64,000 nucleotides of DNA from Burkholderia ubonensis (GTDB lineage: Bacteria > Pseudomonadota > Gammaproteobacteria > Burkholderiales > Burkholderiaceae), in assembly GCF_902833085.1 (NCBI RefSeq), contig NZ_CADFEB010000001.1, positions 355,742-419,741 on the forward strand, given 5' to 3'. Shown piece by piece: positions 1 to 64,000 of the stretch. Numbering within the stretch: position 1 is the stretch's first letter; each line of letters starts with the position of its first letter. A program made the position numbers and the translations under genes. The notes under the pieces are model-generated. The model ran no database searches. It was not told where the DNA came from and saw only the letters and a program-made list of their open reading frames with translations.

Positions 1-258
1 CGGGCGTGACGCCCGGGCGCGCCACGCATTGCGGCGCGCATTTTACCCCGTGGCGGCGGACCGGCGGCGGAATCGGGCAGGAAGGGAGGAAAGCGGAACA
101 GGAAGCGCCATCGCTCGATGGCGCGTCTCGCAACGACGGAATCGTCGATTGCAGGCGGGCGGGCAGCGGCCGTTCAGGCGATCACGACGGCGGCTCGTTC
201 GGAGCGTCCGATGCCGGCGCATCGTCGCGCCGGCATCGGGTTGTCGAGGCAATCGTGC

Positions 259-462
259 TCAGAAGCCCTGCATCGTCGACGTCGGATCGGCCACCAGGTG
301 CACGACGCCGTAGATGACCGCCCCGACGAGCGCGGCGAGAATGATCGCCACGAACGGCAGCAGCGTGAAGTTGACGTTCTCGAGATCCGCGGCGTGCGCC
401 TTGCTGTTGCGCACGCCGAAGAAGCTCCACAGGACCAGACGGATCATCCCGAGCAGTTTCAT
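259..462 (-). CDS. DUF2970 family small membrane protein
   Basis: A 67-residue protein starting MKLLGMIRLVLWSFFGVRNS. The N-terminal half carries the basic, aromatic 'SFFGVR' stretch typical of DUF2970, and the C-terminal half has one hydrophobic membrane segment (about residues 29-52, FTLLPFVAIILAALVGAVIY). The start is set at 462 because AAAGGAG lies 7 bases upstream of that ATG; the longer in-frame ORF reaching 561 has no such site. Proteins of this family are short inner-membrane proteins of beta-proteobacteria with no known function. It stands alone here, on the same strand as the next two genes but separated from them by about 120 bases. Family assignment is from memory of the motif; function is unknown. 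Confidence 0.75.
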   Translation of the reverse strand: MKLLGMIRLVLWSFFGVRNSKAHAADLENVNFTLLPFVAIILAALVGAVIYGVVHLVADPTSTMQGF

Positions 463-585
463 GGTCTTGCTCCTTTCACTTTCATCGTATCGGTTGCCGT
501 TATGGTCGATCCGATCCGCCGACGAAAACAGAAGCAGTTGCGAACGCTTTTCGGGCAGCACATGGCGTGCAGCCCCAGTGGTCCG

Positions 586-1563
586 TCACGCGGGACGAGC
601 CGCGAACTGCGGCGCCCATTCGACCGGCGACCAGCGGAACGGCATCACTGCGGCGCTGCGCCGCACCTCCTGCACGCGATACCGCACCACCCGCTGCGCG
701 CCTTCGAACGACGCGACGAGCGGCCCGTCCCAGACGATCTCCGCGCGCGCGGCGACGTGCACCAGATCGCCGCGCTCGAAATCGACGAACAGCAAGCCCG
801 CGCGCGGATCGAGCAGCAGGTTGCCGAGCGTGTTGAACAGCCGGTTGCCGCTGAAATCGGGCGTCGTCAGCGTGGCGTCGTCGTCGACGCGTACGAAGCC
901 CGGCATCCCGCCCCGATGCGAGACGTCCACGCCGCGCGCCGCGCCCGCCTCCGCCGACAGGTTCGCGCTCGCAACGAAGAACGTATCCGCCTGCGCCAGC
1001 AGCACGCGATCGGCGTCGCTCAGCCGGGCCGAGCGTTCGAGCCGTGGCGGCGCCGCATCGCCGCGCGGGTCGAGCACCGGAGTACGGCTCTGGATGTATT
1101 TCGCGCAGTTGCCGAAGCTCTGCTCGACGGCGACCGTCAGCGCGTTGCTGCCGTCGACGGCCTGCACGACGCCGTTGACGCGATTGCGCCGCCGCGTGTC
1201 GAACTGGATGCCGAGCCCGCCGAGCGGCGCGCCCGGCCGCCACGCATCGGCCAGCGGATCGCCCGGCAATGCGTCGCCCGCGATCCGCAGCGTGTGCGCG
1301 TCGGGCGACGTCGCGAAGCCCGGCGCGCCGACACGCAGCGTCGCCCACGGCTGGCCCTCCGGGTCGACGCCGCCGAGCACGAAGAACGGCAATTGCGCGA
1401 AGAATGCCCGATGCTGATCGGGCATGAACCGCCGGATGCCGCGCAGCCCGACGGCGCTCGCGGCGTCGGCCACGCCCGCGCGCTGCTGCACGGCAAGTTC
1501 GCCCGCATGAAACGGCGACACATCCAGTTCCCAGCCCGGCAGGGCGACGGTCGGCGCAGTCAT
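586..1563 (-). CDS. Pyridoxamine 5'-phosphate oxidase-family (FMN-binding split barrel) protein
   Basis: A 325-residue protein with the pattern of large PPOX-like flavin-nucleotide-binding proteins. 'FFAQLPFFVLGGVDPEGQPWATLRVGAPGF' (about 53-82) is the typical first barrel strand pair, and 'CAKYIQSRTPVL' (about 150-162) followed by a second half with 'FSGNRLFNTLGNLLLDPRAGLLFVDF' repeats it. Proteins of this kind bind FMN or a similar cofactor, and the substrate is not predictable. An AGGAGGA site sits 7 bases before the ATG at 1563. It lies 33 bases downstream of the GST gene on the same strand, so the two are probably co-transcribed and controlled by the divergent LysR regulator, which suggests a redox or electrophile-detoxification role (inference). 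Confidence 0.8.
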   Translation of the reverse strand: MTAPTVALPGWELDVSPFHAGELAVQQRAGVADAASAVGLRGIRRFMPDQHRAFFAQLPFFVLGGVDPEGQPWATLRVGAPGFATSPDAHTLRIAGDALPGDPLADAWRPGAPLGGLGIQFDTRRRNRVNGVVQAVDGSNALTVAVEQSFGNCAKYIQSRTPVLDPRGDAAPPRLERSARLSDADRVLLAQADTFFVASANLSAEAGAARGVDVSHRGGMPGFVRVDDDATLTTPDFSGNRLFNTLGNLLLDPRAGLLFVDFERGDLVHVAARAEIVWDGPLVASFEGAQRVVRYRVQEVRRSAAVMPFRWSPVEWAPQFAARPA

Positions 1564-1596
1564 CGTTTGTCCTCCTGAAGGAAGCGGCCCGGCACG

Positions 1597-2241
1597 TTAT
1601 GCCGCGAGGAGTCCCGCGCGGGTCGGCGGCATGCCGACGAACCCGGGCAACGCCTCGACGCGCGCGAGCCACGCGCGCACATGCGGATACGGATCGAGCG
1701 ACACGCCGCCTTCCGGCGCGTGCGCGATGTACGTGTAGGCGGCGATGTCGGCGATGGTCGGCTGCGCGCCGGCCGCGAACGGCTGCTTCTCGAACTCCGC
1801 GTCGATCACGTCGAACAGCCGGACCGCGATGCGCTTCGCCTGCTCGTGATCGAGCGGCGCGCCGAACACGGTGACGAGCCGCGCCGCGGCCGGGCCTGCC
1901 GCGATCGGCCCCGCCGCGAGCGACAGCCAGCGCTGCACGCCCGCCGCGCCGGCCGGATCGTCGGGCAGCCAGTGCGCGTCGCCATAGCGCTTCGCGAGAT
2001 AGACGAGGATCGCGTTCGAGTCGGACAGCACGACGCCGCCGTCGTCGATCACGGGCACCTGCCCGAACGGGTTCAGCGCGGCGAAGGCCGGCCGGCGCTG
2101 CTCGCCCGCGGCGAGATCCACGTCGACGACCTCGAACGGCACGCCGAGCAGCGACAGGAACAGGCGCACGCGGTGCGCGTGGCCGGACAGCGGAAACGAG
2201 TAGACACGGATCGGAACGGACGGCTTCTCGACAACGGGCAT
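1597..2241 (-). CDS. Glutathione S-transferase
   Basis: A 214-residue protein from the ATG at 2241, with a GST N-terminal thioredoxin-like domain: 'RVYSFPLSGHAHRVRLFLSLLGVPFEVVDV', then 'NPFGQVPVIDDGGVVLSDSNAILVYLAKRY', where the cis-Pro in QVPV and the 'SDSNAI' glutathione gamma-glutamyl contact are recognisable. The C-terminal all-helical domain follows. Such enzymes conjugate glutathione to electrophiles or act as peroxidases in the cytoplasm. The longer reading frame (to 2280) would add 13 residues of doubtful character; GGAG about 10 bases before 2241 favours the shorter start. First gene of a likely two-gene operon with the PPOX-like gene, divergent from a LysR gene 126 bases away. Confidence 0.88.
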   Translation of the reverse strand: MPVVEKPSVPIRVYSFPLSGHAHRVRLFLSLLGVPFEVVDVDLAAGEQRRPAFAALNPFGQVPVIDDGGVVLSDSNAILVYLAKRYGDAHWLPDDPAGAAGVQRWLSLAAGPIAAGPAAARLVTVFGAPLDHEQAKRIAVRLFDVIDAEFEKQPFAAGAQPTIADIAAYTYIAHAPEGGVSLDPYPHVRAWLARVEALPGFVGMPPTRAGLLAA

Positions 2242-2367
2242 GGGAACACTCCGGCAAAGGGCGTCGCCGCGAACCGGCAACGAACGGCCCCAGCGTAGCG
2301 CGCGCCCTCTGTCTCCAGAAGAGGGATAATCGTGGAAACATCATCCTCTTTGACAGGACAATCGGCG

Positions 2368-3324
2368 ATGGCGGATCTGCGCGACGTGAACCTGAACCGG
2401 CTCGCGGTTTTCGTGGCGGTGGTCGAAGCGGGCTCGCTGACGGCGGCGGCCGAGCGGCTCGGGCTCGCGAAGACGGTGGTCAGCACGCACATGCAGCGGC
2501 TCGAATCCGAAGTGGGCGCGAACCTGCTGGTGCGCACCACGCGGCGGCTCGCCGTGACCGACGCGGGGCGCGCGTTCTACGACGCGTGCCGCGACATCAT
2601 GCGCGCGACCGAAAGCGCGCTCGACGCGGTGTCGTCGGAGACGGGGCCGCTGCGCGGCACACTGCGCGTGAGCGCGCCGATCGACTACGGCGCGCAGGTC
2701 GTCGCGCCCGCGATCGTCGCGCTGCGCGACGCGCATCCGGCGCTCGACGTCGAGCTGATCGCGAACGACCGCCTCGTCGACCTCGTCGCCGACAACATCG
2801 ACGTCGCGATCCGCATCGGCCGTCTCACGGATTCGAACTATCGCGCGGTGCAGCTCGGCGAATACGAAAAGTGGCCGGTCGCGAGCCCGGCGTTCGTTGC
2901 GCGCCGGGGATTGCCGCGCGATCCGGCGGCGCTCGCGGCGCTGCCGTTCGTGATGCTGTCGACGCTGCCGCGCCCGCAGACATTCGAGCTCGAGAGCGCG
3001 CGCGGCGGCAAGGCGTCGGTGCGCTGCACCGCGCACGTCGTATCGAACACCGCGACCGCCTGCCGCGCGATCGCGCTCGCTGGCGGTGGTTTCGGGTTGC
3101 TGACCGATTTCTCGATCGCCGACGACGTCGCGGCGGGCCGGCTCGTGCGCCTGCTGCCCGGCTGGCGATCGCCGCCGGCCGGGATTCACGCGATCTTTCC
3201 GTCGACGCGGCTGCCGTCGCCGAAGGTGCGGGCGTTCATCGAGGCAATGCGGGAAAAAATTGGCGCGGCGCCGGTGCGGGCGACACGTGGGCGGGCGACG
3301 AAGTCGAAGCGTGCTTCCGGGTGA
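2368..3324 (+). CDS. LysR-family transcriptional regulator (divergent to GST)
   Basis: A 318-residue LysR protein. An N-terminal winged helix-turn-helix (about residues 7-65) reads 'NRLAVFVAVVEAGSLTAAAERLGLAKTVVSTHMQRLE', followed by a periplasmic-binding-like effector domain ('LRGTLRVSAPIDYGAQVVAP' onward). The ATG at 2368 gives the canonical MADLRDVNLNRL start; the frame is open to 2332 but the upstream part is unlike the family. The basic C-terminal tail (ATRGRATKSKRASG) is unusual but harmless. Divergent arrangement with the GST-PPOX pair implies it controls that pair from the shared 126-base spacer, as LysR proteins usually do. The effector is unknown. Confidence 0.9.
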   Translation: MADLRDVNLNRLAVFVAVVEAGSLTAAAERLGLAKTVVSTHMQRLESEVGANLLVRTTRRLAVTDAGRAFYDACRDIMRATESALDAVSSETGPLRGTLRVSAPIDYGAQVVAPAIVALRDAHPALDVELIANDRLVDLVADNIDVAIRIGRLTDSNYRAVQLGEYEKWPVASPAFVARRGLPRDPAALAALPFVMLSTLPRPQTFELESARGGKASVRCTAHVVSNTATACRAIALAGGGFGLLTDFSIADDVAAGRLVRLLPGWRSPPAGIHAIFPSTRLPSPKVRAFIEAMREKIGAAPVRATRGRATKSKRASG

Positions 3325-3347
3325 ATCGTGCCGCGCGCGGGCGGCAT

Positions 3348-3515
3348 TCAATCGCTACGCAGCAGCCTTCTCAAGAGAATGGACTTCAGATCCTTGCGGG
3401 TGTCGCACACGACATGGATATAAGCGATATCGCCGCGAACCTCGTAGACGATGCGGTTCATTCCGGCGATGAGAGTTGTTTCCGCAGAATGCAGAATCAC
3501 GACACGAGGCGTCAT
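3348..3515 (-). pseudogene. RelE/ParE-like toxin, internally deleted
   Basis: A 55-residue frame starting MTPRVVILHSAE and ending RKDLKSILLRRLLRSD. The ATG overlaps the antitoxin stop as ATGA, the usual antitoxin-toxin coupling. The first 12 residues match the N-terminus and the last ~37 (GMNRIVYEVRGDIAYIHVVCDTRKDL) match the C-terminus of RelE/ParE-fold toxins that normally run 90-105 residues. The middle, which forms the helices and central strand, is missing, with the frame preserved. I infer an in-frame internal deletion of roughly 45 codons, probably inactivating. Alternatively it is a genuinely short protein with another role. It follows the Phd/YefM antitoxin gene directly. Confidence 0.7.
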
Positions 3516-3784
3516 CGCTCGCCATCGTCGTCGAGTTCCGTGAAGACGTCCTCGACAGCACGAGAGTGACCTTGCTCGATCTCGCGATTGCCGAGAGCGA
3601 GAAGCCTCAGGAGCGCCAGCGTTTCTTCACGTTCCTCATAGGACTTGACGTCCATGACGGCGAGTTTCTCGTCGCCGTTCTGGGTGATGAGCATCGGCTC
3701 CCGGCTTTCGGAAATCTCTTTGACGATCTCCGCGGCGTGGCTCTTCAGGTAGCTGATCGGCTTGACTCGGGTGGGAAATTTCAT
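3512..3784 (-). CDS. Phd/YefM-family antitoxin
   Basis: A 90-residue protein starting MKFPTRVKPISYLKSHAAEIV. The N-terminal Phd/YefM DNA-binding fold is clear: 'SYLKSHAAEIVKEISESREPMLITQNGDEKLAVMDVKSYEE' (about 11-51) is the standard sequence in which the protein dimerises and binds its own promoter. The acidic C-terminal tail (EDVFTELDDDGER) would wrap the toxin. Type II antitoxins of this family repress their operon together with the toxin. Its partner at 3348-3515 is internally deleted, so this antitoxin may now act only as a regulator or protect against related toxins elsewhere. The gene sits at the left side of a lower-GC segment. Confidence 0.88.
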   Translation of the reverse strand: MKFPTRVKPISYLKSHAAEIVKEISESREPMLITQNGDEKLAVMDVKSYEEREETLALLRLLALGNREIEQGHSRAVEDVFTELDDDGER

Positions 3785-4244
3785 TGCGACACCTTGTCCT
3801 GTTTGGCGACAACCGGACCGACTATAGTTCGAATTTGGTCGCTACATACGACGACCGGCCCGAGGATTGACCGAATCTGCGTACATCAAGGCGGCCCACC
3901 ACCGCGACCCCGCGCCCCAATGAAGTCATTCGAGCTTTGACGATTCGAAACAATGCGACTTTGGGCGTAATCCAGCGCCAAACTCGGAAAACCCACTGCG
4001 CCCTCCCAGCACCTCAACGACAAGATGCGTGACCAATTCGTCGACAGGCGGAGCGACGACGCTGGAGTAAGACTAGCGGTTCATAGAAGCGCTAAACAAT
4101 GTATGCTTATACAGTACCTAACAACTGCGGACTAGCGCCGCTGACGCTCGTAAACGGCGAGGCCAGGGCGCGCACAGGCGTTAGATTTCGGCAGAACAGC
4201 ATCAGGACGACAGTCAGAACGGACCACATTACGGGAGTAGACGC
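3785..4244. other. Intergenic region, no gene seen
   Basis: About 460 bases between the antitoxin start and the ATPase-nuclease gene. Base composition is visibly lower in G+C than the flanking genes. The only ORFs (for example 4099-4299) are short and without recognisable protein character. It must hold the promoters of the divergent antitoxin and ATPase-nuclease genes, but no clear -35/-10 pair or repeat was identified. It may also hold one junction of the inferred insert. Confidence 0.5.
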
Positions 4245-6251
4245 ATGGCAACGGAAGAATATCCGGTCGAAGTCCAATCGGACTTCCTCGAAAAGATGAC
4301 CCGTGCGAAGCCGATTTCAGCGCTGTCGGAACTCGTCTGGAACGCCTTCGACGCCGACGCGAAAAACGTTGATATCTCGTTCGAGTACAACGATCTGGAT
4401 ACGCTCGACACGATCATCGTCAAGGACGATGGTGAGGGTATCCCGCGCGCTGAGGCAGCCGGCTTCTTTCGTTCACTGGGCGGCTCATGGAAGAAGTCCA
4501 GAACACAGACCTCTGGTGGACGTTTCCTGCATGGGCAGGAGGGCCGTGGACGATTCAAGGCCTTCGCCCTCGGAAGCGACGCCGAATGGGCAGTCGTGTA
4601 CAAGCGCGACGGCAAATTCTGGTCGTACACGATTCGCATGTCCGCCCTCGACATCCGGCACGTCCGAATCAGCGACGAGACCAGAGCGAAGGATGCGACG
4701 GATACGGGCGTGACGCTGACCATCCGCAACGCGCTGAAAGACTTCCGCACGTTCACAACCGAAGACGGTCGCGAGGAGTTGACCGAGGTCTTTGCGCTAT
4801 ACCTCGCCGACTACGAGGACACGAAGATCGTGCTCGATGGGAGCGCCATCGATCCGGGCTCAGCCATCACTGACAAAAAATCCTTTCCTCTGTCTGACAT
4901 CGAGATCGACGGGAAAGCGTATTGGGCGCGACTACAGGTAGTCGAATGGAAATCGGCCGGAAATCGAGCCCTTTATCTGTGCAACCAGCAGCGTTTTCCT
5001 CTCGTGCAGGTGGATCGCCGCTTCCACATTGGTCAGTTCCAGTTCTCCGGCTACCTCCACTCGCCGTACTTCGATCAGGCGCAAATGGAAGGCACGGTCG
5101 ATCTCGCCGAAATGCAGCCGGCCGTTCTGAGCACAATTGCGGAAGCGCAGCAGACGATCAAGGACCATTTTCGGTCACGGGCAGCAAAAGAAGCCCGCAC
5201 GGTCGTGGAGGAATGGAAGGACGAGGAAGTCTACCCGTTCTCTGGCGACCCCGCGACGGCGGTCGAGAAGATCGAACGTCAAGTATTCGACATTGTGGCG
5301 GTGAACATCGCACGACATCTGCCGGACTTCCGCACAACCCAGAGCAAAACCAAGGCTTTCCAACTGCGGATGCTGCGGCAGGCGATCGAGCGCAGCCCCG
5401 AAGACTTGCAGGTCATCCTGGACGAGGTGCTACGACTGCCAAAGCGGCAGCAAGAGGAGCTAGCCCAACTGCTTCGCAATACCTCACTATCGTCGATCAT
5501 CGGTGCGGCCAAGGTGGTGTCCGACCGGCTCAAGTTCCTGAGCGGCTTGGAGGCGGTACTGTTCGACCCCGAACCGAAGAAGCGATTGAAGGAGCGGACT
5601 CAGTTGCACCGGATCATTGCGGACAACTGCTGGCTCTTTGGAGAGGAGTTCGCCTTGTCAGTGGATGACCAATCGCTGACCACGGCTTTGGTGGAGCATA
5701 AAAAGTTGCTCGGCAGCGAAGTGGTGATCGACGAGCCTGTGAAGCACATCTCGCAAATGCGGGGAATCATCGACCTGATGCTGTCGAGAGCGACGAAGCA
5801 GCATCGCGCGAATCAATTGACGCATTTGGTCGTCGAATTGAAAGCACCGAAGGTCAAGATCGGTTCGGACGAGGTTACGCAGATACAGGGTTACGCGTTC
5901 TCGGTAATGAGCGATCCCCGCTTCGATAAGGTTGGGGTAACGTGGAACTTTTGGGTGATCAGCGACACGCTCGACCGCTACACCGAGCATCTAGTGCAGG
6001 ATGAGACCGGCGTGATCCTATCCAAACCGAACGTCAACATCTACGCAAAGACGTGGGCGCAAGTCCTTGATGAGAATCGCGCGCGGTTGAAGTTCTTCCA
6101 GGATCACCTGAACGTACAGGTGGACCGGGAAGCCTCCCTACAATATTTGCAAGAACGGTACGCGGCGTACCTCGAAGGCGTGTTCGAGGAGAGCAACGAC
6201 GATACCGCACTGGTCGCGGAGGAGGACACGGCTGGCACTACATCCGAATGA
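4245..6251 (+). CDS. GHKL ATPase - PD-(D/E)XK nuclease fusion, candidate defence protein
   Basis: A 668-residue protein. Residues ~1-330 are a GHKL (HSP90/MutL/histidine-kinase type) ATPase: N-box E29-x3-N33-x2-D36 in 'ALSELVWNAFDADA', DxGxG box D61-D-G63-E-G65, and a glycine-rich lid around 97-110 (GQEGRGRFKAFALG). A helical linker follows. The C-terminal part (about 445-600) begins 'LHRIIADNCWLFG', resembling the entry motif of Shedu SduA/DUF4263 nucleases, and carries a PD-(D/E)XK core: D510 (GIID), E531-L-K533 (VVELK) and Q548 (QIQGY). The inferred role is ATP-gated cleavage of foreign nucleic acid. GGGAG lies 9 bases before the ATG. It stands alone, next to a toxin-antitoxin relic, in lower-GC DNA, consistent with horizontal transfer. 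Function is inference; domain motifs are seen directly. Confidence 0.8.
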   Translation: MATEEYPVEVQSDFLEKMTRAKPISALSELVWNAFDADAKNVDISFEYNDLDTLDTIIVKDDGEGIPRAEAAGFFRSLGGSWKKSRTQTSGGRFLHGQEGRGRFKAFALGSDAEWAVVYKRDGKFWSYTIRMSALDIRHVRISDETRAKDATDTGVTLTIRNALKDFRTFTTEDGREELTEVFALYLADYEDTKIVLDGSAIDPGSAITDKKSFPLSDIEIDGKAYWARLQVVEWKSAGNRALYLCNQQRFPLVQVDRRFHIGQFQFSGYLHSPYFDQAQMEGTVDLAEMQPAVLSTIAEAQQTIKDHFRSRAAKEARTVVEEWKDEEVYPFSGDPATAVEKIERQVFDIVAVNIARHLPDFRTTQSKTKAFQLRMLRQAIERSPEDLQVILDEVLRLPKRQQEELAQLLRNTSLSSIIGAAKVVSDRLKFLSGLEAVLFDPEPKKRLKERTQLHRIIADNCWLFGEEFALSVDDQSLTTALVEHKKLLGSEVVIDEPVKHISQMRGIIDLMLSRATKQHRANQLTHLVVELKAPKVKIGSDEVTQIQGYAFSVMSDPRFDKVGVTWNFWVISDTLDRYTEHLVQDETGVILSKPNVNIYAKTWAQVLDENRARLKFFQDHLNVQVDREASLQYLQERYAAYLEGVFEESNDDTALVAEEDTAGTTSE

Positions 6252-6263
6252 AGTAGGGCCGCC

Positions 6264-6911
6264 CTACCCCAACGTCCCAAGCAACACCTTCCTGCAGCTC
6301 GCGATCATCTGCGCTTCCGGATCGCGGTACTGGGTCAGCAGCCACGCCGTGCCGACGTTCGTCATCGCGCCGACCAGCGCGAGCCCGATCAGCCGCTGCT
6401 CGGTGCGCTCCGCCCCCGCAACCGCCTCGCCTCGCCCGCCGATCGCCATGATCAGCTTGCCGAACTCGACGAGCACGCGCTGATACGTCGCGTCGGTGTC
6501 CAGGCTCACGCCCATCACCTCGAGCAGCAGCACGCGCGCCGCGCACGGATCGCGCAGGAACCCGAAGAACGCCGCGAGCCCCGCGTCGACGCGTGCGTGC
6601 AGATCGCCGCCGCGCGCGGCGACCGCCTGCGCGACCGCGTCGCGCAACTGTTCCGCGTGATGCAGGTAGGTACAGCGCAGCAAATCCTCGGTGCTGTCGA
6701 ACGCCGCATAGAAATAGCGGTCGTTCAGCTTCGCTTCCTGACAGATCGACCGCACGGTCGCCTTCCTGAAACCGACCGTGCCGAACACGCGCGTCGCCGC
6801 GCGGATCAATGCGTCGCGCCGCTCCGCCGCGCGCACCTCGGGCGCCACGCCGCCGTATGCGCGGCCCCGTTTCTGCGTTTTGAGTGCTTTCTCCATTCCG
6901 CTATTTGACAT
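6264..6911 (-). CDS. TetR/AcrR-family transcriptional repressor
   Basis: About 215 residues starting MSNSGMEKALKTQ. The TetR helix-turn-helix occupies residues ~30-75: 'RRDALIRAATRVFGTVGFRKATVRSICQEAKLNDRYFYAAFDSTEDLL', with the usual YFYxxFxSxEDLL signature. The C-terminal ligand domain is unassigned. It is divergent from the SDR-monooxygenase operon 90 bases away. A promoter with an overlapping inverted repeat in the spacer (see 6905-6951) makes it the likely repressor of that operon. The start could also be the ATG one codon upstream (6914) or MEKAL at about 6896. Confidence 0.9.
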   Translation of the reverse strand: MSNSGMEKALKTQKRGRAYGGVAPEVRAAERRDALIRAATRVFGTVGFRKATVRSICQEAKLNDRYFYAAFDSTEDLLRCTYLHHAEQLRDAVAQAVAARGGDLHARVDAGLAAFFGFLRDPCAARVLLLEVMGVSLDTDATYQRVLVEFGKLIMAIGGRGEAVAGAERTEQRLIGLALVGAMTNVGTAWLLTQYRDPEAQMIASCRKVLLGTLG

Positions 6912-6951
6912 CACGACACCCGAAAACTAAAGTGGTGACACACAACACCAC
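6905..6951 (+). promoter_or_regulatory. Predicted sigma-70 promoter with overlapping TetR-type operator
   Basis: TTGACA at 6905-6910, a 17-base spacer and TAAAGT at 6928-6933 form a good sigma-70 promoter reading toward the SDR gene. An inverted repeat GTGGTG-N8-CACCAC at 6932-6951 overlaps the -10 element and the start region. Its length and position fit a TetR-family operator, so binding would block the promoter. The promoter begins inside the first codons of the TetR gene, so autoregulation is also plausible. Sequence seen directly; function inferred. Confidence 0.6.
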
Positions 6952-7000
6952 AATAAGAGCGCCGCCGGCACAGCGCAAGCGGACATGGGAGGAACGACGG

Positions 7001-7903
7001 ATGAAGGGGTTTTCCGGGAAGGTTGCCGCGATCACCGGCGCCGGTTCGGGCATGGGCCGCAGTCTCGCGGTCGAGCTCGCGCGGCGCGGCTGCGAGGTCG
7101 CGCTCTCAGACGTCAACGACGTCGGGCTCGCGGGCACGGCGGCCGCCTGCTCGCAGCACGGCGTGCGCGTGACGACGCAGCGGCTCGACGTCGCCGACCG
7201 CGACGCGGTGTTTGCGTGGGCCGATTTCGTGCGCGAGTCGCACGGCAAGGCCAACCTGATCTTCAACAACGCAGGCGTGTCGCTCGCGGCCAGCGCCGAA
7301 ACCGCGCGCTTCGACGATCTCGAATGGATCGTCGGGATCAACTTCTGGGGCGTCGTGCATGGCACGCAGGCGTTCCTGCCCCATCTGCGCGCGTCCGGCG
7401 ACGGCCACGTCGTCAACACGTCGAGCCTGTTCGGGCTGGTCGCGATGCCGACCCAAAGCGCGTACAACGCGACCAAGTTCGCGGTGCGCGGCTTCACCGA
7501 GGCGCTGCGGATGGAGCTGGAGCTCGACGGCGCCCCCGTCAGTGCGACCTGCGTGCATCCGGGCGGCGTCGCAACGAACATCGTCGACGCGTCGCGCGTC
7601 GATGCCGGCATTCACGCGCTGACCGGTCAGGACGAGGCGACCCACCGCCGCCAGGCGAACCGCCTGATCAACGCGACGACGGCCGACGACGCCGCACGGC
7701 AGATCCTCGCCGGCGTCGAACGCAATGCGCGCCGCGTGCTCGTCGGCGCCGACGCGCGCCGCCTCGACCGGATCGCGCGCGTGCTGGGCGCCGCCTACCA
7801 GATGCTGATGATCCGCCACGTGCGCCGCGCCCGCGCACGCAATCTCCAGCGCGCGCATGCGCCCGGCGCGCTCCCGACCCCGCCGACCAAGGACCCCGCA
7901 TGA
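7001..7903 (+). CDS. Short-chain dehydrogenase/reductase
   Basis: A 300-residue classical SDR. The Rossmann cofactor motif 'ITGAGSGMGRSLA' (about 10-22), the 'NNAGVS' motif, the catalytic Ser in 'VVNTSSLFG' and YxxxK in 'SAYNATKFAVRGFTEALRMEL' are all present. It would interconvert an alcohol and a ketone with NAD(P)H in the cytoplasm. The ATG at 7001 is preceded by GGGAGGAA, 7 bases away; the frame is open further upstream but that part covers the promoter. It overlaps the monooxygenase start by ATGA, so the two are translationally coupled. An alcohol-to-ketone step feeding a Baeyer-Villiger oxygenation is the natural reading of the pair (inference). Confidence 0.92.
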   Translation: MKGFSGKVAAITGAGSGMGRSLAVELARRGCEVALSDVNDVGLAGTAAACSQHGVRVTTQRLDVADRDAVFAWADFVRESHGKANLIFNNAGVSLAASAETARFDDLEWIVGINFWGVVHGTQAFLPHLRASGDGHVVNTSSLFGLVAMPTQSAYNATKFAVRGFTEALRMELELDGAPVSATCVHPGGVATNIVDASRVDAGIHALTGQDEATHRRQANRLINATTADDAARQILAGVERNARRVLVGADARRLDRIARVLGAAYQMLMIRHVRRARARNLQRAHAPGALPTPPTKDPA

Positions 7904-9504
7904 CTTCGACGACGACCGACCGGCGCGCCGCGCCGCCCGCCTTCGACCGCCACGCGAGCGCCGGCGGCATGCACCGCGACGGCGCCGACCTCGACGTGCT
8001 GATCGTCGGCGCCGGCCTGTCCGGCATCGGTGCGGCCTATCACCTGCAGCAGCGCTGCCCGTTCGCGCGCGTCGCGATCCTCGAGGCGCGCGACGCGATC
8101 GGCGGCACCTGGGACCTGTTCCGCTATCCGGGCGTCCGTTCGGATTCCGACATGTTTACGCTCGGCTACAGCTTCCGGCCGTGGCACGGCGACAAGGCGA
8201 TCTCGGACGGCCAGACGATCCTCGACTACATCCGCGACACCGCGCGCACCTACGGGATCGACAAGACGATCCGCTACCGCCACAAGGTCGTCGGCGCGGA
8301 CTGGGATTCGAACCGCGCGCGCTGGACGGTGCGCGTCGAACGCGGCGGCGGCGGCAGCGACGACCCGGCCGAGACGCTCGTGCTGACCTGCCGCTTCCTG
8401 TACATGTGCAGCGGCTATTACGACTACGACGCGGGCTACCTGCCCGACTGGCCCGGCAAGGACACGTTCGGCGGCGATCTCGTGCATCCGCAGCACTGGC
8501 CGAAGAACCTGTCGTACGCGGACCGCCGCGTGATCGTGATCGGCAGCGGCGCGACCGCGGTGACGCTCGTGCCGTCGATGGCAGCCAAGGCCCGGCACGT
8601 GACGATGCTGCAGCGCTCGCCGACCTACATCGTGTCGCTGCCCGCGCGCGACAGGATCGCCAACACGCTGCGCCGCGTGCTGCCGGCGCGGCTCGCGCAC
8701 CGGCTCGTGCGCGTCAAGAACGTACTGCTGACGATGTATCTCTACAATCTCGCGCGCCGCAAGCCGGAGGCGACGAAGAAGTTCATCATCCGCGCGGCCG
8801 GCAAGCAGCTCGGCCCGGACTTCGACGTCGCGACGCACCTGACGCCGCGCTACGAGCCGTGGGACCAGCGCGTGTGCCTCGTGCCGAACGGCGACCTGTT
8901 CAAGGCGATCCGCGCGGGCCGAGCGTCGATCGTCACCGACGAGATCGAGCGCTTCACGCCGACCGGCCTCAGGCTGAAAAGCGGCCAGCGGCTCGACGCG
9001 GACGTGATCGTCACCGCCACCGGGCTGAAGGTGAAGATGCTCGGCGGCGCGCAGGTCACGGTCGACGGCCGCGCGGTTGACCTGTCGCAGACGGTGTCGT
9101 ACAAGGGGATGATGTACAGCGACGTGCCGAACCTCGCGTCATCGTTCGGCTACACGAACGCGTCGTGGACGCTGAAGGCCGAACTGATCGCGCGCTACGT
9201 GTGCCGCCTGCTCAACCACATGCGCGCGCACGGCTACGACACCTGCGTGCCGCGCCTCGCGCCGGGCGATCTCGGCAACGTGCCGGCGGTGAACCTCAGC
9301 TCGGGCTACATCCAGCGCGCGGCCGGCATCCTGCCGAAACAGGGGGAGAAGAAGCCGTGGAAGTTCCACCAGAACTACGTGCTCGATCTCGCGTCGCTGA
9401 AGTTCAGCACGCTCGCCGATTCGGCGATGCGGTTCGAACGCCGCGCGAAGCCCGACGCGGCCGCCGCATCCGTCCCGCAACCCGCGCTTGACACCCGCGC
9501 TTGA
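7900..9504 (+). CDS. Flavin-containing monooxygenase, Baeyer-Villiger type
   Basis: A 534-residue flavoprotein. The FAD-binding GxGxxG is in 'DVLIVGAGLSGIGAAYHL' (about 33-50) and the family 'GGTWDLFRYPGVRSDSD' motif follows (about 68-84). A variant BVMO fingerprint is 'FGGDLVHPQHWP', and the second Rossmann motif for NADPH is 'RVIVIGSGATAVTLVPSM'. Such enzymes insert oxygen next to a ketone to give an ester or lactone. The start overlaps the SDR stop (ATGA). The 3' end (ALDTRA) lies in a 12-13-base tandem repeat. The downstream hydrolase could open the ester product, so the three genes form a coherent ketone-degrading set. Substrate unknown. Confidence 0.88.
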   Translation: MTSTTTDRRAAPPAFDRHASAGGMHRDGADLDVLIVGAGLSGIGAAYHLQQRCPFARVAILEARDAIGGTWDLFRYPGVRSDSDMFTLGYSFRPWHGDKAISDGQTILDYIRDTARTYGIDKTIRYRHKVVGADWDSNRARWTVRVERGGGGSDDPAETLVLTCRFLYMCSGYYDYDAGYLPDWPGKDTFGGDLVHPQHWPKNLSYADRRVIVIGSGATAVTLVPSMAAKARHVTMLQRSPTYIVSLPARDRIANTLRRVLPARLAHRLVRVKNVLLTMYLYNLARRKPEATKKFIIRAAGKQLGPDFDVATHLTPRYEPWDQRVCLVPNGDLFKAIRAGRASIVTDEIERFTPTGLRLKSGQRLDADVIVTATGLKVKMLGGAQVTVDGRAVDLSQTVSYKGMMYSDVPNLASSFGYTNASWTLKAELIARYVCRLLNHMRAHGYDTCVPRLAPGDLGNVPAVNLSSGYIQRAAGILPKQGEKKPWKFHQNYVLDLASLKFSTLADSAMRFERRAKPDAAAASVPQPALDTRA

Positions 9505-9531
9505 CACCCGCGCTTGAATCCGCGCTTGAAC
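9482..9531 (+). repeat. Short tandem repeat across the monooxygenase stop codon
   Basis: Four copies of CCGCGCTTGA followed by 2-3 bases: units at 9482-9494, 9495-9507, 9508-9519 and 9520-9531, with periods of 13, 13, 12 and 12. The monooxygenase stop (TGA 9502-9504) is inside the second unit, and each unit contains TTGA, so copy-number change would move the stop codon. It probably arose by replication slippage. Confidence 0.85.
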
Positions 9532-9557
9532 CCGCGGTCAAACCTGACGAGGCCGAC

Positions 9558-10544
9558 ATGAGCCATACGATCCATCTGATCCAGCAGGCGCTGATCGCCG
9601 TCGCTGCCGTGTGCGCGGCGCTCGCGGCGTTCACCTGGTATATCGCGCACCGCGTGACGCGCGCGTTCCGGCCCGAAGGCCGGTTCGTCGACATCGGCGG
9701 CGACCGCATCCATTACGTCGAGTACGGCAGCGGCCCGCCGATCGTGTTCGTCCACGGGCTTGCGGGGCAATTGCGCAATTTCGCGTACCTGCCGCTGCAA
9801 CAGCTCGCGGAACGCCATCGCGTGATCCTGATCGACCGGCCGGGCGCCGGGCATTCGCTGCGCGGCGCGCGCTCGCAGGCGAACATCTTCGCGCAGGCGC
9901 GCACGGTCGCCGCGTTCATCGACGCGCTGCAGCTCGACAAGCCCGTGCTCGTCGGGCATTCGCTCGGCGGCGCGATTTCGCTCGCGGTCGGCCTCAACCA
10001 CCCGGAGCACGTGAGCCGCCTCGCGCTGATCGCGCCGCTCTCGCATCCGGAAGCCGAGCCGCCGGGGCCGTTCCGCCCGCTGCTGATTCCGTCGACGCTC
10101 GTGCGTCGCTTCGTGTCGTGGACTTTCGCGATTCCGCTGACGATCCTGACCGGCCGCAAGGCGGTCCGTGCGGTGTTCGCGCCGGAAGCGGTGCCGAACG
10201 ATTTCCCGGTCAAGGGCGGCGGGCTGCTCGGGCTGCGGCCGCGCAGTTTCTATGCGACGTCGTCGGACCTGATCGCGGTGCCCGGCGACCTGCCCGCGAT
10301 GGAGCGCCGCTATGCGGAGCTCGCGCTGCCGGTCGACGTGCTGTACGGCCGCGACGACCGCATCCTGAACTGGCGCAGCCACGGCGAGGCCCTCGCGCAG
10401 AAGTCGCCGCGCGTGCGGCTGCGGGTGGTCGAGGGCGGCCACATGCTGCCCGTCACGATTCCGGGCGCGACGGCCGAGTGGCTGGCCGAAGTGGCCGCGG
10501 CGCCGCTCGAAGCGCACGCGCCGGTCGCGCAGGCCGGGCGCTGA
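9558..10544 (+). CDS. Alpha/beta hydrolase with N-terminal membrane anchor
   Basis: A 328-residue protein. One hydrophobic segment near the N-terminus (about 9-29, ALIAVAAVCAALAAFTWYIA) anchors it. The alpha/beta hydrolase fold follows, with 'IVFVHGLAG' (oxyanion-hole region), nucleophile elbow 'VLVGHSLGGAISLAV' with the catalytic Ser, an Asp in 'VLYGRDDRILNW' and His in 'VVEGGHMLPV'. It likely hydrolyses an ester or lactone. The ATG at 9558 has GAGG upstream; a TTG at 9501 inside the tandem repeat is an alternative start. It sits 53 bases after the monooxygenase on the same strand and fits as the hydrolase for its ester product (inference). Confidence 0.88.
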   Translation: MSHTIHLIQQALIAVAAVCAALAAFTWYIAHRVTRAFRPEGRFVDIGGDRIHYVEYGSGPPIVFVHGLAGQLRNFAYLPLQQLAERHRVILIDRPGAGHSLRGARSQANIFAQARTVAAFIDALQLDKPVLVGHSLGGAISLAVGLNHPEHVSRLALIAPLSHPEAEPPGPFRPLLIPSTLVRRFVSWTFAIPLTILTGRKAVRAVFAPEAVPNDFPVKGGGLLGLRPRSFYATSSDLIAVPGDLPAMERRYAELALPVDVLYGRDDRILNWRSHGEALAQKSPRVRLRVVEGGHMLPVTIPGATAEWLAEVAAAPLEAHAPVAQAGR

Positions 10545-10568
10545 CGCACTGATGCCCTGACGCCCGAA

Positions 10569-10588
10569 GCCGCGCATCGGCGCGCGGC
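10569..10588. terminator. GC hairpin between convergent genes
   Basis: Seven-base inverted repeat GCCGCGC / GCGCGGC with a six-base loop, in the 51-base gap between the convergent hydrolase and carboxymuconolactone decarboxylase-like genes. There is no T tract, so it may aid Rho-dependent or bidirectional termination. Weak evidence. Confidence 0.35.
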
Positions 10589-10595
10589 GACGCGT

Positions 10596-10994
10596 TCAGT
10601 CCTCGCTGTCGGGCAGCGTCAGGCCGAGTTCCGACATCACTTCGCGCGCGCTGCGGAATGCCTCGATCGCCGCCGGCGCGCCCGCGTACAGCGCGCTGTG
10701 CAGCAGCACCTCGCGAATCTCGACGAGGCTCGCGCCGTTGTTGAGCGCGCCGCGCAGGTGGCCCTTCAGCTCGGTGCTGCGGCCGAGCGCAGCCAGCATC
10801 GCGCACGTGCAGAGGCTGCGCGTCTTGAGATCGATGCCGCCGCGCTGCCACGTGCTGCCCCACGCGTGCTCGTTCAGCCAGTCCTGCAGCGGCCGCGAAA
10901 ATCCGTCGAGATCGCGCATCGCCCGCTCGACGAATGCCTCGCCCATCACGTCGATGCGGCGCGCCTTGCCCTGCTCCTTGTCCTGTTCGCTCAT
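10596..10994 (-). CDS. Carboxymuconolactone decarboxylase-family protein
   Basis: A 132-residue CMD/AhpD-like protein. The core reads 'FSRPLQDWLNEHAWGSTWQRGGIDLKTRSLCTCAMLAALGRSTELKGHLRGALNNGASLVEIREVLLHSALYAGAPAAIEAF' (about 32-112), the PcaC-type pattern with the conserved Glu/His cluster. A C-T-C replaces the CxxC pair of AhpD. Members are decarboxylases or peroxidase partners; this length (about 130) fits the gamma-carboxymuconolactone decarboxylase branch. AGGACAG precedes the ATG. It is convergent with the hydrolase gene, so it is not part of that operon. Exact substrate unknown. Confidence 0.85.
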   Translation of the reverse strand: MSEQDKEQGKARRIDVMGEAFVERAMRDLDGFSRPLQDWLNEHAWGSTWQRGGIDLKTRSLCTCAMLAALGRSTELKGHLRGALNNGASLVEIREVLLHSALYAGAPAAIEAFRSAREVMSELGLTLPDSED

Positions 10995-11411
10995 CTCTCT
11001 GTCCTGTTCGTCCGGCTTCCGTTTCGGGAGTGCTTCGGTTGCGCCGTCGATTGCCGGTGTGTGCGGGTTGGCCCGCCGGGCGGCGCGATCCTGCTCTCAT
11101 GTTCGCGAGGCGCGGGCATTTCGTCAAAGCCGCAGGCCTCGGTCGGGCAAACCGCCGTGCCGCAGTAAGTGTGCCAACGCGCGCGCGTCGCCGGACGCCG
11201 ACGCTACGTAACGTTCCCAGGCGCGTTACGGCGCCTTGCGGGAACATCGCGCAGCCCATTGCGCCACCGCTCCGCGAAATCGCCATTACTCGGAACAAAA
11301 AGCCTCGAACGTCGGACATTCCACAAGAAAAATTCACCGTTCGGCGCGCATGCCACGATGGCGCGGAAATTGCAGTTCTGGTCGGGACAAACACCAATTG
11401 TTGAGGCCAAC
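10995..11411. promoter_or_regulatory. Intergenic region with an inverted repeat
   Basis: About 417 bases between the divergent CMD-like and lipoprotein genes; no gene supported. It contains a perfect inverted repeat CGTAACG-N10-CGTTACG at 11207-11230, a plausible operator. The stretch 11230-11410 is less GC-rich than its surroundings and probably holds the lipoprotein promoter. Confidence 0.35.
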
Positions 11412-13376
11412 ATGCAGAAATACTTCACAAGAACGACGCTCTCGCTCGCCATCTCGTCGCTGCTCGCGCTGTCTGGATGTGGATCGATCGACGGACCGAC
11501 CACGCCTACCTCGCTGAAGCCGAGCACGTCGGGGACGTCGGGAACGTCAGGCACGTCAGGGGCGTCCGGAACGTCAGGCACGTCAGGGGCGTCCGGAACC
11601 TCCGGCAGTTCGGGAAGCTCAGGGACGTCGGGGGGGAGTTCAGGGTCTTCGGGTACGTCCTCAGGCACGTCTTCGGGAACGTCTTCGGGTACGTCTTCGG
11701 GTACGTCCTCGGGTACGTCCTCGGGTACGTCTTCGGGTACGTCTTCGGGTACGTCTTCGGGTACGTCCTCGGGTACGTCCTCGGGTACGTCCTCGGGTAC
11801 GTCCTCGGGTACGTCCTCGGGTACGTCCTCGGGTACGTCCTCGGGTACGTCCTCGGGCACGTCTTCCGGTACATCCTCAGGCACGTCTTCCGGTACATCC
11901 TCAGGCACGTCCTCAGGTACGTCCTCAGGTACGTCCTCAGGTACGTCCTCAGGTACGTCCTCCGGCACATCTTCCGGCACGTCCTCCGGTACTTCTTCGG
12001 GCACCTCCGGCTCCACCCCGCTCGGCAGCCTCTTCCGGCAGACCGGCAACCTCGTCACATCGCTCGGCACGACCGTCGCGAACGGCGGTACCCAAGTGGG
12101 CAGCGTGTCGAACAACCCGGCTGCCGCCAGTGTCGGCAACGTGGTCACGAGCCTCGGCAACGGTGTCCAGTCGCTCGGCAACGGCGTCGCGGCCGGCCTC
12201 GGCTCGATCGGCGTGTCGCCGAATCCGCTCGGCCCGACGCTGACGTCGGCGACCGGCCTGCTGAGCGGCGCCAGCGCAGCCGTCAACAATGTCGGCAACG
12301 CGGTGACGAGCCTCGGCGCCGGTCCGCTGTCGCCGCTCGCACCGGTCACGACGACCGTCGGCGGCCTCGTCAACACGGTCGGCAGCGTCATCAGCACCGC
12401 CGCGTCCGGCCTCAACACCACGCTGAACACCACGCCGATCCAGCAGCTCGAGACGCAGGTCGGCAGCTTCATCAACCCGATCACGAACACGCTGACCGGC
12501 GGCGTCCAGACGCCCGGCACCACGCAGACCGTCGGCACCACGACCGGTCTCGGCACGCCGGTCGGCAACCTGCTGACCACGGTCGGCAATGGCCTCGGCA
12601 CGGCCGGCACGCAGATCGGCGGCGCGACGACCAACCCGGCCGGCACCGATCTCGGCAACGTCGTGACGCAACTCGGCAATACGGTCACGAGCGTCGGCGG
12701 CCTGCTCGGCGGCAGTACGGGCAGCTCCAGCAGCGGTTCGGGCGGCACGAGCGGGACCAGCAGCGGCAGTCCCCTCGCGCCGATCACGGGCCTGCTCGGG
12801 TCGCTGGGCGGCGGCAGTGGTTCGAGCGGGACCGGCGGCAGCGGCCCGCTCGCCCCCGTCACGAACCTGCTCGGCTCGCTCGGCTCCATCGGCGGGACGA
12901 GCGGCACGAGCAGCGGCACGAGCGGAACAAGCGCAGGCGGCCCCCTCGCACCGGTGACCAACCTGCTCGGTTCGATCGGCAGCGCCGGCGGTACGAGCGG
13001 CACCGGCGCCGGCGGCCTGCTGGCGCCCGTCACGACCCTCGTCAATTCGCTGACGCCGCTCGGCGCGAGCCTCACCGGCACGGTCACCACGCCTGGCGGC
13101 GGGGTGACAGGCAACCTGACCGGCGCGCTGACGAACGGCCCGATCGGCACGCTCGCCGGTTCGCTGACGTCGCCGGCCGGCGCCACCGGCGCCGGCGTCG
13201 CGGCGAGTCCGGGCGGCGTGATCACGACGATGACGACCCCGGGCGGCAGCGGCACCAGCACCGCCGCGGGCGGCCTGAGCGGCGGTTCGAGCGGCGGCAC
13301 GGCCGGTGCGACCAGCCTGCTCGCGCCGGTGACGAACCTGGTCGGCGGCCTGCTCGGCGGCGCCTTACCGAAGTAA
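11412..13376 (+). CDS. Repeat-rich lipoprotein (Ser-Gly-Thr tandem repeats)
   Basis: A 654-residue protein. A lipoprotein signal peptide (MQKYFTRTTLSLAISSLLALSGC) ends in lipobox LSGC with the lipidated Cys at residue 23; GAGG precedes the ATG at 11412. Residues ~38-200 are low-complexity: GTSG/GASG units and then about 29 copies of the tetrapeptide SGTS coded by a 12-base unit. The rest is Gly/Thr/Val/Leu-rich with recurring modules such as 'TSLGNGVQSLGNGV' and 'GPLAPVTNLLGSLGS', suggesting repeated amphipathic strands. Similar Burkholderia proteins are sometimes labelled 'collagen-like', but the 4-residue period is not Gly-X-Y. Probably an exposed outer-membrane lipoprotein whose length varies by slippage (inference). 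Confidence 0.8.
   Translation: MQKYFTRTTLSLAISSLLALSGCGSIDGPTTPTSLKPSTSGTSGTSGTSGASGTSGTSGASGTSGSSGSSGTSGGSSGSSGTSSGTSSGTSSGTSSGTSSGTSSGTSSGTSSGTSSGTSSGTSSGTSSGTSSGTSSGTSSGTSSGTSSGTSSGTSSGTSSGTSSGTSSGTSSGTSSGTSSGTSSGTSSGTSSGTSSGTSGSTPLGSLFRQTGNLVTSLGTTVANGGTQVGSVSNNPAAASVGNVVTSLGNGVQSLGNGVAAGLGSIGVSPNPLGPTLTSATGLLSGASAAVNNVGNAVTSLGAGPLSPLAPVTTTVGGLVNTVGSVISTAASGLNTTLNTTPIQQLETQVGSFINPITNTLTGGVQTPGTTQTVGTTTGLGTPVGNLLTTVGNGLGTAGTQIGGATTNPAGTDLGNVVTQLGNTVTSVGGLLGGSTGSSSSGSGGTSGTSSGSPLAPITGLLGSLGGGSGSSGTGGSGPLAPVTNLLGSLGSIGGTSGTSSGTSGTSAGGPLAPVTNLLGSIGSAGGTSGTGAGGLLAPVTTLVNSLTPLGASLTGTVTTPGGGVTGNLTGALTNGPIGTLAGSLTSPAGATGAGVAASPGGVITTMTTPGGSGTSTAAGGLSGGSSGGTAGATSLLAPVTNLVGGLLGGALPK
11640..12008 (+). 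repeat. 12-base tandem repeat array coding SGTS units
   Basis: About 29 consecutive 12-base units of the form TCGGGTACGTCC with T/C, A/G variation (TCAGGCACGTCT, TCCGGTACATCC). Middle copies (about 11690-11850) are nearly identical and outer ones diverged, typical of expansion by slipped-strand pairing. The unit length keeps the frame whatever the copy number. Both strands and several frames stay open through it, producing spurious ORFs (for example VPED repeats on the minus strand). Confidence 0.95.
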
Positions 13377-13479
13377 TCGACCCGCAGCGCCAGGCGGCCG
13401 GGCACACAACATTCCAAAGCCCGGCCGCCCGCCGGCGCCGCCCACGCTGCGGCGTCGGCCTCATCCATACGAGGATCAC

Positions 13480-14763
13480 ATGAACTCGACGCTCGAAGGC
13501 ATCGCCGCCGTCCAAGACCGGCCGCCCCGCTCCGCCACTCCGTTACGCGCCGGCCTGCTCGGCATCACGGCCGGCCTCTTCGCGCTGTGGATCACGCGCG
13601 ACCAGCCCGCCCTCGACGGCGCCACGCGCGCGGTCATCGCCAGTCTCGCGATCATCGGCACGATCGCGCTGCACGAACTCTTCATCTCGCGCGTCTACCT
13701 GCGGCCGAGCGCCGGCCTGTCGCGGCAGGCCGTGCGGCCGCTCGGCGTCGCCCGCGTCGCGGTGCGGCTCGGTGCGCTCGCGTCGGTCTACGCGGGCATC
13801 GGCATGCTGTACTGGCTGCTGCCCGAGTATCACGGCGCGTTCTACCTGCCGTTCTGGTCGCTGCTGCGGGCGCTCGCGCCGTACGTGATCGTCGCCGCGC
13901 CGATCTATTTCGCGTGGATGGACCGCCATCAGCGCGAGACCGACGACGCCTACCTGCTGTGGGGACGCTTCCTGTTTCGCGGCGAGCAGCCCGCAAGCTG
14001 GCGGCCGGTGCGCGAGATGCTCGCCGGGTGGATGGTCAAGGCGTTCTTCCTGCCGCTGATGACCGTCTACCTGTCGAAGGACGCCGACCACCTGAGCGCG
14101 TCGCTCGCGAACGCGATGCATGCGCCGATGTCGCTCGCACTGTTCGTGTTCATGTACGACCTGTCGTTCACGATGGACCTGATGTTCGGCACCGTCGGCT
14201 ACCTGTGCACGTTCCGCGTCCTCGACAGCCACGTGCGCACCGTCGAGCCGACGACGCTCGGCTGGCTCGCCGCGCTGATCTGCTACCAGCCGTTCTGGTC
14301 GCTGATCTCAAACAATTACATCCGCTACGAAGGCTCGATGTTCTGGGACAACTGGCTGCTCTCCGCGCCGGCGATCCGCGTGGTCTGGGGCGCGACGATC
14401 ATCGCGCTGCTGCTGTGCTACGCGCTGTCGACGATCTCGTTCGGCCTGCGCTTCTCGAACCTGACCAACCGCGGGATCATCACGTCCGGCCCGTACCGCT
14501 TCACGAAGCATCCGGCCTACATCACGAAGAACCTGTCGTACTGGATGATCTCGGTGCCGTTCGTCGAGCCGCTCGGCTGGCAGGTCGCGCTCGCGCATTG
14601 CGCGGCGCTCGTCGCGGTCAACCTGATCTACTTCCTGCGCGCGAAGACCGAGGAGCGTCACCTGATGCGCGATCCGGACTATCGCGCGTATGCGGCGTGG
14701 ATCGCCGAGCATGGGCTGTTCGCGCGGATCCGGCGCGTATTCGTGCAGCAGCTGGCGGGTTGA
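13480..14763 (+). CDS. Isoprenylcysteine carboxyl methyltransferase-family membrane protein
   Basis: A 427-residue polytopic membrane protein with about eight to ten hydrophobic segments. The C-terminal part carries the ICMT/PEMT-type SAM-binding signature: 'GPYRFTKHPAYITKNLSYWMISVPF' (about 338-362) and 'RAKTEERHLMRDPDYRAYA' (about 387-405). These are the conserved GPY-x-HP and E-E...L...D-Y blocks of membrane methyltransferases. The substrate in bacteria is usually unknown (lipids or small molecules). GAGGAT lies 4 bases before the ATG. It starts about 100 bases after the lipoprotein gene on the same strand, so co-expression is possible. Confidence 0.8.
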   Translation: MNSTLEGIAAVQDRPPRSATPLRAGLLGITAGLFALWITRDQPALDGATRAVIASLAIIGTIALHELFISRVYLRPSAGLSRQAVRPLGVARVAVRLGALASVYAGIGMLYWLLPEYHGAFYLPFWSLLRALAPYVIVAAPIYFAWMDRHQRETDDAYLLWGRFLFRGEQPASWRPVREMLAGWMVKAFFLPLMTVYLSKDADHLSASLANAMHAPMSLALFVFMYDLSFTMDLMFGTVGYLCTFRVLDSHVRTVEPTTLGWLAALICYQPFWSLISNNYIRYEGSMFWDNWLLSAPAIRVVWGATIIALLLCYALSTISFGLRFSNLTNRGIITSGPYRFTKHPAYITKNLSYWMISVPFVEPLGWQVALAHCAALVAVNLIYFLRAKTEERHLMRDPDYRAYAAWIAEHGLFARIRRVFVQQLAG

Positions 14764-15115
14764 CGTGCCGCCGGCCCGGGCGGACCGCAGTCTCGCAAGG
14801 CGGTCGTCCGCCGGCCGCGATGCAGGCGCCTTCGCCTGCCAAAATCATCTCAAAAATAACCAACTTGCGGCCAATTGTCGCCAAACACGGTAAATCGACG
14901 CTTTTTCGGACTACGGGATTGCCGAATGCACGATGATCGCGTATGGTGCGTGCCGTCCGCGTGCGTGTCGGCTCGCCTGGCTGCTTGCTTGCGCCGCTTG
15001 CATCGTTCGGACATTCCGACCGTCGCCCTGCGCGACGGCCGCGCGGGTTCCGGCCCGCCGTTCACCGTCTCCGCGACGCCGCCCGCCGGCGCCGCGCATT
15101 CATGAGGAAAGAGGC
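14764..15115. other. Intergenic region, no gene seen
   Basis: About 350 bases after the ICMT-like gene. A lower-GC patch at 14840-14935 (CAAAATCATCTCAAAAATAACC...) could hold a promoter for the small downstream peptide. ORFs here are short, overlap on both strands and look spurious. Confidence 0.4.
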
Positions 15116-15202
15116 GTGATACACAAAGTCCTGATCCTGATCGTTCTCTGCGTCGCGGGCCTCGCCGCGATCGCCGCCGGTTTCCAGCACATCCCCAGCT
15201 GA
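15116..15202 (+). CDS. Small single-span membrane peptide (28 aa)
   Basis: A GTG-initiated 28-residue frame: MIHKVLILIVLCVAGLAAIA then AGFQHIPS. It consists of a short basic N-terminus and one hydrophobic helix of about 17-18 residues, the form of a small inner-membrane peptide. AGGAAAGAGGC directly precedes the GTG, and a strong hairpin with a T-rich tail follows the stop at once, so it has a complete small transcription unit. Too short for standard gene finders and of unknown function. It could be chance, but site, composition and terminator together support it. Confidence 0.45.
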   Translation: MIHKVLILIVLCVAGLAAIAAGFQHIPS

Positions 15203-15205
15203 TTG

Positions 15206-15254
15206 GCGGCCCCGGCTCGCTTGCCGAGCCGCGGGGCCGCTTCCTCCGTTTTCC
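15206..15254 (+). terminator. Rho-independent-like terminator
   Basis: Stem from GCGGCCCCGGCTCG (15206-15219) to CGAGCC-GC-GGGGCCGC (about 15225-15240) with a short CTTGC loop and a two-base bulge, followed by TTCCTCCGTTTT. It lies 3 bases after the stop of the 28-residue peptide. Confidence 0.65.
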
Positions 15255-15303
15255 ATCGCCATGACCCATTCATTCGACACGCTCGACACGATCTCCCTTT
15301 GCC

Positions 15304-16101
15304 ATGCGCATCGACGTACAGCATTGCCAGAACAGCATCGACGATGAGCTGGATACGCTCCACGCTCGTCTCCATCAACCGGGCCACCGCCTGCACGGCC
15401 TGCCGGCCGTCGCGCTCGGCGCGTCGGGCCTGATCGTCCGCCATCGTGAGGCGGACGGCGAATATTTTCTCTATGTCGAAGATCCGGTAACCCGGCAGCT
15501 CGCCGGGTATACGGTGTTCAATCGCTTGCCCGAAATTCCCCGTCGCGCGGATCGATATTTGCGGGCGCCGCATTCCAAATTTCGCGCTTCGTTCCAGCGC
15601 AAGGGGCTCGCGACCACGCTGTATCGGTGGGGGCTCGACGCCGGGCTGTGCCTGATCAGCGGCGCGCGGCAGTCGGTCGGAGCCGCGCGGCTGTGGACGA
15701 TGCTCGCGCGGGAGTTTCAGCACGGGTTCGTCGATATCGAAGGACGGAAATTGCGTTATCTCGGGGAGTGCGTGCCGGATGACGTGCACGGTGCGTTGCA
15801 TACGCGGCGGCTGTTGCTTGGGACGGGGTGGACGATGGGGGAATTTGCGGAGGTGGTCGGCATGACCGACGGGCCGGCGATTGCACACGATCGATCAGTT
15901 CGCACGTCGGCGCGCTGGCCGGAGTGGCCGGTTCGCGTGCCGCCGAACGGCGATGCGCCGGACGCTCATTCCATCTTGCCGGGAGCAAGCACGACCGTGG
16001 CCAAACAATCAGGGGCCGGTTGTCGCCGGCAAGCTGGACCGGGCCATGACTGTCGTGCATTCCAAACGGAATCGCCGATACGCTTGCGGAAAGACACCTG
16101 A
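15304..16101 (+). CDS. GNAT-like acyltransferase
   Basis: A 265-residue protein starting MRIDVQHCQNSIDDELD. The segment 'RADRYLRAPHSKFRASFQRKGLATTLYRWGLDAGLCLISGARQSVGAARLWTMLAREF' (about 80-137) has the R/QxxGxA/G acetyl-CoA loop (QRKGLA) and the following helix of the GNAT fold, so an N-acyltransferase role is likely. The last ~70 residues (after GEFAEVVGM) are basic, Pro/Ser-rich and without family character. They may be a non-homologous extension after loss of an older stop codon, because ordinary members end near that point. Substrate unknown. It is convergent with the frameshifted minus-strand gene downstream. Confidence 0.6.
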   Translation: MRIDVQHCQNSIDDELDTLHARLHQPGHRLHGLPAVALGASGLIVRHREADGEYFLYVEDPVTRQLAGYTVFNRLPEIPRRADRYLRAPHSKFRASFQRKGLATTLYRWGLDAGLCLISGARQSVGAARLWTMLAREFQHGFVDIEGRKLRYLGECVPDDVHGALHTRRLLLGTGWTMGEFAEVVGMTDGPAIAHDRSVRTSARWPEWPVRVPPNGDAPDAHSILPGASTTVAKQSGAGCRRQAGPGHDCRAFQTESPIRLRKDT

Positions 16102-16119
16102 AGCGCTATGTCCGGAACT

Positions 16120-16558
16120 TCACGCCGACAGCGTGTAAAACGAGACAAACCGGCCAAGTGCCCCACTCGACATTCCGTCGTGCAACCAAGCGAAGAAGTC
16201 GATCATGCATTCATCGTCGGACCAGTTGTCGACGGCGATGCCGGATGGTTGATATACGACATCCAGCACGCGCTCGCTCCGTATCGTCACCACGAATCGT
16301 TTCCGGCCGTCGGGCAACGACCTCATTTCCGTCAGCACCTGGTTTTCGCACAGCATCCATTGCTGTGCGTCGCGAAACGCCTACCGGTCCCGCATGGGTC
16401 GCAAAGACGCCGTAGTAGTGCCCGTCCACAACCGTGAAATAACCGCGATCCGGCTGGCGCGCCGGGTCGTGAGTGACCAAGGCCTTCGGACCGTGGTCTG
16501 TCGCGTACTGGAGCACTTCGCGCGCGCGATCGAAATTCCTCAAAAAGAGCAGAGGCAT
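16120..16558 (-). pseudogene. Frameshifted small protein gene, possible orphan immunity gene
   Basis: Two adjoining minus-strand frames make one ~145-residue protein if a single base is removed near 16383. The first part starts MPLLFLRNFDRAREVLQYAT at 16558 and runs to '...VFATHAGPV'; the second continues 'AFRDAQQWMLCENQVLTEMRSLPDGRKRFVVTIRSE' to '...LGRFVSFYTLSA' at the TGA at 16120. The extra base is in the run GGTAGGCG (reverse strand). AGGAC lies upstream of the ATG. I do not recognise the family. Its size and place at the distal end of the Rhs immunity string suggest a decayed immunity gene. A sequencing error is the alternative explanation. Confidence 0.6.
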
Positions 16559-16695
16559 GCCACGTCCTGTTCAAATTTCAGGCTTCACCATTGCACAGCG
16601 GGCTGCAAAACGGATCTTCCACTACGACCGCTTCCTTCCACCTGATGTGTTACCTATGCTTTTCCGCCTACTTCCAATACATCGGCCCGCGAACC

Positions 16696-17081
16696 TCACA
16701 GCACGCTCGGATGCCATTCGGTAATCAGAAACAGATGCCGCTTGCGTCCCGTAACGAGGTGGTTTGACCGAGGGGATATTCACACGGCGGAGCAACTGTC
16801 CCTGCATCATGAACAAGCCCTCCCTTCTGGAAGGCTACCACCGAAAGGCGTGCGAATTCCGAGCGACAATCTTCCGTCGACATGCAAAAGATTGGCCAAT
16901 CGCCAGACGGACTTCGGTTTGGTTGAAGTTGCAAACAAAACGATGGACAATCAATATGCCGAAGCAGAATTTCGCCCATACCGTAGTCTTGCGAAACGAC
17001 GAAAAGGCACAATTCTTTCACATAGAATCCAACCTGCTCGTCCACGGAAACTGTTGGCACAAAGATATCTGCTCTCAGCAT
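16696..17081 (-). pseudogene. VOC-fold putative immunity gene, frameshifted near its 3' end
   Basis: The open frame (118 residues, MLRADIFVPTVSVDEQVGFY... to ...SLRDASGICF) stops at 16725. Shifting frame at about 16727 extends it with 'LITEWHPSVL' to a stop at 16696, matching the end of its paralogue at 17175-17558 (FDLSEWYI). The two proteins align along their length: VFVPS/IFVPTVS, EFYVNELALFEV/GFYVKELCLFVV, PLGKFVKMRDPAG/PLGQTTSLRDASG. They have the beta-alpha-beta-beta-beta pattern of the vicinal oxygen chelate (glyoxalase) fold without an obvious enzymatic metal site. AT-rich. I infer a decayed duplicate of an orphan immunity gene. Confidence 0.6.
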
Positions 17082-17174
17082 ACTTTATCAATCACCGCCC
17101 ACCGCCCACCACATCTCACGCCGAATATTGGTCACCTCACACAACCTCCCCATCTCGCCGACACGCCTATCACC

Positions 17175-17558
17175 CTATATATACCATTCACTCAAATCAA
17201 ATACATTTCCAGCGGGATCCCTCATTTTCACAAATTTACCCAGCGGCCACTCCACAAATCCCGGATTCGAGAGGATTTCCGCTCCATTTTTGAAATTAAC
17301 GCTCTTTAAACGATTATATTCACCCAAACAGTCACCAATCCCAACAGAGAATATCGGCGCATCGCCTTCTCGCACACTCAATTCCAGAGATAGCATCAAA
17401 TAAAAATCCTCGCTTCGGGCATATCGAAGAAATACATTCCCTCGACCAAGATCCTCGCCAACCTCGAACAGCGCCAGCTCATTGACATAAAATTCCACCG
17501 ACTCCTCGGTCGATTTCGATGGCACGAAAACGATATTTTTCAATTCAGCACCTGACAT
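17175..17558 (-). CDS. VOC-fold protein, putative orphan Rhs immunity protein
   Basis: A 127-residue protein from the ATG at 17558: MSGAELKNIVFVPSKSTEES, ending 'MRDPAGNVFDLSEWYI', the classic C-terminal strand of glyoxalase/bleomycin-resistance (VOC) proteins. The annotated frame is open to 17660, but the extra 34 residues are translated from a displaced rhs fragment whose homology ends at 17562, just 4 bases before this ATG, so the short start is preferred. The region is markedly AT-rich against its neighbours. It sits two positions downstream of rhs and is paralogous to the next gene. An immunity role is inferred from location; the VOC fold itself is a pattern judgement. Confidence 0.65.
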   Translation of the reverse strand: MSGAELKNIVFVPSKSTEESVEFYVNELALFEVGEDLGRGNVFLRYARSEDFYLMLSLELSVREGDAPIFSVGIGDCLGEYNRLKSVNFKNGAEILSNPGFVEWPLGKFVKMRDPAGNVFDLSEWYI

Positions 17559-17561
17559 AGT

Positions 17562-17777
17562 TGGTGCACGTGCCCCGAGCCGTATCGCAGCGTCTGCAGT
17601 ATCTGCTTGTGCGGCAATGACAGCGTCGGCGCGTTGTCCAACTCTCCAATACGTATCCAACCGTGCCGTTCACGCCATGCTCGACAATCAGCCGCCCTTG
17701 TCGTATTCGAACCTCATCGCATCCGGCTCGATACCGAGCGCAACACCTGCATCGGTCGACGTCCGCTCGACTGCAAG
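17562..17777 (-). pseudogene. Displaced fragment of the rhs core
   Basis: This segment is a diverged copy of 19981-20201 inside the rhs core (216 against 221 bases, same orientation). Shared runs include TGGTGCACGTG, CGTGCCGTTCACGCCATGCTC and TCGGCTCGATACCGAGCGC; the best blocks are almost identical and the rest differ by scattered substitutions and a few small indels that break the frame. It is GC-rich inside an AT-rich stretch. Its downstream edge abuts the VOC-fold gene. It is a relic of an rhs duplication or of recombination that brought in a new toxin/immunity pair. Confidence 0.85.
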
Positions 17778-17826
17778 ATCGATCTCGACAAAATGCATCG
17801 GGAGAACCGTGAACAACAACATAGTC

Positions 17827-18453
17827 CTATGAAGCCTCGCCCCACGGGTCATAAATATAGTTGCTATCGATTGGAATAAAATCGATACCCTTCAACGCCG
17901 CCCGCTCTGCCTCCTCCTTGAAATTCTCATTACAAACAAGCTCCATTATCTCGACACTCCGAAACAAGGTTGACGCACAATCATCACGGGGAACAAATCT
18001 CTTGATCCAGCTGTACATTGGAGCACCAGGAAAAAGATTGTTCTCGGCAATTTCCCCTGTTTCCATATCCCTATCTTCCGAAAATTCAGAACTACTTCGG
18101 TCAAGAAACTCAACGTGTTCCGCCGGAAGAAATATCGAATAGCGCTTATCTCCAACGTCTTTACCATCGTACGTAATCCGCAATGGGATTGCACGATAGC
18201 GAACCTTCATCGCGTCACACACTTGCAAAAACTTCTCTGAAACAAAATTCGTTTGACTTCCGTAAAAATCAAAATCAACCGAATCCTTAGAGTCCGAAAG
18301 CTGATATATGTAATCGTGCTCCACTGCTACGCTGAATGGATCGCCAACATACATTGGCCACTCCCACTCGTCGCGATTTACTGCTCCCGACAAGAAGTGC
18401 GGGCACCCAAACTCACCCGGACGATATTGAACGACATAAAATCGAGCATCCAT
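17827..18453 (-). CDS. Imm11-like (DUF1629) immunity protein
   Basis: A 208-residue AT-rich gene starting [20 protein letters not shown]. Its ATG shares one base with the rhs stop codon (TGATG), so it is translated by coupling, as expected for a toxin tip's immunity gene. The pattern 'TNFVSEKFLQVCDAMKVRYRAIPLRI', '...HVEFLDRSSSEFS' and the ending 'ALKGIDFIPIDS' fits the Imm11/DUF1629 immunity family as I recall it. It should bind and block the AHH nuclease tip of the adjoining Rhs protein in the cytoplasm. Base composition differs sharply from the rhs core, typical of exchangeable tip/immunity cassettes. Confidence 0.75.
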   Translation of the reverse strand: MDARFYVVQYRPGEFGCPHFLSGAVNRDEWEWPMYVGDPFSVAVEHDYIYQLSDSKDSVDFDFYGSQTNFVSEKFLQVCDAMKVRYRAIPLRITYDGKDVGDKRYSIFLPAEHVEFLDRSSSEFSEDRDMETGEIAENNLFPGAPMYSWIKRFVPRDDCASTLFRSVEIMELVCNENFKEEAERAALKGIDFIPIDSNYIYDPWGEAS

Positions 18454-21400
18454 CAAAGTAGCCTTCCAGTTATTACATCAATTACATACTTCCCCGTCTC
18501 AAGCCCCTCTCGCGCCATATTTTGGATGCGCCCGACACCGAGAGCGAGTTGCGTGTCACTGAGCCGTCCAGCGAGGAACTGCTGATTGAGCTTTTTCAGC
18601 TCGGCCTCGACAGCAGCAGTGTATTGACTGTGATTCGACCAGTGCCCAGGCAGCCCCATGTCCTTCGCGAGTCCGGAACTGCCCGGCAAGAACGTACCAT
18701 TCGAAGCACCGTCGCCATCAAAGCCCATACTTCGGAGGCGCTTGAACATAGCCGCGAAATCGGGATGCTTCATCAACTCTTCGGGGATGAGATGATGGTT
18801 CGCCATGCCGTCGCCGGTGCGGGCTCCCATATTTTTGCCAAGAACTGTCGAGCACCAACCCAACGGATCGATCCATCCAGTCGCGTTTGGTGCAAAAGCA
18901 TACAGATTCTCTCCACCCAGCACCCCAATCGGATCGTGATTAACGAACCTCCCCACATCCGGGTCATAAAACCGGAACGTGTTGTAATGCAGCCCGGTAC
19001 TGTCATCAGCATACTGCCCCGCATACCGCAACGGCTGCTCTGTACGCGGCGCCGCCAGTTGCCGATCCCCGGCGTCAACCTTCCCCCACGCCGAATACCG
19101 CCCGGCCCACGCGACCTCTCCCGCCTCGTCCGTCACCTCCAGCGGCGCGCCGACCAGATCCGTATGAAAATGGTAGACCCGTGCCGCGTGTTTCGCCTTC
19201 TCGATCGCAACCGCGGCAACCGCATCCGCGATTACAGCGTCGACACGCGCTGCCGGCGCATACGGCGCGTCCGGGCTGTAGACATAGCTGCTGACGCCGG
19301 TTTCGCGAATCTCCTGCGCGAGCCTCAACCCTTCCCACACGAACCGCTTGCGCTCCGCGCGCAGCTCGACGCCACGATGATCGAAGTAAGTTTCGGTCTT
19401 CGCCGTGCGCCGGCCAAGCGGGTCGTATTCGAACCGCGCTTCGACCACCCCGCTCGCATCCTCCGTCCGCACGGCAATCAACCGATCCTGCCCATCGTAG
19501 CCAAACCGCTGCGTTCGATTCGGCCCCCGCTGTTTCGTCGCAAGATTTCCGAACGCGTCATACGCAAACCGCAAGTCCTGCCACATCCGCAGCCGGTTGC
19601 CTTCCACATATCCGCGGCTGCGACGCTGCCCGTCATCCAGCAAATTGCCGGCCGCATCCCACGCGAATTCCTCGAGATGCCGGTCCGCCATACGATACTG
19701 CCGCATCAACTGCCCCGCCGGGTCGTAGCTGTATTGCGTGCTGCCCCGCAGGCTGTCGCTCATCTCCGTCAGTTCGCCGGCCGCGTCGTAGCGGTAATTG
19801 CGCCACAACTGCCCACGCATCCGGGCGGTCGTCTCCGGCGACAACCCAGCCGCCTGCCACAACTTGCGTCCCAGCAAGTCATAACCCGATCGTTCTATCA
19901 AACGCCCTTGCGTCCGCAAGATCTCGCGATGCAGGTCGTCCCGTTCGAAATCGCTGACCACCTGGTCGCCGCAGCGAATCTGGTGCACGTGGCCCGAGCC
20001 GTACCGCAGCATCTGCAGCGTCTGCTCATGCGGCAACGACAGCGTCGACACGTTGTCCAGCTCGTCCAGCGCGTACCCGACCGTGCCGTTCACGCCATGC
20101 TCGGCAATCAGCCGCCCGCCCGCGTCGTATTCGAACCTGACCGCATCCGGCTCGATACCGAGCGCGACACCCGCATCGGTCGGCATCCGCTCGACTGCAA
20201 GCAGCCGGTCTCCCGCATCACGCTCGTAGCGGGTCACGTCGGTCGGCGTGTGCTGCGCCGTGAGATTCCCCATCAGGTCGCGCTCGAAGCGAAGCACCCG
20301 AACAGCCTCCGCATCACGACGCGCCGTCTCATCAGCCGCACCGACGATCGTCAGCTCCCGAAGCCCGCCGGCATCGTCATAGTCGAAGCGCCGCTTCACG
20401 CCATCCGGCCGCGTTTCGGACAGCAAACGCCCGCCCGCGTCATAGGCGAACGCATAGCGCGCATGATCGTTCAGCAGCTCGAACAGCCGCCCTTCGGCAT
20501 CGTAGCGATACACGAGCCGGCGCCCCGCCGGATCGATCGCTTCGCGCAACTGGCCACGCGCATTGCGGATCGATTGCCGGATGCGTCCGCCCAATCCGAC
20601 ATGTCGCACGACTAGCCCAGCCGCATCGTATTCGAAGGACTCCTCGCTGCCGTCCGGATAGGCAATGCGCACCGGTTCGCCGGTCGGCCGCATCGCGTAC
20701 GAGACGCGCTGCCCCAACGCGTTTTCCGTTGCAACCGGCAATCCGAACGCGTCGAACTCGCTGCGCGTGGTCTTCCCCGAGCAATCCGTGTACGCGACGA
20801 GCTGACCGAGCCGGTTCCACGCCAGCGCCTTGCGCCCGCCGCGCGCATCGACATGCGCGGCGGGTTGCGACGTCAGCCCGTCGGGATACTCGTACCGGTT
20901 GGTCCGGCCAAGCGGATCGCAGCTGAGCACCAAGCGCCCCTGACGATCGTATTCCGCCTGCCAGACGCCGCCGTCCGGTGCGGTGATTTCCACCGGACGC
21001 AGGCTGTTGCCGTCGTACCGTGTGCGCGTCGTGCGCCCGAGCGGATCGGTCTCGGCGACGATGCGCCCCGCATCGTCGTATTCCAGCGCGACCTTGCGCT
21101 CGCCAGGCAGCATGAACGCAATCGGCATGCCGGCATCGTTGTACTCGATCCGGTACTGCGCGCCGTCGAGATCCGTGCATTCGACGACCTGGAACTGCGC
21201 GTCGTAACGCCAGCGCGCCGAACGTCCGTCGAGATGGCGAACGCGGCTCTCCCGCGCGTCGAGGTCGTATTCGAACGTCCAGTGCTCGCCCTCGCTGGTC
21301 TGCGTCGCGACGACGCGCGGCTGCCCGCCGATCGCCGCCCACTTGTAGCTCGACACGAATCCCAGCGCGTTCGTGTGGCTCGTCATCAAGCCGTCGGCGT

Positions 21401-22721
21401 ATGTAAAGCGGCGCACGACCGCGTTGTTCGCGTCCGTCACCGACGCCATCTGACCGTTGTCGTCGTATCCATAGGCGACGGCGAGACGGCGCTCGTCACC
21501 GTGGACAAGCGTGACCGTTGCGAGCCGGCCGTGGACCGCCTCGTAATCGAGCACCGCCTGCATGCCGCCGCAGGTGAGAATCTCGCGCACGCGCCCCTGA
21601 CTGTCGCGCTCGAACTGCGTCCACTGCCCGGCCTGGTCCTCGATGCGGCGCACCCACGCGATCCGGTCCGTGTCGGGATCGAGCCGTCCGAAGTCGTAAT
21701 ACGTTTCGCCGACGTCGTGCAGCACGTAACGCCCGTCGGGCGTGCAGGTCAGATAGCGCTGCTCGCTCTCGCTGAACGACGACTGCCCCTTGCGAACCAG
21801 CGGAAACCCGCTTTCGCGCCCCTGCGCATCCGTGTACCAGAGCCGCCCGTCGCGCGCCTGCAGCCGCAGGTCCCACGGCAGCACCCAGCCGCGGCCGAGC
21901 GTGCCGACGTGGTCGAGGCCGCTCGAATAGAAGCGCTTGATCGCGACCGGCAGGGGAGCCGGAATGACGTAATCGGTTTCCGATTCGGCGAGCAGGATCT
22001 TGCGCCCGGTCGTGACGTCGACAGGATTGCCGAACATCCCGCCGATCGCGCGATTGATCGCGGGCCCAGCCACATAGCGCCCCACGGCCTCTCCGAGCAC
22101 GAAGCCGCCGATGAACTTCGCCGCACACGGCAGGACCGCGCGCGACAGTCCGCCGGCAGCCTTCACGAGGCCGGCGAGCCCGCCGACCAGCCCGGCCAGC
22201 GCGAATGCCCAGTCGACCGTGGTACGGAGCCACGGCGGCACCTCGTCGTCCACCGGCAGGTAGGTTTCCGTGCCGCCGTGAATGAACGTATCGTGCGAGC
22301 CGTCGCCGATCGCCGCGCCGCACGTGATCTTGTCGTCCTTGCGCGCGGCGGGCCGCCCGTTGATGAAGACGTTGGTCGAACCCTGCGCGACGAGCGGCAC
22401 CGGATTGTGCTTGTCGCAAGCCGTACCGCTCAGCGTGGCATACGCGGCGGGCTTGCCGTTGATGAAGACGTTGGCGGAGCCGGTGACGATCGCACCGGAC
22501 GGAGAACTGAACATCTTCCCTATCGCCTCTCCTAGCGACAGGATCGCGCTGGCTCCGACGCCGGCAACCAGGCCCGCCAGCAACGCCACGCCGAAGCCGC
22601 ACGTGAAGGTCGCGAACGCGACCGCGGCGATCAGCGCGACGCCGATGACGGCGCCGATCAGGAAACCCGCGAGCGCGCTGGTGTGCTCGATCGGATCGGT
22701 GACGCGTGCGGCCTCGAACAT
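18453..22721 (-). CDS. PAAR-Rhs polymorphic toxin with C-terminal AHH nuclease (T6SS effector)
   Basis: A 1422-residue protein. Two hydrophobic helices near the N-terminus (about 14-62) form the region that EagR chaperones shield. A PAAR-like spike follows (about 75-165, with repeated [18 protein letters not shown]). Then come a linker and many YD/RHS repeats (about 240-1240), and the Rhs core end '[24 protein letters not shown]...WIDPLGW' (about 1243-1289). The variable tip begins after DPLGW: 133 residues with 'NHHLIPEE' (H1309, H1310), 'SNGTFLPG' and 'GHWSNHSQY', the AHH/HNH-type nuclease signature. The core would encapsulate the tip and be delivered by the upstream VgrG; the tip would cut DNA or RNA of the target cell. 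EagR lies upstream and immunity downstream. Confidence 0.92.
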
Positions 22722-22736
22722 GGTGTGCGTTCCTCG

Positions 22737-23210
22737 TCAGGCCAGCCCGGCTTCGCCGGTTTCGTCCGCCGGCCGATAGCCGTCGAGCCATGCGCGCCAC
22801 AATGCGTCCAGTTCGTCGTTGAAGGCCCTGGCGCTCGATGCGGTGAAGATCAGCACGCGCCCCGGCGCAACGATGAATGCCGCCTGCCGCTGGAACACGA
22901 TGCGCGTGCCGTTGCGGTGGCTCGCGTCGATGCGCTCGCCGACGAGCGCCCGATGGTCATCCGGGCCGAGCCGTTCTGCTTGCCGCGCGATCAGCTTGTG
23001 CCCCTGCAGCCGCGACTTGAGCAGCGCGATCTGCCGGTCGACGTACGGCGCGAGCGTCTCGCCGTCCTTCAGCCAGTCGCGCGCGACGCTCAGGTTCGGC
23101 TGGTTCGCCGGATCGGCCGGCACGAACAGGTTGGTGGTGCGGTCCTCGAATCCGTCAGGCAGCGTGATGCTGCCTTCGTGAATACGGATGCGGTTGTCTG
23201 GATCGGTCAT
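22737..23210 (-). CDS. DcrB/DUF1795 family EagR-type chaperone for Rhs
   Basis: A 157-residue protein starting MTDPDNRIRIHEGSITLPDG. The DUF1795 pattern is clear: 'SITLPDGFEDRTTNLFVP' then 'LSVARDWLKDGETLAPYVDRQIALLKSRLQGHKLIAR' and '...QRQAAFIVAPGRVLIFTASS' with a C-terminal helix. EagR proteins dimerise around the N-terminal membrane helices of PAAR-Rhs effectors and load them onto VgrG. The place between vgrG and rhs, 15 bases before rhs, is the standard arrangement. The ATG at 23210 has GGAT upstream; the frame is open to 23345 but that part has no family match. Confidence 0.88.
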   Translation of the reverse strand: MTDPDNRIRIHEGSITLPDGFEDRTTNLFVPADPANQPNLSVARDWLKDGETLAPYVDRQIALLKSRLQGHKLIARQAERLGPDDHRALVGERIDASHRNGTRIVFQRQAAFIVAPGRVLIFTASSARAFNDELDALWRAWLDGYRPADETGEAGLA

Positions 23211-23362
23211 GCTGGTTATCCGATGAAGCGCGATGGATGAATCGGTCTTGAGGCCGGCTTGCCGGTCAGGAAAGGAGAGTGCCGGCGGCAGCGCGTCAAT
23301 TTGCGAGCCGCCGTGGCATCTTCGGCCGTGCGATGGCACGGACACCGCAGGGAGCGCCGGAC

Positions 23363-23926
23363 TCAGTCTTGCTTTTTGGGCTTGAACGAGACGGAAGCGA
23401 GACAGGCAGGATTGCGCTCCTCGAAGCTGAACGACAGTTGCCCCCAGGGCAACTGCGCCGAATGCGTCGTTGCCTCATCGAGCGACCGGCCCCGCGGCAC
23501 GTCGGTGATTTCGAGGTGGCTGTAGCGTGCGCGCACCGCATCGAGTCCGACGCACGGCCCGCCCAGCTCCAGCACCATGAATCCCGGATGCGCGCCCTGC
23601 CGCTTGACGCGCAAGTCCACGTTCTTGATGACCACGCCGTCCGTCAGCGTGACAGGCGTGCTCTTGAAGAACTGGAACACGTCATTCCCCTCTTCGTCGG
23701 TCTCGGTCAACCGGGTCGACAGCGCATGTTCGACCTTGGCCTTCGAGAACGGTATCTGCTGCGCCAGCGCGTCGATCGCTTGCCACAGGGTCATCTTTGA
23801 TTGCGTCATGTGTGAATCCTGTACGTTTTTTCCATCGGCCCGGCTGCATCCGGCAAGCCAGATCACCACGCCAAGCGTCATCAGAACCCGTCGCAAGTTA
23901 TTTCTTGGGCGGGAAATTGTTGTCAT
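23363..23926 (-). CDS. Lipoprotein downstream of VgrG, candidate immunity protein
   Basis: A 187-residue protein from the ATG at 23926: MTTISRPRNNLRRVLMTLGV followed by VIWLAGCSRADGKN. This is a lipoprotein signal peptide with lipobox LAGC (Cys about residue 26). A strong ACGGAGG sits 6 bases before this ATG, inside the last codons of vgrG, so the gene overlaps vgrG by 29 bases and is translationally coupled. The mature part shows 'QIPFSKAKVEHALSTRLTETDEEGNDVFQFFKS' and is of unknown family. A lipoprotein coupled to a VgrG with a protease tail would be exported to the periplasm. I infer that it neutralises that tail there. Confidence 0.75.
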   Translation of the reverse strand: MTTISRPRNNLRRVLMTLGVVIWLAGCSRADGKNVQDSHMTQSKMTLWQAIDALAQQIPFSKAKVEHALSTRLTETDEEGNDVFQFFKSTPVTLTDGVVIKNVDLRVKRQGAHPGFMVLELGGPCVGLDAVRARYSHLEITDVPRGRSLDEATTHSAQLPWGQLSFSFEERNPACLASVSFKPKKQD

Positions 23927-26732
23927 ACCAGCCTCCGTAATACTCTGCATAAGGTTGCTTCGTGTTCGACGTGATTTCGCCCCTGCCGAATTGCGCGCCG
24001 ATCGCCTGCCGGGCGGCGTCGGCATTGCCATCCTTCAGGAACTGGTCGTATGCCTTGTTGTACGCCGCATGATTGGCGCTGTTGCCGGCAATGCCGATAT
24101 CCGCGCCGCCGTTCGCGAGAATTTCGCGCCGGGCCTTGATGTTGTTCATCGTGGCTGCACCTTCGTCCGCCAGTGTGCCATTGACGTAGGCGGTTTTCGA
24201 CGAATAGTCAGCCTGGAACCCGTAGGTCGCGTGCCCGACCTCATGCGCCAGGGTTTGCGTGGTTCCCGCCGTATTGCCCTTGAAGCTGCCGTCCAGCGTG
24301 ATGGTCTGGTTCTCGCGCCTCGCAAACGAACCGCCTCCCGGCTCGCCGTACTTGATTTTCCAGCCGTCGTCCTTGAGCTTCTTCAGGTCGCCCTGCAGAC
24401 CCGGTGATTTCGCGGCAAGCTGGTCGACGTCGTGACCGAGTCCCGTTTGCACCGGGGGCGCGGCCGATCCCGCAGCCGCGCCGACGCCGGCCGCACCTGC
24501 GCCGGCCGCTCCGCCTTCCGCCGCAGCAGGACCTGCGCCACCGGCCCCACTGGCTGCCGGCGCCGATGGCCCCGACGACGCGCCCTGGTTCAGGTGAATC
24601 ACCGGACCGTCGATGTAGATGCCGCTCGCCTCGATGCGAATCGTGGACGCCCCGTGCGTCAGCGTGACGCCGCCCGGCGTCAGGATCACGACGCTGTCGC
24701 CGACGCGATGCTCGATGCCGTCGCTCGCCAGGTGGCTCTGCATGCCGGGGCCGGCTTTGCTCGCGACCGCGTTGGTGTTGATCACGTTGGCGGTCGACGA
24801 TCGCGTGAGCGCGACCATCTCGGTCATGTTGCCCTGCGCCACATGCTTCGTCTCATCCCCCTTCAGCACCGACACCTTCCGCGCGCCGCCTTCGACCGTA
24901 TGCGACTCGTTGTCCTTGACGACGGTGTTCATGTCCTTCTGCGCATGCATGAAGAACTCCTGCGAGCCGTCGACGTCGGAGAACCGCAGCTCGTTCGAGC
25001 CCTGCCCCTTGTGCGTCTGGCTCTTGAGCCCCATCGTCTGGCCGCCGGTGCCGTGATACGGGTTGCCCGATTCGCCGTTGAACACGCGGCCGACGACGAC
25101 CGGGTTGTCCGGATCGCCCTCGTTGAACGCGACGATCACCTCCTGCCCGATGCGGGGAATCGCGGAGCCGCCCCAGCCCTTGCCGGCCCACGGCTGCGAC
25201 ACGCGCACCCACATCGAGTCGGAGCCGTCGCGCTTGCCGCGGCGATCCCACAGGAAATGCAGCTTCACGCGGCTGCCGTCGGTATGGATTTCCTCGCCCT
25301 TCGGCCCGACCACGATCGCCGACTGCGTGCCGTGCATGGACGGCTTGCGGGTGCGCCGTTCCGGCCGGAACGGAATGTCGAACGGCAAACACGTGAACGT
25401 GTTGTGATACGGCAGCTCGGCGCCCTGGCGCGTGTAGTCGTTGACCGCCTGATGGCGCACGCGCAGGATCACGAACTCCTTGCCGCTGTAGGAGGACGAC
25501 GCGTGGTTGACGAGCGTGAAGCGGCCGTTCGTCGTCATCCCGCGCGCATAGCCGCCGCCGTTGAAACGCCGCGCCTGCGCCTCTTCGGCTTCCATCGCAT
25601 AGCGCGCGTAGCGCTCGCCGTCCTCGCCGTGGTCGTACAGCGAGTGGAACTGATAACGTTCGGTCGCCTGAATGTTGTCGTGCTTGAGGTTGACGGTCGG
25701 CACCTCGACGTGCATCAGCGACGACGACGGCTGGTTGTAGTTGAAGTCGCGGAACGTGATCTTGCCGACCCGGAAGCTGAACGCCTCGTCCCAGCGATCG
25801 ATGCCGTTCAGTTCGCTGGCCGCGCTGTCGGCGTAGTACGAGATCGTCTCGGCTTGCGGGATCGGACGGAACAGCGAATTGCTGTCGCCGATCACGAGGA
25901 CATGCTTGTCCTTCTCGAAGCGGAACGTCCAGACGAGCCCTTCCTGCTCCATCAGCCGCGCACAGAAGTGGTAGTACGACTCGTCGTACATCACGATGTA
26001 TTCGAGCGGCGACTGCTTGCCGCGGATGTCGAATTCGAAATCCGCGAAGCCCATTTCCTGGAAGATCCCGCGCAGGAGATCCTGCGGCGTCTGGTTCTGG
26101 AAGATCCGGCAGTCCGTCGAACGCGTGAGGAACCAGAGCCACGGCACGACCGACATCTCGTAGCGCGTGACCGTGCCGGAGTTGCCGACCTTGCCGAACG
26201 ACGCAACATAGCCGTCGAAGTAGCGGCGCTCGTCGGTCTCGGTGGACGCGGCCACGACCTTCGTCAGGCTGAAATTCTTGCTCTGCGGATCCAGCACGAC
26301 CTTTACGCGCTGGCCGACGATCTGCTCGGGCCCGATGTTGTTCCGGTGGGACAGCAGGTCGAGGTGGATCTCCGGCAGCTGGTTGACGTGCTCGTCGATC
26401 ACGGCGGCGTTGACGAGCAGCACGTCGTCGCCCAGCGGCGTTTCGAGCGTGACGTAGCGGTTTTCCTGGGTCAGTTGCGGGCGCGCGCCCGCCAGGCCGT
26501 TGAGCGCGTCGGCGATCGATTCGGGGGTCTTGCCCAGCATCGCCATCCCGGTCTGCGCGAGCCGGACGGCGCTCGCCGCGCCGCCGAGCAATCCCGCGCC
26601 CGGCATGCCGGTCAGCGCGCCGAGCTGCCCCGCCATGCCGGCAATCGAACCCAGACTCGCCAGGCCACCCGCCGAGGCCGGGACGGCGCCGCCGGCAATC
26701 CCGCCCGCGCCCCTGTTTTCCGCGAAACTCAT
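23898..26732 (-). CDS. vgrG: Specialised VgrG spike protein with C-terminal zincin metallopeptidase
   Basis: A 944-residue protein. A Gly/Ala-rich N-terminal extension (about 1-85) precedes the gp27-like hub (about 90-480, with 'YESYYHFCARLMEQEGLVWTF'-type phage-hub features). The gp5/OB and beta-helix spike follow ('VRVSQPWAGKGWGGSAIPRIGQEVIVAFNEGDPDNPVVVGRVFNG' about 545-590, then the TLTHG/IRI spike repeats to ~740). After an Ala/Gly linker comes a domain with HEVGH at 830-834 and a possible third ligand E857 (ADEGA), a gluzincin-like arrangement. Evolved VgrGs carry effector domains here, so this would be a periplasmic or cytoplasmic protease effector of T6SS. It heads the vgrG-lipoprotein-eagR-rhs-immunity string. 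Confidence 0.9.
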   Translation of the reverse strand: MSFAENRGAGGIAGGAVPASAGGLASLGSIAGMAGQLGALTGMPGAGLLGGAASAVRLAQTGMAMLGKTPESIADALNGLAGARPQLTQENRYVTLETPLGDDVLLVNAAVIDEHVNQLPEIHLDLLSHRNNIGPEQIVGQRVKVVLDPQSKNFSLTKVVAASTETDERRYFDGYVASFGKVGNSGTVTRYEMSVVPWLWFLTRSTDCRIFQNQTPQDLLRGIFQEMGFADFEFDIRGKQSPLEYIVMYDESYYHFCARLMEQEGLVWTFRFEKDKHVLVIGDSNSLFRPIPQAETISYYADSAASELNGIDRWDEAFSFRVGKITFRDFNYNQPSSSLMHVEVPTVNLKHDNIQATERYQFHSLYDHGEDGERYARYAMEAEEAQARRFNGGGYARGMTTNGRFTLVNHASSSYSGKEFVILRVRHQAVNDYTRQGAELPYHNTFTCLPFDIPFRPERRTRKPSMHGTQSAIVVGPKGEEIHTDGSRVKLHFLWDRRGKRDGSDSMWVRVSQPWAGKGWGGSAIPRIGQEVIVAFNEGDPDNPVVVGRVFNGESGNPYHGTGGQTMGLKSQTHKGQGSNELRFSDVDGSQEFFMHAQKDMNTVVKDNESHTVEGGARKVSVLKGDETKHVAQGNMTEMVALTRSSTANVINTNAVASKAGPGMQSHLASDGIEHRVGDSVVILTPGGVTLTHGASTIRIEASGIYIDGPVIHLNQGASSGPSAPAASGAGGAGPAAAEGGAAGAGAAGVGAAAGSAAPPVQTGLGHDVDQLAAKSPGLQGDLKKLKDDGWKIKYGEPGGGSFARRENQTITLDGSFKGNTAGTTQTLAHEVGHATYGFQADYSSKTAYVNGTLADEGAATMNNIKARREILANGGADIGIAGNSANHAAYNKAYDQFLKDGNADAARQAIGAQFGRGEITSNTKQPYAEYYGGWYDNNFPPKK

Positions 26733-27224
26733 GATTAACCTCTTTGTTATCGGGCGGGGCGAATGCCTGACCCGCGATGCGCCCGTTTGTTACGGTCTCT
26801 CAGCCGCCGAACGCGCCGCAAATATAACAAATCGAAAGGAAATTCATAAGCATCCGCCGGCATTTGGCGTTCTTTTAAATCGTCACGGAGATTCGCAAGT
26901 CAATCGAACCCGGGTCAAGGAACCGGCTCCGGGATGCCGCCGGCATCATAGCCAAATCAATCGGTAAATAAATACCGATTGAAATCAAAACACCATCAGC
27001 ATCAAAGTCATATTTACCGATTCATGACATCGCGCATTCAGAATTGATTAGATTCAATTCGACGACTAATGCGCGATTTATCGATAAATCGGAAATCATG
27101 ATCCGCTGCTTGGGCAGTCATCCCGCCGCCCCGATGCGATAATCCGCCCGGTTCCCACCCAACGCAGCCGCCTTCCCGGCGCTCACCGATGCCGATCGAA
27201 CCTCGCACCTCAACTTCCCCGCGC
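26733..27224. promoter_or_regulatory. AT-rich divergent control region with palindromes
   Basis: About 490 bases between vgrG and the FMN reductase gene, far lower in G+C than either. No gene supported. It holds a 10-base inverted repeat TCAATCGGTA / TACCGATTGA at 26957-26982 around a six-base A-rich loop, and a perfect 18-base palindrome CGATTTATCGATAAATCG at 27074-27091. These are candidate operators or binding sites for a silencer protein; the vgrG promoter should lie here. Confidence 0.45.
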
Positions 27225-27761
27225 ATGGAGATCGTCGCGTTGTGCGGCAGCCTCCGCGCGTGTTCCTGCAACGCGGCGCTGCTCGACGCCGCGGCCGCCG
27301 TTGCGCCGCCGGACATACATGTCGCCCGGTTCCTGCATCTCGGACAGTTCCCGCTCTTCAATCCCGACGTCGAGCACCCGACGCCCGAACCGGTGCGCAA
27401 CTTCATCGACCGGTTGAACGCGGCCGACGGGGTGCTGATCGCAAGTCCGGAATACGCGCACGGCGTGACCGGCGTGATGAAGAACGCGCTGGACTGGGTG
27501 GTCGGGTGCGAAGCGTTCGTGCACAAGCCGGTGGCGGTGCTCAACGCGTCGCCGCGCGCGACGCACGCCGACGCGGCGCTGAAGGAAACGCTGTCGGTGA
27601 TGTCCGCTCGCGTCGTGAACGAAGCCTCGATCGCGCTCCCGATCCTCGGCAGCCGTCTCGACGCGGCGGGCATCGCGGCGCACCCGCCGTTCGCCGACGC
27701 GCTGGCGCAAGCGTTGCACGCATTGCGCGCGGCGATCCTGCAGCCCGTCGCGCCGGGCTGA
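27225..27761 (+). CDS. NADPH-dependent FMN reductase-family flavoprotein
   Basis: A 178-residue flavodoxin-fold protein: 'EIVALCGSLRACSCNAALLDA' (phosphate-binding GSLRxxSxN loop, about 2-22), 'DGVLIASPEYAHGVTGVMKNALDWV' (the SPEY-x-x-G/S-x-x-G-x-x-KNAxDW signature, about 80-105) and 'KPVAVLNASPR'. Members reduce FMN, azo dyes, quinones or chromate with NAD(P)H in the cytoplasm. Start at ATG 27225; an upstream ATG at 27189 would add 12 Pro/Thr-rich residues. It is convergent with the DUF2894 operon and appears independent of the T6SS genes. Confidence 0.88.
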   Translation: MEIVALCGSLRACSCNAALLDAAAAVAPPDIHVARFLHLGQFPLFNPDVEHPTPEPVRNFIDRLNAADGVLIASPEYAHGVTGVMKNALDWVVGCEAFVHKPVAVLNASPRATHADAALKETLSVMSARVVNEASIALPILGSRLDAAGIAAHPPFADALAQALHALRAAILQPVAPG

Positions 27762-27784
27762 GCGCCCCGGCACGCCGCCGCGCG

Positions 27785-28405
27785 CTATCGCGCCTTGCTC
27801 CGCGCGCCCTTCTTCACGCCCTTCGCGCGCGGCGCTTCCTTCTCCGCCTGCGCGCCGCCGCCGGCGAGGTCTTCGAGCCACGCCAGCGCGTCCACATACG
27901 ACAGGAATTGCTGCAGATACCCGGGCGACAGGTCGCGCATCAGCGACAGCGACCGGTGCACGAGGCTGCTCGAATTGAGCGGGCCGGCGTTGCGCGGCAC
28001 CTGGTCGAGCGCCTGACGATACTGCTTCTCGGTGCGGACCTTCGACCAGGTCTCCCTGAAATAGTCGATCAGCGCCGGGTCGATCCCGGCCCGGTCCGCC
28101 TGTGCATCGCGCGCGATGTGCGTCACCAGCCCCGCGAGCGCGCTGCCCGCCGGCCTCGCCTGCGCGACGTCGTCCGGTTCGTTCGCGTCGTCCGCGTGCG
28201 CGCCGGCGCGCTCGACATCGCCTGCGTACCCGGCCAGCAGCGCGTCGAGCCGCGCGTCCAGCAAGCGTCGCGCATCACCGTCATGGCCGGCCGCGCGCCG
28301 CTCCAGCGCGTCGATCCGATGAAAGCGCACGGGGTCCAGCCGATCGGCGCCGGTTGCGCGCCACGCATCGAGCATCGCGCGGGCGCGCGTCGCGTCACGG
28401 TTCAC
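27785..28405 (-). CDS. DUF2894-family protein, last gene of the stator operon
   Basis: A 206-residue protein, probably starting at the GTG at 28405 (VNRDATRARAMLDAWRATGA), which overlaps the OmpA-family gene by 11 bases. It matches what I know of DUF2894: an N-terminal helical 'DPVRFHRIDALERRA' stretch, a central charged linker, and 'ALIDYFRETWSKVRTEKQYRQALDQVPRNAGPLNSSSLVHRSLSLMRDLSPGYLQQFLSYVDALAWLEDL' near the C-terminus, followed by a Lys/Arg-rich tail. Soluble, helical, no catalytic motif. Its conserved place behind DUF3348-DUF802-OmpA suggests a cytoplasmic partner of the membrane complex. Function unknown. Confidence 0.8.
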   Translation of the reverse strand: MNRDATRARAMLDAWRATGADRLDPVRFHRIDALERRAAGHDGDARRLLDARLDALLAGYAGDVERAGAHADDANEPDDVAQARPAGSALAGLVTHIARDAQADRAGIDPALIDYFRETWSKVRTEKQYRQALDQVPRNAGPLNSSSLVHRSLSLMRDLSPGYLQQFLSYVDALAWLEDLAGGGAQAEKEAPRAKGVKKGARSKAR

Positions 28406-29045
28406 GGCGGCCACCGTTCGACGCCGACTTGCGCGGCACCGGCGCGATCTCGACACGGCGATTCTTCGCGCGCCCGGCGTCGTCCGCGTTCGAGCTGACC
28501 GGCTGCTCGGAGCCGAACGCGGCCGCGAATACCGACGCTGCGGGCACGCCCGCGTCGATGAACGCGCGCGTCACGGTCAGCGCGCGCTTCGCCGACAGCT
28601 CCCAGTTGTCCGCGAACAGGCGGTTGCCGGCGTGCACCTGCTGATCGTCGGCGAAGCCGCTGACCATCAGGATCTCGTCGCGCGTCTTCAGATACGCGGA
28701 CAGCGGACCGGCCAGCGTCTTCAGCAGGTCCTTCCCTTCAGGCTGCAACTGGTCGGAGTTCAGCGCGAACAGCACGTTGCCGGCAATGCCGATGCGTCCG
28801 TTCACGAGCGTCACGCGGCCGGCCGCGAGCGGCCCCGCGAGCGCCTGTTCGAGCGTCTTGCGCTGCTGCGCCTCCTGCTGGCGCTGCTTGATCGCCTCCT
28901 CGAGCTTCGAGGTGAGCTGCAGCTGCATGCCGATCACGCCGACGAGGATCAGCACGAACGCGCCGAGCAGCACCGACATCAGGTCGGCGAAGGCGGGCCA
29001 GACCGGCGCGGCCGATTCCGTGCCGCCGTCGATTTCGTCGTGCAT
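28395..29045 (-). CDS. OmpA/MotB-like stator protein (ZorB-like)
   Basis: A 216-residue protein. The N-terminus reads 'PVWPAFADLMSVLLGAFVLILVGVIGM': a single membrane helix with an acidic residue (D21) placed exactly like the proton-binding Asp of MotB (AxADxMxxLxxFF). A short coiled-coil linker ('LEEAIKQRQQEAQQRKTLEQAL') follows. The C-terminal OmpA/peptidoglycan-binding domain (about 85-205) has 'LFALNSDQLQPEGKDLLKTLAGPL', 'DNWELSAKRALTVTRAFIDAGVP' and 'KNRRVEI'. It would pair with the DUF802 protein as a proton-driven channel anchored to the wall, as MotB does with MotA or ZorB with ZorA. It starts 3 bases after the DUF802 stop. Confidence 0.85.
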   Translation of the reverse strand: MHDEIDGGTESAAPVWPAFADLMSVLLGAFVLILVGVIGMQLQLTSKLEEAIKQRQQEAQQRKTLEQALAGPLAAGRVTLVNGRIGIAGNVLFALNSDQLQPEGKDLLKTLAGPLSAYLKTRDEILMVSGFADDQQVHAGNRLFADNWELSAKRALTVTRAFIDAGVPAASVFAAAFGSEQPVSSNADDAGRAKNRRVEIAPVPRKSASNGGRREP

Positions 29046-29048
29046 GCG

Positions 29049-31856
29049 TTACGCTCCGACGGACGCGCGCCGGCCGGCGAGCTGCTGCAGATCTTCGACG
29101 ATCTGCTTCTGCGACATCATGCTCAGGTCGATCACTTCCCGCGCCTGCGCGACGTAGTATTCGAGCTGCTCGTCGCTGCGCGCGAGCGATTTCTCCAGCG
29201 CGGCCTCGATGCGCTGCAGATGCGTCAGCAGCTTGTCGTTCGATTCGCCAAACACCTGCACGGCCATCCCGAACGCGTCGCCGAGGCTCGCGACCTCGAC
29301 GGCGCCCGCGGTGACCTGCGCGGCCACCGCATCGAGCTTGCGGGTTTCTGCATCGACCGTATCGTTGAAACGCGCGCCGACGCGATCCAGCAGGTCGGCC
29401 GACGTGCGCACGAGCGCGTCGACCGCGCCGCGTTGTTCGGTCGACGCGTGATTGACCGCGTCGAGCAGCGTCTCGAGCGTGGCCAGCAGGCGGCTGCGCT
29501 CGTCGAGCATCGCGGTGTCGCGCACCATGCTGTCGGACAGGCGCTGGCGCAGCTCGGCGACGACCTCGGCCGCGGCCTTCGGCGCCTCCGACGCGGCCTG
29601 CACGAGCCGGGAGATTTCGGCGATCGTGTCGCTCGCGTGCGACTGCGCCTGCGCGGTGATGTCGTTCGCGGTGCGGGCGAGCGTGTCGCAGATGTCCTGC
29701 TGGCGGCTCGCGGCCTGTGCGCTCGTCTGCGCCCATTCGTCGCGCAGCTTCGCCGCCATCTCTGCAAGCGAAGCGCTCCATGCGGCGAGACGCTGTTCGT
29801 CGCGCGACGCCAGTTCCGTCTGCAGGTTCGCGTGCGAGTCGCGCATCGTGTTCAGCAGCGATGCCGAATGCTGTTCGAACGCCGTGGTCTGTGCGCCGAT
29901 ATCGGTTGCCGTTTGCGCGAGCGCGTCGCAGATCGCCTGCTGACGGCCCATGTGGTTCGCGCTCGTCTGCGCCCATTCGTCGCTCAGCTTCGCCGCCATC
30001 TCCGCAAGCGAAGCGCTCCATGCCGCGAGACGCTGTTCGTCGCGCGACGCCAGTTCAGTCTGCAGGTTTGCGTGCGACTCGCGCATCGTATTCAGCAGCG
30101 ATGCCGAATGCTGTTCGAACGTCGACGTCTGCGCGCCGATATCGGTTGCCGTTTGCGCGAGCGCATCGCAGATCGCCTGTTGGCGGTTCGTGTGGTTCGC
30201 GCTCGTCTGCGCCCATTCGTCGCGCAGCTTCGCCGCCATCTCCGCAAGCGAAGCGCTCCATGCCGCGAGACGCTGTTCGTCGCGCGACGCCAGTTCAGTC
30301 TGCAGGTTTGCGTGCGACTCGCGCATCGTATGCAGCAGCGATGCCGAATGCTGTTCGAACGTCGACGTCTGCGCGCCGATATCGGTTGCCGTTTGCGCGA
30401 GCGCGTCGCAGATCGCCTGCTGACGGCTCGCATGATGTGCGCTCGTCTGCGCGAGGTCGTCGCGCATCGCGGCGGCCATCGCCGCGAGCGATTCGCGCCA
30501 CGCGGCCAGCCGCTGTTCGTCGCGCGACGCGAGTTCGCCCTGCAGCCCCGTGTGCGACTCGCCGATCGTGCGCAGCAGCGACGCTGAATGCTGCTCGAAC
30601 GTCGCGGCGGCAGCCTCCAGCGCGCGCGCGTTGTGGCCGGCCAGCGTTTCTCCGACCTGCTCCTGCCGCGCGAGCGCGTGCTGCCAGCCGTCGGCCATGC
30701 GCTGCTCGGTCGCTTCGAGGCGCGTCGCGACGCCGTCGAGCAGATCGGTCGAACGCTGCGCGAACGTGTCGGTGAACTGTCCGAGCGCGGCATGCAGATG
30801 GCCGGCCGCGGCCTCGCTCGAGCGCCGATGCTCGTCGAGCGCGCGGTTCCAGATGCCGGTCACGTTGGCGGTGGTTGCTTCGAAGCCGCTCGACAGGCCG
30901 TCCAGCTGCCGCTCGACCGCGTGCGTGACGGCGTCGCGCAGCACGGTCATTTCGCGTGCGAGCCCGGCCATCGTCGTTTCCATCACCGGCTGCAGCGCCG
31001 CGCCGGCCACGCGCGCGCTCTCGGCGGCGCTGTCCTGCAGCGACTGGCCGACCGACGACGCGAGCCGCGCATAAGCCTGCTCCGTCCGGTCGAAGAACGC
31101 CTGCTGGCTCGCGATCTGCTGTTCGTGCAGCGCCGCGCTGCGCGCGTCGATCGCGGTCATCATCGTCTGCAGCCGCTCGACCAGCACCGGCATCGCGTCG
31201 GCCTGCTTCTGCAGTAGCTGGAACGACGCCTCGCGCTGATGCGCGTGCGAATGGACCCGCAGCGTCGTCGCGACCTTCGCGTCGAGCTGCTGCGACGCAT
31301 CGAGCCGATCGCGGCGCACCAGCGCGGACAGCAGCCCGAGCATCGCCGAGGTCGCCACGCCGGCGATCGACGTGCCGAACGCATACCCGAGGCCCTTGAC
31401 CGGCGCGATCAGCGAAGCGCGGATCGCATCGAGATCGGTCGCGCTTTCCAGCGCGGCCCCGGTGCCCTTCAGCGTCACGACCATCCCGAGCAGCGTGCCG
31501 AGCATCCCCAGCAGCACGAGCAGGCCGACCAGGTACGGCGTCAGCGACGGCCCCGGCAGCGCCGCGCGGGCGCCCTCGATGCGCGCGCGCACCGCGCCGC
31601 GCAGGCTCGGGTGCAGCGTATCGAGCCACGCGTCGAGCGCCGGCGGCGGCCCGGACAGGCCGTTGACGGCGCCGGCGAGCGTCGCGGTCGCCTGGCGGTA
31701 GCGCAGCAGTTCGGCCGCGCCCGCGAGATAGCACGCGGCGATCAGCAGCGTGACGACCGCCGCCGGCGGATTCGATGCGACATAACCGGCGCCGATCCAG
31801 CACACGGCGACCAGGCCGGCCATAAATACAACGAGATCAATGCGAATTCTGGACAT
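29049..31856 (-). CDS. DUF802 protein: MotA/ExbB-like channel with long coiled-coil tail (ZorA-like)
   Basis: A 935-residue protein. Four membrane helices at about 8-26, 32-50, 107-129 and 155-181; the last two ('LVLLGMLGTLLGMVVTLKG' and 'GLGYAFGTSIAGVATSAMLGLLSALV') reproduce the MotA/TolQ/ExbB proton-channel signature. The remaining ~750 residues are a continuous helical, Gln/Ala/Arg-rich cytoplasmic tail. It contains four tandem 80-residue repeats (about 400-720) of the type 'FEQHSASLLxTMRESHANLQTELASRDEQRLAAW...'. Architecture (short channel, very long tail, MotB-like partner next door) matches ZorA of Zorya systems, but the Zorya effectors are missing. Second gene of the DUF3348-DUF802-OmpA-DUF2894 operon. 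Confidence 0.85.
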   Translation of the reverse strand: MSRIRIDLVVFMAGLVAVCWIGAGYVASNPPAAVVTLLIAACYLAGAAELLRYRQATATLAGAVNGLSGPPPALDAWLDTLHPSLRGAVRARIEGARAALPGPSLTPYLVGLLVLLGMLGTLLGMVVTLKGTGAALESATDLDAIRASLIAPVKGLGYAFGTSIAGVATSAMLGLLSALVRRDRLDASQQLDAKVATTLRVHSHAHQREASFQLLQKQADAMPVLVERLQTMMTAIDARSAALHEQQIASQQAFFDRTEQAYARLASSVGQSLQDSAAESARVAGAALQPVMETTMAGLAREMTVLRDAVTHAVERQLDGLSSGFEATTANVTGIWNRALDEHRRSSEAAAGHLHAALGQFTDTFAQRSTDLLDGVATRLEATEQRMADGWQHALARQEQVGETLAGHNARALEAAAATFEQHSASLLRTIGESHTGLQGELASRDEQRLAAWRESLAAMAAAMRDDLAQTSAHHASRQQAICDALAQTATDIGAQTSTFEQHSASLLHTMRESHANLQTELASRDEQRLAAWSASLAEMAAKLRDEWAQTSANHTNRQQAICDALAQTATDIGAQTSTFEQHSASLLNTMRESHANLQTELASRDEQRLAAWSASLAEMAAKLSDEWAQTSANHMGRQQAICDALAQTATDIGAQTTAFEQHSASLLNTMRDSHANLQTELASRDEQRLAAWSASLAEMAAKLRDEWAQTSAQAASRQQDICDTLARTANDITAQAQSHASDTIAEISRLVQAASEAPKAAAEVVAELRQRLSDSMVRDTAMLDERSRLLATLETLLDAVNHASTEQRGAVDALVRTSADLLDRVGARFNDTVDAETRKLDAVAAQVTAGAVEVASLGDAFGMAVQVFGESNDKLLTHLQRIEAALEKSLARSDEQLEYYVAQAREVIDLSMMSQKQIVEDLQQLAGRRASVGA
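29700..30659 (-). repeat. Four 240-base tandem repeats within the DUF802 gene
   Basis: Units of exactly 240 bases (80 codons) at about 29700-29939, 29940-30179, 30180-30419 and 30420-30659. Landmark GCGCTCCATGC(C/G)GCGAGACGCTGTTCGTCGCG recurs at 29773, 30013 and 30253. The second and third units are almost identical and the fourth is more diverged, so the array has expanded recently. Changing copy number would lengthen the tail in 80-residue steps without altering the frame. Confidence 0.92.
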
Positions 31857-31865
31857 AACTTCTTC

Positions 31866-32633
31866 TTAGCTGGCGCGAAGGGCCGCGAGCAGCCCATCCA
31901 CCGTTTGAAACCGGATTTCGAGTTCGGCGAGCAGCACGCTCTGCATGTCATTGCGGAACACGTCCAGCCACGCGCCGGGCGTGACGGCCGGATGCTCGGG
32001 GTCTTGCGGGTTTTCCCGATGTTCCGGGTCTTGCGCGTCGGCCAGCGCCTGCTGCTCCGCCGCGCGCAGCCGCTCGAAGTGCGTGCCGAGCAGCGCCGGC
32101 ACGGTGGCCAGCAGGCTGCGTTCGCGTGCGCCGAGCACCCGCTCCATGATCGCGTCGAGCGTCGCGAGCCGCGCCATGCCGGGCGTGCTCGCCGCCAGCG
32201 CGACGCGCAGGCGGCCGCGAAGGTTGCCGATCGCCGTTTCCATCTCCTGCTGCAGGGTCAGATAGCGCTGCCGGAAATCCGCATAGTCCGCGTTATCGGC
32301 CATCCCGCCTGCCGGCGGCGCCTGCCGCGCGCCGTTGCGGCGGCTCGCGCCGGCCGGGCGGGCAACCATCATCGCCTGCGCCAGCGCGTGGCGCACGCGC
32401 GCGCACTCGCGCTCCGCGTCGCCGCCGGCCGGGCGCGCGCCGCCGGCCGCGACCGCGGGCGGACTGCCGTTCAGCGCCGAGGACAGCGAAATCGCGTCCG
32501 TCCAGCCGAGCCATTGGCTCAGCCGGTCCGCGAGCGTCTGCCGGGATTCGGGCACGTCGGCGTCCGCCAGCCGCGCGAGCAGGCGAACGAGCGTCGGGCC
32601 GCTCAATGCCGTGCGCTGGGGGGCTTGCACCAT
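31866..32633 (-). CDS. DUF3348-family protein, first gene of the stator operon
   Basis: A 255-residue protein starting MVQAPQRTALSGPTLVRLLA. The opening 'TALSGPTLVRLLARLADADVPESRQTLADRLSQWLGWTDAISLSSAL' is characteristic of DUF3348; later parts contain 'YADFRQRYLTLQQEMETAIGNLRGRLRVALAASTPGMARLATLDAIMERVLGARERSLLATVPALLGTHFERLR', an all-helical segment. Soluble and without catalytic motifs. It is nine bases upstream of the DUF802 gene and so heads the four-gene operon. Presumably a cytoplasmic component that docks on the long DUF802 tail (inference). Confidence 0.82.
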   Translation of the reverse strand: MVQAPQRTALSGPTLVRLLARLADADVPESRQTLADRLSQWLGWTDAISLSSALNGSPPAVAAGGARPAGGDAERECARVRHALAQAMMVARPAGASRRNGARQAPPAGGMADNADYADFRQRYLTLQQEMETAIGNLRGRLRVALAASTPGMARLATLDAIMERVLGARERSLLATVPALLGTHFERLRAAEQQALADAQDPEHRENPQDPEHPAVTPGAWLDVFRNDMQSVLLAELEIRFQTVDGLLAALRAS

Positions 32634-32887
32634 GCTGCTACCGTCAAAAAAGGCAGCAGTTTACACGTCGCGGGCCGGTCGGCCGCCGGATTGCGGTCGG
32701 CGAGCCGGCCGCCGGAGGGGGTGCGGCGGCGCGAACGCCCGCCGGACAAGGCCGGCAGCGCGATCGGCCACGCCCGGTCTTCAAGAAATTCGCGCGGCCG
32801 GCCGATATCACTGTGCAGCGAGCCCGCCCTGCGCCACTTCCTCGCCGGTGCGCGTCGACGGACGCGAACCCGACCCGCTCACACACG

Positions 32888-34090
32888 ATGCTCACCGATT
32901 TCGTCACGCGCCTCCTCGACCGCTTCCGCAAGCCGCCCACCCAACAGATCTTCGCCGAACGGCTGATGGCCGCGCTGCGCGCGGCCGGCGACACGCGCGC
33001 GTGGATCTACGAAAGCGAGCGGGGCCGCCTCGTGCAGCCGGACGCCCCGTCGAACGTCGTCAACCTGCACAACCTGTTTCGGGAATACGCCGGCGCGAAG
33101 CCGGCCGATCGGCACGCGACGCTGAAGCACCAGGCGAGCGCCGTGGTCGGGCACGCCATTCCGGCGCGCCTGGCGGACGCGCAAGCGAAGCTGCGGCCGG
33201 TGATCCGGAGCGCGTCCGAGCGCGGCGAGATCCATCTGCAGATGGCAACCCGCCCGGAGCTCGCGTTCCGGCCGCTGTGCGAGAACCTCGAGATCGGCAT
33301 CGCGTACGACAGCGAGTTCAGCGTGTCGCGGCTGACGGCGACCAAGCTGCAGGAATGGGGGATCACGTTCGACGAGGCCTACGACATCGCGATCGACAAC
33401 CTGCGCGCCGAGTCGTCCCGCCCGTGGCTGGCGTTGCAGAACGGCGTGTTCCTGGCGCAGTTCGGCGACTACTACGACGCGGCGCGGCTGCTGCTGACCG
33501 ACCTGCTGTACCGGCAGCCGATCGCCGGCGCGCCGGTCGTGATGGCGCCGAACCGGGCCGTGCTGCTGCTCACCGGCGATCGCAATCCGGCAGGGTTCGA
33601 CACGATGCTGCAGGTGGCCGAGCGGGCGTTCGCGCAGCCGCGCCCGCTGCCGCCGCTGATGCTCCGCTGGGACGGCGCGGCCTGGCGGCGGTTCGTGCCG
33701 GAGGGGTTCGCATCGCGGCTGCAGCAATTGTGGGTCAGCGAGCTCGCCGGCGACTACCGCGACCAGCAGGCCCTGATGGACGAGGTCCACGCACGCGACG
33801 GGCTCGACGTGTTCGTCGCGCAGTACAGTGCATACCGGCGGCCGAGCGGCGAATTGTTCAGCATGAGCGTGTGGACCGAAGGCGTGCATTCGCTGCTGCC
33901 CGACACCGACAGCGTCATGCTGTTCCGGCCGCAAACGCAGCAGTCCGCCACCGTGCCGATGGCCGAGCTGCTGCGCCTGTGCGGCGACCTGATGACGGCC
34001 ACCGCACATCGCCCGGTGCGCTACGAGGTGAAGGCCTTCCCGGACGAGGCGCGGTTCCTGGCGCTGATGGAGAAATACCCGAAGCCCTGA
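32888..34090 (+). CDS. DUF1444-family protein
   Basis: A 400-residue protein starting MLTDFVTRLLDRFRKPPTQQ. The DUF1444 pattern is visible in 'FAERLMAALRAAGDTRAWIYESERGRLVQPDAPSNVVNLHNLFREYAGA' and 'RPLCENLEIGIAYDSEFSVSRLTATKLQEWGITFDEAYDIAIDNLR' (about 130-175), followed by 'VVMAPNRAVLLLTGDRNPAGFDTML'. A cytosolic protein family of unknown function in Firmicutes and Proteobacteria. No strong ribosome-binding site precedes the ATG, so a start slightly upstream is possible. Divergent from the DUF3348 operon across a 254-base spacer, so shared control is possible. Confidence 0.78.
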   Translation: MLTDFVTRLLDRFRKPPTQQIFAERLMAALRAAGDTRAWIYESERGRLVQPDAPSNVVNLHNLFREYAGAKPADRHATLKHQASAVVGHAIPARLADAQAKLRPVIRSASERGEIHLQMATRPELAFRPLCENLEIGIAYDSEFSVSRLTATKLQEWGITFDEAYDIAIDNLRAESSRPWLALQNGVFLAQFGDYYDAARLLLTDLLYRQPIAGAPVVMAPNRAVLLLTGDRNPAGFDTMLQVAERAFAQPRPLPPLMLRWDGAAWRRFVPEGFASRLQQLWVSELAGDYRDQQALMDEVHARDGLDVFVAQYSAYRRPSGELFSMSVWTEGVHSLLPDTDSVMLFRPQTQQSATVPMAELLRLCGDLMTATAHRPVRYEVKAFPDEARFLALMEKYPKP

Positions 34091-34131
34091 GCGCCGCCGG
34101 CGCATCAGAGCCCCGCCCGCCGGAGCCCGGC

Positions 34132-34152
34132 CGGCCCGCCATGAGCGGGCCG
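34132..34152. terminator. GC hairpin after the DUF1444 gene
   Basis: CGGCCCGC / GCGGGCCG inverted repeat (8 base pairs, 5-base loop CATGA), 42 bases after the DUF1444 stop. No T run, so a factor-dependent terminator or merely a structural hairpin. Confidence 0.4.
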
Positions 34153-34304
34153 AACGGCGATTCTGGCACGCTTCCCGCTACGCTGATAGGGGCTCCCCGC
34201 GCGCCCGAACCGCTCGCGAGCCCCCGCCGGCAGGTCTACCATAGGCGGACGCGCGGGCCGTGCACGCGGCCCCGGCCCACCCCGCAGCAGCGAAGGAGAA
34301 CGCC

Positions 34305-35684
34305 ATGACCCAGCACTTCGACGCGATCATCATCGGCACCGGGCAGGCCGGCCCGCCGCTCGCCGCCCGGCTGTCCGGCGCGGGCATGAGCGTCGCCATC
34401 GTCGAGCGGGGCCGGTTCGGCGGCACCTGCGTGAACACCGGCTGCATCCCCACCAAGACGCTGATCGCGAGCGCGTATGCCGCGCATCTCGCGCGGCGGG
34501 CCGGCGAATACGGCGTGACGGTCGGCGGACCGGTCACGGTCGACATGCCGCGCGTGAAGGCGCGCAAGGACGAGATCTCCGCGCGCTCCAGCCACGGCGT
34601 CGAGCAGTGGGTGCGCGGGCTGGAACGCGCGACGGTGCTGCAGGGCCACGCGCGCTTCGAGAGCGCCCGCACGGTGCGCGTCGGCGACACGCTGCTGGAG
34701 GCGGAGCGGATCTTCGTCAACGTCGGCGGGCGCGCGCTGGTGCCGCCGATGCCCGGCCTCGACCAGGTGCCCTATCTCACCAACTCGACGATGATGGACG
34801 TCGATTTCCTGCCGGAGCACCTGATCGTCGTCGGCGGCAGCTACGTCGGGCTCGAATTCGGCCAGATGTACCGGCGCTTCGGCTCGCGCGTGACGATCGT
34901 CGAGAAAGGCCCGCGCCTGATCCGGCGCGAGGACGAGGACGTGTCGCACGCGGTGCGGGAGATCCTCGAAGCCGAAGGCATCGACGTGCAGCTCGACGCG
35001 AACTGCCTGAGCGCGCGGCGCGACGGGCACCGCGTCGTCGTCGGGCTCGATTGCGCGTCCGGCGCGCGCGAGGTCGCGGGCTCGCATCTGCTGCTCGCCG
35101 TCGGCCGCGTGCCGAACACCGACGATCTCGGGCTCGCGCACGCCGGCGTCGAGACCGACGCGCACGGCTACATCGAGGTCGACGAGCAGCTGCGCACGAA
35201 CGTGCCCGGGATCTGGGCGATGGGCGACTGCAACGGGCGCGGTGCGTTCACGCATACGTCCTACAACGACTACGAGATCGTCGCGGCCAACCTGCTCGAC
35301 AACGATCCGCGCAAGGTGTCGGACCGCATCCCCGCGTACGCGATGTTCATCGACCCGCCGCTCGGCCGCGTCGGGATGACGCAAGCCGACGCGATGCAGA
35401 CGGGACGCCGGCTGCTGGTCGGCACGCGGCCGATGACGCGCGTCGGCCGCGCGGTCGAGAAAGGCGAGAGCCAGGGCTTCATGAAGGTGATCGTCGACGC
35501 GGACAGCCACGCGATCCTGGGCGCGTCGATTCTCGGCGTGACGGGCGACGAAGTCGTGCATGCGCTGCTCGACGTGATGGCCGCGAACGCGCCGTACACG
35601 ACGATCAGCCGCGCGATGCACATTCATCCGACGGTGTCGGAGCTGGTGCCGACGTTGCTTCAGGATCTGCATCCGCCCGGTTAG
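34305..35684 (+). CDS. Class I flavoprotein disulfide reductase-like oxidoreductase
   Basis: A 459-residue protein of the lipoamide dehydrogenase/mercuric reductase family. FAD site 'DAIIIGTGQAGPPLAARLSGAG' (about 6-27), redox motif 'GGTCVNTGCIPTKTLIASA' with the C-x4-C pair (CVNTGC, about 44-49), NAD(P)-binding 'LIVVGGSYVGLEFGQMY', second FAD contact 'GIWAMGDCNG', and the C-terminal 'HIHPTVSELVPTLLQ' with the His-Glu catalytic pair. It lacks the HMA domain and C-terminal Cys pair of MerA. Substrate unknown. GAAGGAG is 7 bases before the ATG at 34305, which is chosen over the upstream open frame. A GNAT gene follows 32 bases later. Confidence 0.9.
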   Translation: MTQHFDAIIIGTGQAGPPLAARLSGAGMSVAIVERGRFGGTCVNTGCIPTKTLIASAYAAHLARRAGEYGVTVGGPVTVDMPRVKARKDEISARSSHGVEQWVRGLERATVLQGHARFESARTVRVGDTLLEAERIFVNVGGRALVPPMPGLDQVPYLTNSTMMDVDFLPEHLIVVGGSYVGLEFGQMYRRFGSRVTIVEKGPRLIRREDEDVSHAVREILEAEGIDVQLDANCLSARRDGHRVVVGLDCASGAREVAGSHLLLAVGRVPNTDDLGLAHAGVETDAHGYIEVDEQLRTNVPGIWAMGDCNGRGAFTHTSYNDYEIVAANLLDNDPRKVSDRIPAYAMFIDPPLGRVGMTQADAMQTGRRLLVGTRPMTRVGRAVEKGESQGFMKVIVDADSHAILGASILGVTGDEVVHALLDVMAANAPYTTISRAMHIHPTVSELVPTLLQDLHPPG

Positions 35685-35716
35685 AATTCGCGGCGCTCAA
35701 CCTCACTACAACAACG

Positions 35717-36148
35717 ATGACGATCCGAGAACGCACCCCCGAAGACAATCCCGCGCTGCTGGACATCTGGCACCGCGCCGTGCAGGCCACGCACGCTTTC
35801 CTCACCGAACAGGACATCGCCGAACTCTACCCGCAGGTTCGCGATCTCTACCTGCCGAGCGTCGCGGTATGGGTCGCCGAAGCCGACGACGGCCGCGTCG
35901 CCGGCTTCATCGGCGTGAACGACGCGCAGGTCGAAATGCTGTTCGTCGATCCCGAGCGGTTCGGCCAGCGCGTCGGCACGCGCCTGCTCGATCATGTCCG
36001 CGCGAAGCATGCGCGCCTGACCGTCGACGTCAACGAGCAGAACCCGGGCGCGCATGCGTTCTATCGCCGCTACGGCTTCCGGGACGTCGGACGCTCGGCG
36101 ACGGATTCCGCCGGCAGGCCGTTTCCGCTGATTCACATGGCGTATTGA
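35717..36148 (+). CDS. GNAT-family acetyltransferase (YjaB-like)
   Basis: A 143-residue protein starting MTIRERTPEDNPALLDIWHR. It has the GNAT layout: 'AVWVAEADDGRVAGFIGVNDAQVEMLFVDPERFGQRVGTRLLDHVRAKH' with the acetyl-CoA-binding R/QxxGxG/A segment (FGQRVGTRLL), then 'LTVDVNEQNPGAHAFYRRYGFRDVGRSATDSAGRPFPLIHMAY'. The ending and length fit YjaB-type N-acetyltransferases. Substrate unknown. It follows the oxidoreductase gene with only 32 bases between, and may be expressed with it, although no strong Shine-Dalgarno sequence is visible before the ATG. Confidence 0.87.
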   Translation: MTIRERTPEDNPALLDIWHRAVQATHAFLTEQDIAELYPQVRDLYLPSVAVWVAEADDGRVAGFIGVNDAQVEMLFVDPERFGQRVGTRLLDHVRAKHARLTVDVNEQNPGAHAFYRRYGFRDVGRSATDSAGRPFPLIHMAY

Positions 36149-36519
36149 TTCATCGGCAAGCGGGCGCCGCGGGATGGCTTGACGAATTCAATCATTCGAA
36201 ACGATTTGTTCAATTGAAATCATGATCGGCAATTCCGATTGCCTATCCCGATTCCATTTCCATGAATTTATTAAAATCCCGCCCGGTTTTAACCATTCTT
36301 TCGCCCGCCCGCTCGCCACGCAGCCCGAAAACACGGCAAATTCCCCGTGTTTAGTGCATCCCAGGTAAAAACAATGCCCCCGATTGCATTCGCCAAAATC
36401 GTCAATTAATATCGAACCCGCTTGTAAGGCATCGACAATAAATGTCGCACAGGCAGTGGCGGCCAACCCGCCGTGTTTCCGTGTAGAAGGTCTCGTATAC
36501 ATCGAATAGGAGAACTGAC
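36149..36519. promoter_or_regulatory. AT-rich leader region upstream of the 40-residue peptide gene
   Basis: About 370 bases with no supported gene and clearly lower G+C than the flanks. The segment 36185-36420 contains short inverted motifs such as ATCGG-CAATT-CCGAT at 36225-36239. It presumably contains the promoter for the peptide/peptidase pair; no confident -35/-10 pair was picked. Confidence 0.4.
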
Positions 36520-36642
36520 ATGCAGGAAAATCAGCAAATCGACTTGGTCGAGTGGATGCAGGAAGACACGCATCCGGAAGCCGTCGACATGATGGTCGCG
36601 GATGCCGTGGTGCCGTTCGGCACCGCGCTCTGGCCGCTGTAA
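36520..36642 (+). CDS. 40-residue peptide, candidate RiPP-like precursor
   Basis: ATG at 36520 with AGGAG 7 bases upstream; 40 codons ending in TAA. The sequence starts MQENQQIDLVEWMQEDTHPE and ends AVVPFGTALWPL. The first ~25 residues are acidic (Glu/Asp-rich, leader-like), and the last ~15 are neutral and hydrophobic with F, G, T, W, P (core-like), the polarity common in ribosomal peptide precursors. A perfect hairpin separates it from an M29-like aminopeptidase gene, an arrangement often seen between precursor and processing genes. No known modifying enzyme (B protein, LanM, YcaO, radical SAM) is nearby, so a RiPP role is a hypothesis. The gene is too short for default gene callers. Confidence 0.6.
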   Translation: MQENQQIDLVEWMQEDTHPEAVDMMVADAVVPFGTALWPL

Positions 36643-36658
36643 GCGCGCCGTTCGACCA

Positions 36659-36684
36659 GGCGGAAGGGCGTCGTCCCTTCCGCC
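36659..36684 (+). terminator. Perfect intercistronic hairpin (attenuator or mRNA stabiliser)
   Basis: GGCGGAAGGG-CGTCGT-CCCTTCCGCC: a 10-base-pair perfect stem with a six-base loop, 16 bases after the peptide stop and 16 bases before the aminopeptidase ATG. There is no T tract. In operons that need much precursor and little enzyme, such a hairpin causes partial termination or protects the 3' end of the short transcript. Confidence 0.75.
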
Positions 36685-36700
36685 GCTTCCGGAGACACGC

Positions 36701-37654
36701 ATGCTGAACCTGCACCGCGCGCTCGGCTTTCATCCCGCGCTGCGCGACAAGCTCGCGCGCGCAGACCAGGCCAAGCTGCTGATCGCCTACGACGCGCGCA
36801 ATCGCGACATCGCGTTGCGCGCTTTTTCTACGCTGCCCGCGTCGCTCGACGCGACGACCCTCTGCCTCGAAACCACCGCGCCCGCCGAGATCGTCGCGGC
36901 AATCGGCCGCGCCGACCTGTTCGTGCTGCTGTACGACTCGTCCACGCTGCCGACGCCGTCGCCGAGCGGCCCGCCGTTCCTCGCGGCGATCCGGCCGGCG
37001 ATCGTCGAGCACTGGAGCAAGTCGGTGCTGTTCAAGGACTACGGCCCGCATCTCGACGAAGCGTTCGCGGAATCGCTCGACGACATCGCGGCGCGCAACG
37101 CACGCCTGATCGACGCCGCCGCGCGCGCGTCGCAGATCCATTTCGTCGATGAGGCCGGCAACCGGCTGACGGGCTCGCTCGCGCCGGACCAGAAATGGAC
37201 CAGCGTGGACGGGATGGGCAACCTCGACGTCGTGCCCGGCGAGATCGCGACGCACGTGACCGACCTGCGCGGCTCGATCGTGTTCAGCGGCACCTTCCTC
37301 GGCACCGTGCCGTTCGCGGTCAAGTACAAGGTCGCGGAGCGGCTCGCGACGCTGCATGTCGAGGACAGCACGATCGTCGATTTCGACAGCGAGCATCCGG
37401 ACTTCCAGCGCGATTTCGCGTCCTACCTGGACCGCCACGAGAATCACCGCCGGGTCGAGGAATTCGGCATCGGCACGAATCTCGGCATCAAGGGCCTGTA
37501 CGGCCGCAACGCCGGTTTCGAGGAGCGGCATCCGGGCCTGCATCTCGGCCTCGGCGGCGGCGCGCAAGGCAGCCACCATCTCGACCTGATCTTCGCGAAC
37601 GGCACGCTGGCGTTCGACGACCGGATCGTGTTCGACGGCGCCTTCGCGGTGTGA
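36701..37654 (+). CDS. M29-like aminopeptidase-family protein
   Basis: A 317-residue protein starting MLNLHRALGFHPALRDKLAR. The C-terminal third resembles the metal site of M29 (aminopeptidase T) enzymes: 'RRVEEFGIGTNLGIKGLYGRNAGFEERHPGLHLGLGGGAQGSHHLDLIF' (about 248-296), with Glu, Glu/Glu, His and HxD ligands in the expected order. The N-terminal part follows the family's 'ADLFVLLYD...' layout. It is shorter than typical M29 enzymes (about 400), so trimming of the N-terminal region or a divergent subfamily is likely. CGGAG precedes the ATG at 36701. It lies directly after the 40-residue peptide gene and could process that peptide (inference). Confidence 0.65.
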   Translation: MLNLHRALGFHPALRDKLARADQAKLLIAYDARNRDIALRAFSTLPASLDATTLCLETTAPAEIVAAIGRADLFVLLYDSSTLPTPSPSGPPFLAAIRPAIVEHWSKSVLFKDYGPHLDEAFAESLDDIAARNARLIDAAARASQIHFVDEAGNRLTGSLAPDQKWTSVDGMGNLDVVPGEIATHVTDLRGSIVFSGTFLGTVPFAVKYKVAERLATLHVEDSTIVDFDSEHPDFQRDFASYLDRHENHRRVEEFGIGTNLGIKGLYGRNAGFEERHPGLHLGLGGGAQGSHHLDLIFANGTLAFDDRIVFDGAFAV

Positions 37655-37672
37655 CGCCGGCGCGGCACGGGC

Positions 37673-38170
37673 TTACGCCCGTTCCCCCAGCCACTTGTAC
37701 ATCACGAGGCTGTCGACCAGCCCGAGCCGCGCGTGGCGATACGCGCGCGGCAGGCGGCCGACGATCTCGAACCCGAGCTTCTGCCACAGCGCGACCGCGG
37801 CTTCATTGGTCGACACCACCGAATTGAACTGCATCGCGAGAAAGCCGCGTTCGCGCGCGACCTCCTGCGAGTGCTCGCACATCCGGCGCGCGACGCCGCG
37901 GCCGCGCGCCGCTTCGCTCACCATGTAGCCGCAGTTGCAGACGTGGCTGCCCGGACCCGCCGCATTCGCCTTCAGGTAGTACGAGCCGAGCAGCACGCCG
38001 TCCTCTTCCGCGACCCAGGTGCACAGCGGCGCGTCGAGCCACACCGCGCGCGCGGCATCCTCGGTCGGCGCGGGGTCGAATGCGTAGGTTTCCTGCGCAG
38101 CGACCACTGCGCGGTAGGTCGGCCAGAAACGGGCGAAATCGTCGGCGGTCATCGGGCGAAGCGTGATCAT
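37673..38170 (-). CDS. GNAT-family acetyltransferase
   Basis: A 165-residue protein starting MITLRPMTADDFARFWPTYR. It has a complete GNAT fold: 'CTWVAEEDGVLLGSYYLKAN', 'CGYMVSEAARGRGVARRMCEHSQEVARERGFLAMQFNSVVSTNEAAVALWQKLGFEIVGRLPRAY' with the acetyl-CoA loop RGRGVA and the conserved N-x4-A-x-x-L-W/Y-x-K-x-GF motif. Burkholderia members of this type are predicted amino-acid or small-amine acetyltransferases. AAGGAC is 6 bases before the ATG. It is convergent with the M29-like gene (19-base gap) and separated from the NRPS operon by a strong hairpin, so it is probably unrelated to peptide biosynthesis. Confidence 0.9.
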   Translation of the reverse strand: MITLRPMTADDFARFWPTYRAVVAAQETYAFDPAPTEDAARAVWLDAPLCTWVAEEDGVLLGSYYLKANAAGPGSHVCNCGYMVSEAARGRGVARRMCEHSQEVARERGFLAMQFNSVVSTNEAAVALWQKLGFEIVGRLPRAYRHARLGLVDSLVMYKWLGERA

Positions 38171-38266
38171 GCGGGTCCTTGGGAATCGAAGGGTTGGCTG
38201 ACGCAGCACCTGCGATTCTAGGCTCGATCGACGCCGTCCGCTGTCGACGCTTCGCCGTCGGCGGCA

Positions 38267-38297
38267 GGCGCCGCGCACCCGGCGGATGCGCGGCGCC
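38267..38297. terminator. Strong hairpin at the 3' end of the NRPS operon
   Basis: GGCGCCGCGCA-N9-TGCGCGGCGCC: perfect 11-base-pair stem, 18 bases past the stop of the last gene of the minus-strand NRPS operon. No T tract on either side. A likely transcription end or mRNA 3' stabiliser marking the cluster boundary. Confidence 0.55.
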
Positions 38298-38314
38298 CAT
38301 GCGTGCGGGAGCGC

Positions 38315-39049
38315 TCAGATGATCGACACGCCGGTGGCCGGCACGTACATGAAGCAGTAGAACGTGTACGCGATGACGATGTCGTTCGGATTGCCCTGGA
38401 TCAGCGGCCCCTGGTTCACCGTCCAGTCGGCGGTGGGCGGCCACGCGATCGGCTGGCCCGCGAAGTCGAAGTTCGTCACCTGGTCGCCGCCGTCCTTCTG
38501 CGACCACGAATCGAATTGCGACGTCGAGTCGCAGCGCACCCAGTGGTAGTCGCCCGGCCAGCCGACCGACGGATCGCCCGGCGAAATCAGCAGCGCGACA
38601 TAGTGCCCGACGCCGCCCTGCGCGCGCACGTGCTGGACCAGGTCCGCCTGCGTCGACGAGCCCAGGTTGACGAGCCCGTCGAGCTGCGCGCCCTTGACCA
38701 CGTCAGGCCCCGTCGGCGGCGACGTGAGGAAGTAGCCGTGCATCCGCCCCGGCTGCGCGAACGAGTTCGACGCGATGTTCGCCGAGTAGTTGTAGCAGTT
38801 GTTGTTCACCTGGAACTTGTAGGACATGAAGCATCCGTCGCAGTTGGCCGCCGGATCGTAGGCGATCGACGTGCCGACCACGGTGGGCGCGTATTGCGGC
38901 ACCCGCCTGCCGCCCGGCACCGTCACGTAGTGCGGCGCGATCTGCTGGCCGGCGGCGGCTTCCATTCCCGGGGCGAGCACCGCGTAGCGCGGATCGTCCT
39001 CGTGAGTCATCCCGCTCAGCCGGTAGCGTGCATAAGGTTTCATCAACAT
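38315..39049 (-). CDS. Hypothetical protein with NCYNY motif, possible NlpC/P60-like cysteine hydrolase
   Basis: A 244-residue protein (start taken at the second of two adjacent ATGs, 6 bases after GGAGG). Key block: 'FQVNNNCYNYSANIASNSFAQPGRMHGYFL' (about 78-107), then 'GGVGHYVALLISPGDPSVGWPGDYHWVRCDSTSQFDSWSQKDGGDQVTNFDFAG' (about 152-205). A Cys in N-C-Y-N-Y, a later H-Y-V-A-L and D-Y-H-W in this order recall cysteine hydrolases of the papain/NlpC type. No signal peptide is visible. It is the last gene of the NRPS operon, 40 bases after the asparaginase. It could act on the peptide (release or cyclisation), but that is speculation. Family uncertain. Confidence 0.55.
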   Translation of the reverse strand: MLMKPYARYRLSGMTHEDDPRYAVLAPGMEAAAGQQIAPHYVTVPGGRRVPQYAPTVVGTSIAYDPAANCDGCFMSYKFQVNNNCYNYSANIASNSFAQPGRMHGYFLTSPPTGPDVVKGAQLDGLVNLGSSTQADLVQHVRAQGGVGHYVALLISPGDPSVGWPGDYHWVRCDSTSQFDSWSQKDGGDQVTNFDFAGQPIAWPPTADWTVNQGPLIQGNPNDIVIAYTFYCFMYVPATGVSII

Positions 39050-39087
39050 CATCTGCCTCCTTGGGTTGAGTGAAGCGCCGCCCCGGC

Positions 39088-40200
39088 TCAGTGGACGGGC
39101 CGCGTTTTCACGGCCGCGGTCTCGGGCGGCGTGATTTCTCCCGCCAGGCTCTGCTGCATCGTCTTGCGGATGTCGGCGGGCGCCATGCCGGTGCTGATCA
39201 GACAGACGAGCTTGGCGAGGGATGCTTCGGGCACCATGTCGTACGCGCTGATCGCGCCGGCCTGCGCGAGCCCCGAGCCGGTCTCGTACGCGTCGATGTT
39301 GACCGAGCCGGCCAGCACCTGCGTGTTGTCCATCAGCTCGACGCCCGCCTCGGTCGCGTTCGACAGCACCTGCAGGAAATCGGCGGCCGACGGGCCGTTG
39401 CCCTCGCCGAACGCCTCGATCACGACGCCCTTCACCGCGGGCTCGCTGCGGTTGATCATCGCGTTCGCGACCGATGCGCCGATGCCCGGGTACAGCGTCA
39501 TGATGATCGCCGCGAAGCCGTGCACCGCCTGCGCCTGGCTCGCCAGCCGCGCCTGCACGGCCGCGAGGTTCGCGGGATTGTCGAGCGACGTGCTCCAGTC
39601 CGGCGGCGGCAGCAGCAGCGCCGTATTGATCGAGATCTGCGCGGCCACGGTCGCCAGCGGCGGGAAATTCGGCGACGAGAACGCCGCGAACTGGTTCGCG
39701 TTGACCTTGACCGAGCGGTTGCCGCGCAGCAGCAGCGAATCGAAGTACAGCAGGCTCTCCGGAATGCGCGTCGTGCCGGCGAGCACGATCGCGCCGACCA
39801 GGTTGGTCAGCGCGTCGTTGAGGGTCATCGCGAGCGGCACCTGCGAGCCGGTGAACACGACGGGCTTCGAGAGGCCCGGCAGCAGGAACGACATCGCGGC
39901 CGCGGTGAACGCCATCGTGTCGGTACCGTGCAGCACGACGAAGCCGTCGTAGTCGTCGTACACCGCAACGAGCGATTGCGCGATCGTGATCCAGTCGGAC
40001 GGCGTCATGTTCGAGCTGTCGAGCGGCGTGTCGAACCACGCCACCGTGTAGTCGAGCCCCGGATAGCCGGCCACCTGTCCGCCGGCGAGCCCCGGCATCG
40101 ATTCGATCAGCGCCTGGAACTGCGGCCCCGGCATCGGCGCGAGCGGTGTACCGTCGCAGCCGATCGTGCCGCCCGTATAGAGAACATGGACTCGGCTCAT
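39088..40200 (-). CDS. L-asparaginase-family amidohydrolase in the NRPS operon
   Basis: A 370-residue protein starting MSRVHVLYTGGTIGCDGTPL. Both catalytic threonine motifs of the L-asparaginase fold are present: 'YTGGTIG' (about 9-15) and 'VLHGTDTMAFTAAAMSFLL' (about 88-106), followed by 'PVVFTGSQVPL' and the C-terminal dimer-contact part. No signal peptide, so cytoplasmic. AAGGAGAG precedes the ATG. Located between the formyltransferase and the NCYNY protein in one operon, it is more likely to act on an amide of the peptide product or on precursor supply than in general nitrogen metabolism (inference). Some residues after the first motif differ from housekeeping asparaginases. Confidence 0.88.
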   Translation of the reverse strand: MSRVHVLYTGGTIGCDGTPLAPMPGPQFQALIESMPGLAGGQVAGYPGLDYTVAWFDTPLDSSNMTPSDWITIAQSLVAVYDDYDGFVVLHGTDTMAFTAAAMSFLLPGLSKPVVFTGSQVPLAMTLNDALTNLVGAIVLAGTTRIPESLLYFDSLLLRGNRSVKVNANQFAAFSSPNFPPLATVAAQISINTALLLPPPDWSTSLDNPANLAAVQARLASQAQAVHGFAAIIMTLYPGIGASVANAMINRSEPAVKGVVIEAFGEGNGPSAADFLQVLSNATEAGVELMDNTQVLAGSVNIDAYETGSGLAQAGAISAYDMVPEASLAKLVCLISTGMAPADIRKTMQQSLAGEITPPETAAVKTRPVH

Positions 40201-40212
40201 CGTCGCTCTCCT

Positions 40213-41064
40213 TCAGGTCTGCGTAACATCTCCGGTCACGCGCCGCGCGTCGCCGGCCGCCACGCGAGCCGGCGTGCCGGCCGCCGGAATGCCGAGCCGC
40301 CCGCGCTTGCGCCGCAAGAACAGCCGCAGGTCGTGGAACAGGTTGCGGTCGCGGTTGCGGTACTGCCGCCCCACCGGCGGCTGCGGCGTGCGCGGCAGCG
40401 GCATGCCCGCGCGCAGCCCGTCGAGCAGCTCGACGAGCCGGTGGATGGCCGCCTTCTCCGCGCGGCAGTAGAGCTTTTCGGCGGTGTCGTCCGGATACAG
40501 CGGCGGCGTCACCTGCGCGATGATGTCGCCGGTATCGACCCCGCTGTCGACGAAGTGGATCGTCGAGCCGATCCGGTCGAACGCGCGGTCGTAGAGCGCG
40601 AAGAAGAAGCAGTGATTGCCGCGGTACCACGGCAGGAATCCGCCGTGGATGTTGACCGTCGTGCCCGCCGCCGCCAGCGTGCGGCGCGACAGGATGCTCG
40701 TGCAGATCACCACGGTCACGTCGGGCGCGGTCGCCTCGAGCAGCTCGACGACTTCGTCGCGGTTGATCCAGTCGACCGTCAGGCTCGGCGGCACCGGCCA
40801 TTCGGGCGCGTCGGGATCGAGTGCGAAATACGCGCGGCGGTATGCGTCCAGCCCGACCAGCGTGCGGCGCCAGCGGTGATACGCGAGCGCCGCCCAGTCG
40901 ATCCAGCGCTTGCGGCGCCACAGCCGCCGGTGCTGGCAGCGCGACGGCTCGACCACCAGCGCGGCAAGCCCGAAGCGGCGATGCAGCTCGGCGGCGAGAT
41001 AGCGATGGTGCGCGTCGTCCGACGCGAGCAGCGCGATCCGCAACGGCGATGCAGGTTGGGCCAT
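40213..41064 (-). CDS. Formyltransferase (Fmt/PurN-type) in the NRPS operon
   Basis: A 283-residue protein starting MAQPASPLRIALLASDDAHH. The formyl transferase catalytic block is complete: 'GTTVNIHGGFLPWYRGNHCFFFALYDRAFDRIGSTIHFVDSGVDTGDIIAQ' (about 130-180), where N-I-H-G and the later D of 'SGVDTGDII' are the catalytic Asn, His and Asp of 10-formyl-THF-dependent enzymes. Basic C-terminal tail (RLFLRRKRGRLG). It starts 2 bases after the MbtH-like gene. In NRPS clusters such enzymes formylate an amino group of the starter or of a side chain. Here the target could be the alpha or beta amine of diaminopropionate (inference). Confidence 0.85.
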   Translation of the reverse strand: MAQPASPLRIALLASDDAHHRYLAAELHRRFGLAALVVEPSRCQHRRLWRRKRWIDWAALAYHRWRRTLVGLDAYRRAYFALDPDAPEWPVPPSLTVDWINRDEVVELLEATAPDVTVVICTSILSRRTLAAAGTTVNIHGGFLPWYRGNHCFFFALYDRAFDRIGSTIHFVDSGVDTGDIIAQVTPPLYPDDTAEKLYCRAEKAAIHRLVELLDGLRAGMPLPRTPQPPVGRQYRNRDRNLFHDLRLFLRRKRGRLGIPAAGTPARVAAGDARRVTGDVTQT

Positions 41065-41066
41065 GA

Positions 41067-41279
41067 TCAGTCTCCCCCCAACGCCCGGCGCAGCGACAGC
41101 GGCCGCATGTCGGTCCACGCCTCGCGGATGTGTGCGAGGCAGGCGGCCCGGTCGCCCTCGAAGCCGGTCCCGCTCCAGCCGGGCGGCAGCGCTGCGTGCG
41201 CCGGCCAGAGCGAATATTGCTGCTCGTCGTTGACCACGACCAGGTAGCGCGTCGGATCTTCGTCGTCGTCCTGTGTCAT
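41067..41279 (-). CDS. MbtH-like NRPS accessory protein
   Basis: A 70-residue protein starting MTQDDDEDPTRYLVVVNDEQ. All MbtH signature elements appear: 'NDEQQYSLWPAHAALPPGWSGTGFEG' and 'CLAHIREAWTDMRPLSLR' with the invariant Trp residues. MbtH proteins bind adenylation domains and are needed for their folding or activity. Its ATG overlaps the stop codon of the one-module NRPS (ATGA), so the two are coupled; it probably serves the adenylation domains of both NRPS proteins. Confidence 0.95.
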   Translation of the reverse strand: MTQDDDEDPTRYLVVVNDEQQYSLWPAHAALPPGWSGTGFEGDRAACLAHIREAWTDMRPLSLRRALGGD

Positions 41280-44200
41280 CTGCAGTCTCCTTGAGTGTCG
41301 GGCCCGGCCGTCTCGCCGAGCAGTGCCCCGAGTTCGGCGGGCGTCGCGCGCGCCAGCTCGGCATCGATGATCGCGACGGCCAGTTCGGCGACGGTCGGCG
41401 CCTCGAACAGCAGGCGCAACGGCAATTCGACGCCGAGCCGCGCGCGGATCCGGGCGGCGACCCGGGTCGCGAGCAGCGAATGGCCGCCCAGCTCGAAGAA
41501 GTTGTCGTGCAGGCCGATCCGCTCGACCTTGAGCACCTCGCTCCAGATCGCCGCCAGCGCGGCTTCGAGGGGCGTGCCCGGACGCGCGTCCGGCTGCGCC
41601 GCCCCCGTCGCGGGCTCGAGGGCCGGCAGCGCCGCGCGGTCGATCTTGCCGCTCGGCGTGAGCGGCATCGCGTCGACCGGCACGAACAGCGCCGGCACCA
41701 TCGACTCGGGCAGCCGCGTGCGGCAATGACGCCGCAGCGCGCCGACGTCGAACGCGACGTCGTTGCCGCGCGCGGCGATCACGTACGCGATCAGCCGGCG
41801 GCCGCCCGCGGGGTCCGGCCCGTCGACCACCACCGCCTCGCGCAGGCCCGGCGCGTCGCGCAGCACGGCTTCCACTTCGCCCGGCTCGACCCGCACGCCC
41901 CGCACCTTGATCTGCCGGTCGCGCCGGCCGAGAAACTCGAGCGCGGCGTCGCCGCGCCGGCGCGCGAGGTCGCCGGTGCGGTACATCCGCGCGCCCGGCG
42001 ACGGCGAGAACGGATCGGGCACGAAGCTCGCCGCGGTCTGGTCCGGCTGGCCCAGATAGCCGCGCGCGGGCAGGCAGCCGCCGATGTACAGCTCGCCGGG
42101 CAGCCCGTCGGGCACCGGCGCGCCGTGCCGGTCGAGCAGATAGAGCCGCGCGCCCGCGATCGCGCGGCCGATCGGCGGCAGCTCCGGCCACGCGTCCGGC
42201 GCGCCGTCGAGCGTCCACTCGGACGCGACGTGGGTTTCCGTCGGGCCGTACTGGTTGCGCAGCGTCGCGACGCGATGGCGGCGCACGAACGCCGCGAGCT
42301 GCGGCGACACCTGCAGCTGTTCCCCGGCGGTGACGATCTCGCGCAACGCGAGCACGCTTGCCTGCGGATCGTCGGCCGCCGTCGCGGCCAGCGCCTGGAG
42401 CGCCGCGGCCGGCGCGAAGATCCGCTCGATGCGGTCGGCCGCGAGGCGGCGCAGCAGCGCCGCCGGATCGCGCCGCTCCTCCTCGCTCGCGAGCACGAGC
42501 GTCGCGCCCGCGCAGAGCGTCGTGAAGATCTCCTGCGCCGATACGTCGAAGTTGAGCGACGTGAACTGCAGCACGCGCGCGGGCGCGGGCGCGGTGGCAT
42601 GCTGCCACGCGATCAAATTCGCGAGCGGCCCGTGCGGCATCGCCACGCCCTTCGGGCGCCCGGTCGAGCCCGACGTATAGAGCAGGTACGCGAGCGCGTC
42701 GCGTTGCGCAGCGGCGAGCGCCGGGCGCGACGGCGGCGCGTCCGCATCGACCGGCACGAGCGCGGGCGCCGCGAACGGCGGCGTCGCGCCGGCCGTGATC
42801 ACGGCCGCGAGCCGCGCATCCGCGCAGATCGCCGCGAGCCGCTGCTCCGGGTAGACGGGATCGAGCGGCACGTAGCAGGCGCCCGCCTTCAGCACCGCGA
42901 GCACCGCCACGAGCTGCTCGATCGAGCGGCCGATATAGATGCCGACCGGCACGTCCGGGCCCGCGCCGCGCGCCGCCAGCGCGTGCGCGAGGCGCGCGGC
43001 GCGGCTGTCCAGCTCGCCGTAGGTCAGCGTGCGTCCGCCCTGCCGCAGCGCGATCGCGTCGGGCGTGCGGGCGGCCTGCGCCTCGACGCGCCGATGCACG
43101 AGCGGCGGCGCCGCCTCGGCCGCCCACGGCGACGCGGCGGCGGCCAGCACCGCGTCGCGCTCGCGTTCGTCCATCAGCGGCAGGCTGCCGGCCGCCTGCT
43201 CCGGCGCCGCGAGCGCGGCGCCGAGCAGCGTCGTGAAGTGGCGTGCGAGCCGCTCGATCGTCGGCGCGTCGAACAGGTCGGTCGCGTATTCGACGATGCC
43301 GCGCAGCCGGCCGCCCACCTCGATCATCGACAGATGCAGGTCGAACTTGGCCGTGCCGATGCCGACCTCGCGATAGTCAGGGTTGCGCCCGTCGTCCGCC
43401 GCGTCCGCCGGCCGGCTGCCGGTGTCGTCGAACGCGTTCAGCACGAACATCACCTGGAACAGCGGGTTGTGGTTCAGCGCGCGCTGCGGCCGCACCGCCT
43501 CGACGAGCCGCTCGAACGGCAGGTCCTGATGCGCGTAGGCGGCGAGCGTCGTCTCGCGCACCGCCGCGAGCAGCTCGCGGAAGCCGCGCGCGTCGTCGAC
43601 CCGGCTGCGCAGCACGAGCGTGTTGGCAAAGAAGCCGATCAGCCCTTCCAGCTCGACGCGGGTCCGGTTCGCGATCGGCGTGCCGACGACGACGTCGTGC
43701 TGCCCGCTATAGCGCGCGAGCAGCAGCTTGAACGCCGCCAGCAGCACCATGAACGGCGTCGCACCTTCGCGCTGCGCGAACGCGCGCACCGCGCGCGTCG
43801 TCGCCGCGTCGAGCGAGAAATTGTGCAGCGCGCCGCGATAGCTCGGCACCGCCGGGCGCGGCCGCGCGCACGGCAGGTCCAGCGGCGCCGACGGCGCGCC
43901 GTCGAGCTGCGTCCGCCAGAACGCGAGCTGCCGGTCGAGCACGTCGCCGGCGAGCCAGTCGCGCTGCCAGATCACGAAGTCCGCGTACTGGATCGGCAGC
44001 GGCGCGAGCGGCGCCTGCAGGCCCGCGGCGTAGGCCGCGTACAGCGTGCTGAACTCGCGGTGCAGCACGCGCATCGACCAGCCGTCGGAGATGATGTGAT
44101 GGATCGTCAGCACGAGCAGGTGCTCGTCGGGCGCGAGCCGGATCACGCGCAGGCGCAGCAGCGGCGCCGCGCCGAGATCGAACGGGCGCGCCGCCTCGTC

Positions 44201-44560
44201 GATCGCGAGCCGCTGCGCGGCCGCCGCGCGCTCGCCCGCGGGCAACGCGGACAGGTCGGTCAGCGCGAGCGGCAGCGCGACGGCCGGCTCGACGATCTGC
44301 ACCGGGTGGCCGTCCTCGACGTCGAAATGCGTGCGCAGCGTCTCGTGCCGCGCGAGCAGCGCCGCCAGCGCGCGCTCGAGCGCATCCTGGGCGAGCGCGC
44401 CGCGCCACGGCACGATGTCGTACATGTTGTAGATCGCCTGCCCCGGCTGCAATTGCTCGAGGAACCACAGCCGCTCCTGCGCGAACGACAGCGGAAAGAC
44501 GAACACGTCCTGTTCGGCGACGTCGGGCTCCTGCTGCACGGCCGTGTCGAGCGGGTTCAT
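41276..44560 (-). CDS. One-module NRPS (C-A-T), predicted proline-type adenylation
   Basis: A 1094-residue protein. Condensation domain at about 20-450 (HHxxxDG as 'HHIISDG'), adenylation at about 480-960 ('LLYTSGSTGRPKG', 'YGPTETH', 'MYRTGDLARRR'), and a thiolation domain at about 1000-1070 with 'DNFFELGGHSLLAT' (phosphopantetheine Ser). Read by hand, the ten-residue pocket code is D-V-Q-F-V-A-Q-V-A-K, closest to proline/pipecolate codes (DVQ[L/F/Y]-I-A-H-V-V-K). There is no epimerisation, reductase or thioesterase domain: the protein ends just after the T domain, so release must be by another enzyme. The ATG overlaps the stop of the upstream NRPS (ATGA) and its own stop overlaps MbtH. Last module of the line. 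Confidence 0.9.
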   Translation of the reverse strand: MNPLDTAVQQEPDVAEQDVFVFPLSFAQERLWFLEQLQPGQAIYNMYDIVPWRGALAQDALERALAALLARHETLRTHFDVEDGHPVQIVEPAVALPLALTDLSALPAGERAAAAQRLAIDEAARPFDLGAAPLLRLRVIRLAPDEHLLVLTIHHIISDGWSMRVLHREFSTLYAAYAAGLQAPLAPLPIQYADFVIWQRDWLAGDVLDRQLAFWRTQLDGAPSAPLDLPCARPRPAVPSYRGALHNFSLDAATTRAVRAFAQREGATPFMVLLAAFKLLLARYSGQHDVVVGTPIANRTRVELEGLIGFFANTLVLRSRVDDARGFRELLAAVRETTLAAYAHQDLPFERLVEAVRPQRALNHNPLFQVMFVLNAFDDTGSRPADAADDGRNPDYREVGIGTAKFDLHLSMIEVGGRLRGIVEYATDLFDAPTIERLARHFTTLLGAALAAPEQAAGSLPLMDERERDAVLAAAASPWAAEAAPPLVHRRVEAQAARTPDAIALRQGGRTLTYGELDSRAARLAHALAARGAGPDVPVGIYIGRSIEQLVAVLAVLKAGACYVPLDPVYPEQRLAAICADARLAAVITAGATPPFAAPALVPVDADAPPSRPALAAAQRDALAYLLYTSGSTGRPKGVAMPHGPLANLIAWQHATAPAPARVLQFTSLNFDVSAQEIFTTLCAGATLVLASEEERRDPAALLRRLAADRIERIFAPAAALQALAATAADDPQASVLALREIVTAGEQLQVSPQLAAFVRRHRVATLRNQYGPTETHVASEWTLDGAPDAWPELPPIGRAIAGARLYLLDRHGAPVPDGLPGELYIGGCLPARGYLGQPDQTAASFVPDPFSPSPGARMYRTGDLARRRGDAALEFLGRRDRQIKVRGVRVEPGEVEAVLRDAPGLREAVVVDGPDPAGGRRLIAYVIAARGNDVAFDVGALRRHCRTRLPESMVPALFVPVDAMPLTPSGKIDRAALPALEPATGAAQPDARPGTPLEAALAAIWSEVLKVERIGLHDNFFELGGHSLLATRVAARIRARLGVELPLRLLFEAPTVAELAVAIIDAELARATPAELGALLGETAGPDTQGDCR

Positions 44561-47500
44561 TGCGCGTCACTCCGCGTCGCGGCGGCACGGCGCGCACGAT
44601 AGATCGCGCGCGGCACGCTCACCAGCTCGGGGCCGGACGAAGGCGGCGCGCCGTTCGCACGGAGCTCGTCGACCGCGCGCGCCAGGTCGGCGAGCGTCGG
44701 CGTCTCGAAGATCGTCCGCAGCGGCATCTCCGCGCCCAGCTCGTCGCGCAGCCGCGAAATCACCTGCGTCGCCAGCAGCGAATGGCCGCCGATGTCGAAG
44801 AAGTGATCCGTGCGCGCAATCCGCTCGATGCCCAGGATCCTGCCCCAGATGGCCGCCACCGCGCGCTCCGTGTCGCCGCGCGGCGGCTCGCCCGCGTCGC
44901 CGGTCGCCCGCCCGCCGGGCACGGGGAGCGCCGCGCGATCGAGCTTGCCGTTCGCATTGACGGGAATCGCATCGATCGCGACGAAATGCGCGGGCACCAT
45001 GTATTCCGGCAGCCGCTGCTTGCAATGGCGGCGCAGCGCGTCGTCGTCCGGCGGCGCGGCCGGATCGGCCGCGACCACGTAGGAGACCAGCTGGCGGTCG
45101 GCCGCATCGCCGCGGCAGACCGTCACCGTGGTCCGCACCGCCGGGTGCGCGCGCAGCGCCTCGTCCACCTCGCTCGGCTCGATCCGGTAGCCGCGGATTT
45201 TCACCTGCCCGTCGGCGCGGCCCAGGAATTCGAGCGTGCCGTCGGCGCGCAGCCGCGCGAGATCCCCGCTGCGATACAGCCGCGCGCCCGGCTCGCCGCC
45301 GAACGGATCGGGGATGAAGCGCTCGGCCGTCAGGTCCGGCCGCCCGACGTAGCCGCGCGCCACGCATGCGCCGCCGATCAGGACCTCGCCCACCGTGCCC
45401 GTCGGCGCGAGCCGGCCCGCATGATCGACGACGTACAGCGTCGCATGCGGCAGCGCGGGTGCGATCGACAACGGCTCGCCTTCGGCCGGCGGCGCGGCCA
45501 GCGTCTGGATCGAGCAGAACACCGTGGTCTCGGTCGGGCCGTAGGTGTGCATGAAGACCGGAACCTGCGACGCCTGCATCGCGGCGCGCACCTTGGCCGC
45601 GTCCACCCGGTCGCCGCCGACCAGCAGCAGCCGCGCGCCGAGATAGGCGTCGGGGCGATGCGCGACGGTCTGGCCGAACAGCGCCGCGGTCTGGTACAGC
45701 ACGCTGATCCGCCGATCGGCGAGCGTCGCGGCGAACTGGTCCGGAATCAGCAGCTCATCGCGCCCGATGCCGACGAGGCACGCGCCCGCGGTCAGCGCGC
45801 CCCAGCATTCGAACGCCATCACGTCGAAGGCGGGACTGGAGCTTTGCGCGACGCGGTCGTCGGCCGCGATCCGCGCCGGCCGCATCGCGTCGAGCAGCCA
45901 CAGCAGCTGGCGGTGCTCGATCATCACGCCCTTGGGCTTGCCGGTCGAGCCGGACGTGAAGATGATCTGCGCGAGCTGCCCGGGCGCGTTGCGCTGCTTC
46001 AGCGGCTGCGCCGAGCGCATCGCGATCGCGGCGGCCTCCGCGTCGAGATCGAGCAGCGTGACGCCCGGCATCGGCGGAATCTCGCGGCCGCCGGCCGCGA
46101 TCACGAGCTCGACGTTCGCGTCGGCGAGCATCGACGCGAGCCGCTCGGGCGGGTTGCGCGTGTCGAGCGCGACGAACGCGCCGCCGGCCTTCCACACCGC
46201 GAGCATCGAGACGATCAGCGCGGCCGAGCGGTCGAGCCACAGCCCGACGCGCGTGTCGACCCCGACGCCGCGTGCGCGCAGCAGCCGGGCCAGCCGGTTC
46301 GCGCGCGTCTCGAGTTCGCCGTAGCCGAGCGTCGCGTCCGCGAATTCGAGGGCCGGCGCGTCGGGCGCGCCGGCGGCCCGGCGCGCGACGAGCGCATCGA
46401 TGGTCGGGCCGGCCGCGAGCGGCGCGGCCGGCTCGGCGAGCCCCGTCAGCAACCGCGCACGCTCGTCCGCGCCGATCAGGTCGAGGCCGTCGACCGGCGC
46501 GTCCGGCGCGGCGGCGATCGCGCGGATCAGGTTCGCGAGGTGCGCGGCCATCGTCGCGACGGTCGCCGGGTCGAACAGATCGCTCGCGTATTCGATCACG
46601 CCGGACAGCGTATCGCCGGCTTCCGCGAGTGCGAAGGTGAGGTCGAACTTGGCCGTGCCGCCCGTCAGCACCTCGGGCGGCGCGGCGTCGGCCGCGCCGT
46701 TGGCCGCCGCCTGCCCCTTCGCGGCGCCGGTGGCCGCCTGGAACAGCAGCATCACCTGGAACAGCGGGTTGTGGCCGAGCGTGCGCTCGGGCTGCAGCTC
46801 CTCGACGAGGCGCTCGAACGGCAGGTCCTGGTGCGCATAGGCGGCCAGCGTCGTTTCCCGCACGCCGGCCAGCAGCGTGCGGAACGATGCGCGCGCATCG
46901 ATCCGTGTGCGCAGCACCAGCGTATTCACGAAGAAGCCGATCAGGTCCTCGAACTCGGCGCGGGTGCGGTTCGCGATCGGCGTGCCGACCACGATGTCGT
47001 GCTGGCCGCTGTAGCGGCTGAGGAACAGCTTCAACGCCGCGGTGATCGCCATGAACAGCGTGCCGCCCTCGGCCTGCGCGAGCGCGCGCAGCGCCGACGT
47101 CGACGCCGCGTCGATCGTGAACGGCAGCAGCCCGCCTCGGTAGCTCTGCACCGCCGGCCGCGGGCGGTCCGACGGCAGCGTCAGCACCGCCGGCGCCCCG
47201 GCCAGTTGCTCGCGCCAGTAGCCGAGCTGCGACGCCAGCGTGTCACCCTGCAGCCACTCCCGCTGCCAGGCCGCGAAGTCCGCGTACTGGATCGCCAGCG
47301 GCCGCAGCGGCGACGCCCGGCCCTCGTCGAACGCCGCATACAGCGCCCCCAACTCGCGGTACAGCACCCGCATCGACCAGCCGTCCGACACGATGTGATG
47401 CAGCGTCAGCAAAATCACGTGATCCGCGTCGCCCAGCCGCACCAGCCGCGCGCGCAGCAGCGGCGCCGCGCCCAGGTCGAACGGCCGTGCCGCCTCTTCC

Positions 47501-50500
47501 GCCGCGATCGCCTGCGCCGCCGCCTCGCGCTCGCCCGCCGGCAGCCCCTGCAGATCGCTGATCACGAACGGCACCGTTGCTTCGCCCGCGATGCGCTGCA
47601 CCGGCTTGCCGTCCTGCGCCTCGAAATGCGTGCGCAGCGTCTCGTGACGCCGCACGATCTCGTTCAGCGCACGCTCCAGCACCGGCGCGCGCAGCGGCGC
47701 ACGCAGCCGCAGCACGAGCGGAACGTTGTACAGCGCGCCGTTCGGATGCAGCTGGTCGAAGAACCACAGCCGCTCCTGCGCGAACGACAGCGGCGCCGTG
47801 CGAACCTCGGCGGGCGCCGCCGCCGGCCCGGCCAGCAGGCGTGCGAGCAGCGCGCGCTTGTCCGCCGCCGTCATGCCGTCGAGCGTGGCGGCATCGACGG
47901 CGGCCGGCGCCGCACCACCGCCGGCCGGCTGCCGGCGCAGCGCCGCATCGATCGCGTCGTCCGCCGCGCGGGCGTCGCCGCTCGCCGCCAGCACGCGCAG
48001 CAGGTCGTCCAGTTCCGGCCCGCCCGCCGCGCCGCGCGGCGCGGCGGACTGCGCGCGGTCGACGATCGCCGCGAGGCCCGCGACGGTCGGCGTTTCGAAA
48101 ACCGTGCGCAATGGCAGTTCGAGGCCGAAGCGGTCGCGCAGGCGCGACACGAGCTGGGTCGCCAGCAGCGAATGCCCGCCGACCTCGAAGAAGCTGCGCT
48201 GGATGTCGATGCGGGCGGTCTCCAGCAGTTCGGCCCAGATCGCCGCGACGGCCGCTTCGGTCGCGGTGCGCGGCAGCGCCTCGTCGGGGACGTCCGGGGC
48301 CGGTGCCGGCGCAGCCGCGAGCGCCGCGCGATCGATCTTGCCGTTCGGCGTGAGCGGCAGCGCGGCATGCACGTAGAACGCCGACGGCACCATGTAGCCG
48401 GGCAGGCGTTCGCGCAGGTAGTGCCGCACCGCTTCGACGTCGAGCGCCGGGTCGGCGGACGCCAGATGCGCGTCGAGCCGCCGCTGCGCGCCCTCGCCGT
48501 GCGCGACGACCGCCGCATCGCCGACGCCCGGCGCGGTGCTCAGCACGGCCTCGATTTCGCCGAGCTCGATGCGGAATCCGCGGATCTTGACCTGCTCGTC
48601 GGTGCGCCCGAGGAAATCGAGCGTGCCGTCCGCGCGCAGGCGCACGAGATCGCCGGACCGATAGAGCCGCGCGCCCGGCTCGCCTGAGAACGGATCGGGC
48701 ACGAAACGCTCGGCGGTGAGGTCGGGACGGCCGAGATAGCCGCGCGCGAGCCCATCGCCGCCGATGGTCAGTTCACCGGCGACGCCCGGCGGCACCGGCT
48801 CGCCGTACGGATCGAGCACGTAGAGCCGCGTGTTGATGCACGGCCGCCCGATCGGCATGCGCCCGGTGGCCGGATCGTAGCCGCCCGTCGACACCCAGAT
48901 CGCGGTCTCGCTGGGACCATAGCCGTTCAGAACGCGCCGCCCGGCGGCCCAGCGCGCGGCAACCGCGGGCTCGACCGTCTCGCCGGCCATCATCAGCAGT
49001 GCGAATTCCGGCAGGTTCGCGTCCGGCGTGATCGCGCACGCGGCGGGCGGCAGCACGGCCGCCGTGATGCGCCGCTCGCGCAGCAGCGCGGCGAGCGGCG
49101 CGCCGGGCGCGCGCGCATCGGCCGGCGCGACGTGCAGGCAGGCGCCGGCCGTCCATGCGAGCAGCATCTCGAAGATCGACGCGTCGAAGCCGACCGCGGC
49201 AAAGGACAGCACGCGATCGGCCGGCGTGAGCCTCAGCAGCGCGCGCTGGTTGAACACGACGCGCGCCAGCCCCTGGTGCGTGACGGCGACGCCCTTCGGC
49301 GTGCCGGTCGAGCCGGACGTGAAAATCACGTACGCGCACTGCGCGGGCAGCGGCTGCGGCCGGTACGCGAATGCGCCGGCGACGGCCGCCGTGTCCGCCG
49401 GGTCGACGAGCGCGATGCCCTCGGGAATCCAGTCATGCCCGTCGCGCGGATCGCCGAGCACGATCCGCAGCGACGCTTCGGTTGCGATGTGCGCGAGACG
49501 CCGGCACGGCAGCGCGGGGTCCAGCGGCACATACGCGGCGCCGGCCTGCAGCACGCCGAGGAACGCGACCGCGAACGCCGCGGACGGCCGCAGGCAGACG
49601 CCGACCCGGTCTTCCGCGCCGATGCCGCGCGCGGCGAGCGCGACGGCGACGCCTTGCGCGCGCCGCATCAGCTCCCGGTAGCTGAGCCGGCCGTCGGGCG
49701 CGTCGAGCGCGGGACGGTCGGGGAACGCCGCGGCGAGCTGCGCGATCAGTTCGGTCACCGGCAGATCGGGCACGTACGGATGGCGCGGGCCGTTCCAGTC
49801 GTGAAGCAGCGCATGCCGCTCGGCCGCGGACAGCAGCGGCAGCCGCCGGACCGGCAGGTCGGGCTGCCGGGCGATCGCGGCGAGCAGGGTCTGGAATTGC
49901 GCGGCCATGCGGCCGATGGTTGCGTCGTCGAACAGATCGCGGCTGAACTCGAACACCGCGCCGAGCCCCGCGCCGTCGTCCGAGATCGCGAGCGACAGAT
50001 CGAAGCGCGCCATCCCGTTGCGCGGCGCCGCCGGATCGGCGGGCTGCGCCGTGCCGGCTCCGGCCCCGGCCCTCGATTCGCCGTCGGTCTGCAACGCGAA
50101 CAGCACCTGGAACAGCGGGTTGTACGCGAGGCTGCGCTCCGGCTGCAGTTCCTCGACGAGGCGCTCGAACGGCAGGTCCTGGTGCGCATAGGCGGCCAGC
50201 GTCGTTTCCCGCACGCCCGCCAGCAGCGTGCGAAACGATGCACTCGCATCGATCCGCGTGCGCAGCACCAGCGTGTTCACGAAGAAGCCGATCAGGTCCT
50301 CCAGCTCTTCGCGGGTGCGGTTCGCGATCGGCGTGCCGACCACGACGTCGTGCTGGCCGCTGAGCCGCGCCAGCAGCACGGCAAAGGCGCCGAGCAGCAC
50401 CATGAACAGCGTGCCGCCCTCGGCCTGCGCGAGCGCGCGCAGCGCCGACGTCGACGCCGCGTCGATCGTGAACGGCAGCAGCCCGCCTCGGTAGCTCTGC

Positions 50501-51294
50501 ACCGCCGGCCGCGGGCGATCCGACGGCAGCGTCAGCACCGCCGGCGCACCGGCCAGCTGGTCGCGCCAGTAGCCGAGCTGCGACGCCAGCGTGTCGCCCT
50601 GCAGCCACTCCCGCTGCCACACCGCGAAGTCCGAGTACTGGATTGCCAGCGGCCGCAGCGGCGACGCCCGGCCCTCGTCGAACGCCGTGTACAGCGCCCC
50701 AAGCTCCCGGTACAGCACCTGCATCGACCACCCGTCCGACACGATGTGATGTAGCGTCAGCAAAATCACGTGATCCGCGTCGCCCAGCCGCACCAGCCGC
50801 GCGCGCAGCAGCGGCGCCGCGCCCAGATCGAACGGCCGCGCCGCCTCTTCCGCCGCGATCGCCTGCGCCGCCGCCTCGCGCTCGCCCGCCGGCAGCCCCT
50901 GCAGATCGCTGATCACGAACGGCACCGTGGCTTCGCCCGCGATGCGCTGCACCGGCTTGCCGTCCTGCGCCTCGAAATGCGTGCGCAGCGTCTCGTGACG
51001 CCGCACGATCTCGTTCAGCGCACGCTCCAGCACCGGCGCGCGCAGCGGCGCACGCAGCCGCAGCACGAGCGGAACGTTGTACAGCGCGCCGTTCGGATGC
51101 AACTGGTCGAAGAACCACAGCCGCTCCTGCGCGAACGACAGCGGCGCCGTGTCCGTCCCCTCCCGGCGAGGAATCGTCTCCCGTTCCGTGCCCTCCCTTC
51201 CGATCAACCGCTGTTCGAGCGCCTGACGCTGCGCGGTGGTGAGCGCGGCCAGCCGCACGCCGCCCTCCGAAGAGGAATCCTTATTGATTGTCAT
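44557..51294 (-). CDS. Two-module NRPS (C-A-T-C-A-T)
   Basis: A 2245-residue protein. Module 1: C about 48-480, A about 510-1000, T about 1010-1080. Module 2: C about 1165-1600, A about 1635-2120, T about 2130-2210. Both C domains keep 'HHIVSDG'; both A domains keep 'FTSGSTG' and 'YGP[ST]ET', and both T domains 'GGHSLLATQ'. Hand-read pocket codes are D-A-F-V-M-A-G-I-W (A1) and D-V-F-Y-L-G-T-V-F (A2), neither matching a code I know, so one may take L-2,3-diaminopropionate. The first module begins with a C domain, implying an acyl or formyl starter. The two C domains are nearly identical over ~1 kb of DNA. First NRPS gene of the operon. Confidence 0.92.
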   Translation of the reverse strand: MTINKDSSSEGGVRLAALTTAQRQALEQRLIGREGTERETIPRREGTDTAPLSFAQERLWFFDQLHPNGALYNVPLVLRLRAPLRAPVLERALNEIVRRHETLRTHFEAQDGKPVQRIAGEATVPFVISDLQGLPAGEREAAAQAIAAEEAARPFDLGAAPLLRARLVRLGDADHVILLTLHHIVSDGWSMQVLYRELGALYTAFDEGRASPLRPLAIQYSDFAVWQREWLQGDTLASQLGYWRDQLAGAPAVLTLPSDRPRPAVQSYRGGLLPFTIDAASTSALRALAQAEGGTLFMVLLGAFAVLLARLSGQHDVVVGTPIANRTREELEDLIGFFVNTLVLRTRIDASASFRTLLAGVRETTLAAYAHQDLPFERLVEELQPERSLAYNPLFQVLFALQTDGESRAGAGAGTAQPADPAAPRNGMARFDLSLAISDDGAGLGAVFEFSRDLFDDATIGRMAAQFQTLLAAIARQPDLPVRRLPLLSAAERHALLHDWNGPRHPYVPDLPVTELIAQLAAAFPDRPALDAPDGRLSYRELMRRAQGVAVALAARGIGAEDRVGVCLRPSAAFAVAFLGVLQAGAAYVPLDPALPCRRLAHIATEASLRIVLGDPRDGHDWIPEGIALVDPADTAAVAGAFAYRPQPLPAQCAYVIFTSGSTGTPKGVAVTHQGLARVVFNQRALLRLTPADRVLSFAAVGFDASIFEMLLAWTAGACLHVAPADARAPGAPLAALLRERRITAAVLPPAACAITPDANLPEFALLMMAGETVEPAVAARWAAGRRVLNGYGPSETAIWVSTGGYDPATGRMPIGRPCINTRLYVLDPYGEPVPPGVAGELTIGGDGLARGYLGRPDLTAERFVPDPFSGEPGARLYRSGDLVRLRADGTLDFLGRTDEQVKIRGFRIELGEIEAVLSTAPGVGDAAVVAHGEGAQRRLDAHLASADPALDVEAVRHYLRERLPGYMVPSAFYVHAALPLTPNGKIDRAALAAAPAPAPDVPDEALPRTATEAAVAAIWAELLETARIDIQRSFFEVGGHSLLATQLVSRLRDRFGLELPLRTVFETPTVAGLAAIVDRAQSAAPRGAAGGPELDDLLRVLAASGDARAADDAIDAALRRQPAGGGAAPAAVDAATLDGMTAADKRALLARLLAGPAAAPAEVRTAPLSFAQERLWFFDQLHPNGALYNVPLVLRLRAPLRAPVLERALNEIVRRHETLRTHFEAQDGKPVQRIAGEATVPFVISDLQGLPAGEREAAAQAIAAEEAARPFDLGAAPLLRARLVRLGDADHVILLTLHHIVSDGWSMRVLYRELGALYAAFDEGRASPLRPLAIQYADFAAWQREWLQGDTLASQLGYWREQLAGAPAVLTLPSDRPRPAVQSYRGGLLPFTIDAASTSALRALAQAEGGTLFMAITAALKLFLSRYSGQHDIVVGTPIANRTRAEFEDLIGFFVNTLVLRTRIDARASFRTLLAGVRETTLAAYAHQDLPFERLVEELQPERTLGHNPLFQVMLLFQAATGAAKGQAAANGAADAAPPEVLTGGTAKFDLTFALAEAGDTLSGVIEYASDLFDPATVATMAAHLANLIRAIAAAPDAPVDGLDLIGADERARLLTGLAEPAAPLAAGPTIDALVARRAAGAPDAPALEFADATLGYGELETRANRLARLLRARGVGVDTRVGLWLDRSAALIVSMLAVWKAGGAFVALDTRNPPERLASMLADANVELVIAAGGREIPPMPGVTLLDLDAEAAAIAMRSAQPLKQRNAPGQLAQIIFTSGSTGKPKGVMIEHRQLLWLLDAMRPARIAADDRVAQSSSPAFDVMAFECWGALTAGACLVGIGRDELLIPDQFAATLADRRISVLYQTAALFGQTVAHRPDAYLGARLLLVGGDRVDAAKVRAAMQASQVPVFMHTYGPTETTVFCSIQTLAAPPAEGEPLSIAPALPHATLYVVDHAGRLAPTGTVGEVLIGGACVARGYVGRPDLTAERFIPDPFGGEPGARLYRSGDLARLRADGTLEFLGRADGQVKIRGYRIEPSEVDEALRAHPAVRTTVTVCRGDAADRQLVSYVVAADPAAPPDDDALRRHCKQRLPEYMVPAHFVAIDAIPVNANGKLDRAALPVPGGRATGDAGEPPRGDTERAVAAIWGRILGIERIARTDHFFDIGGHSLLATQVISRLRDELGAEMPLRTIFETPTLADLARAVDELRANGAPPSSGPELVSVPRAIYRARRAAATRSDAQ
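46800..47810 (-). repeat. C-domain duplication, copy 2 (partner 50150-51160)
   Basis: The 5' end and much of the second condensation domain repeats the sequence of the first at an offset of about 3350 bases, with long identical runs (for example the blocks around 47080-47215 and 47230-47790 against 50430-50570 and 50580-51140). At protein level the first ~250 residues of the two C domains are almost the same. This is beyond normal paralogy and points to recent gene conversion or duplication. Confidence 0.85.
50150..51160 (-). repeat. C-domain duplication, copy 1 (partner 46800-47810)
   Basis: First condensation domain of the two-module NRPS, near-identical to the second one. Differences are few and scattered (for example Q/R in 'SMQVLYREL' against 'SMRVLYREL', and T/A in 'LYTAFDEG' against 'LYAAFDEG'). 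Confidence 0.85.
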
Positions 51295-51336
51295 CGTTCA
51301 GTCACCGCTCCGGCGTAGCGGCCCCGGTCGAATGTC

Positions 51337-51861
51337 TCAGGGCCGCAGGCTTGCGAAATAACCCGCCCATGCAATGCTCTCGCCGAACGCGGAAAGCTCA
51401 TGGGGCTCGATGCTGTGGATGTCGGGACGGGACCAGATGTCCCTCACTTCGTCGATGTAGCGCGAATAGGCAAACGCGATCTTCGCCATATGCCGCTCGG
51501 GCGCGCCGAGCTGGCGCACGGTTTGCAGGTACTGGACCATCACCTCGCAGCGCTCGAGCTCCTGGCCGGGCGAAGACAGCACCGCGAGCCGGCGTTGCAA
51601 TTCATGGTCGGCTTCCGCGATCGCCTGGCGGATCTCGACCGCGTTCCACGCGGCGGCCAGCTTGTCGTACAGGTTGCGGTACGACGACGCGAACGCATCG
51701 TGGATCGACGCCGGCCCGCCGGGAAGCGCCCCGTGCGCGACCGACTCCGGCATTGCCTTGCCGTTGCCGTTGTACGGCCCGGGCACCGCGGCCTCCCCGT
51801 CCTGCGACGGACTACGATGGTTTCCGGTTTTATTGCCCATATCGCCTTCCCCATCGGACAT
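51337..51861 (-). CDS. Unknown small protein, first gene of the NRPS operon
   Basis: A 174-residue protein starting MSDGEGDMGNKTGNHRSPSQ. AAAGGAGG sits 7 bases before the ATG at 51861, an excellent start. The first ~55 residues are Gly/Pro/Asn-rich and disordered in character. The rest is helical ('YRNLYDKLAAAWNAVEIRQAIAEADHELQRRLAVLSSPGQELERCEVMVQYLQTVRQL', about 62-120), ending with a Trp/Tyr-rich segment. No signal peptide or known motif. It lies 42 bases upstream of the two-module NRPS and is divergent from sbnA. I do not recognise the family; a regulatory or partner-protein role for the NRPS is only positional inference. Confidence 0.7.
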   Translation of the reverse strand: MSDGEGDMGNKTGNHRSPSQDGEAAVPGPYNGNGKAMPESVAHGALPGGPASIHDAFASSYRNLYDKLAAAWNAVEIRQAIAEADHELQRRLAVLSSPGQELERCEVMVQYLQTVRQLGAPERHMAKIAFAYSRYIDEVRDIWSRPDIHSIEPHELSAFGESIAWAGYFASLRP

Positions 51862-52303
51862 GATTTCGCCTCCTTTGTCGGCGCGCGTAAATCGATGCTT
51901 ATGTATAGTACGCCATTTATTTTATGCAACCATTTAACTTAAATATCCACCCACATAAAAACGCCACACACCGGCAATTAAAAAACCTCGACAAAGATCG
52001 TTGAAGGATTCGAAACGATGCCGCGGCTTGTGTGTGTTTTCCGCGCGGCGGATGCTGCATCGCAATACCGGCGGGGCTCCGACGGCGCGCATCGATTGCC
52101 TTGACTCTTTGCTTTCGTATAGTACTATTCGCGTCATTCGCGCATTCCGGATTAATTTTCTCCGAAAAGGCGCGATATTAATAATCGAATCGAATACAAA
52201 CCAAAATTCGAAAACCACGAATACGGAGACCCGTCACCGGAAATTCACCGGAAAATTCACACCCGCACCCATCAAATCGATTCTCTTATTGGGGAGTTAT
52301 CGA
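51862..52303. promoter_or_regulatory. AT-rich divergent control region of the NRPS and sbnAB operons
   Basis: About 440 bases, much lower in G+C than the genes on either side; no gene supported. The octamer TATAGTAC occurs twice, at 51904-51911 and 52118-52125, the second inside a 10-base palindrome ATAGTACTAT (52119-52128). One copy lies near each divergent gene, so they may be sites of a shared regulator. A run TTGACT at 52101 might be a -35 element, but no properly spaced -10 was found. Confidence 0.45.
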
Positions 52304-53305
52304 ATGTACGCCGACAGGCCGAGCGAACTGATGGTCGGAGACGCGTTTATCCGTCTCCGCGGCATCGTCCCGGAAGGGGTGGTGCACTTGAAAATAGAAG
52401 GCTTCACTTCCGGGGGCTCGATCAAGTCCAAGACCGCGCGCCACATGCTCGACCAGTTCGAGGCGCGCGGCAATGCGCATCGCGGCCAGCGCTTCATCGA
52501 AAGCTCGTCGGGCAACCTCGGGCTCGCGCTCAGCATGATCGCCGCCGAACGCGGCTACCGGTTCACCTGCGTGTGCGACCCCAATCTTTCGCCGCAGACG
52601 CACAAGCTGATGCTGGCGTTCGGCGCGAAGGTCGTGGTCGTGACGGAGCGCGACCAGAACGGCGGCTTCCTCGGCACGCGCCTCGCGTATATCCGGCGGC
52701 AGCTCGAGGAAGACCCCGGCCTCGTCTGGCTCAACCAGTACACCAGCGCCGACAACGCGGGCGCGCACCTGCGCTTCACCGGCCCCGAGATCTTCTCGGC
52801 CTTTGCGCGCGTCGATTTCCTGTTCGTCGGCGCCGGCACGACCGGCACGCTCGGCGGCCTGTCGCGCTACGCGCGCCGGCATTCGCCGCACACCCGCATC
52901 ATCGCGGTCGATTCGGTCGGCTCGGTGACCTTCGGCATGCCGTCGGGCAAGCGCTACATCTCGGGGCTCGGCACCAGCTGCCGGCCGCCGATCGCGGACC
53001 ACTGCGAGATGGATGCGCTCGAGATGATCGAGGAAGCGGACACCATCGTGATGTGCCGCCGGCTCGCCGCGCAAGGGCTGCTCGTCGGCGGCTCGACCGG
53101 CACCGTGCTCAGCGCGGTCGCGCGCCGGGCGCAGAGCATGCCGCCCGACGCGGTGATCGTCGCGATCTCGCCCGATCTCGGCGACCGCTACGTCGACACG
53201 ATCTACGACAACGGCTGGGTCGAGGCCCGCTTCGCCGGCCTGCTCGAACGCTGCCGCATGACGATCTCCGATGCCCCTCTGCTCTGGGAGCGCCACCATG
53301 GCTGA
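52304..53305 (+). CDS. sbnA: 2,3-diaminopropionate biosynthesis protein SbnA-like (PLP-dependent synthase)
   Basis: A 333-residue PLP enzyme of the cysteine synthase fold, matching SbnA: 'GGSIKSKTARHMLDQFEARG' with the Schiff-base Lys in S-I-K-S-K (about 46), 'ESSSGNLGLALSMIAAERGYRFTCVCDPNLSPQ' (substrate and PLP loop), and 'FLFVGAGTTGTLGGLSRY' (phosphate-binding Gly loop). SbnA joins O-phospho-L-serine and L-glutamate to N-(2-amino-2-carboxyethyl)-L-glutamate, the precursor of L-2,3-diaminopropionate. GGGGAG lies 8 bases before the ATG. The 3' end overlaps sbnB by 8 bases. Divergent from the NRPS operon, so it likely supplies its substrate. Confidence 0.88.
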   Translation: MYADRPSELMVGDAFIRLRGIVPEGVVHLKIEGFTSGGSIKSKTARHMLDQFEARGNAHRGQRFIESSSGNLGLALSMIAAERGYRFTCVCDPNLSPQTHKLMLAFGAKVVVVTERDQNGGFLGTRLAYIRRQLEEDPGLVWLNQYTSADNAGAHLRFTGPEIFSAFARVDFLFVGAGTTGTLGGLSRYARRHSPHTRIIAVDSVGSVTFGMPSGKRYISGLGTSCRPPIADHCEMDALEMIEEADTIVMCRRLAAQGLLVGGSTGTVLSAVARRAQSMPPDAVIVAISPDLGDRYVDTIYDNGWVEARFAGLLERCRMTISDAPLLWERHHG

Positions 53306-54368
53306 CACCTACTCGCTCGATCGCGCGTCGACGCCGGCGGGCGACGCCGCCGGCACGGACCCGTTCGCGTTCTCGATCGTCGCGGGCGACACGGTGCGCG
53401 ACCTCATCGCCGCGTCGTTTCCGGCGGTGGTGGACATCGTCCGCGACGCGTATCTCGCGCAGGCCGACGGCATCGCGCACAATCCGCCGAGCCATTTCCT
53501 GCGCTTCGCCGACCGTCCGCGCGACCGCATCATCGCGCTGCCCGCCGACCTCGGCGCCGAGGCCGGGCTCGCCGGAATCAAATGGATCGCGAGCTGGCCC
53601 GAGAACGTCGAGCGCGCGATCCCGCGCGCGTCGGCCCTGCTCGTGCTCAACCGGCGCGACACCGGCTATCCGCTCTGCGTGATGGAAGCGTCGATCATCA
53701 GCGCGGCGCGCACCGCGGCGTCGGCCGTGCTCGGCCTGCAACGGCTCGGCGCCGGACGGCTGCCGCCGCACCCGCGGATCGGCGTGGTCGGCTGCGGCGT
53801 CATCGCGCGAAACATCGTCGACATGATCCTCGCGCAAGGCATCACGCCGGCCAGCATCGCCGCGTACGACCTCAGCATCGACGACGCGCAGCGCCTGCTG
53901 GATCACGTCGGCCCGCACGCGGCGCCCGAGCCCGCGTCGTCCGTCGAAAGGCTGGTGCGCGGCAGCGACGTGGTCGTGTTCGCGACGACGGCGGCGCGCC
54001 CGCACGTGCTCGAACCCGGCTGGTTCGCGCATGCGCCGGTGGTGCTGAACATTTCGCTGCGCGATCTCGCGCCGGACGTCATCCTCGCGGCCGACAACGT
54101 GCTCGACGACATCGATCACTGCCTGCAGGCGGATACGTCGCCGCATCTCGCCGAACAGCAGGTCGGCCATCGCCGCTTCGTCACCGGGACGATCGCCGAA
54201 GCGATCCGGGGCACGCTGCGCTTCGATCCGGCGCGGCCGGTGATCTATTCGCCGTTCGGCATGGGCGTCCTCGACCTCGCGGTCGGACGCCATGTGTACG
54301 CGGCCGCGCGGCGCGCGGGACGGGTCGTCGACGTGCCGGGGTTCTTCGCGGAGCGGGTGCGCTGGTGA
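53298..54368 (+). CDS. sbnB: 2,3-diaminopropionate biosynthesis protein SbnB-like (ornithine cyclodeaminase family)
   Basis: A 356-residue protein of the ornithine cyclodeaminase/mu-crystallin family: 'SHFLRFADRPRDRIIALPADLG', 'GIKWIASWPENVERAIPRASALLVLNRRDTGYPLCVMEASIISAARTAASAVLGL' and the NAD site 'RIGVVGCGVIARNIVDMIL' (about 158-175). SbnB oxidatively hydrolyses the SbnA product to L-2,3-diaminopropionate and 2-oxoglutarate with NAD. Starts 8 bases inside the end of sbnA with GGGAG upstream, so the two are translated together. This pair is the strongest evidence for a diaminopropionate residue in the NRPS product. Confidence 0.88.
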   Translation: MADTYSLDRASTPAGDAAGTDPFAFSIVAGDTVRDLIAASFPAVVDIVRDAYLAQADGIAHNPPSHFLRFADRPRDRIIALPADLGAEAGLAGIKWIASWPENVERAIPRASALLVLNRRDTGYPLCVMEASIISAARTAASAVLGLQRLGAGRLPPHPRIGVVGCGVIARNIVDMILAQGITPASIAAYDLSIDDAQRLLDHVGPHAAPEPASSVERLVRGSDVVVFATTAARPHVLEPGWFAHAPVVLNISLRDLAPDVILAADNVLDDIDHCLQADTSPHLAEQQVGHRRFVTGTIAEAIRGTLRFDPARPVIYSPFGMGVLDLAVGRHVYAAARRAGRVVDVPGFFAERVRW

Positions 54369-54383
54369 GGCGACGCGTGCCGC

Positions 54384-55967
54384 TCAATCCTTGCCGAGCT
54401 GCCCGTCGCGCAACCGCCAGACGCCGAGCGGATTGCCGTCCTGCAACGCCTCCGGCAGCAGCGCCGGCGGCAACGCCTGGTAGCACACCGGCCGCAGGAA
54501 GCGCTCGATCGCGAGCGTGCCGACCGACGTCGTGCGTGAATCCGACGTCGCCGGGAACGGCCCGCCGTGCACCATCGCATGCGCGACCTCGACGCCGGTC
54601 GGATAACCGTTCGCGAGTATCCGACCGGCCTTGCGCTCGAGCGTCGGCAGCAGGCGGCGCGCGAGCGCGTAGTCGTCCGGGTCGAGATGCAGCGTCGCGG
54701 TCAGTTGCCCTTCGACGTGCTCGGCGAGGTCGATCATCTCGTCGATGTCGCGGCACGTGACGATCAGCGACGTCGGCCCGAAGATTTCGTCCTCGAGCCG
54801 CGGGTTCGACACGAACGCGGGCTGCGTCGTCGCGAACAGCGCGGGCACCGCGGCCGCCTGTGCACCAGTCTGCGCGCCTTGCGCGACCGCGCTGACGCCG
54901 TCCGCCGCCGCGCGCTGCGCGACGCCGCGCGCGTAGGCTTGCGCGATCCCGGTCGTCAGCATCGTCTGCGCGCCCTTCCGGCCGAGCGCCTGCGCGGCCG
55001 CGTCGATGAACGCCGGCGTGTGCGGCCCGTCTAGCACGACCACGAGCCCCGGATTCGTGCAGAACTGGCCGACGCCGAGCGTCAGCGATTCGACGAAGCC
55101 GCGCGCGATCTCGCCGCCGCGCGCCGCGAGCGCGCCGGGCAGCACGAAGCCCGGATTGATGCTGCTCATTTCCGCGTAGACCGGAATCGGCTCGCGCCGC
55201 TGCGCGGCGACGTGCATCAGCGCGAGCCCACCGCCGCGCGAGCCGGTGAAGCCGACCGCCTTGATCGCCGGATGCGCGACGAGCGCCTCGCCGATCGCGT
55301 TGCCCGCGCCGATCACGAGCGAGAACACGCCTTCCGGCAAGCCGCACGCGGCGACCGCCTGCCGGATCGCGCGCCCGACGAGCTCCGACGTGCCGAGATG
55401 CGCGGGATGCGCCTTCACGACCACCGGGCAGCCGGCCGCGAACGCCGACGCCGTATCGCCGCCCGCCACCGAGAACGCGAGCGGGAAATTGCTCGCGCCG
55501 AACACCGCGACCGGGCCGACCGGAATCTTCTGCAGCCGCAGGTCGGGACGCGGCAGCGGCTGCCGGTCCGGCAGCGCGGCATCGAGCGTCGCGTCGAGCC
55601 AGCGGCCGTCGCGCACCAGCGCCGCGAACAGCCGGAGCTGGCCGACCGTGCGCGCGCGCTCGCCTTCGAGCCGTGCGACCGGCAGCGCCGATTCCTGATG
55701 CGCACGCGCGATCAGCGCGTCGCCGAGCGCGACGAGGTGGTCGGCGATCGTCTCCAGAAAGCGCGCGCGCACGTCGAGCGGCATCGCGCGAAACGGATCG
55801 AACGCGGCCGCCGCGAGCGTGCATGCCCGATCCACGTCCGCCGCGTCGCCCGCGCCGTACTCGGGTTCCAGTTCGACGCCGCGCGCCGGATCGAACGCGC
55901 GCAGCGTCCCTGCCGTGCCGCGCACCGACGCGGCGCCGATCAACATCTCTCCAGTGATCTGCATCAT
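54384..55967 (-). CDS. 2-oxoglutarate semialdehyde (2,5-dioxovalerate) dehydrogenase
   Basis: A 527-residue aldehyde dehydrogenase starting M(M)[18 protein letters not shown]. It follows the KGSADH subfamily: '[57 protein letters not shown]' (about 138-195), '[13 protein letters not shown]', '[19 protein letters not shown]' (catalytic Glu region), '[12 protein letters not shown]' with the catalytic Cys (about 300), and '[13 protein letters not shown]'. It oxidises 2,5-dioxopentanoate to 2-oxoglutarate with NAD(P), the last step of nonphosphorylating sugar-acid pathways. Start codons overlap the amidohydrolase stop; last gene of the sugar-acid operon. Confidence 0.9.
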
Positions 55968-56905
55968 TCACCTGCCTGCTTTCGCTGTTCGTCCATGTCG
56001 TCCATGCCGATCCGGTAGATCCGGATCGCGTTGTCGTGCCAGATCGCGCGCCGCGCCGCGTCGTCGAGGTCCGTCAGCGCCGCGGCGAAGGTGCGCAGCA
56101 ATGCGGAATACGTGACCCGCAGCCCCGCCACCGGGAAATTGCTCGCGAACATGCAGCGCTCCCAGCCGAAGATCGCGATCGCGTCGCGGATGATGCGCCG
56201 GTTCTCCACGTCGTTCCACGCGGCGTCGCGCAACCCGAATTCGGACAGCTTCACCGACACGCGCGGCAGCGCGGCCAGCGCTTCCATCCCGCGCCGCCAG
56301 CGCGCGAGCCCGGCGTCCGAGCGGTCCCACGGCAGCCCCGCATGTTCGAGCACCACGTCGACGCCCGGCGCATCCGCGAGCGTCGCGGCCGCTTCGCCGA
56401 GATGCCAGAACGGCACCCGCAGATCCCAGCATAGGCCGTGCGCGGCGAGCCGTTCAAGCGCGGCGGGCCAGCGCGGATCGCGCAACGAGCCGGGGCCGTC
56501 GGCCGTCGCATCCGGCGCCGGCGCGGTACGCGGCTTGAAGCGCACGCCGCGCACTCGCGGCCATGCGGCCTGCTCGGCGAGCCGTTGCGCCGCGTCGTCG
56601 GCGAGCAGGTCGACCCACGCGACGACCGCCGACGGCAGCCCGTGCGCGGCCGCGACGTCGTGCAGCCAGCGCGTCTCCGCCAGCGCCTCGTCGTGCGCTC
56701 GCTCGGCTTCCACATGCACGCTCGCGACGAGCGGCGCGCCTTGCGCTGCCCGCCGGTAGTCGTCCACGTCGAAATCCCGGCGCAACGCCGCGTAGTCGCC
56801 GAGGATGAAGCGCGACGGATCGTACCGATCCTGCAGCCACGGATAGTGCGCGCCCGCATCGAGCCGCCACAGGTGGTGATGCGCGTCGACGAGCGCCTCG
56901 GGCAT
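55964..56905 (-). CDS. Amidohydrolase 2-family protein (sugar-lactone hydrolase-like)
   Basis: A 313-residue TIM-barrel amidohydrolase: '[22 protein letters not shown]' (HxH metal site, about 4-25), '[10 protein letters not shown]', '[16 protein letters not shown]', 'VSVKLSEFG', '[26 protein letters not shown]' and a final D-N-A-I-R-I-Y-R-I. This layout is that of COG3618 enzymes such as fuconolactone hydrolases, so hydrolysis of a sugar-acid lactone is likely. The start could be the GTG at 56932, 2 bases after the upstream gene; the ATG at 56905 is used here. Overlaps the ALDH gene downstream. Confidence 0.82.
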
Positions 56906-56933
56906 GCCGTCCAGGATGCACTCCCCGCGCACG

Positions 56934-57881
56934 TCAGCGCGGGCCGGCGAGCACATACGACGCATCCGGTTCGCGCAGCGTCGGCATCGCGCCGACGAAG
57001 CGCCACGCGTCGAGATCGAGCTCGCGCACGTAGTCGTCCTGGAACGACACGTAGGCCGCGCGCCGCGACGGATGGAACGACAGCGCGGTCGGATTCGCGG
57101 GCAATGCCACGCGCTCGATCTCCTCGAGCTGCTGCGCATCGAACACCGAGATCGACTGCTCGCCCGAATTGGTCAGCAGCAGCAGGTCGCGGCCGTCCGG
57201 CGCGCTCGCGCGGTAGATGCGGTTCGGATCGCTGCGCGTCTTCACGCGGCGGCCGCAGGTCATCGTTTCGGTGTCGATCGCGACCAGCGTGTCGTCGCCG
57301 CGGTTCGCGACGTACAGCGTGCGCTCGTCGCTCGACAGCGCGTTGCCCTCCGGGCGCGGCCCCGGCATCACCGCGCGCGGCGCGACCGTCGCGTCGCGCG
57401 GATGGAACTGCGTGACCGTGTTCGACAGCAGGTGCACGCCGTATGCGCGGCTCGCGTCGCGCGTCAGCGTGACGAGATGGGTCTTCACGCCGCCGGACGG
57501 CACCGCCAGGTTCGGCACCGCCTGCTCGGCCGGACGGTCGAACACGAGCAGCATGTCGTGCGCCTCGCTCATCGCGTACAGGCGGCCTTCGCGGTCGCTC
57601 GCCATCCCGTGCGGCCGGTAGTACGGCCACAGGTCGAGCATGCGCGTATGCGTGCGTTCGACGAGGTCGATCTCGGCGATCCGGTGGTCGCCTTCGTGGC
57701 CGCGCGTCCACGCGGTCTCGATCCCGAAGATGCCGACGTACGCGTAGCGGTCGTTCACATCGACGGTGAACTCGTGCGGGAAGTTCGGCAGCACGATGTG
57801 CTTGAGCGCGGCTCGCGTTTCGAGGTCGTAGAAGCTGAAGGTGTGTGCGCACTTCTGGACCAGCAGCAGGATGTCGTTCAT
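56934..57881 (-). CDS. YncE/lactonase-like beta-propeller protein
   Basis: A 315-residue protein built of repeated ~40-residue blades, e.g. 'TFSFYDLETRAALKHIVLPNFPHEFTVDVNDRYAYVGIFG', 'NALSSDERTLYVANRGDDTLVAIDTETM' and 'ISVFDAQQLEEIERVALPANPTALSFHPSRRAAYVSFQ'. No signal peptide, so cytoplasmic, unlike exported YncE. In sugar-acid operons such propellers are presumed lactonases or mutarotase-like helpers, but active-site residues cannot be named here. GGAGAAT precedes the ATG. It lies 81 bases after the MFS transporter gene and 28 bases before the amidohydrolase gene; the two may do overlapping jobs. Confidence 0.8.
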   Translation of the reverse strand: MNDILLLVQKCAHTFSFYDLETRAALKHIVLPNFPHEFTVDVNDRYAYVGIFGIETAWTRGHEGDHRIAEIDLVERTHTRMLDLWPYYRPHGMASDREGRLYAMSEAHDMLLVFDRPAEQAVPNLAVPSGGVKTHLVTLTRDASRAYGVHLLSNTVTQFHPRDATVAPRAVMPGPRPEGNALSSDERTLYVANRGDDTLVAIDTETMTCGRRVKTRSDPNRIYRASAPDGRDLLLLTNSGEQSISVFDAQQLEEIERVALPANPTALSFHPSRRAAYVSFQDDYVRELDLDAWRFVGAMPTLREPDASYVLAGPR

Positions 57882-57961
57882 GGTGATTCTCCGTCATTCA
57901 ATCTTGCCGCCGCGGCGCGTGAACGACGCCGCGACGAAGTCAAACTCATGTCGCACCGGGC

Positions 57962-59260
57962 TCACGCCTCGCAGCGTCTGGGCAGCGTGAACGTCAGCAG
58001 CCCGGCCACCGCGAGCGCGCCCGCGAGGCTGTACACGCCGGCGGCCGTGCTCACGTGCTGGGTCAGCACGCCGACCGCATACGGGCCGCAGAACCCGCCG
58101 AGATTGCCGAGCGCGTTGATCAGGCCGCGTGCGCTGCCGGCCGTCTCGACGCTGCACAGCTTCGGCGGAATCGCCCAGAACACGCCGGCCGCCGCCTGCA
58201 GGAAAAAGCCGCAGCCGATCAGGAATGCGTACGACACCGCCATCGTCGCCTGGAACCGCACCGACAGGAACAGGCATGCGGCGAAGCCGAGCAGCGGCAG
58301 CACGATGAACAGCCGCCGCCGGCCGGTCTTGTCCGACAAATACGACGTCGCGCTCATCCCGAGCATCGTGCCGACGTACGGCAGGATCGCCAGCATCCCG
58401 ACCTGCGCCATCCCGCCGTGGGTGAGGTTTTTCAGGAGCGTGGGCAACCACAGCGTATAGCCGTAGATGCCGACCTGGTAGCAGAAGTTGATCAGCACGA
58501 GCCGCCAGATCGTCCCGTCGCGCAGCAGCGCGCCGAACGACGCCGCGGTCTTCTGCTCGCTCGCGCGCGCGGCTTCCCGCTCGGCGGCGAGCGCGTCGGC
58601 GATGTACGCCTTCTCGCGCGGCGAGATCCAGCGCGCGGTCTCGGGGCTGTCGTCCGCGAACGGCAGCCAGATCGCGAGGAACGCGAGCGACAGCAGCCCC
58701 GCGCCGTAGAACAGGTGGCGCCAGTCGTAGGTCGCGAGGATGTAGCCGGACAGCGGCGCGGTGATCATCCCGGCGAGCGGCACGAACATGATGACCATCG
58801 CGTTCGCGCGCCCGCGCTCGCGATCGGGAAACCAGTTGCTGACCATCGTCAGCACGACGGGCAGCATCCCGCCTTCGGCGACGCCGAGCAGGAAGCGCAG
58901 CGCCAGCAGTTGCCACGCTTCGGTGACGAGCCCCGTCAGCGCCGACAGCGCGGCCCAGCTCACGAGCGACCACGCGATGAACTTCTTGCCGCCGCCGAGC
59001 GCCGCGAGCCGGCCGCCCGGAATCTGCAGGAACAGGTAGCCGAAGAAGAAGATGCCGCCCGCGAGGCCGGCCATGCTCGCGCCGATGCCGAGGTCGGCGT
59101 TCATCCCGCCGGGCATCGCGAACGCGATGTTCACGCGGTCCATGTACGAGATGATGCACGCCATCAGGAGCGGCGGAATCACGCGCAGCCAGCGGCGGCG
59201 CGGAACGGGGGCGGCGACGTCGGCATCGTAGGCCGGGCTCGCCTGGTTCAGGGTGGTCAT
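57962..59260 (-). CDS. MFS transporter, sugar-acid (ACS family) type
   Basis: A 432-residue protein with twelve predicted membrane helices. The first loop has the family motif 'ISYMDRVNIAFAMPGGMNADLGIGASMAGLAGGIFFFGYLFLQIPGGRLAALGGGKKFIAWSLVSWAALSALTG' (helices 1-3, about 33-107), characteristic of the anion:cation symporters that import hexuronates, galactonate or related acids with protons. 'FLLGVAEGGMLPVVLTMVSNWFPDRERGRANAMVIMF' is the second conserved block. A cytoplasmic loop at about 205-240 is Glu/Arg-rich. TTGGAG precedes the ATG. Sits in the sugar-acid operon, where it would import the substrate. Confidence 0.9.
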   Translation of the reverse strand: MTTLNQASPAYDADVAAPVPRRRWLRVIPPLLMACIISYMDRVNIAFAMPGGMNADLGIGASMAGLAGGIFFFGYLFLQIPGGRLAALGGGKKFIAWSLVSWAALSALTGLVTEAWQLLALRFLLGVAEGGMLPVVLTMVSNWFPDRERGRANAMVIMFVPLAGMITAPLSGYILATYDWRHLFYGAGLLSLAFLAIWLPFADDSPETARWISPREKAYIADALAAEREAARASEQKTAASFGALLRDGTIWRLVLINFCYQVGIYGYTLWLPTLLKNLTHGGMAQVGMLAILPYVGTMLGMSATSYLSDKTGRRRLFIVLPLLGFAACLFLSVRFQATMAVSYAFLIGCGFFLQAAAGVFWAIPPKLCSVETAGSARGLINALGNLGGFCGPYAVGVLTQHVSTAAGVYSLAGALAVAGLLTFTLPRRCEA

Positions 59261-59338
59261 GGTGTCTCCAATATTTTTGGTGGGCCTGGACGCGGTCTTC
59301 TCGTGGACCTTGCGTCACCTTGCCGTTTCGCCGCGCGC

Positions 59339-60256
59339 CTATCGCCCCCAGCGCAGCACGAGCGGATCGAGCCGCCGCGCCGCGTCGAGCAGCCCCGCGC
59401 GCGTGTCCGGATGCAGGTCGGGCCACGGCGCGCGCGGCTTGTCGCACGCGATCACGCCGCCGGCCTTCATCAGCGCCTTCGCCGCGAGGAAGCCCGCCTG
59501 CCGGTTCTCGTAGTTGATCAGCGGCAGCCAGCGCGCGTACTGCTCGCACGCTTCGTCGCGGCGGCCGGCGAAATACGCGTCAGTGATCCGGCGAATCCCG
59601 TCCGGGTAGCCGCCGCCCGTCATCGCGCCCGTCGCGCCCGCATCGAGATCGGCCAGCAGCGTGATGCCCTCCTCGCCGTCCCACGGCCCTTCGATCGCGT
59701 CGCCGCCGATGCGGATCAGCTCGCGCAGCTTCGCCGCCGCGCCGGGCGTCTCGATCTTGAAGTACGACACCGCGTCGATCTCGCGCGCGAGCCTCGCGAG
59801 GCAGTCGACCGACAGCGTCACGCCGCTCGCCGGCGCGTCCTGAATCATCAGTGGAATGTCGAGCCCGTCGCTCGCTTCGCGGAAGAACGCATGGATCGAC
59901 GCCTCCGGCACGCGGAACGTCGCGCCGTGATACGGCGGCATCACCATCACCATCGCGGCGCCCATGGCCTGCGCGCGCCGGTTGCGTTCCGCGCAGATCC
60001 GCGCACTGAAATGCGACGTCGTGACGATCATCGGCACACGGCCCGCGACGTGCTCCAGCACGGTGCGGGTCAGCAGGTCGCGTTCGTCGTCGCCGAGCGC
60101 GAACTGCTCCGAGTAGTTCGCGAGGATGCAGATGCCGTGCGAGCCCGCGTCGATCATGAAATCGATCGCGCGGCGCTGGCCGTCGAGGTCGAGCGCGCCG
60201 CCGTCGGTGAAGATCGTCGGCGCCACCGGAAAGACGCCCTGGTAACGTGCGCGCAT
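59339..60256 (-). CDS. DHDPS-family 2-keto-3-deoxy-sugar-acid dehydratase/aldolase
   Basis: A 305-residue TIM-barrel protein of the dihydrodipicolinate synthase family: 'GVFPVAPTIFTDGGALDLDGQRRAIDFMIDAGSHGICILANYSEQFALGDDER' (substrate loop), 'MVMPPYHGATF', 'IPLMIQDAPASGVTLS' and 'YFKIETPGAAAKLREL' with the Schiff-base Lys in F-K-I-E (about 166). In pentose pathways the family member converts 2-keto-3-deoxy-L-arabonate to 2,5-dioxopentanoate, the substrate of the dehydrogenase at the operon's end, which fits well. It starts 2 bases after the enolase-superfamily gene stop (59260-59338 leave no other gene). Confidence 0.88.
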   Translation of the reverse strand: MRARYQGVFPVAPTIFTDGGALDLDGQRRAIDFMIDAGSHGICILANYSEQFALGDDERDLLTRTVLEHVAGRVPMIVTTSHFSARICAERNRRAQAMGAAMVMVMPPYHGATFRVPEASIHAFFREASDGLDIPLMIQDAPASGVTLSVDCLARLAREIDAVSYFKIETPGAAAKLRELIRIGGDAIEGPWDGEEGITLLADLDAGATGAMTGGGYPDGIRRITDAYFAGRRDEACEQYARWLPLINYENRQAGFLAAKALMKAGGVIACDKPRAPWPDLHPDTRAGLLDAARRLDPLVLRWGR

Positions 60257-60258
60257 GG

Positions 60259-61431
60259 TCACTCCACGATGTCGAACTGGTCGAGGAACTCGGTCTTCAG
60301 CGTGAGGCCGAGGCCGGGCACGTCGTCGCGCAGCTGCAGGAAGCCGTTCTCGGCCACCGGCTCGCCGTCGAAGATGTAATAGAACAGCTCGTTGCCGACC
60401 TCGACGTCGAACATCGGGAAGTACTCGCTCATCGGCGACGCGAGCGTGCTCATCGTCAGGTGGTAGTTGTGCATCTGCCCCGCGTGCGGGATCACCGGTA
60501 CGCTGTACGCCTCGCACAGCGCGTTGATCTTGTGCGCCATCGTGATGCCGCCGACGCGGTTCGTGTCGTACTGGACCACCGACACCGCCTTGCGATCGAG
60601 CAGCTGCTTGAAGCCGTACAGCGAGAACTCGTGCTCGCCGCCCGAGATCGGAATGCTCGTCAGCCGGTTCAGCTCCGCGTAGCCGTCGATGTCGTCGGCG
60701 ATCACCGGCTCTTCGAGCCAGCGCGGCTGGTACTTCTCGAGCTTCGGCAGGATGCGCTTCGCGTACTCGAGGTTCCAGCCCATGTAGCACTCGAGCATCA
60801 GGTCGTTGTCGTAGCCGATCACCTCGCGGATCGCCGCGACCGACTTCAGGTTCTCGACGACGCCCTGCTGCCCGTGCGCGGGCCCGTAGCCGAAGCGCAT
60901 CTTGAACGCGCGGAAGCCTTCGTCGAGATAGCGCTGCGCTTCCGCCTGCATCTCGCTCAGGTCGGTGCGGTACAGCTTCGAGTAGTAGCAGGGAATCTTC
61001 TCCTTCGTGCGGCCGCCGAGCAGCTTGAACACCGGCTTGCCGACGCTCTTGCCGAGAATGTCCCAGATCGCGATGTCGACCGCCGAGATCGCCGCCATGC
61101 CGACGCCCTTGCGGCCCCACGCGTGGGTCGCCCGGTACATCCGCTGGTTCAGGTATTCGTAGTCCCAAGGGTCCTGGCCGATCACGAGCGGCGCGAGGTA
61201 CTGGTCGACGATCGCCTTCGCGACGTGCGGCGCGAGCGCGACGTTGCCGAGGCCGACGATGCCGTCGTCGGTTTCGACCTCGACGACCGTCCATGCGTGG
61301 AAGCGGAACGTGCTCATCGTTTCCTGCGGCGCGTACAGCAGGTCCATCGCGTTCGAGCAGAAATTGCCCTGCGGCGGCACGGTCTTGCCTTTCCACTGGT
61401 ACACGCGGGCGCGCACAGCCTTGATCTTCAT
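60259..61431 (-). CDS. Enolase-superfamily sugar-acid dehydratase (rhamnonate dehydratase-like)
   Basis: A 390-residue protein of the mandelate racemase/enolase superfamily starting [20 protein letters not shown]. The barrel carries '[13 protein letters not shown]', '[45 protein letters not shown]' (metal ligands), '[19 protein letters not shown]' and '[16 protein letters not shown]' with the general-base His. The '[36 protein letters not shown]' block is that of rhamnonate dehydratases. It removes water from an aldonic acid to give the 2-keto-3-deoxy acid. AGGAGAC precedes the ATG. The exact sugar (L-rhamnonate, L-lyxonate or a pentonate) cannot be fixed by eye. Confidence 0.85.
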
Positions 61432-61487
61432 TGTGTCGTCTCCTGATTTTCGGTTTCGGTTCGGGTGAGTCGAGCGGCGGGCGGCCG

Positions 61488-62573
61488 TCACGCGGAGGTG
61501 GTCTGCCGGCGATGCGCGGCGCCCATCCGGCACGCGATCTGCAGCGCCTGCCAGGTCGCGCCGACGTCGGCCGCGCCGCGTCCCGCGATGTCGTACGCGG
61601 TGCCGTGCGCGGGCGTCGTGATCGGCACCGGCAGCCCGCCCTGCACGGTCACGCCGCGCGAGAAGCCGAGCAGCTTGATCGCGATCTGCCCCTGGTCGTG
61701 GTACATCGTGACGATCGCCTGGTAGTCGCCGGCCTGCGCCTTCAGGAAGATCGTGTCGGCCGGGAACGGGCCGTGGAACGGCGCGTCGGTCGGCCAGTCG
61801 CGTGCCTGCAATGCGCGCACGGCCGGCGCGATCACGTCGATCTCCTCGCGGCCGCACATGCCGCCGTCGCCGCCGTGCGGGTTGAACGCCGCGATCGCGA
61901 CCTTCGGCGCCGCGACGCCGTTCGCGAGCAGCGACTCGTAAATCAGTTCGGATGCCTGTTCGATCCGCTCGACGGACAGGTAGCGCGCGGCGTCCTTCAG
62001 CGGGATGTGCGACGAGATCCGCGCGGTCCACAGTTCGCCCAGCGTGTTGAATTCGCAGAAGTAGCCGGTCACGCCGAGGTAGTCCGCGAAGTGATGCAGC
62101 TCGTCGTCGTGCATGAGCCCGCCGAGCTTCATCGCGTGCTTGTTGAGCGGCGCGAAGCAGATCGCGTCGACGTCGCCGGCCAGCGCCGCGTCCATGCAGC
62201 GGTTCAGCACGTCGAGCACCGAGCGGCCGCCTGCCGGGCCGGCCTGAGCGAGCGTCACCTGGGCGGGATCGACGGTATCGATCGCGACGAACGCGGGCCG
62301 CGCGACGGACGGCCGGTCGCGCACGTCGGCGAGCGACGCGACCGGCTCGACGTCGACCTGCACGCCCGCGGTGCGCTGGCCGGCTTCCCACAGCCAGCGA
62401 TCGCCGATCAGCACGAGATTGGCGTGCGTCACGGCATCGGGGCGCGCGAGCAGCTTCGCGATCAGCTCGGGGCCGATGCCGGCCGGGTCGCCCAGCGTCA
62501 GCGCGACGACCGGCAATGCCGGGTCTCCCGCGCGGGCCGGGCCGTGTGCCGGCATCGCCGAATTCGTCTGCAT
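61488..62573 (-). CDS. PdxA-family 4-hydroxythreonine-4-phosphate dehydrogenase-like
   Basis: A 361-residue protein. The PdxA pattern is clear: '[21 protein letters not shown]' (about 22-42), '[17 protein letters not shown]', '[16 protein letters not shown]', '[25 protein letters not shown]' with the zinc-binding His, and '[50 protein letters not shown]'. This form, in a catabolic operon rather than with ksgA/surA, is PdxA2-like; such proteins act on 4-phospho-sugar acids such as 4-phospho-D-threonate, though the usual DUF1537 kinase is absent here. First gene of the operon, divergent from the LysR gene across 125 bases. Confidence 0.85.
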
Positions 62574-62678
62574 ATTCGTCTCCTGTCTCTGCCTCTGGCC
62601 GGAAAGCGGCCGTTCGTCATGTGGGGTTCATGCTAGGTAGACGGAACACGCCGGTAAATTGAAAACTCTTGATGAATT

Positions 62679-62695
62679 GATAACCTGGGGTAATC
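62679..62695. promoter_or_regulatory. Candidate LysR binding site
   Basis: GATAACC-TGG-GGTAATC, an inverted repeat with one mismatch in each arm centre, directly upstream of the LysR gene's start and facing the divergent sugar-acid operon. LysR regulators bind similar dyads close to their own start. Weak and unconfirmed. Confidence 0.35.
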
Positions 62696-62698
62696 GAA

Positions 62699-63631
62699 TT
62701 GGGCTCGATCGACAGAAAGGATTCGACGCCGCAACTGCTGAACCGGCTGCGGATGCGCCAGGTCGCGCTGCTGCTGGCGGTCGAGGAGTGCTCGACGCTG
62801 CGCGCGGCGGCCGACCGGCTCGGCCTCACACAGCCGGCCGCGACCAAGATGCTGCGCGAGCTCGAGGATGCGCTCGGCCAGCCGCTGTTCGAGCGCGTCG
62901 GGCGCGGGCTCGTGCTGAATCCGGCCGGCGAGCGGGTGCTCGGCTACTTCCGCGGGATTCGCGGCAGCATGGAGGCGCTCAACCGCGAGCTGGCCGAACT
63001 GCAGCTCGGCAGCGCCGGGCGGCTCGCGATCGGCAGCATCATGGCCGCGACGCCCGGACGGCTCACCGAGGCGCTCGTGCAGCTGAAGTCACGCTATCCG
63101 CTGCTCGCGATCGACATCGCGGTCGACACCAGCGACAAGCTGATGCCGCAGCTTCAGGAAGGGGTGCTCGAAGTGGTGATCGGGCGCAACGTCGGCGCCG
63201 ACTGCGAATTCCGCGCGGTCGATGACGAAGCGCTCGCGATCGTCGCCGGCCGCGACCATCCGCTCGTCGGCAGCGGGCCGGTCGAGTTCGCGGCGCTGCT
63301 CGACTATGCGTGGATCCTGCAGCCGGCCGGCAGCCCCGCGCGCGAAGTCGTCGAGCGCGAGTTCCGGATGCACCATCAGCCGATGCCGCGCGGGCTGGTC
63401 GAGACCGGCTCGATCCTGACGACGATGAGTCTCGTCGATCGCTCGCCGATGCTCGGCGTGATTCCACGCACGGTCGCCGAGCTAAATGCCGAGCACGGGA
63501 TGGTTGCGATCGTCGACTACACGCTCGCGCAGAAGCTGCCGTCGTATGGGAGCCTCGTGCGGCGGGATCGGCCGCTTTCCGTTCCTGCGCAGCAGTTTTT
63601 GGCGTTGTTTCATCGGGAGGTGGGGGTGTAA
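62699..63631 (+). CDS. LysR-family regulator of the sugar-acid operon
   Basis: A 310-residue LysR protein. HTH at about 15-75: 'LLNRLRMRQVALLLAVEECSTLRAAADRLGLTQPAATKMLRELEDALGQPLFER', a pattern typical of the GbpR/galactose-binding-regulator branch that governs sugar and sugar-acid uptake. The effector domain follows from 'GSAGRLAIGSIMAATPGRLTEALVQLKSRYPLLAIDIAVDTSD'. The most likely start is the TTG at 62699 (GGGG about 9 bases before it), giving MGSIDRKDSTPQLL; an ATG at 62752 would cut into the DNA-binding domain. Divergent from the PdxA-first operon, which it presumably controls in response to the sugar acid. Confidence 0.88.
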   Translation: MGSIDRKDSTPQLLNRLRMRQVALLLAVEECSTLRAAADRLGLTQPAATKMLRELEDALGQPLFERVGRGLVLNPAGERVLGYFRGIRGSMEALNRELAELQLGSAGRLAIGSIMAATPGRLTEALVQLKSRYPLLAIDIAVDTSDKLMPQLQEGVLEVVIGRNVGADCEFRAVDDEALAIVAGRDHPLVGSGPVEFAALLDYAWILQPAGSPAREVVEREFRMHHQPMPRGLVETGSILTTMSLVDRSPMLGVIPRTVAELNAEHGMVAIVDYTLAQKLPSYGSLVRRDRPLSVPAQQFLALFHREVGV

Positions 63632-63904
63632 ATTGCGCTGGCGATACCGACGCAATGTCTTATTCGGCGCGGCGGCATTGTCCTTCCGCTGTTGCTCAGT
63701 ACGGGATGCTTGCGACGCATCTTGGTTGAGGCATGCAAACCAATAGGAACAAACTCGATTCACATCGATGAATTAGGATAAGTCGCAATCCTAAATTGAA
63801 ATACTTGATTTTGCTCGCCACCAATCGCCAATAATCATCTCAATAATTGCACATCATTTCCGGGCGAGGTAAAAGAACGACTTCCACCCTCGCACGAGTC
63901 GTTG
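63632..63904. other. Intergenic region before a new PAAR gene
   Basis: About 270 bases, falling to low G+C after about 63740 (TTCACATCGATGAATTAGGATAAGTC...). The ORFs across it are short shadows. The AT-rich drop resembles the leader of the vgrG locus at 26733-27224 and may hold the promoter of the PAAR gene that begins at 63905. Confidence 0.4.
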
Positions 63905-64000
63905 ATGAAAAACGAGCAAGGCCGCGCAATGGCCCGTTTGGACGACACCACCGATCACGGTGGCAACGTCATCGAAGCCGCTGACGATCTCAAGCATCAC
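63905..64000 (+). CDS. PAAR-domain protein, 5' part only (cut by window end)
   Basis: Thirty-two codons are visible, starting MKNEQGRAMARLDDTTDHGG and continuing NVIEAADDLKHH. 'ARLDDTTDHGGNVIEA' is the usual first strand of PAAR spike proteins (…GDxTTHGGxVIEG…). PAAR proteins cap the VgrG spike of the type VI secretion system and often carry effector domains. The start may be the ATG at 63905 or the internal one at 63929. The rest lies beyond the window, so the domain content is unknown. Confidence 0.65.
   Translation, partial: MKNEQGRAMARLDDTTDHGGNVIEAADDLKHH

What the first reader, a model, noticed from the sequence alone, without database searches (positions are those of the whole stretch)
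4245..6251. GHKL ATPase fused to a PD-(D/E)XK nuclease: candidate single-gene defence system
One 668-aa protein joins a complete GHKL ATPase (E29/N33/D36; D61-G63-G65; lid 97-110) to a C-terminal PD-(D/E)XK core (D510, E531-x-K533, Q548) that opens with a Shedu/SduA-like 'LH…NCWLFG' motif. It stands alone in lower-GC DNA beside a toxin-antitoxin relic. GHKL ATPases act as ATP-driven clamps in MutL, gyrase and MORC-like proteins, so an ATP-gated nuclease clamp against phage or plasmid DNA is plausible. Known Shedu proteins have variable N-terminal sensor domains; a GHKL head would be an informative variant.
Basis: partly seen in the sequence, partly recalled or inferred. Interest (0 to 1): 0.8.

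Follow-up and report, generated by a model that had tools for sequence, protein, structure and literature searches.

The report
Likely ATP-gated phage-defence nuclease gene
A lone, recently gained bacterial gene joins a DNA-clamp-like ATPase to a DNA-cutting domain and probably defends against phages or plasmids; this design was described in 2008 and a relative was shown to block phages in 2025, so it is a new member of a known kind.

Summary
Window 4245-6251 (+) is one intact 668-aa gene with a complete GHKL ATPase (E29, N33, D36, D61-G63-G65, G97/G100/G102) and a C-terminal PD-(D/E)XK nuclease (D510, E531-x-K533). These residues are invariant in 36 of 36 aligned homologues. The gene is alone in a ~2.4 kb low-GC insertion (about 3841-6266) between LysR and TetR genes; of 30 other genomes of the genus compared there, 29 lack it and G024 has it. 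Relatives are scattered over plasmids, phages, viral contigs and chromosomes of several phyla.

The idea is not new. Iyer et al. 2008 described this architecture as paraMORC3, often standalone. VcSduA (Nat Microbiol 2025) is a GHKL + Shedu-nuclease protein whose anti-phage activity needs both active sites. Our protein is a divergent relative: no Pfam SduA_C hit, not called Shedu by PADLOC 2.0.0, 15-19% identical to seven outgroup GHKL-nucleases. Profile comparison puts its nuclease nearer to SduA than to two other PD-(D/E)XK families tested. Best reading: an ATP-gated, Shedu-like DNA nuclease for single-gene defence. No activity was tested here.

The parts
4245..6251 (+). GHKL ATPase / PD-(D/E)XK nuclease fusion gene, 668 aa
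4317..4658 (+). GHKL ATPase domain, residues 25-138 (Pfam HATPase_c_3); catalytic E29 codon at 4329-4331
   Evidence: invariant residues; TRAP1, MORC and SMCHD1 structures
4863..5114 (+). S5-like transducer part, about residues 207-290 (boundary inferred from the predicted secondary structure)
   Evidence: two-domain match of residues 9-316 to MORC3; boundary is inference
5118..5564 (+). long helical connector, about residues 292-440; low confidence at 385-418
5595..6158 (+). PD-(D/E)XK nuclease domain, about residues 451-638; D510 (5772-5774), E531 (5835-5837), K533 (5841-5843), Q546 (5880-5882)
4233..4237 (+). GGGAG, ribosome-binding-site-like, 7 bases before the ATG
   Evidence: read by eye
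3841..6266 (.). inserted low-GC segment that holds this gene alone; ends are approximate (left 3840, right 6259-6270 by alignment to sites without it)
3512..3784 (-). Phd/YefM antitoxin gene, part of an older occupant of the site, not of the cassette

Best explanation
The protein is a single-gene defence enzyme: an ATP-gated, Shedu-like DNA nuclease. Two GHKL heads bind ATP and close into a MutL/MORC-like clamp on DNA; the S5 and helical parts pass this movement to two C-terminal PD-(D/E)XK domains, which then cut DNA that shows a foreign feature (most likely free ends or another structure of replicating phage or plasmid DNA). ATP turnover resets the clamp and keeps it off intact host DNA. Shown here: the architecture, intact conserved active sites, selection to keep it, solitary insertion, mobility, and nearness of its nuclease to SduA. 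Inferred from relatives: dimer clamp, DNA cutting, anti-phage role. Not known: the trigger.
Confidence: 0.75

Rival explanations
1. It is an accessory factor of an R-M system encoded elsewhere: the GHKL module loops DNA between recognition and cleavage sites, as Iyer et al. proposed for MORC/paraMORC proteins.
For: Some relatives sit in or beside R-M genes: type I operon in L180, ISP enzyme in L042, Dcm/LlaMI in L045. Proposed in PMC2292703.
Against: 13 of 16 annotated neighbourhoods show no gene named as R-M, DRT or Abi in the stretch read (plasmid annotation is incomplete); the protein has its own complete nuclease; VcSduA protects by itself (PMC12137116).
Confidence: 0.12
2. It is a sequence-specific type II restriction enzyme of the BbrUII/HgiDII kind, which also carries a GHKL head, paired with a methyltransferase.
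For: NCBIfam NF050001 matches residues 26-202 (46 bits) and PADLOC REase_II models match the same part.
Against: The match covers only the GHKL head and is far below the family cut-off of 550 bits. The insertion holds no second gene. Methyltransferases elsewhere in the genome were not searched for.
Confidence: 0.06
3. It is a MutL-like repair or housekeeping protein.
For: The GHKL part resembles MutL; EndoMS is the best fold match of the nuclease.
Against: Full-length copies in 3 of 61 genus genomes (plus one headless), at two different sites; low-GC insertion; plasmid and phage carriage.
Confidence: 0.03

Closest known systems
VcSduA, GHKL-headed Shedu (type I-D), Nat Microbiol 2025, PMC12137116 (passages and section 12 read)
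   Same: Single gene, N-terminal GHKL ATPase, middle part, C-terminal PD-(D/E)xK nuclease; on a genomic island.
   Different: VcSduA is described as DUF4263-positive; this protein has no SduA_C hit. Motif spacing differs: 530 residues from E27 to K557 in VcSduA, 504 here and 502-519 in its subfamily. VcSduA itself was not aligned.
paraMORC3 family, Iyer et al. 2008, PMC2292703 (parts 1-3 of 4 read)
   Same: GHKL + S5 + C-terminal restriction-fold nuclease; standalone copies in proteobacteria; mobile.
   Different: No difference found, but their sequences were not compared here: their alignment is in a figure.
Canonical Shedu SduA (EcSduA 8ps4, BcSduA 8ti8/8ti9)
   Same: Nuclease core: W.FG helix motif, D, ExK, Q and C-terminal tail align by profile.
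   Different: The N-terminal sensor is another domain; EcSduA senses DNA ends as a tetramer (PMC12904381, passages).
BbrUII/HgiDII type II restriction enzymes (NF050001)
   Same: GHKL head in a ~660-aa restriction enzyme.
   Different: No match outside residues 26-202; no second gene in the insertion.
MORC, SMCHD1, Hsp90/TRAP1 and MutL ATPases
   Same: Fold of head and transducer.
   Different: Another C-terminal half, without a Shedu-like nuclease (recalled).

Membership tests
paraMORC3-type GHKL nuclease | N-terminal GHKL ATPase with conserved ATP-binding motifs | tested here: met
   HATPase_c_3 E 3.5e-15; residues invariant in 36 of 36
paraMORC3-type GHKL nuclease | S5-fold domain after the GHKL domain | tested here: met
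paraMORC3-type GHKL nuclease | C-terminal restriction-fold domain with E-D-ExK | tested here: met
   E450, D510, E531, K533 invariant; restriction-fold structures fill the top of the fold list. That E450 is the 'E' of the published motif is my reading
paraMORC3-type GHKL nuclease | direct sequence match to the 2008 paraMORC3 sequences | not tested
   Sequences are in a figure and were not held as text
Shedu (SduA), type I-D | nuclease homologous to SduA_C (DUF4263) | tested here: inconclusive
   Against: no Pfam SduA_C hit at E <= 1; PADLOC SduA in 1 of 36 at 0.0011. For: profile match 85% (79% with subfamily A alone), other restriction-fold sets 47% and 1.5% (20% and 6%); bridged by group C at 99.2% and 97.4%. 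Fold search does not separate Shedu from others
Shedu (SduA), type I-D | enzymatic N-terminal domain fused to the nuclease | tested here: met
Shedu (SduA), type I-D | anti-phage activity needing ATPase and nuclease sites | not testable with these tools
   Shown for VcSduA only (PMC12137116)
BbrUII/HgiDII restriction enzyme | score over the NF050001 cut-off (550 bits) | tested here: not met
   46.4 bits, head only
BbrUII/HgiDII restriction enzyme | partner methyltransferase next to the gene | tested here: not met
   The insertion holds this gene alone; the immediate neighbours are a Phd antitoxin, TetR and LysR genes. Only immediate neighbours were tested

The most novel reading that the evidence does not exclude
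This protein and its close relatives are a separate branch of GHKL-headed Shedu-like enzymes, widespread in plasmids and phages and not called by PADLOC 2.0.0, that use an ATP-driven, MORC-like topological clamp on DNA to tell foreign from own DNA (for example by failing to lock on intact chromosomal DNA) and cut only when the clamp meets an end or a phage-specific structure; phages carry it as cargo to exclude rivals.
Probability: 0.35. Interest if true: 0.55.

Novelty: new member of a known kind. Interest (0 to 1): 0.3.

Why it matters
GHKL ATPases drive DNA clamps in MutL, gyrase and the eukaryotic silencing factor MORC. A bacterial enzyme that couples such a clamp directly to a DNA cutter in one chain would be a simple system in which to ask how an ATP clamp recognises foreign DNA. 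The concept has been published and tested once (VcSduA); this case adds a divergent, widespread branch that PADLOC-DB 2.0.0 does not call Shedu.

Tried and rejected
MutL-like repair, type II restriction enzyme of the HgiDII kind, and R-M accessory were weighed and put lower (see rivals). Foldseek of the nuclease alone gave no hit at E <= 0.001; VIA-align could not separate Shedu from EndoMS, BspD6I or FokI. The PHROGs hit is a family of unknown function, phrog_6203. No Rfam match at gathering score in 3300-6400. No sigma-70-like promoter in 3780-6400, and terminators no more than chance. The A1 profile search of 398 phylum genomes was swamped by short hits to the GHKL head, probably MutL and the like: 330 of 398 matched, 9 listed places cover most of the length, own genome included; only the two best candidates per genome were scored and the list was cut, so 9 is a lower bound. 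Of 120 neighbour frames extracted, 39 were scanned: 10 singly and 29 pooled; the pooled scan gave 105 PADLOC families of which 25 were shown, each in a single protein, not assignable to loci. The DNA at the same site in other genomes looks metabolic or unidentified by eye; it was not searched. The Shedu paper by Gu et al. 2025 is not held. Searches for print on this design. The control alignments (12 of 19 HSDR_N_2 loci, 14 of 20 Mrr loci) and the SduA set (16 of 22 loci) were aligned over whole frames of very different lengths, so the percentages are rough. In the tree, L011, first put in group C, fell into subfamily B and was left out of the group C profile; the tree is midpoint-rooted.

Full report
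The gene. Window 4245-6251 (+) is a single open frame of 668 aa with an ATG start and a ribosome-site-like GGGAG. Pfam finds HATPase_c_3 at residues 25-138 (E 3.5e-15) and, just below its cut-off, the PD-(D/E)XK family HSDR_N_2 at 476-553 (22.5 bits, cut-off 25). Its own genome has one copy.

Conservation. Homologues were aligned from the window, genome contigs and viral contigs: 36 sequences, 18-47% identical to this one. Invariant in all 36 are, among others, E29, N33, D36, D61, G63, G65, G97, G100, G102, R103, E450, W463, D510, E531, K533, Q546 and Y550. In the 'LH...NCWLFG' motif W463 is invariant, L454 is kept in 34, F465 in 33, H455 in 24 and G466 in 20. dN/dS is 0.062 against the 99%-identical copy in G024 and 0.057 against the 80% copy in G049, where dS is saturated. 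Selection keeps the protein.

Is it Shedu? Against: Pfam SduA_C does not hit this protein at E <= 1, and PADLOC SduA models hit 1 of 36 aligned proteins, at 0.0011. For: profile comparison of the nuclease with 16 SduA proteins gives 85-88% probability over 141-164 columns, including W.FG, D, ExK, Q and the C-terminal tail. The same query gives 47% over 59 columns with 12 HSDR_N_2 proteins, 1.5% with 14 Mrr proteins, 1.1% with reversed SduA and at most 0.1% with five shuffles. With the 24 subfamily-A sequences alone the figures are 79% (SduA), 20% (HSDR_N_2 set) and 6% (Mrr). A bridging set of seven GHKL-nucleases (group C), three of which match SduA_C (L121 at 27.0 bits, the cut-off; L012 at 21.6; L141 at 22, or 29.2 with its neighbours in the frame), matches our nuclease at 99.2% and SduA at 97.4%. 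A midpoint-rooted tree puts subfamilies A (ours) and B together and group C outside. So the nuclease is most likely a divergent Shedu-type nuclease, but the formal family test is inconclusive. The paraMORC3 features that I could test are met.

Mobility. The gene lies in DNA of 55-59% GC between flanks of mostly 66-75%. The TetR flank is found in 59 of 61 genus genomes, own included, at over 500 bits. Loci were kept for 30 of them; one is the window itself. None of the other 29 has any match to the protein. In two (G030, G052) the LysR side joins the TetR side with 17-22 bases between; in four (G018, G019, G020, G025) a relative of the Phd antitoxin stands there and TetR follows; in 16 more the LysR side aligns up to position 3249 and other DNA lies between; in seven no left flank aligned within the 1.5 kb or less held. 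G024, fetched apart, has the gene at the same site. Among the 61 genus genomes (G000-G060), full-length copies occur in three (G000, G024, G049) and a headless one in G050; the copy in G049 is on another contig than its TetR site.

Distribution and company. Matches occur in 48 plasmid records, 36 over at least 80% of the protein, 21 of the 48 in Streptomyces; in 2 Pasteurella phages, where the gene sits among tail genes; and in 43 viral-contig loci, of which 19 are full-length subfamily A, 20 subfamily B and 4 partial. I read 16 annotated neighbourhoods (up to 8 kb each side, 12 kb for the phages). By annotation 3 show R-M, DRT or Abi genes: an ISP R-M gene overlapping by 4 bases (Phaeobacter), DRT2 plus Dcm/LlaMI (Psychrobacter), and a helicase plus an Abi gene (Bradyrhizobium); the other 13 do not. 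Among unannotated loci, G318 has the gene inside a type I R-M operon between HsdS and a Schlafen-like gene followed by HsdR; G161 has it between a canonical SduA and an HNH gene; in Colwellia a DUF2971 gene that matches a PADLOC candidate (PDC-S31) follows it. These were chosen by hand from 120 neighbour frames and have no control rate. The usual picture is a solitary gene.

Prior art. Iyer et al. 2008 (PMC2292703; parts 1-3 of 4 read) defined paraMORC3 as GHKL + S5 + C-terminal restriction-fold nuclease, noted standalone copies mainly in proteobacteria and bacteroidetes, and proposed ATP-driven DNA looping. PMC12137116 (2025; passages and section 12) showed that VcSduA, with the same order of domains, protects against phages and loses this with E27A or K557A, modelled it as an entwined clamp dimer, and placed it in Shedu type I-D. 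A review (PMC12904381, passages) states that EcSduA binds DNA ends and nicks at a fixed distance.

Mechanism. Most likely, ATP-dependent closing of a GHKL dimer on DNA licenses two Shedu-like nucleases to cut DNA with a foreign feature. The architecture and intact sites are shown; the dimer, cutting, defence and trigger are inferred from relatives.

Noticed in passing
window 3378-3515 (-): RelE/ParE-like toxin frame next to the whole Phd antitoxin keeps two pieces (one sure, one weak) of a 109-aa toxin present in G020 (L194); a toxin-antitoxin pair that lost its toxin at a variable site.
   Followed up: partly
window 17827-22721 (-): Large RHS-repeat-like protein (1422 aa, read by eye) with a distinct C-terminus and a low-GC 209-aa gene right after it, which looks like a polymorphic effector and partner; a VgrG match at 24589-25000.
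   Followed up: no
window 11169-13376 (+): 735-aa frame with long SSGT tandem repeats and glycine/serine-rich low complexity.
   Followed up: no
L009 (G050) and L010 (G066): Headless relatives: only the helical and nuclease part (from about residue 322 or 285 on) with the ExK site kept and no GHKL part found in the region held; decay or a nuclease-only form.
   Followed up: partly
L180:4942-15139: Type I R-M operon with this gene family and a Schlafen AlbA_2 gene between HsdS and HsdR.
   Followed up: partly
L181:6232-11782: Canonical SduA beside a GHKL-nuclease relative and an HNH gene.
   Followed up: partly
L016 and L113: Two distant GHKL-nuclease relatives in which the catalytic Asp aligns with Gly or Ser; possibly inactive nucleases or misalignment.
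   Followed up: no
L203 (H4), L048 (H13), L196 (H15): Three plasmid copies of the gene are cut short or interrupted beside transposase genes, a sign of quick turnover.
   Followed up: no
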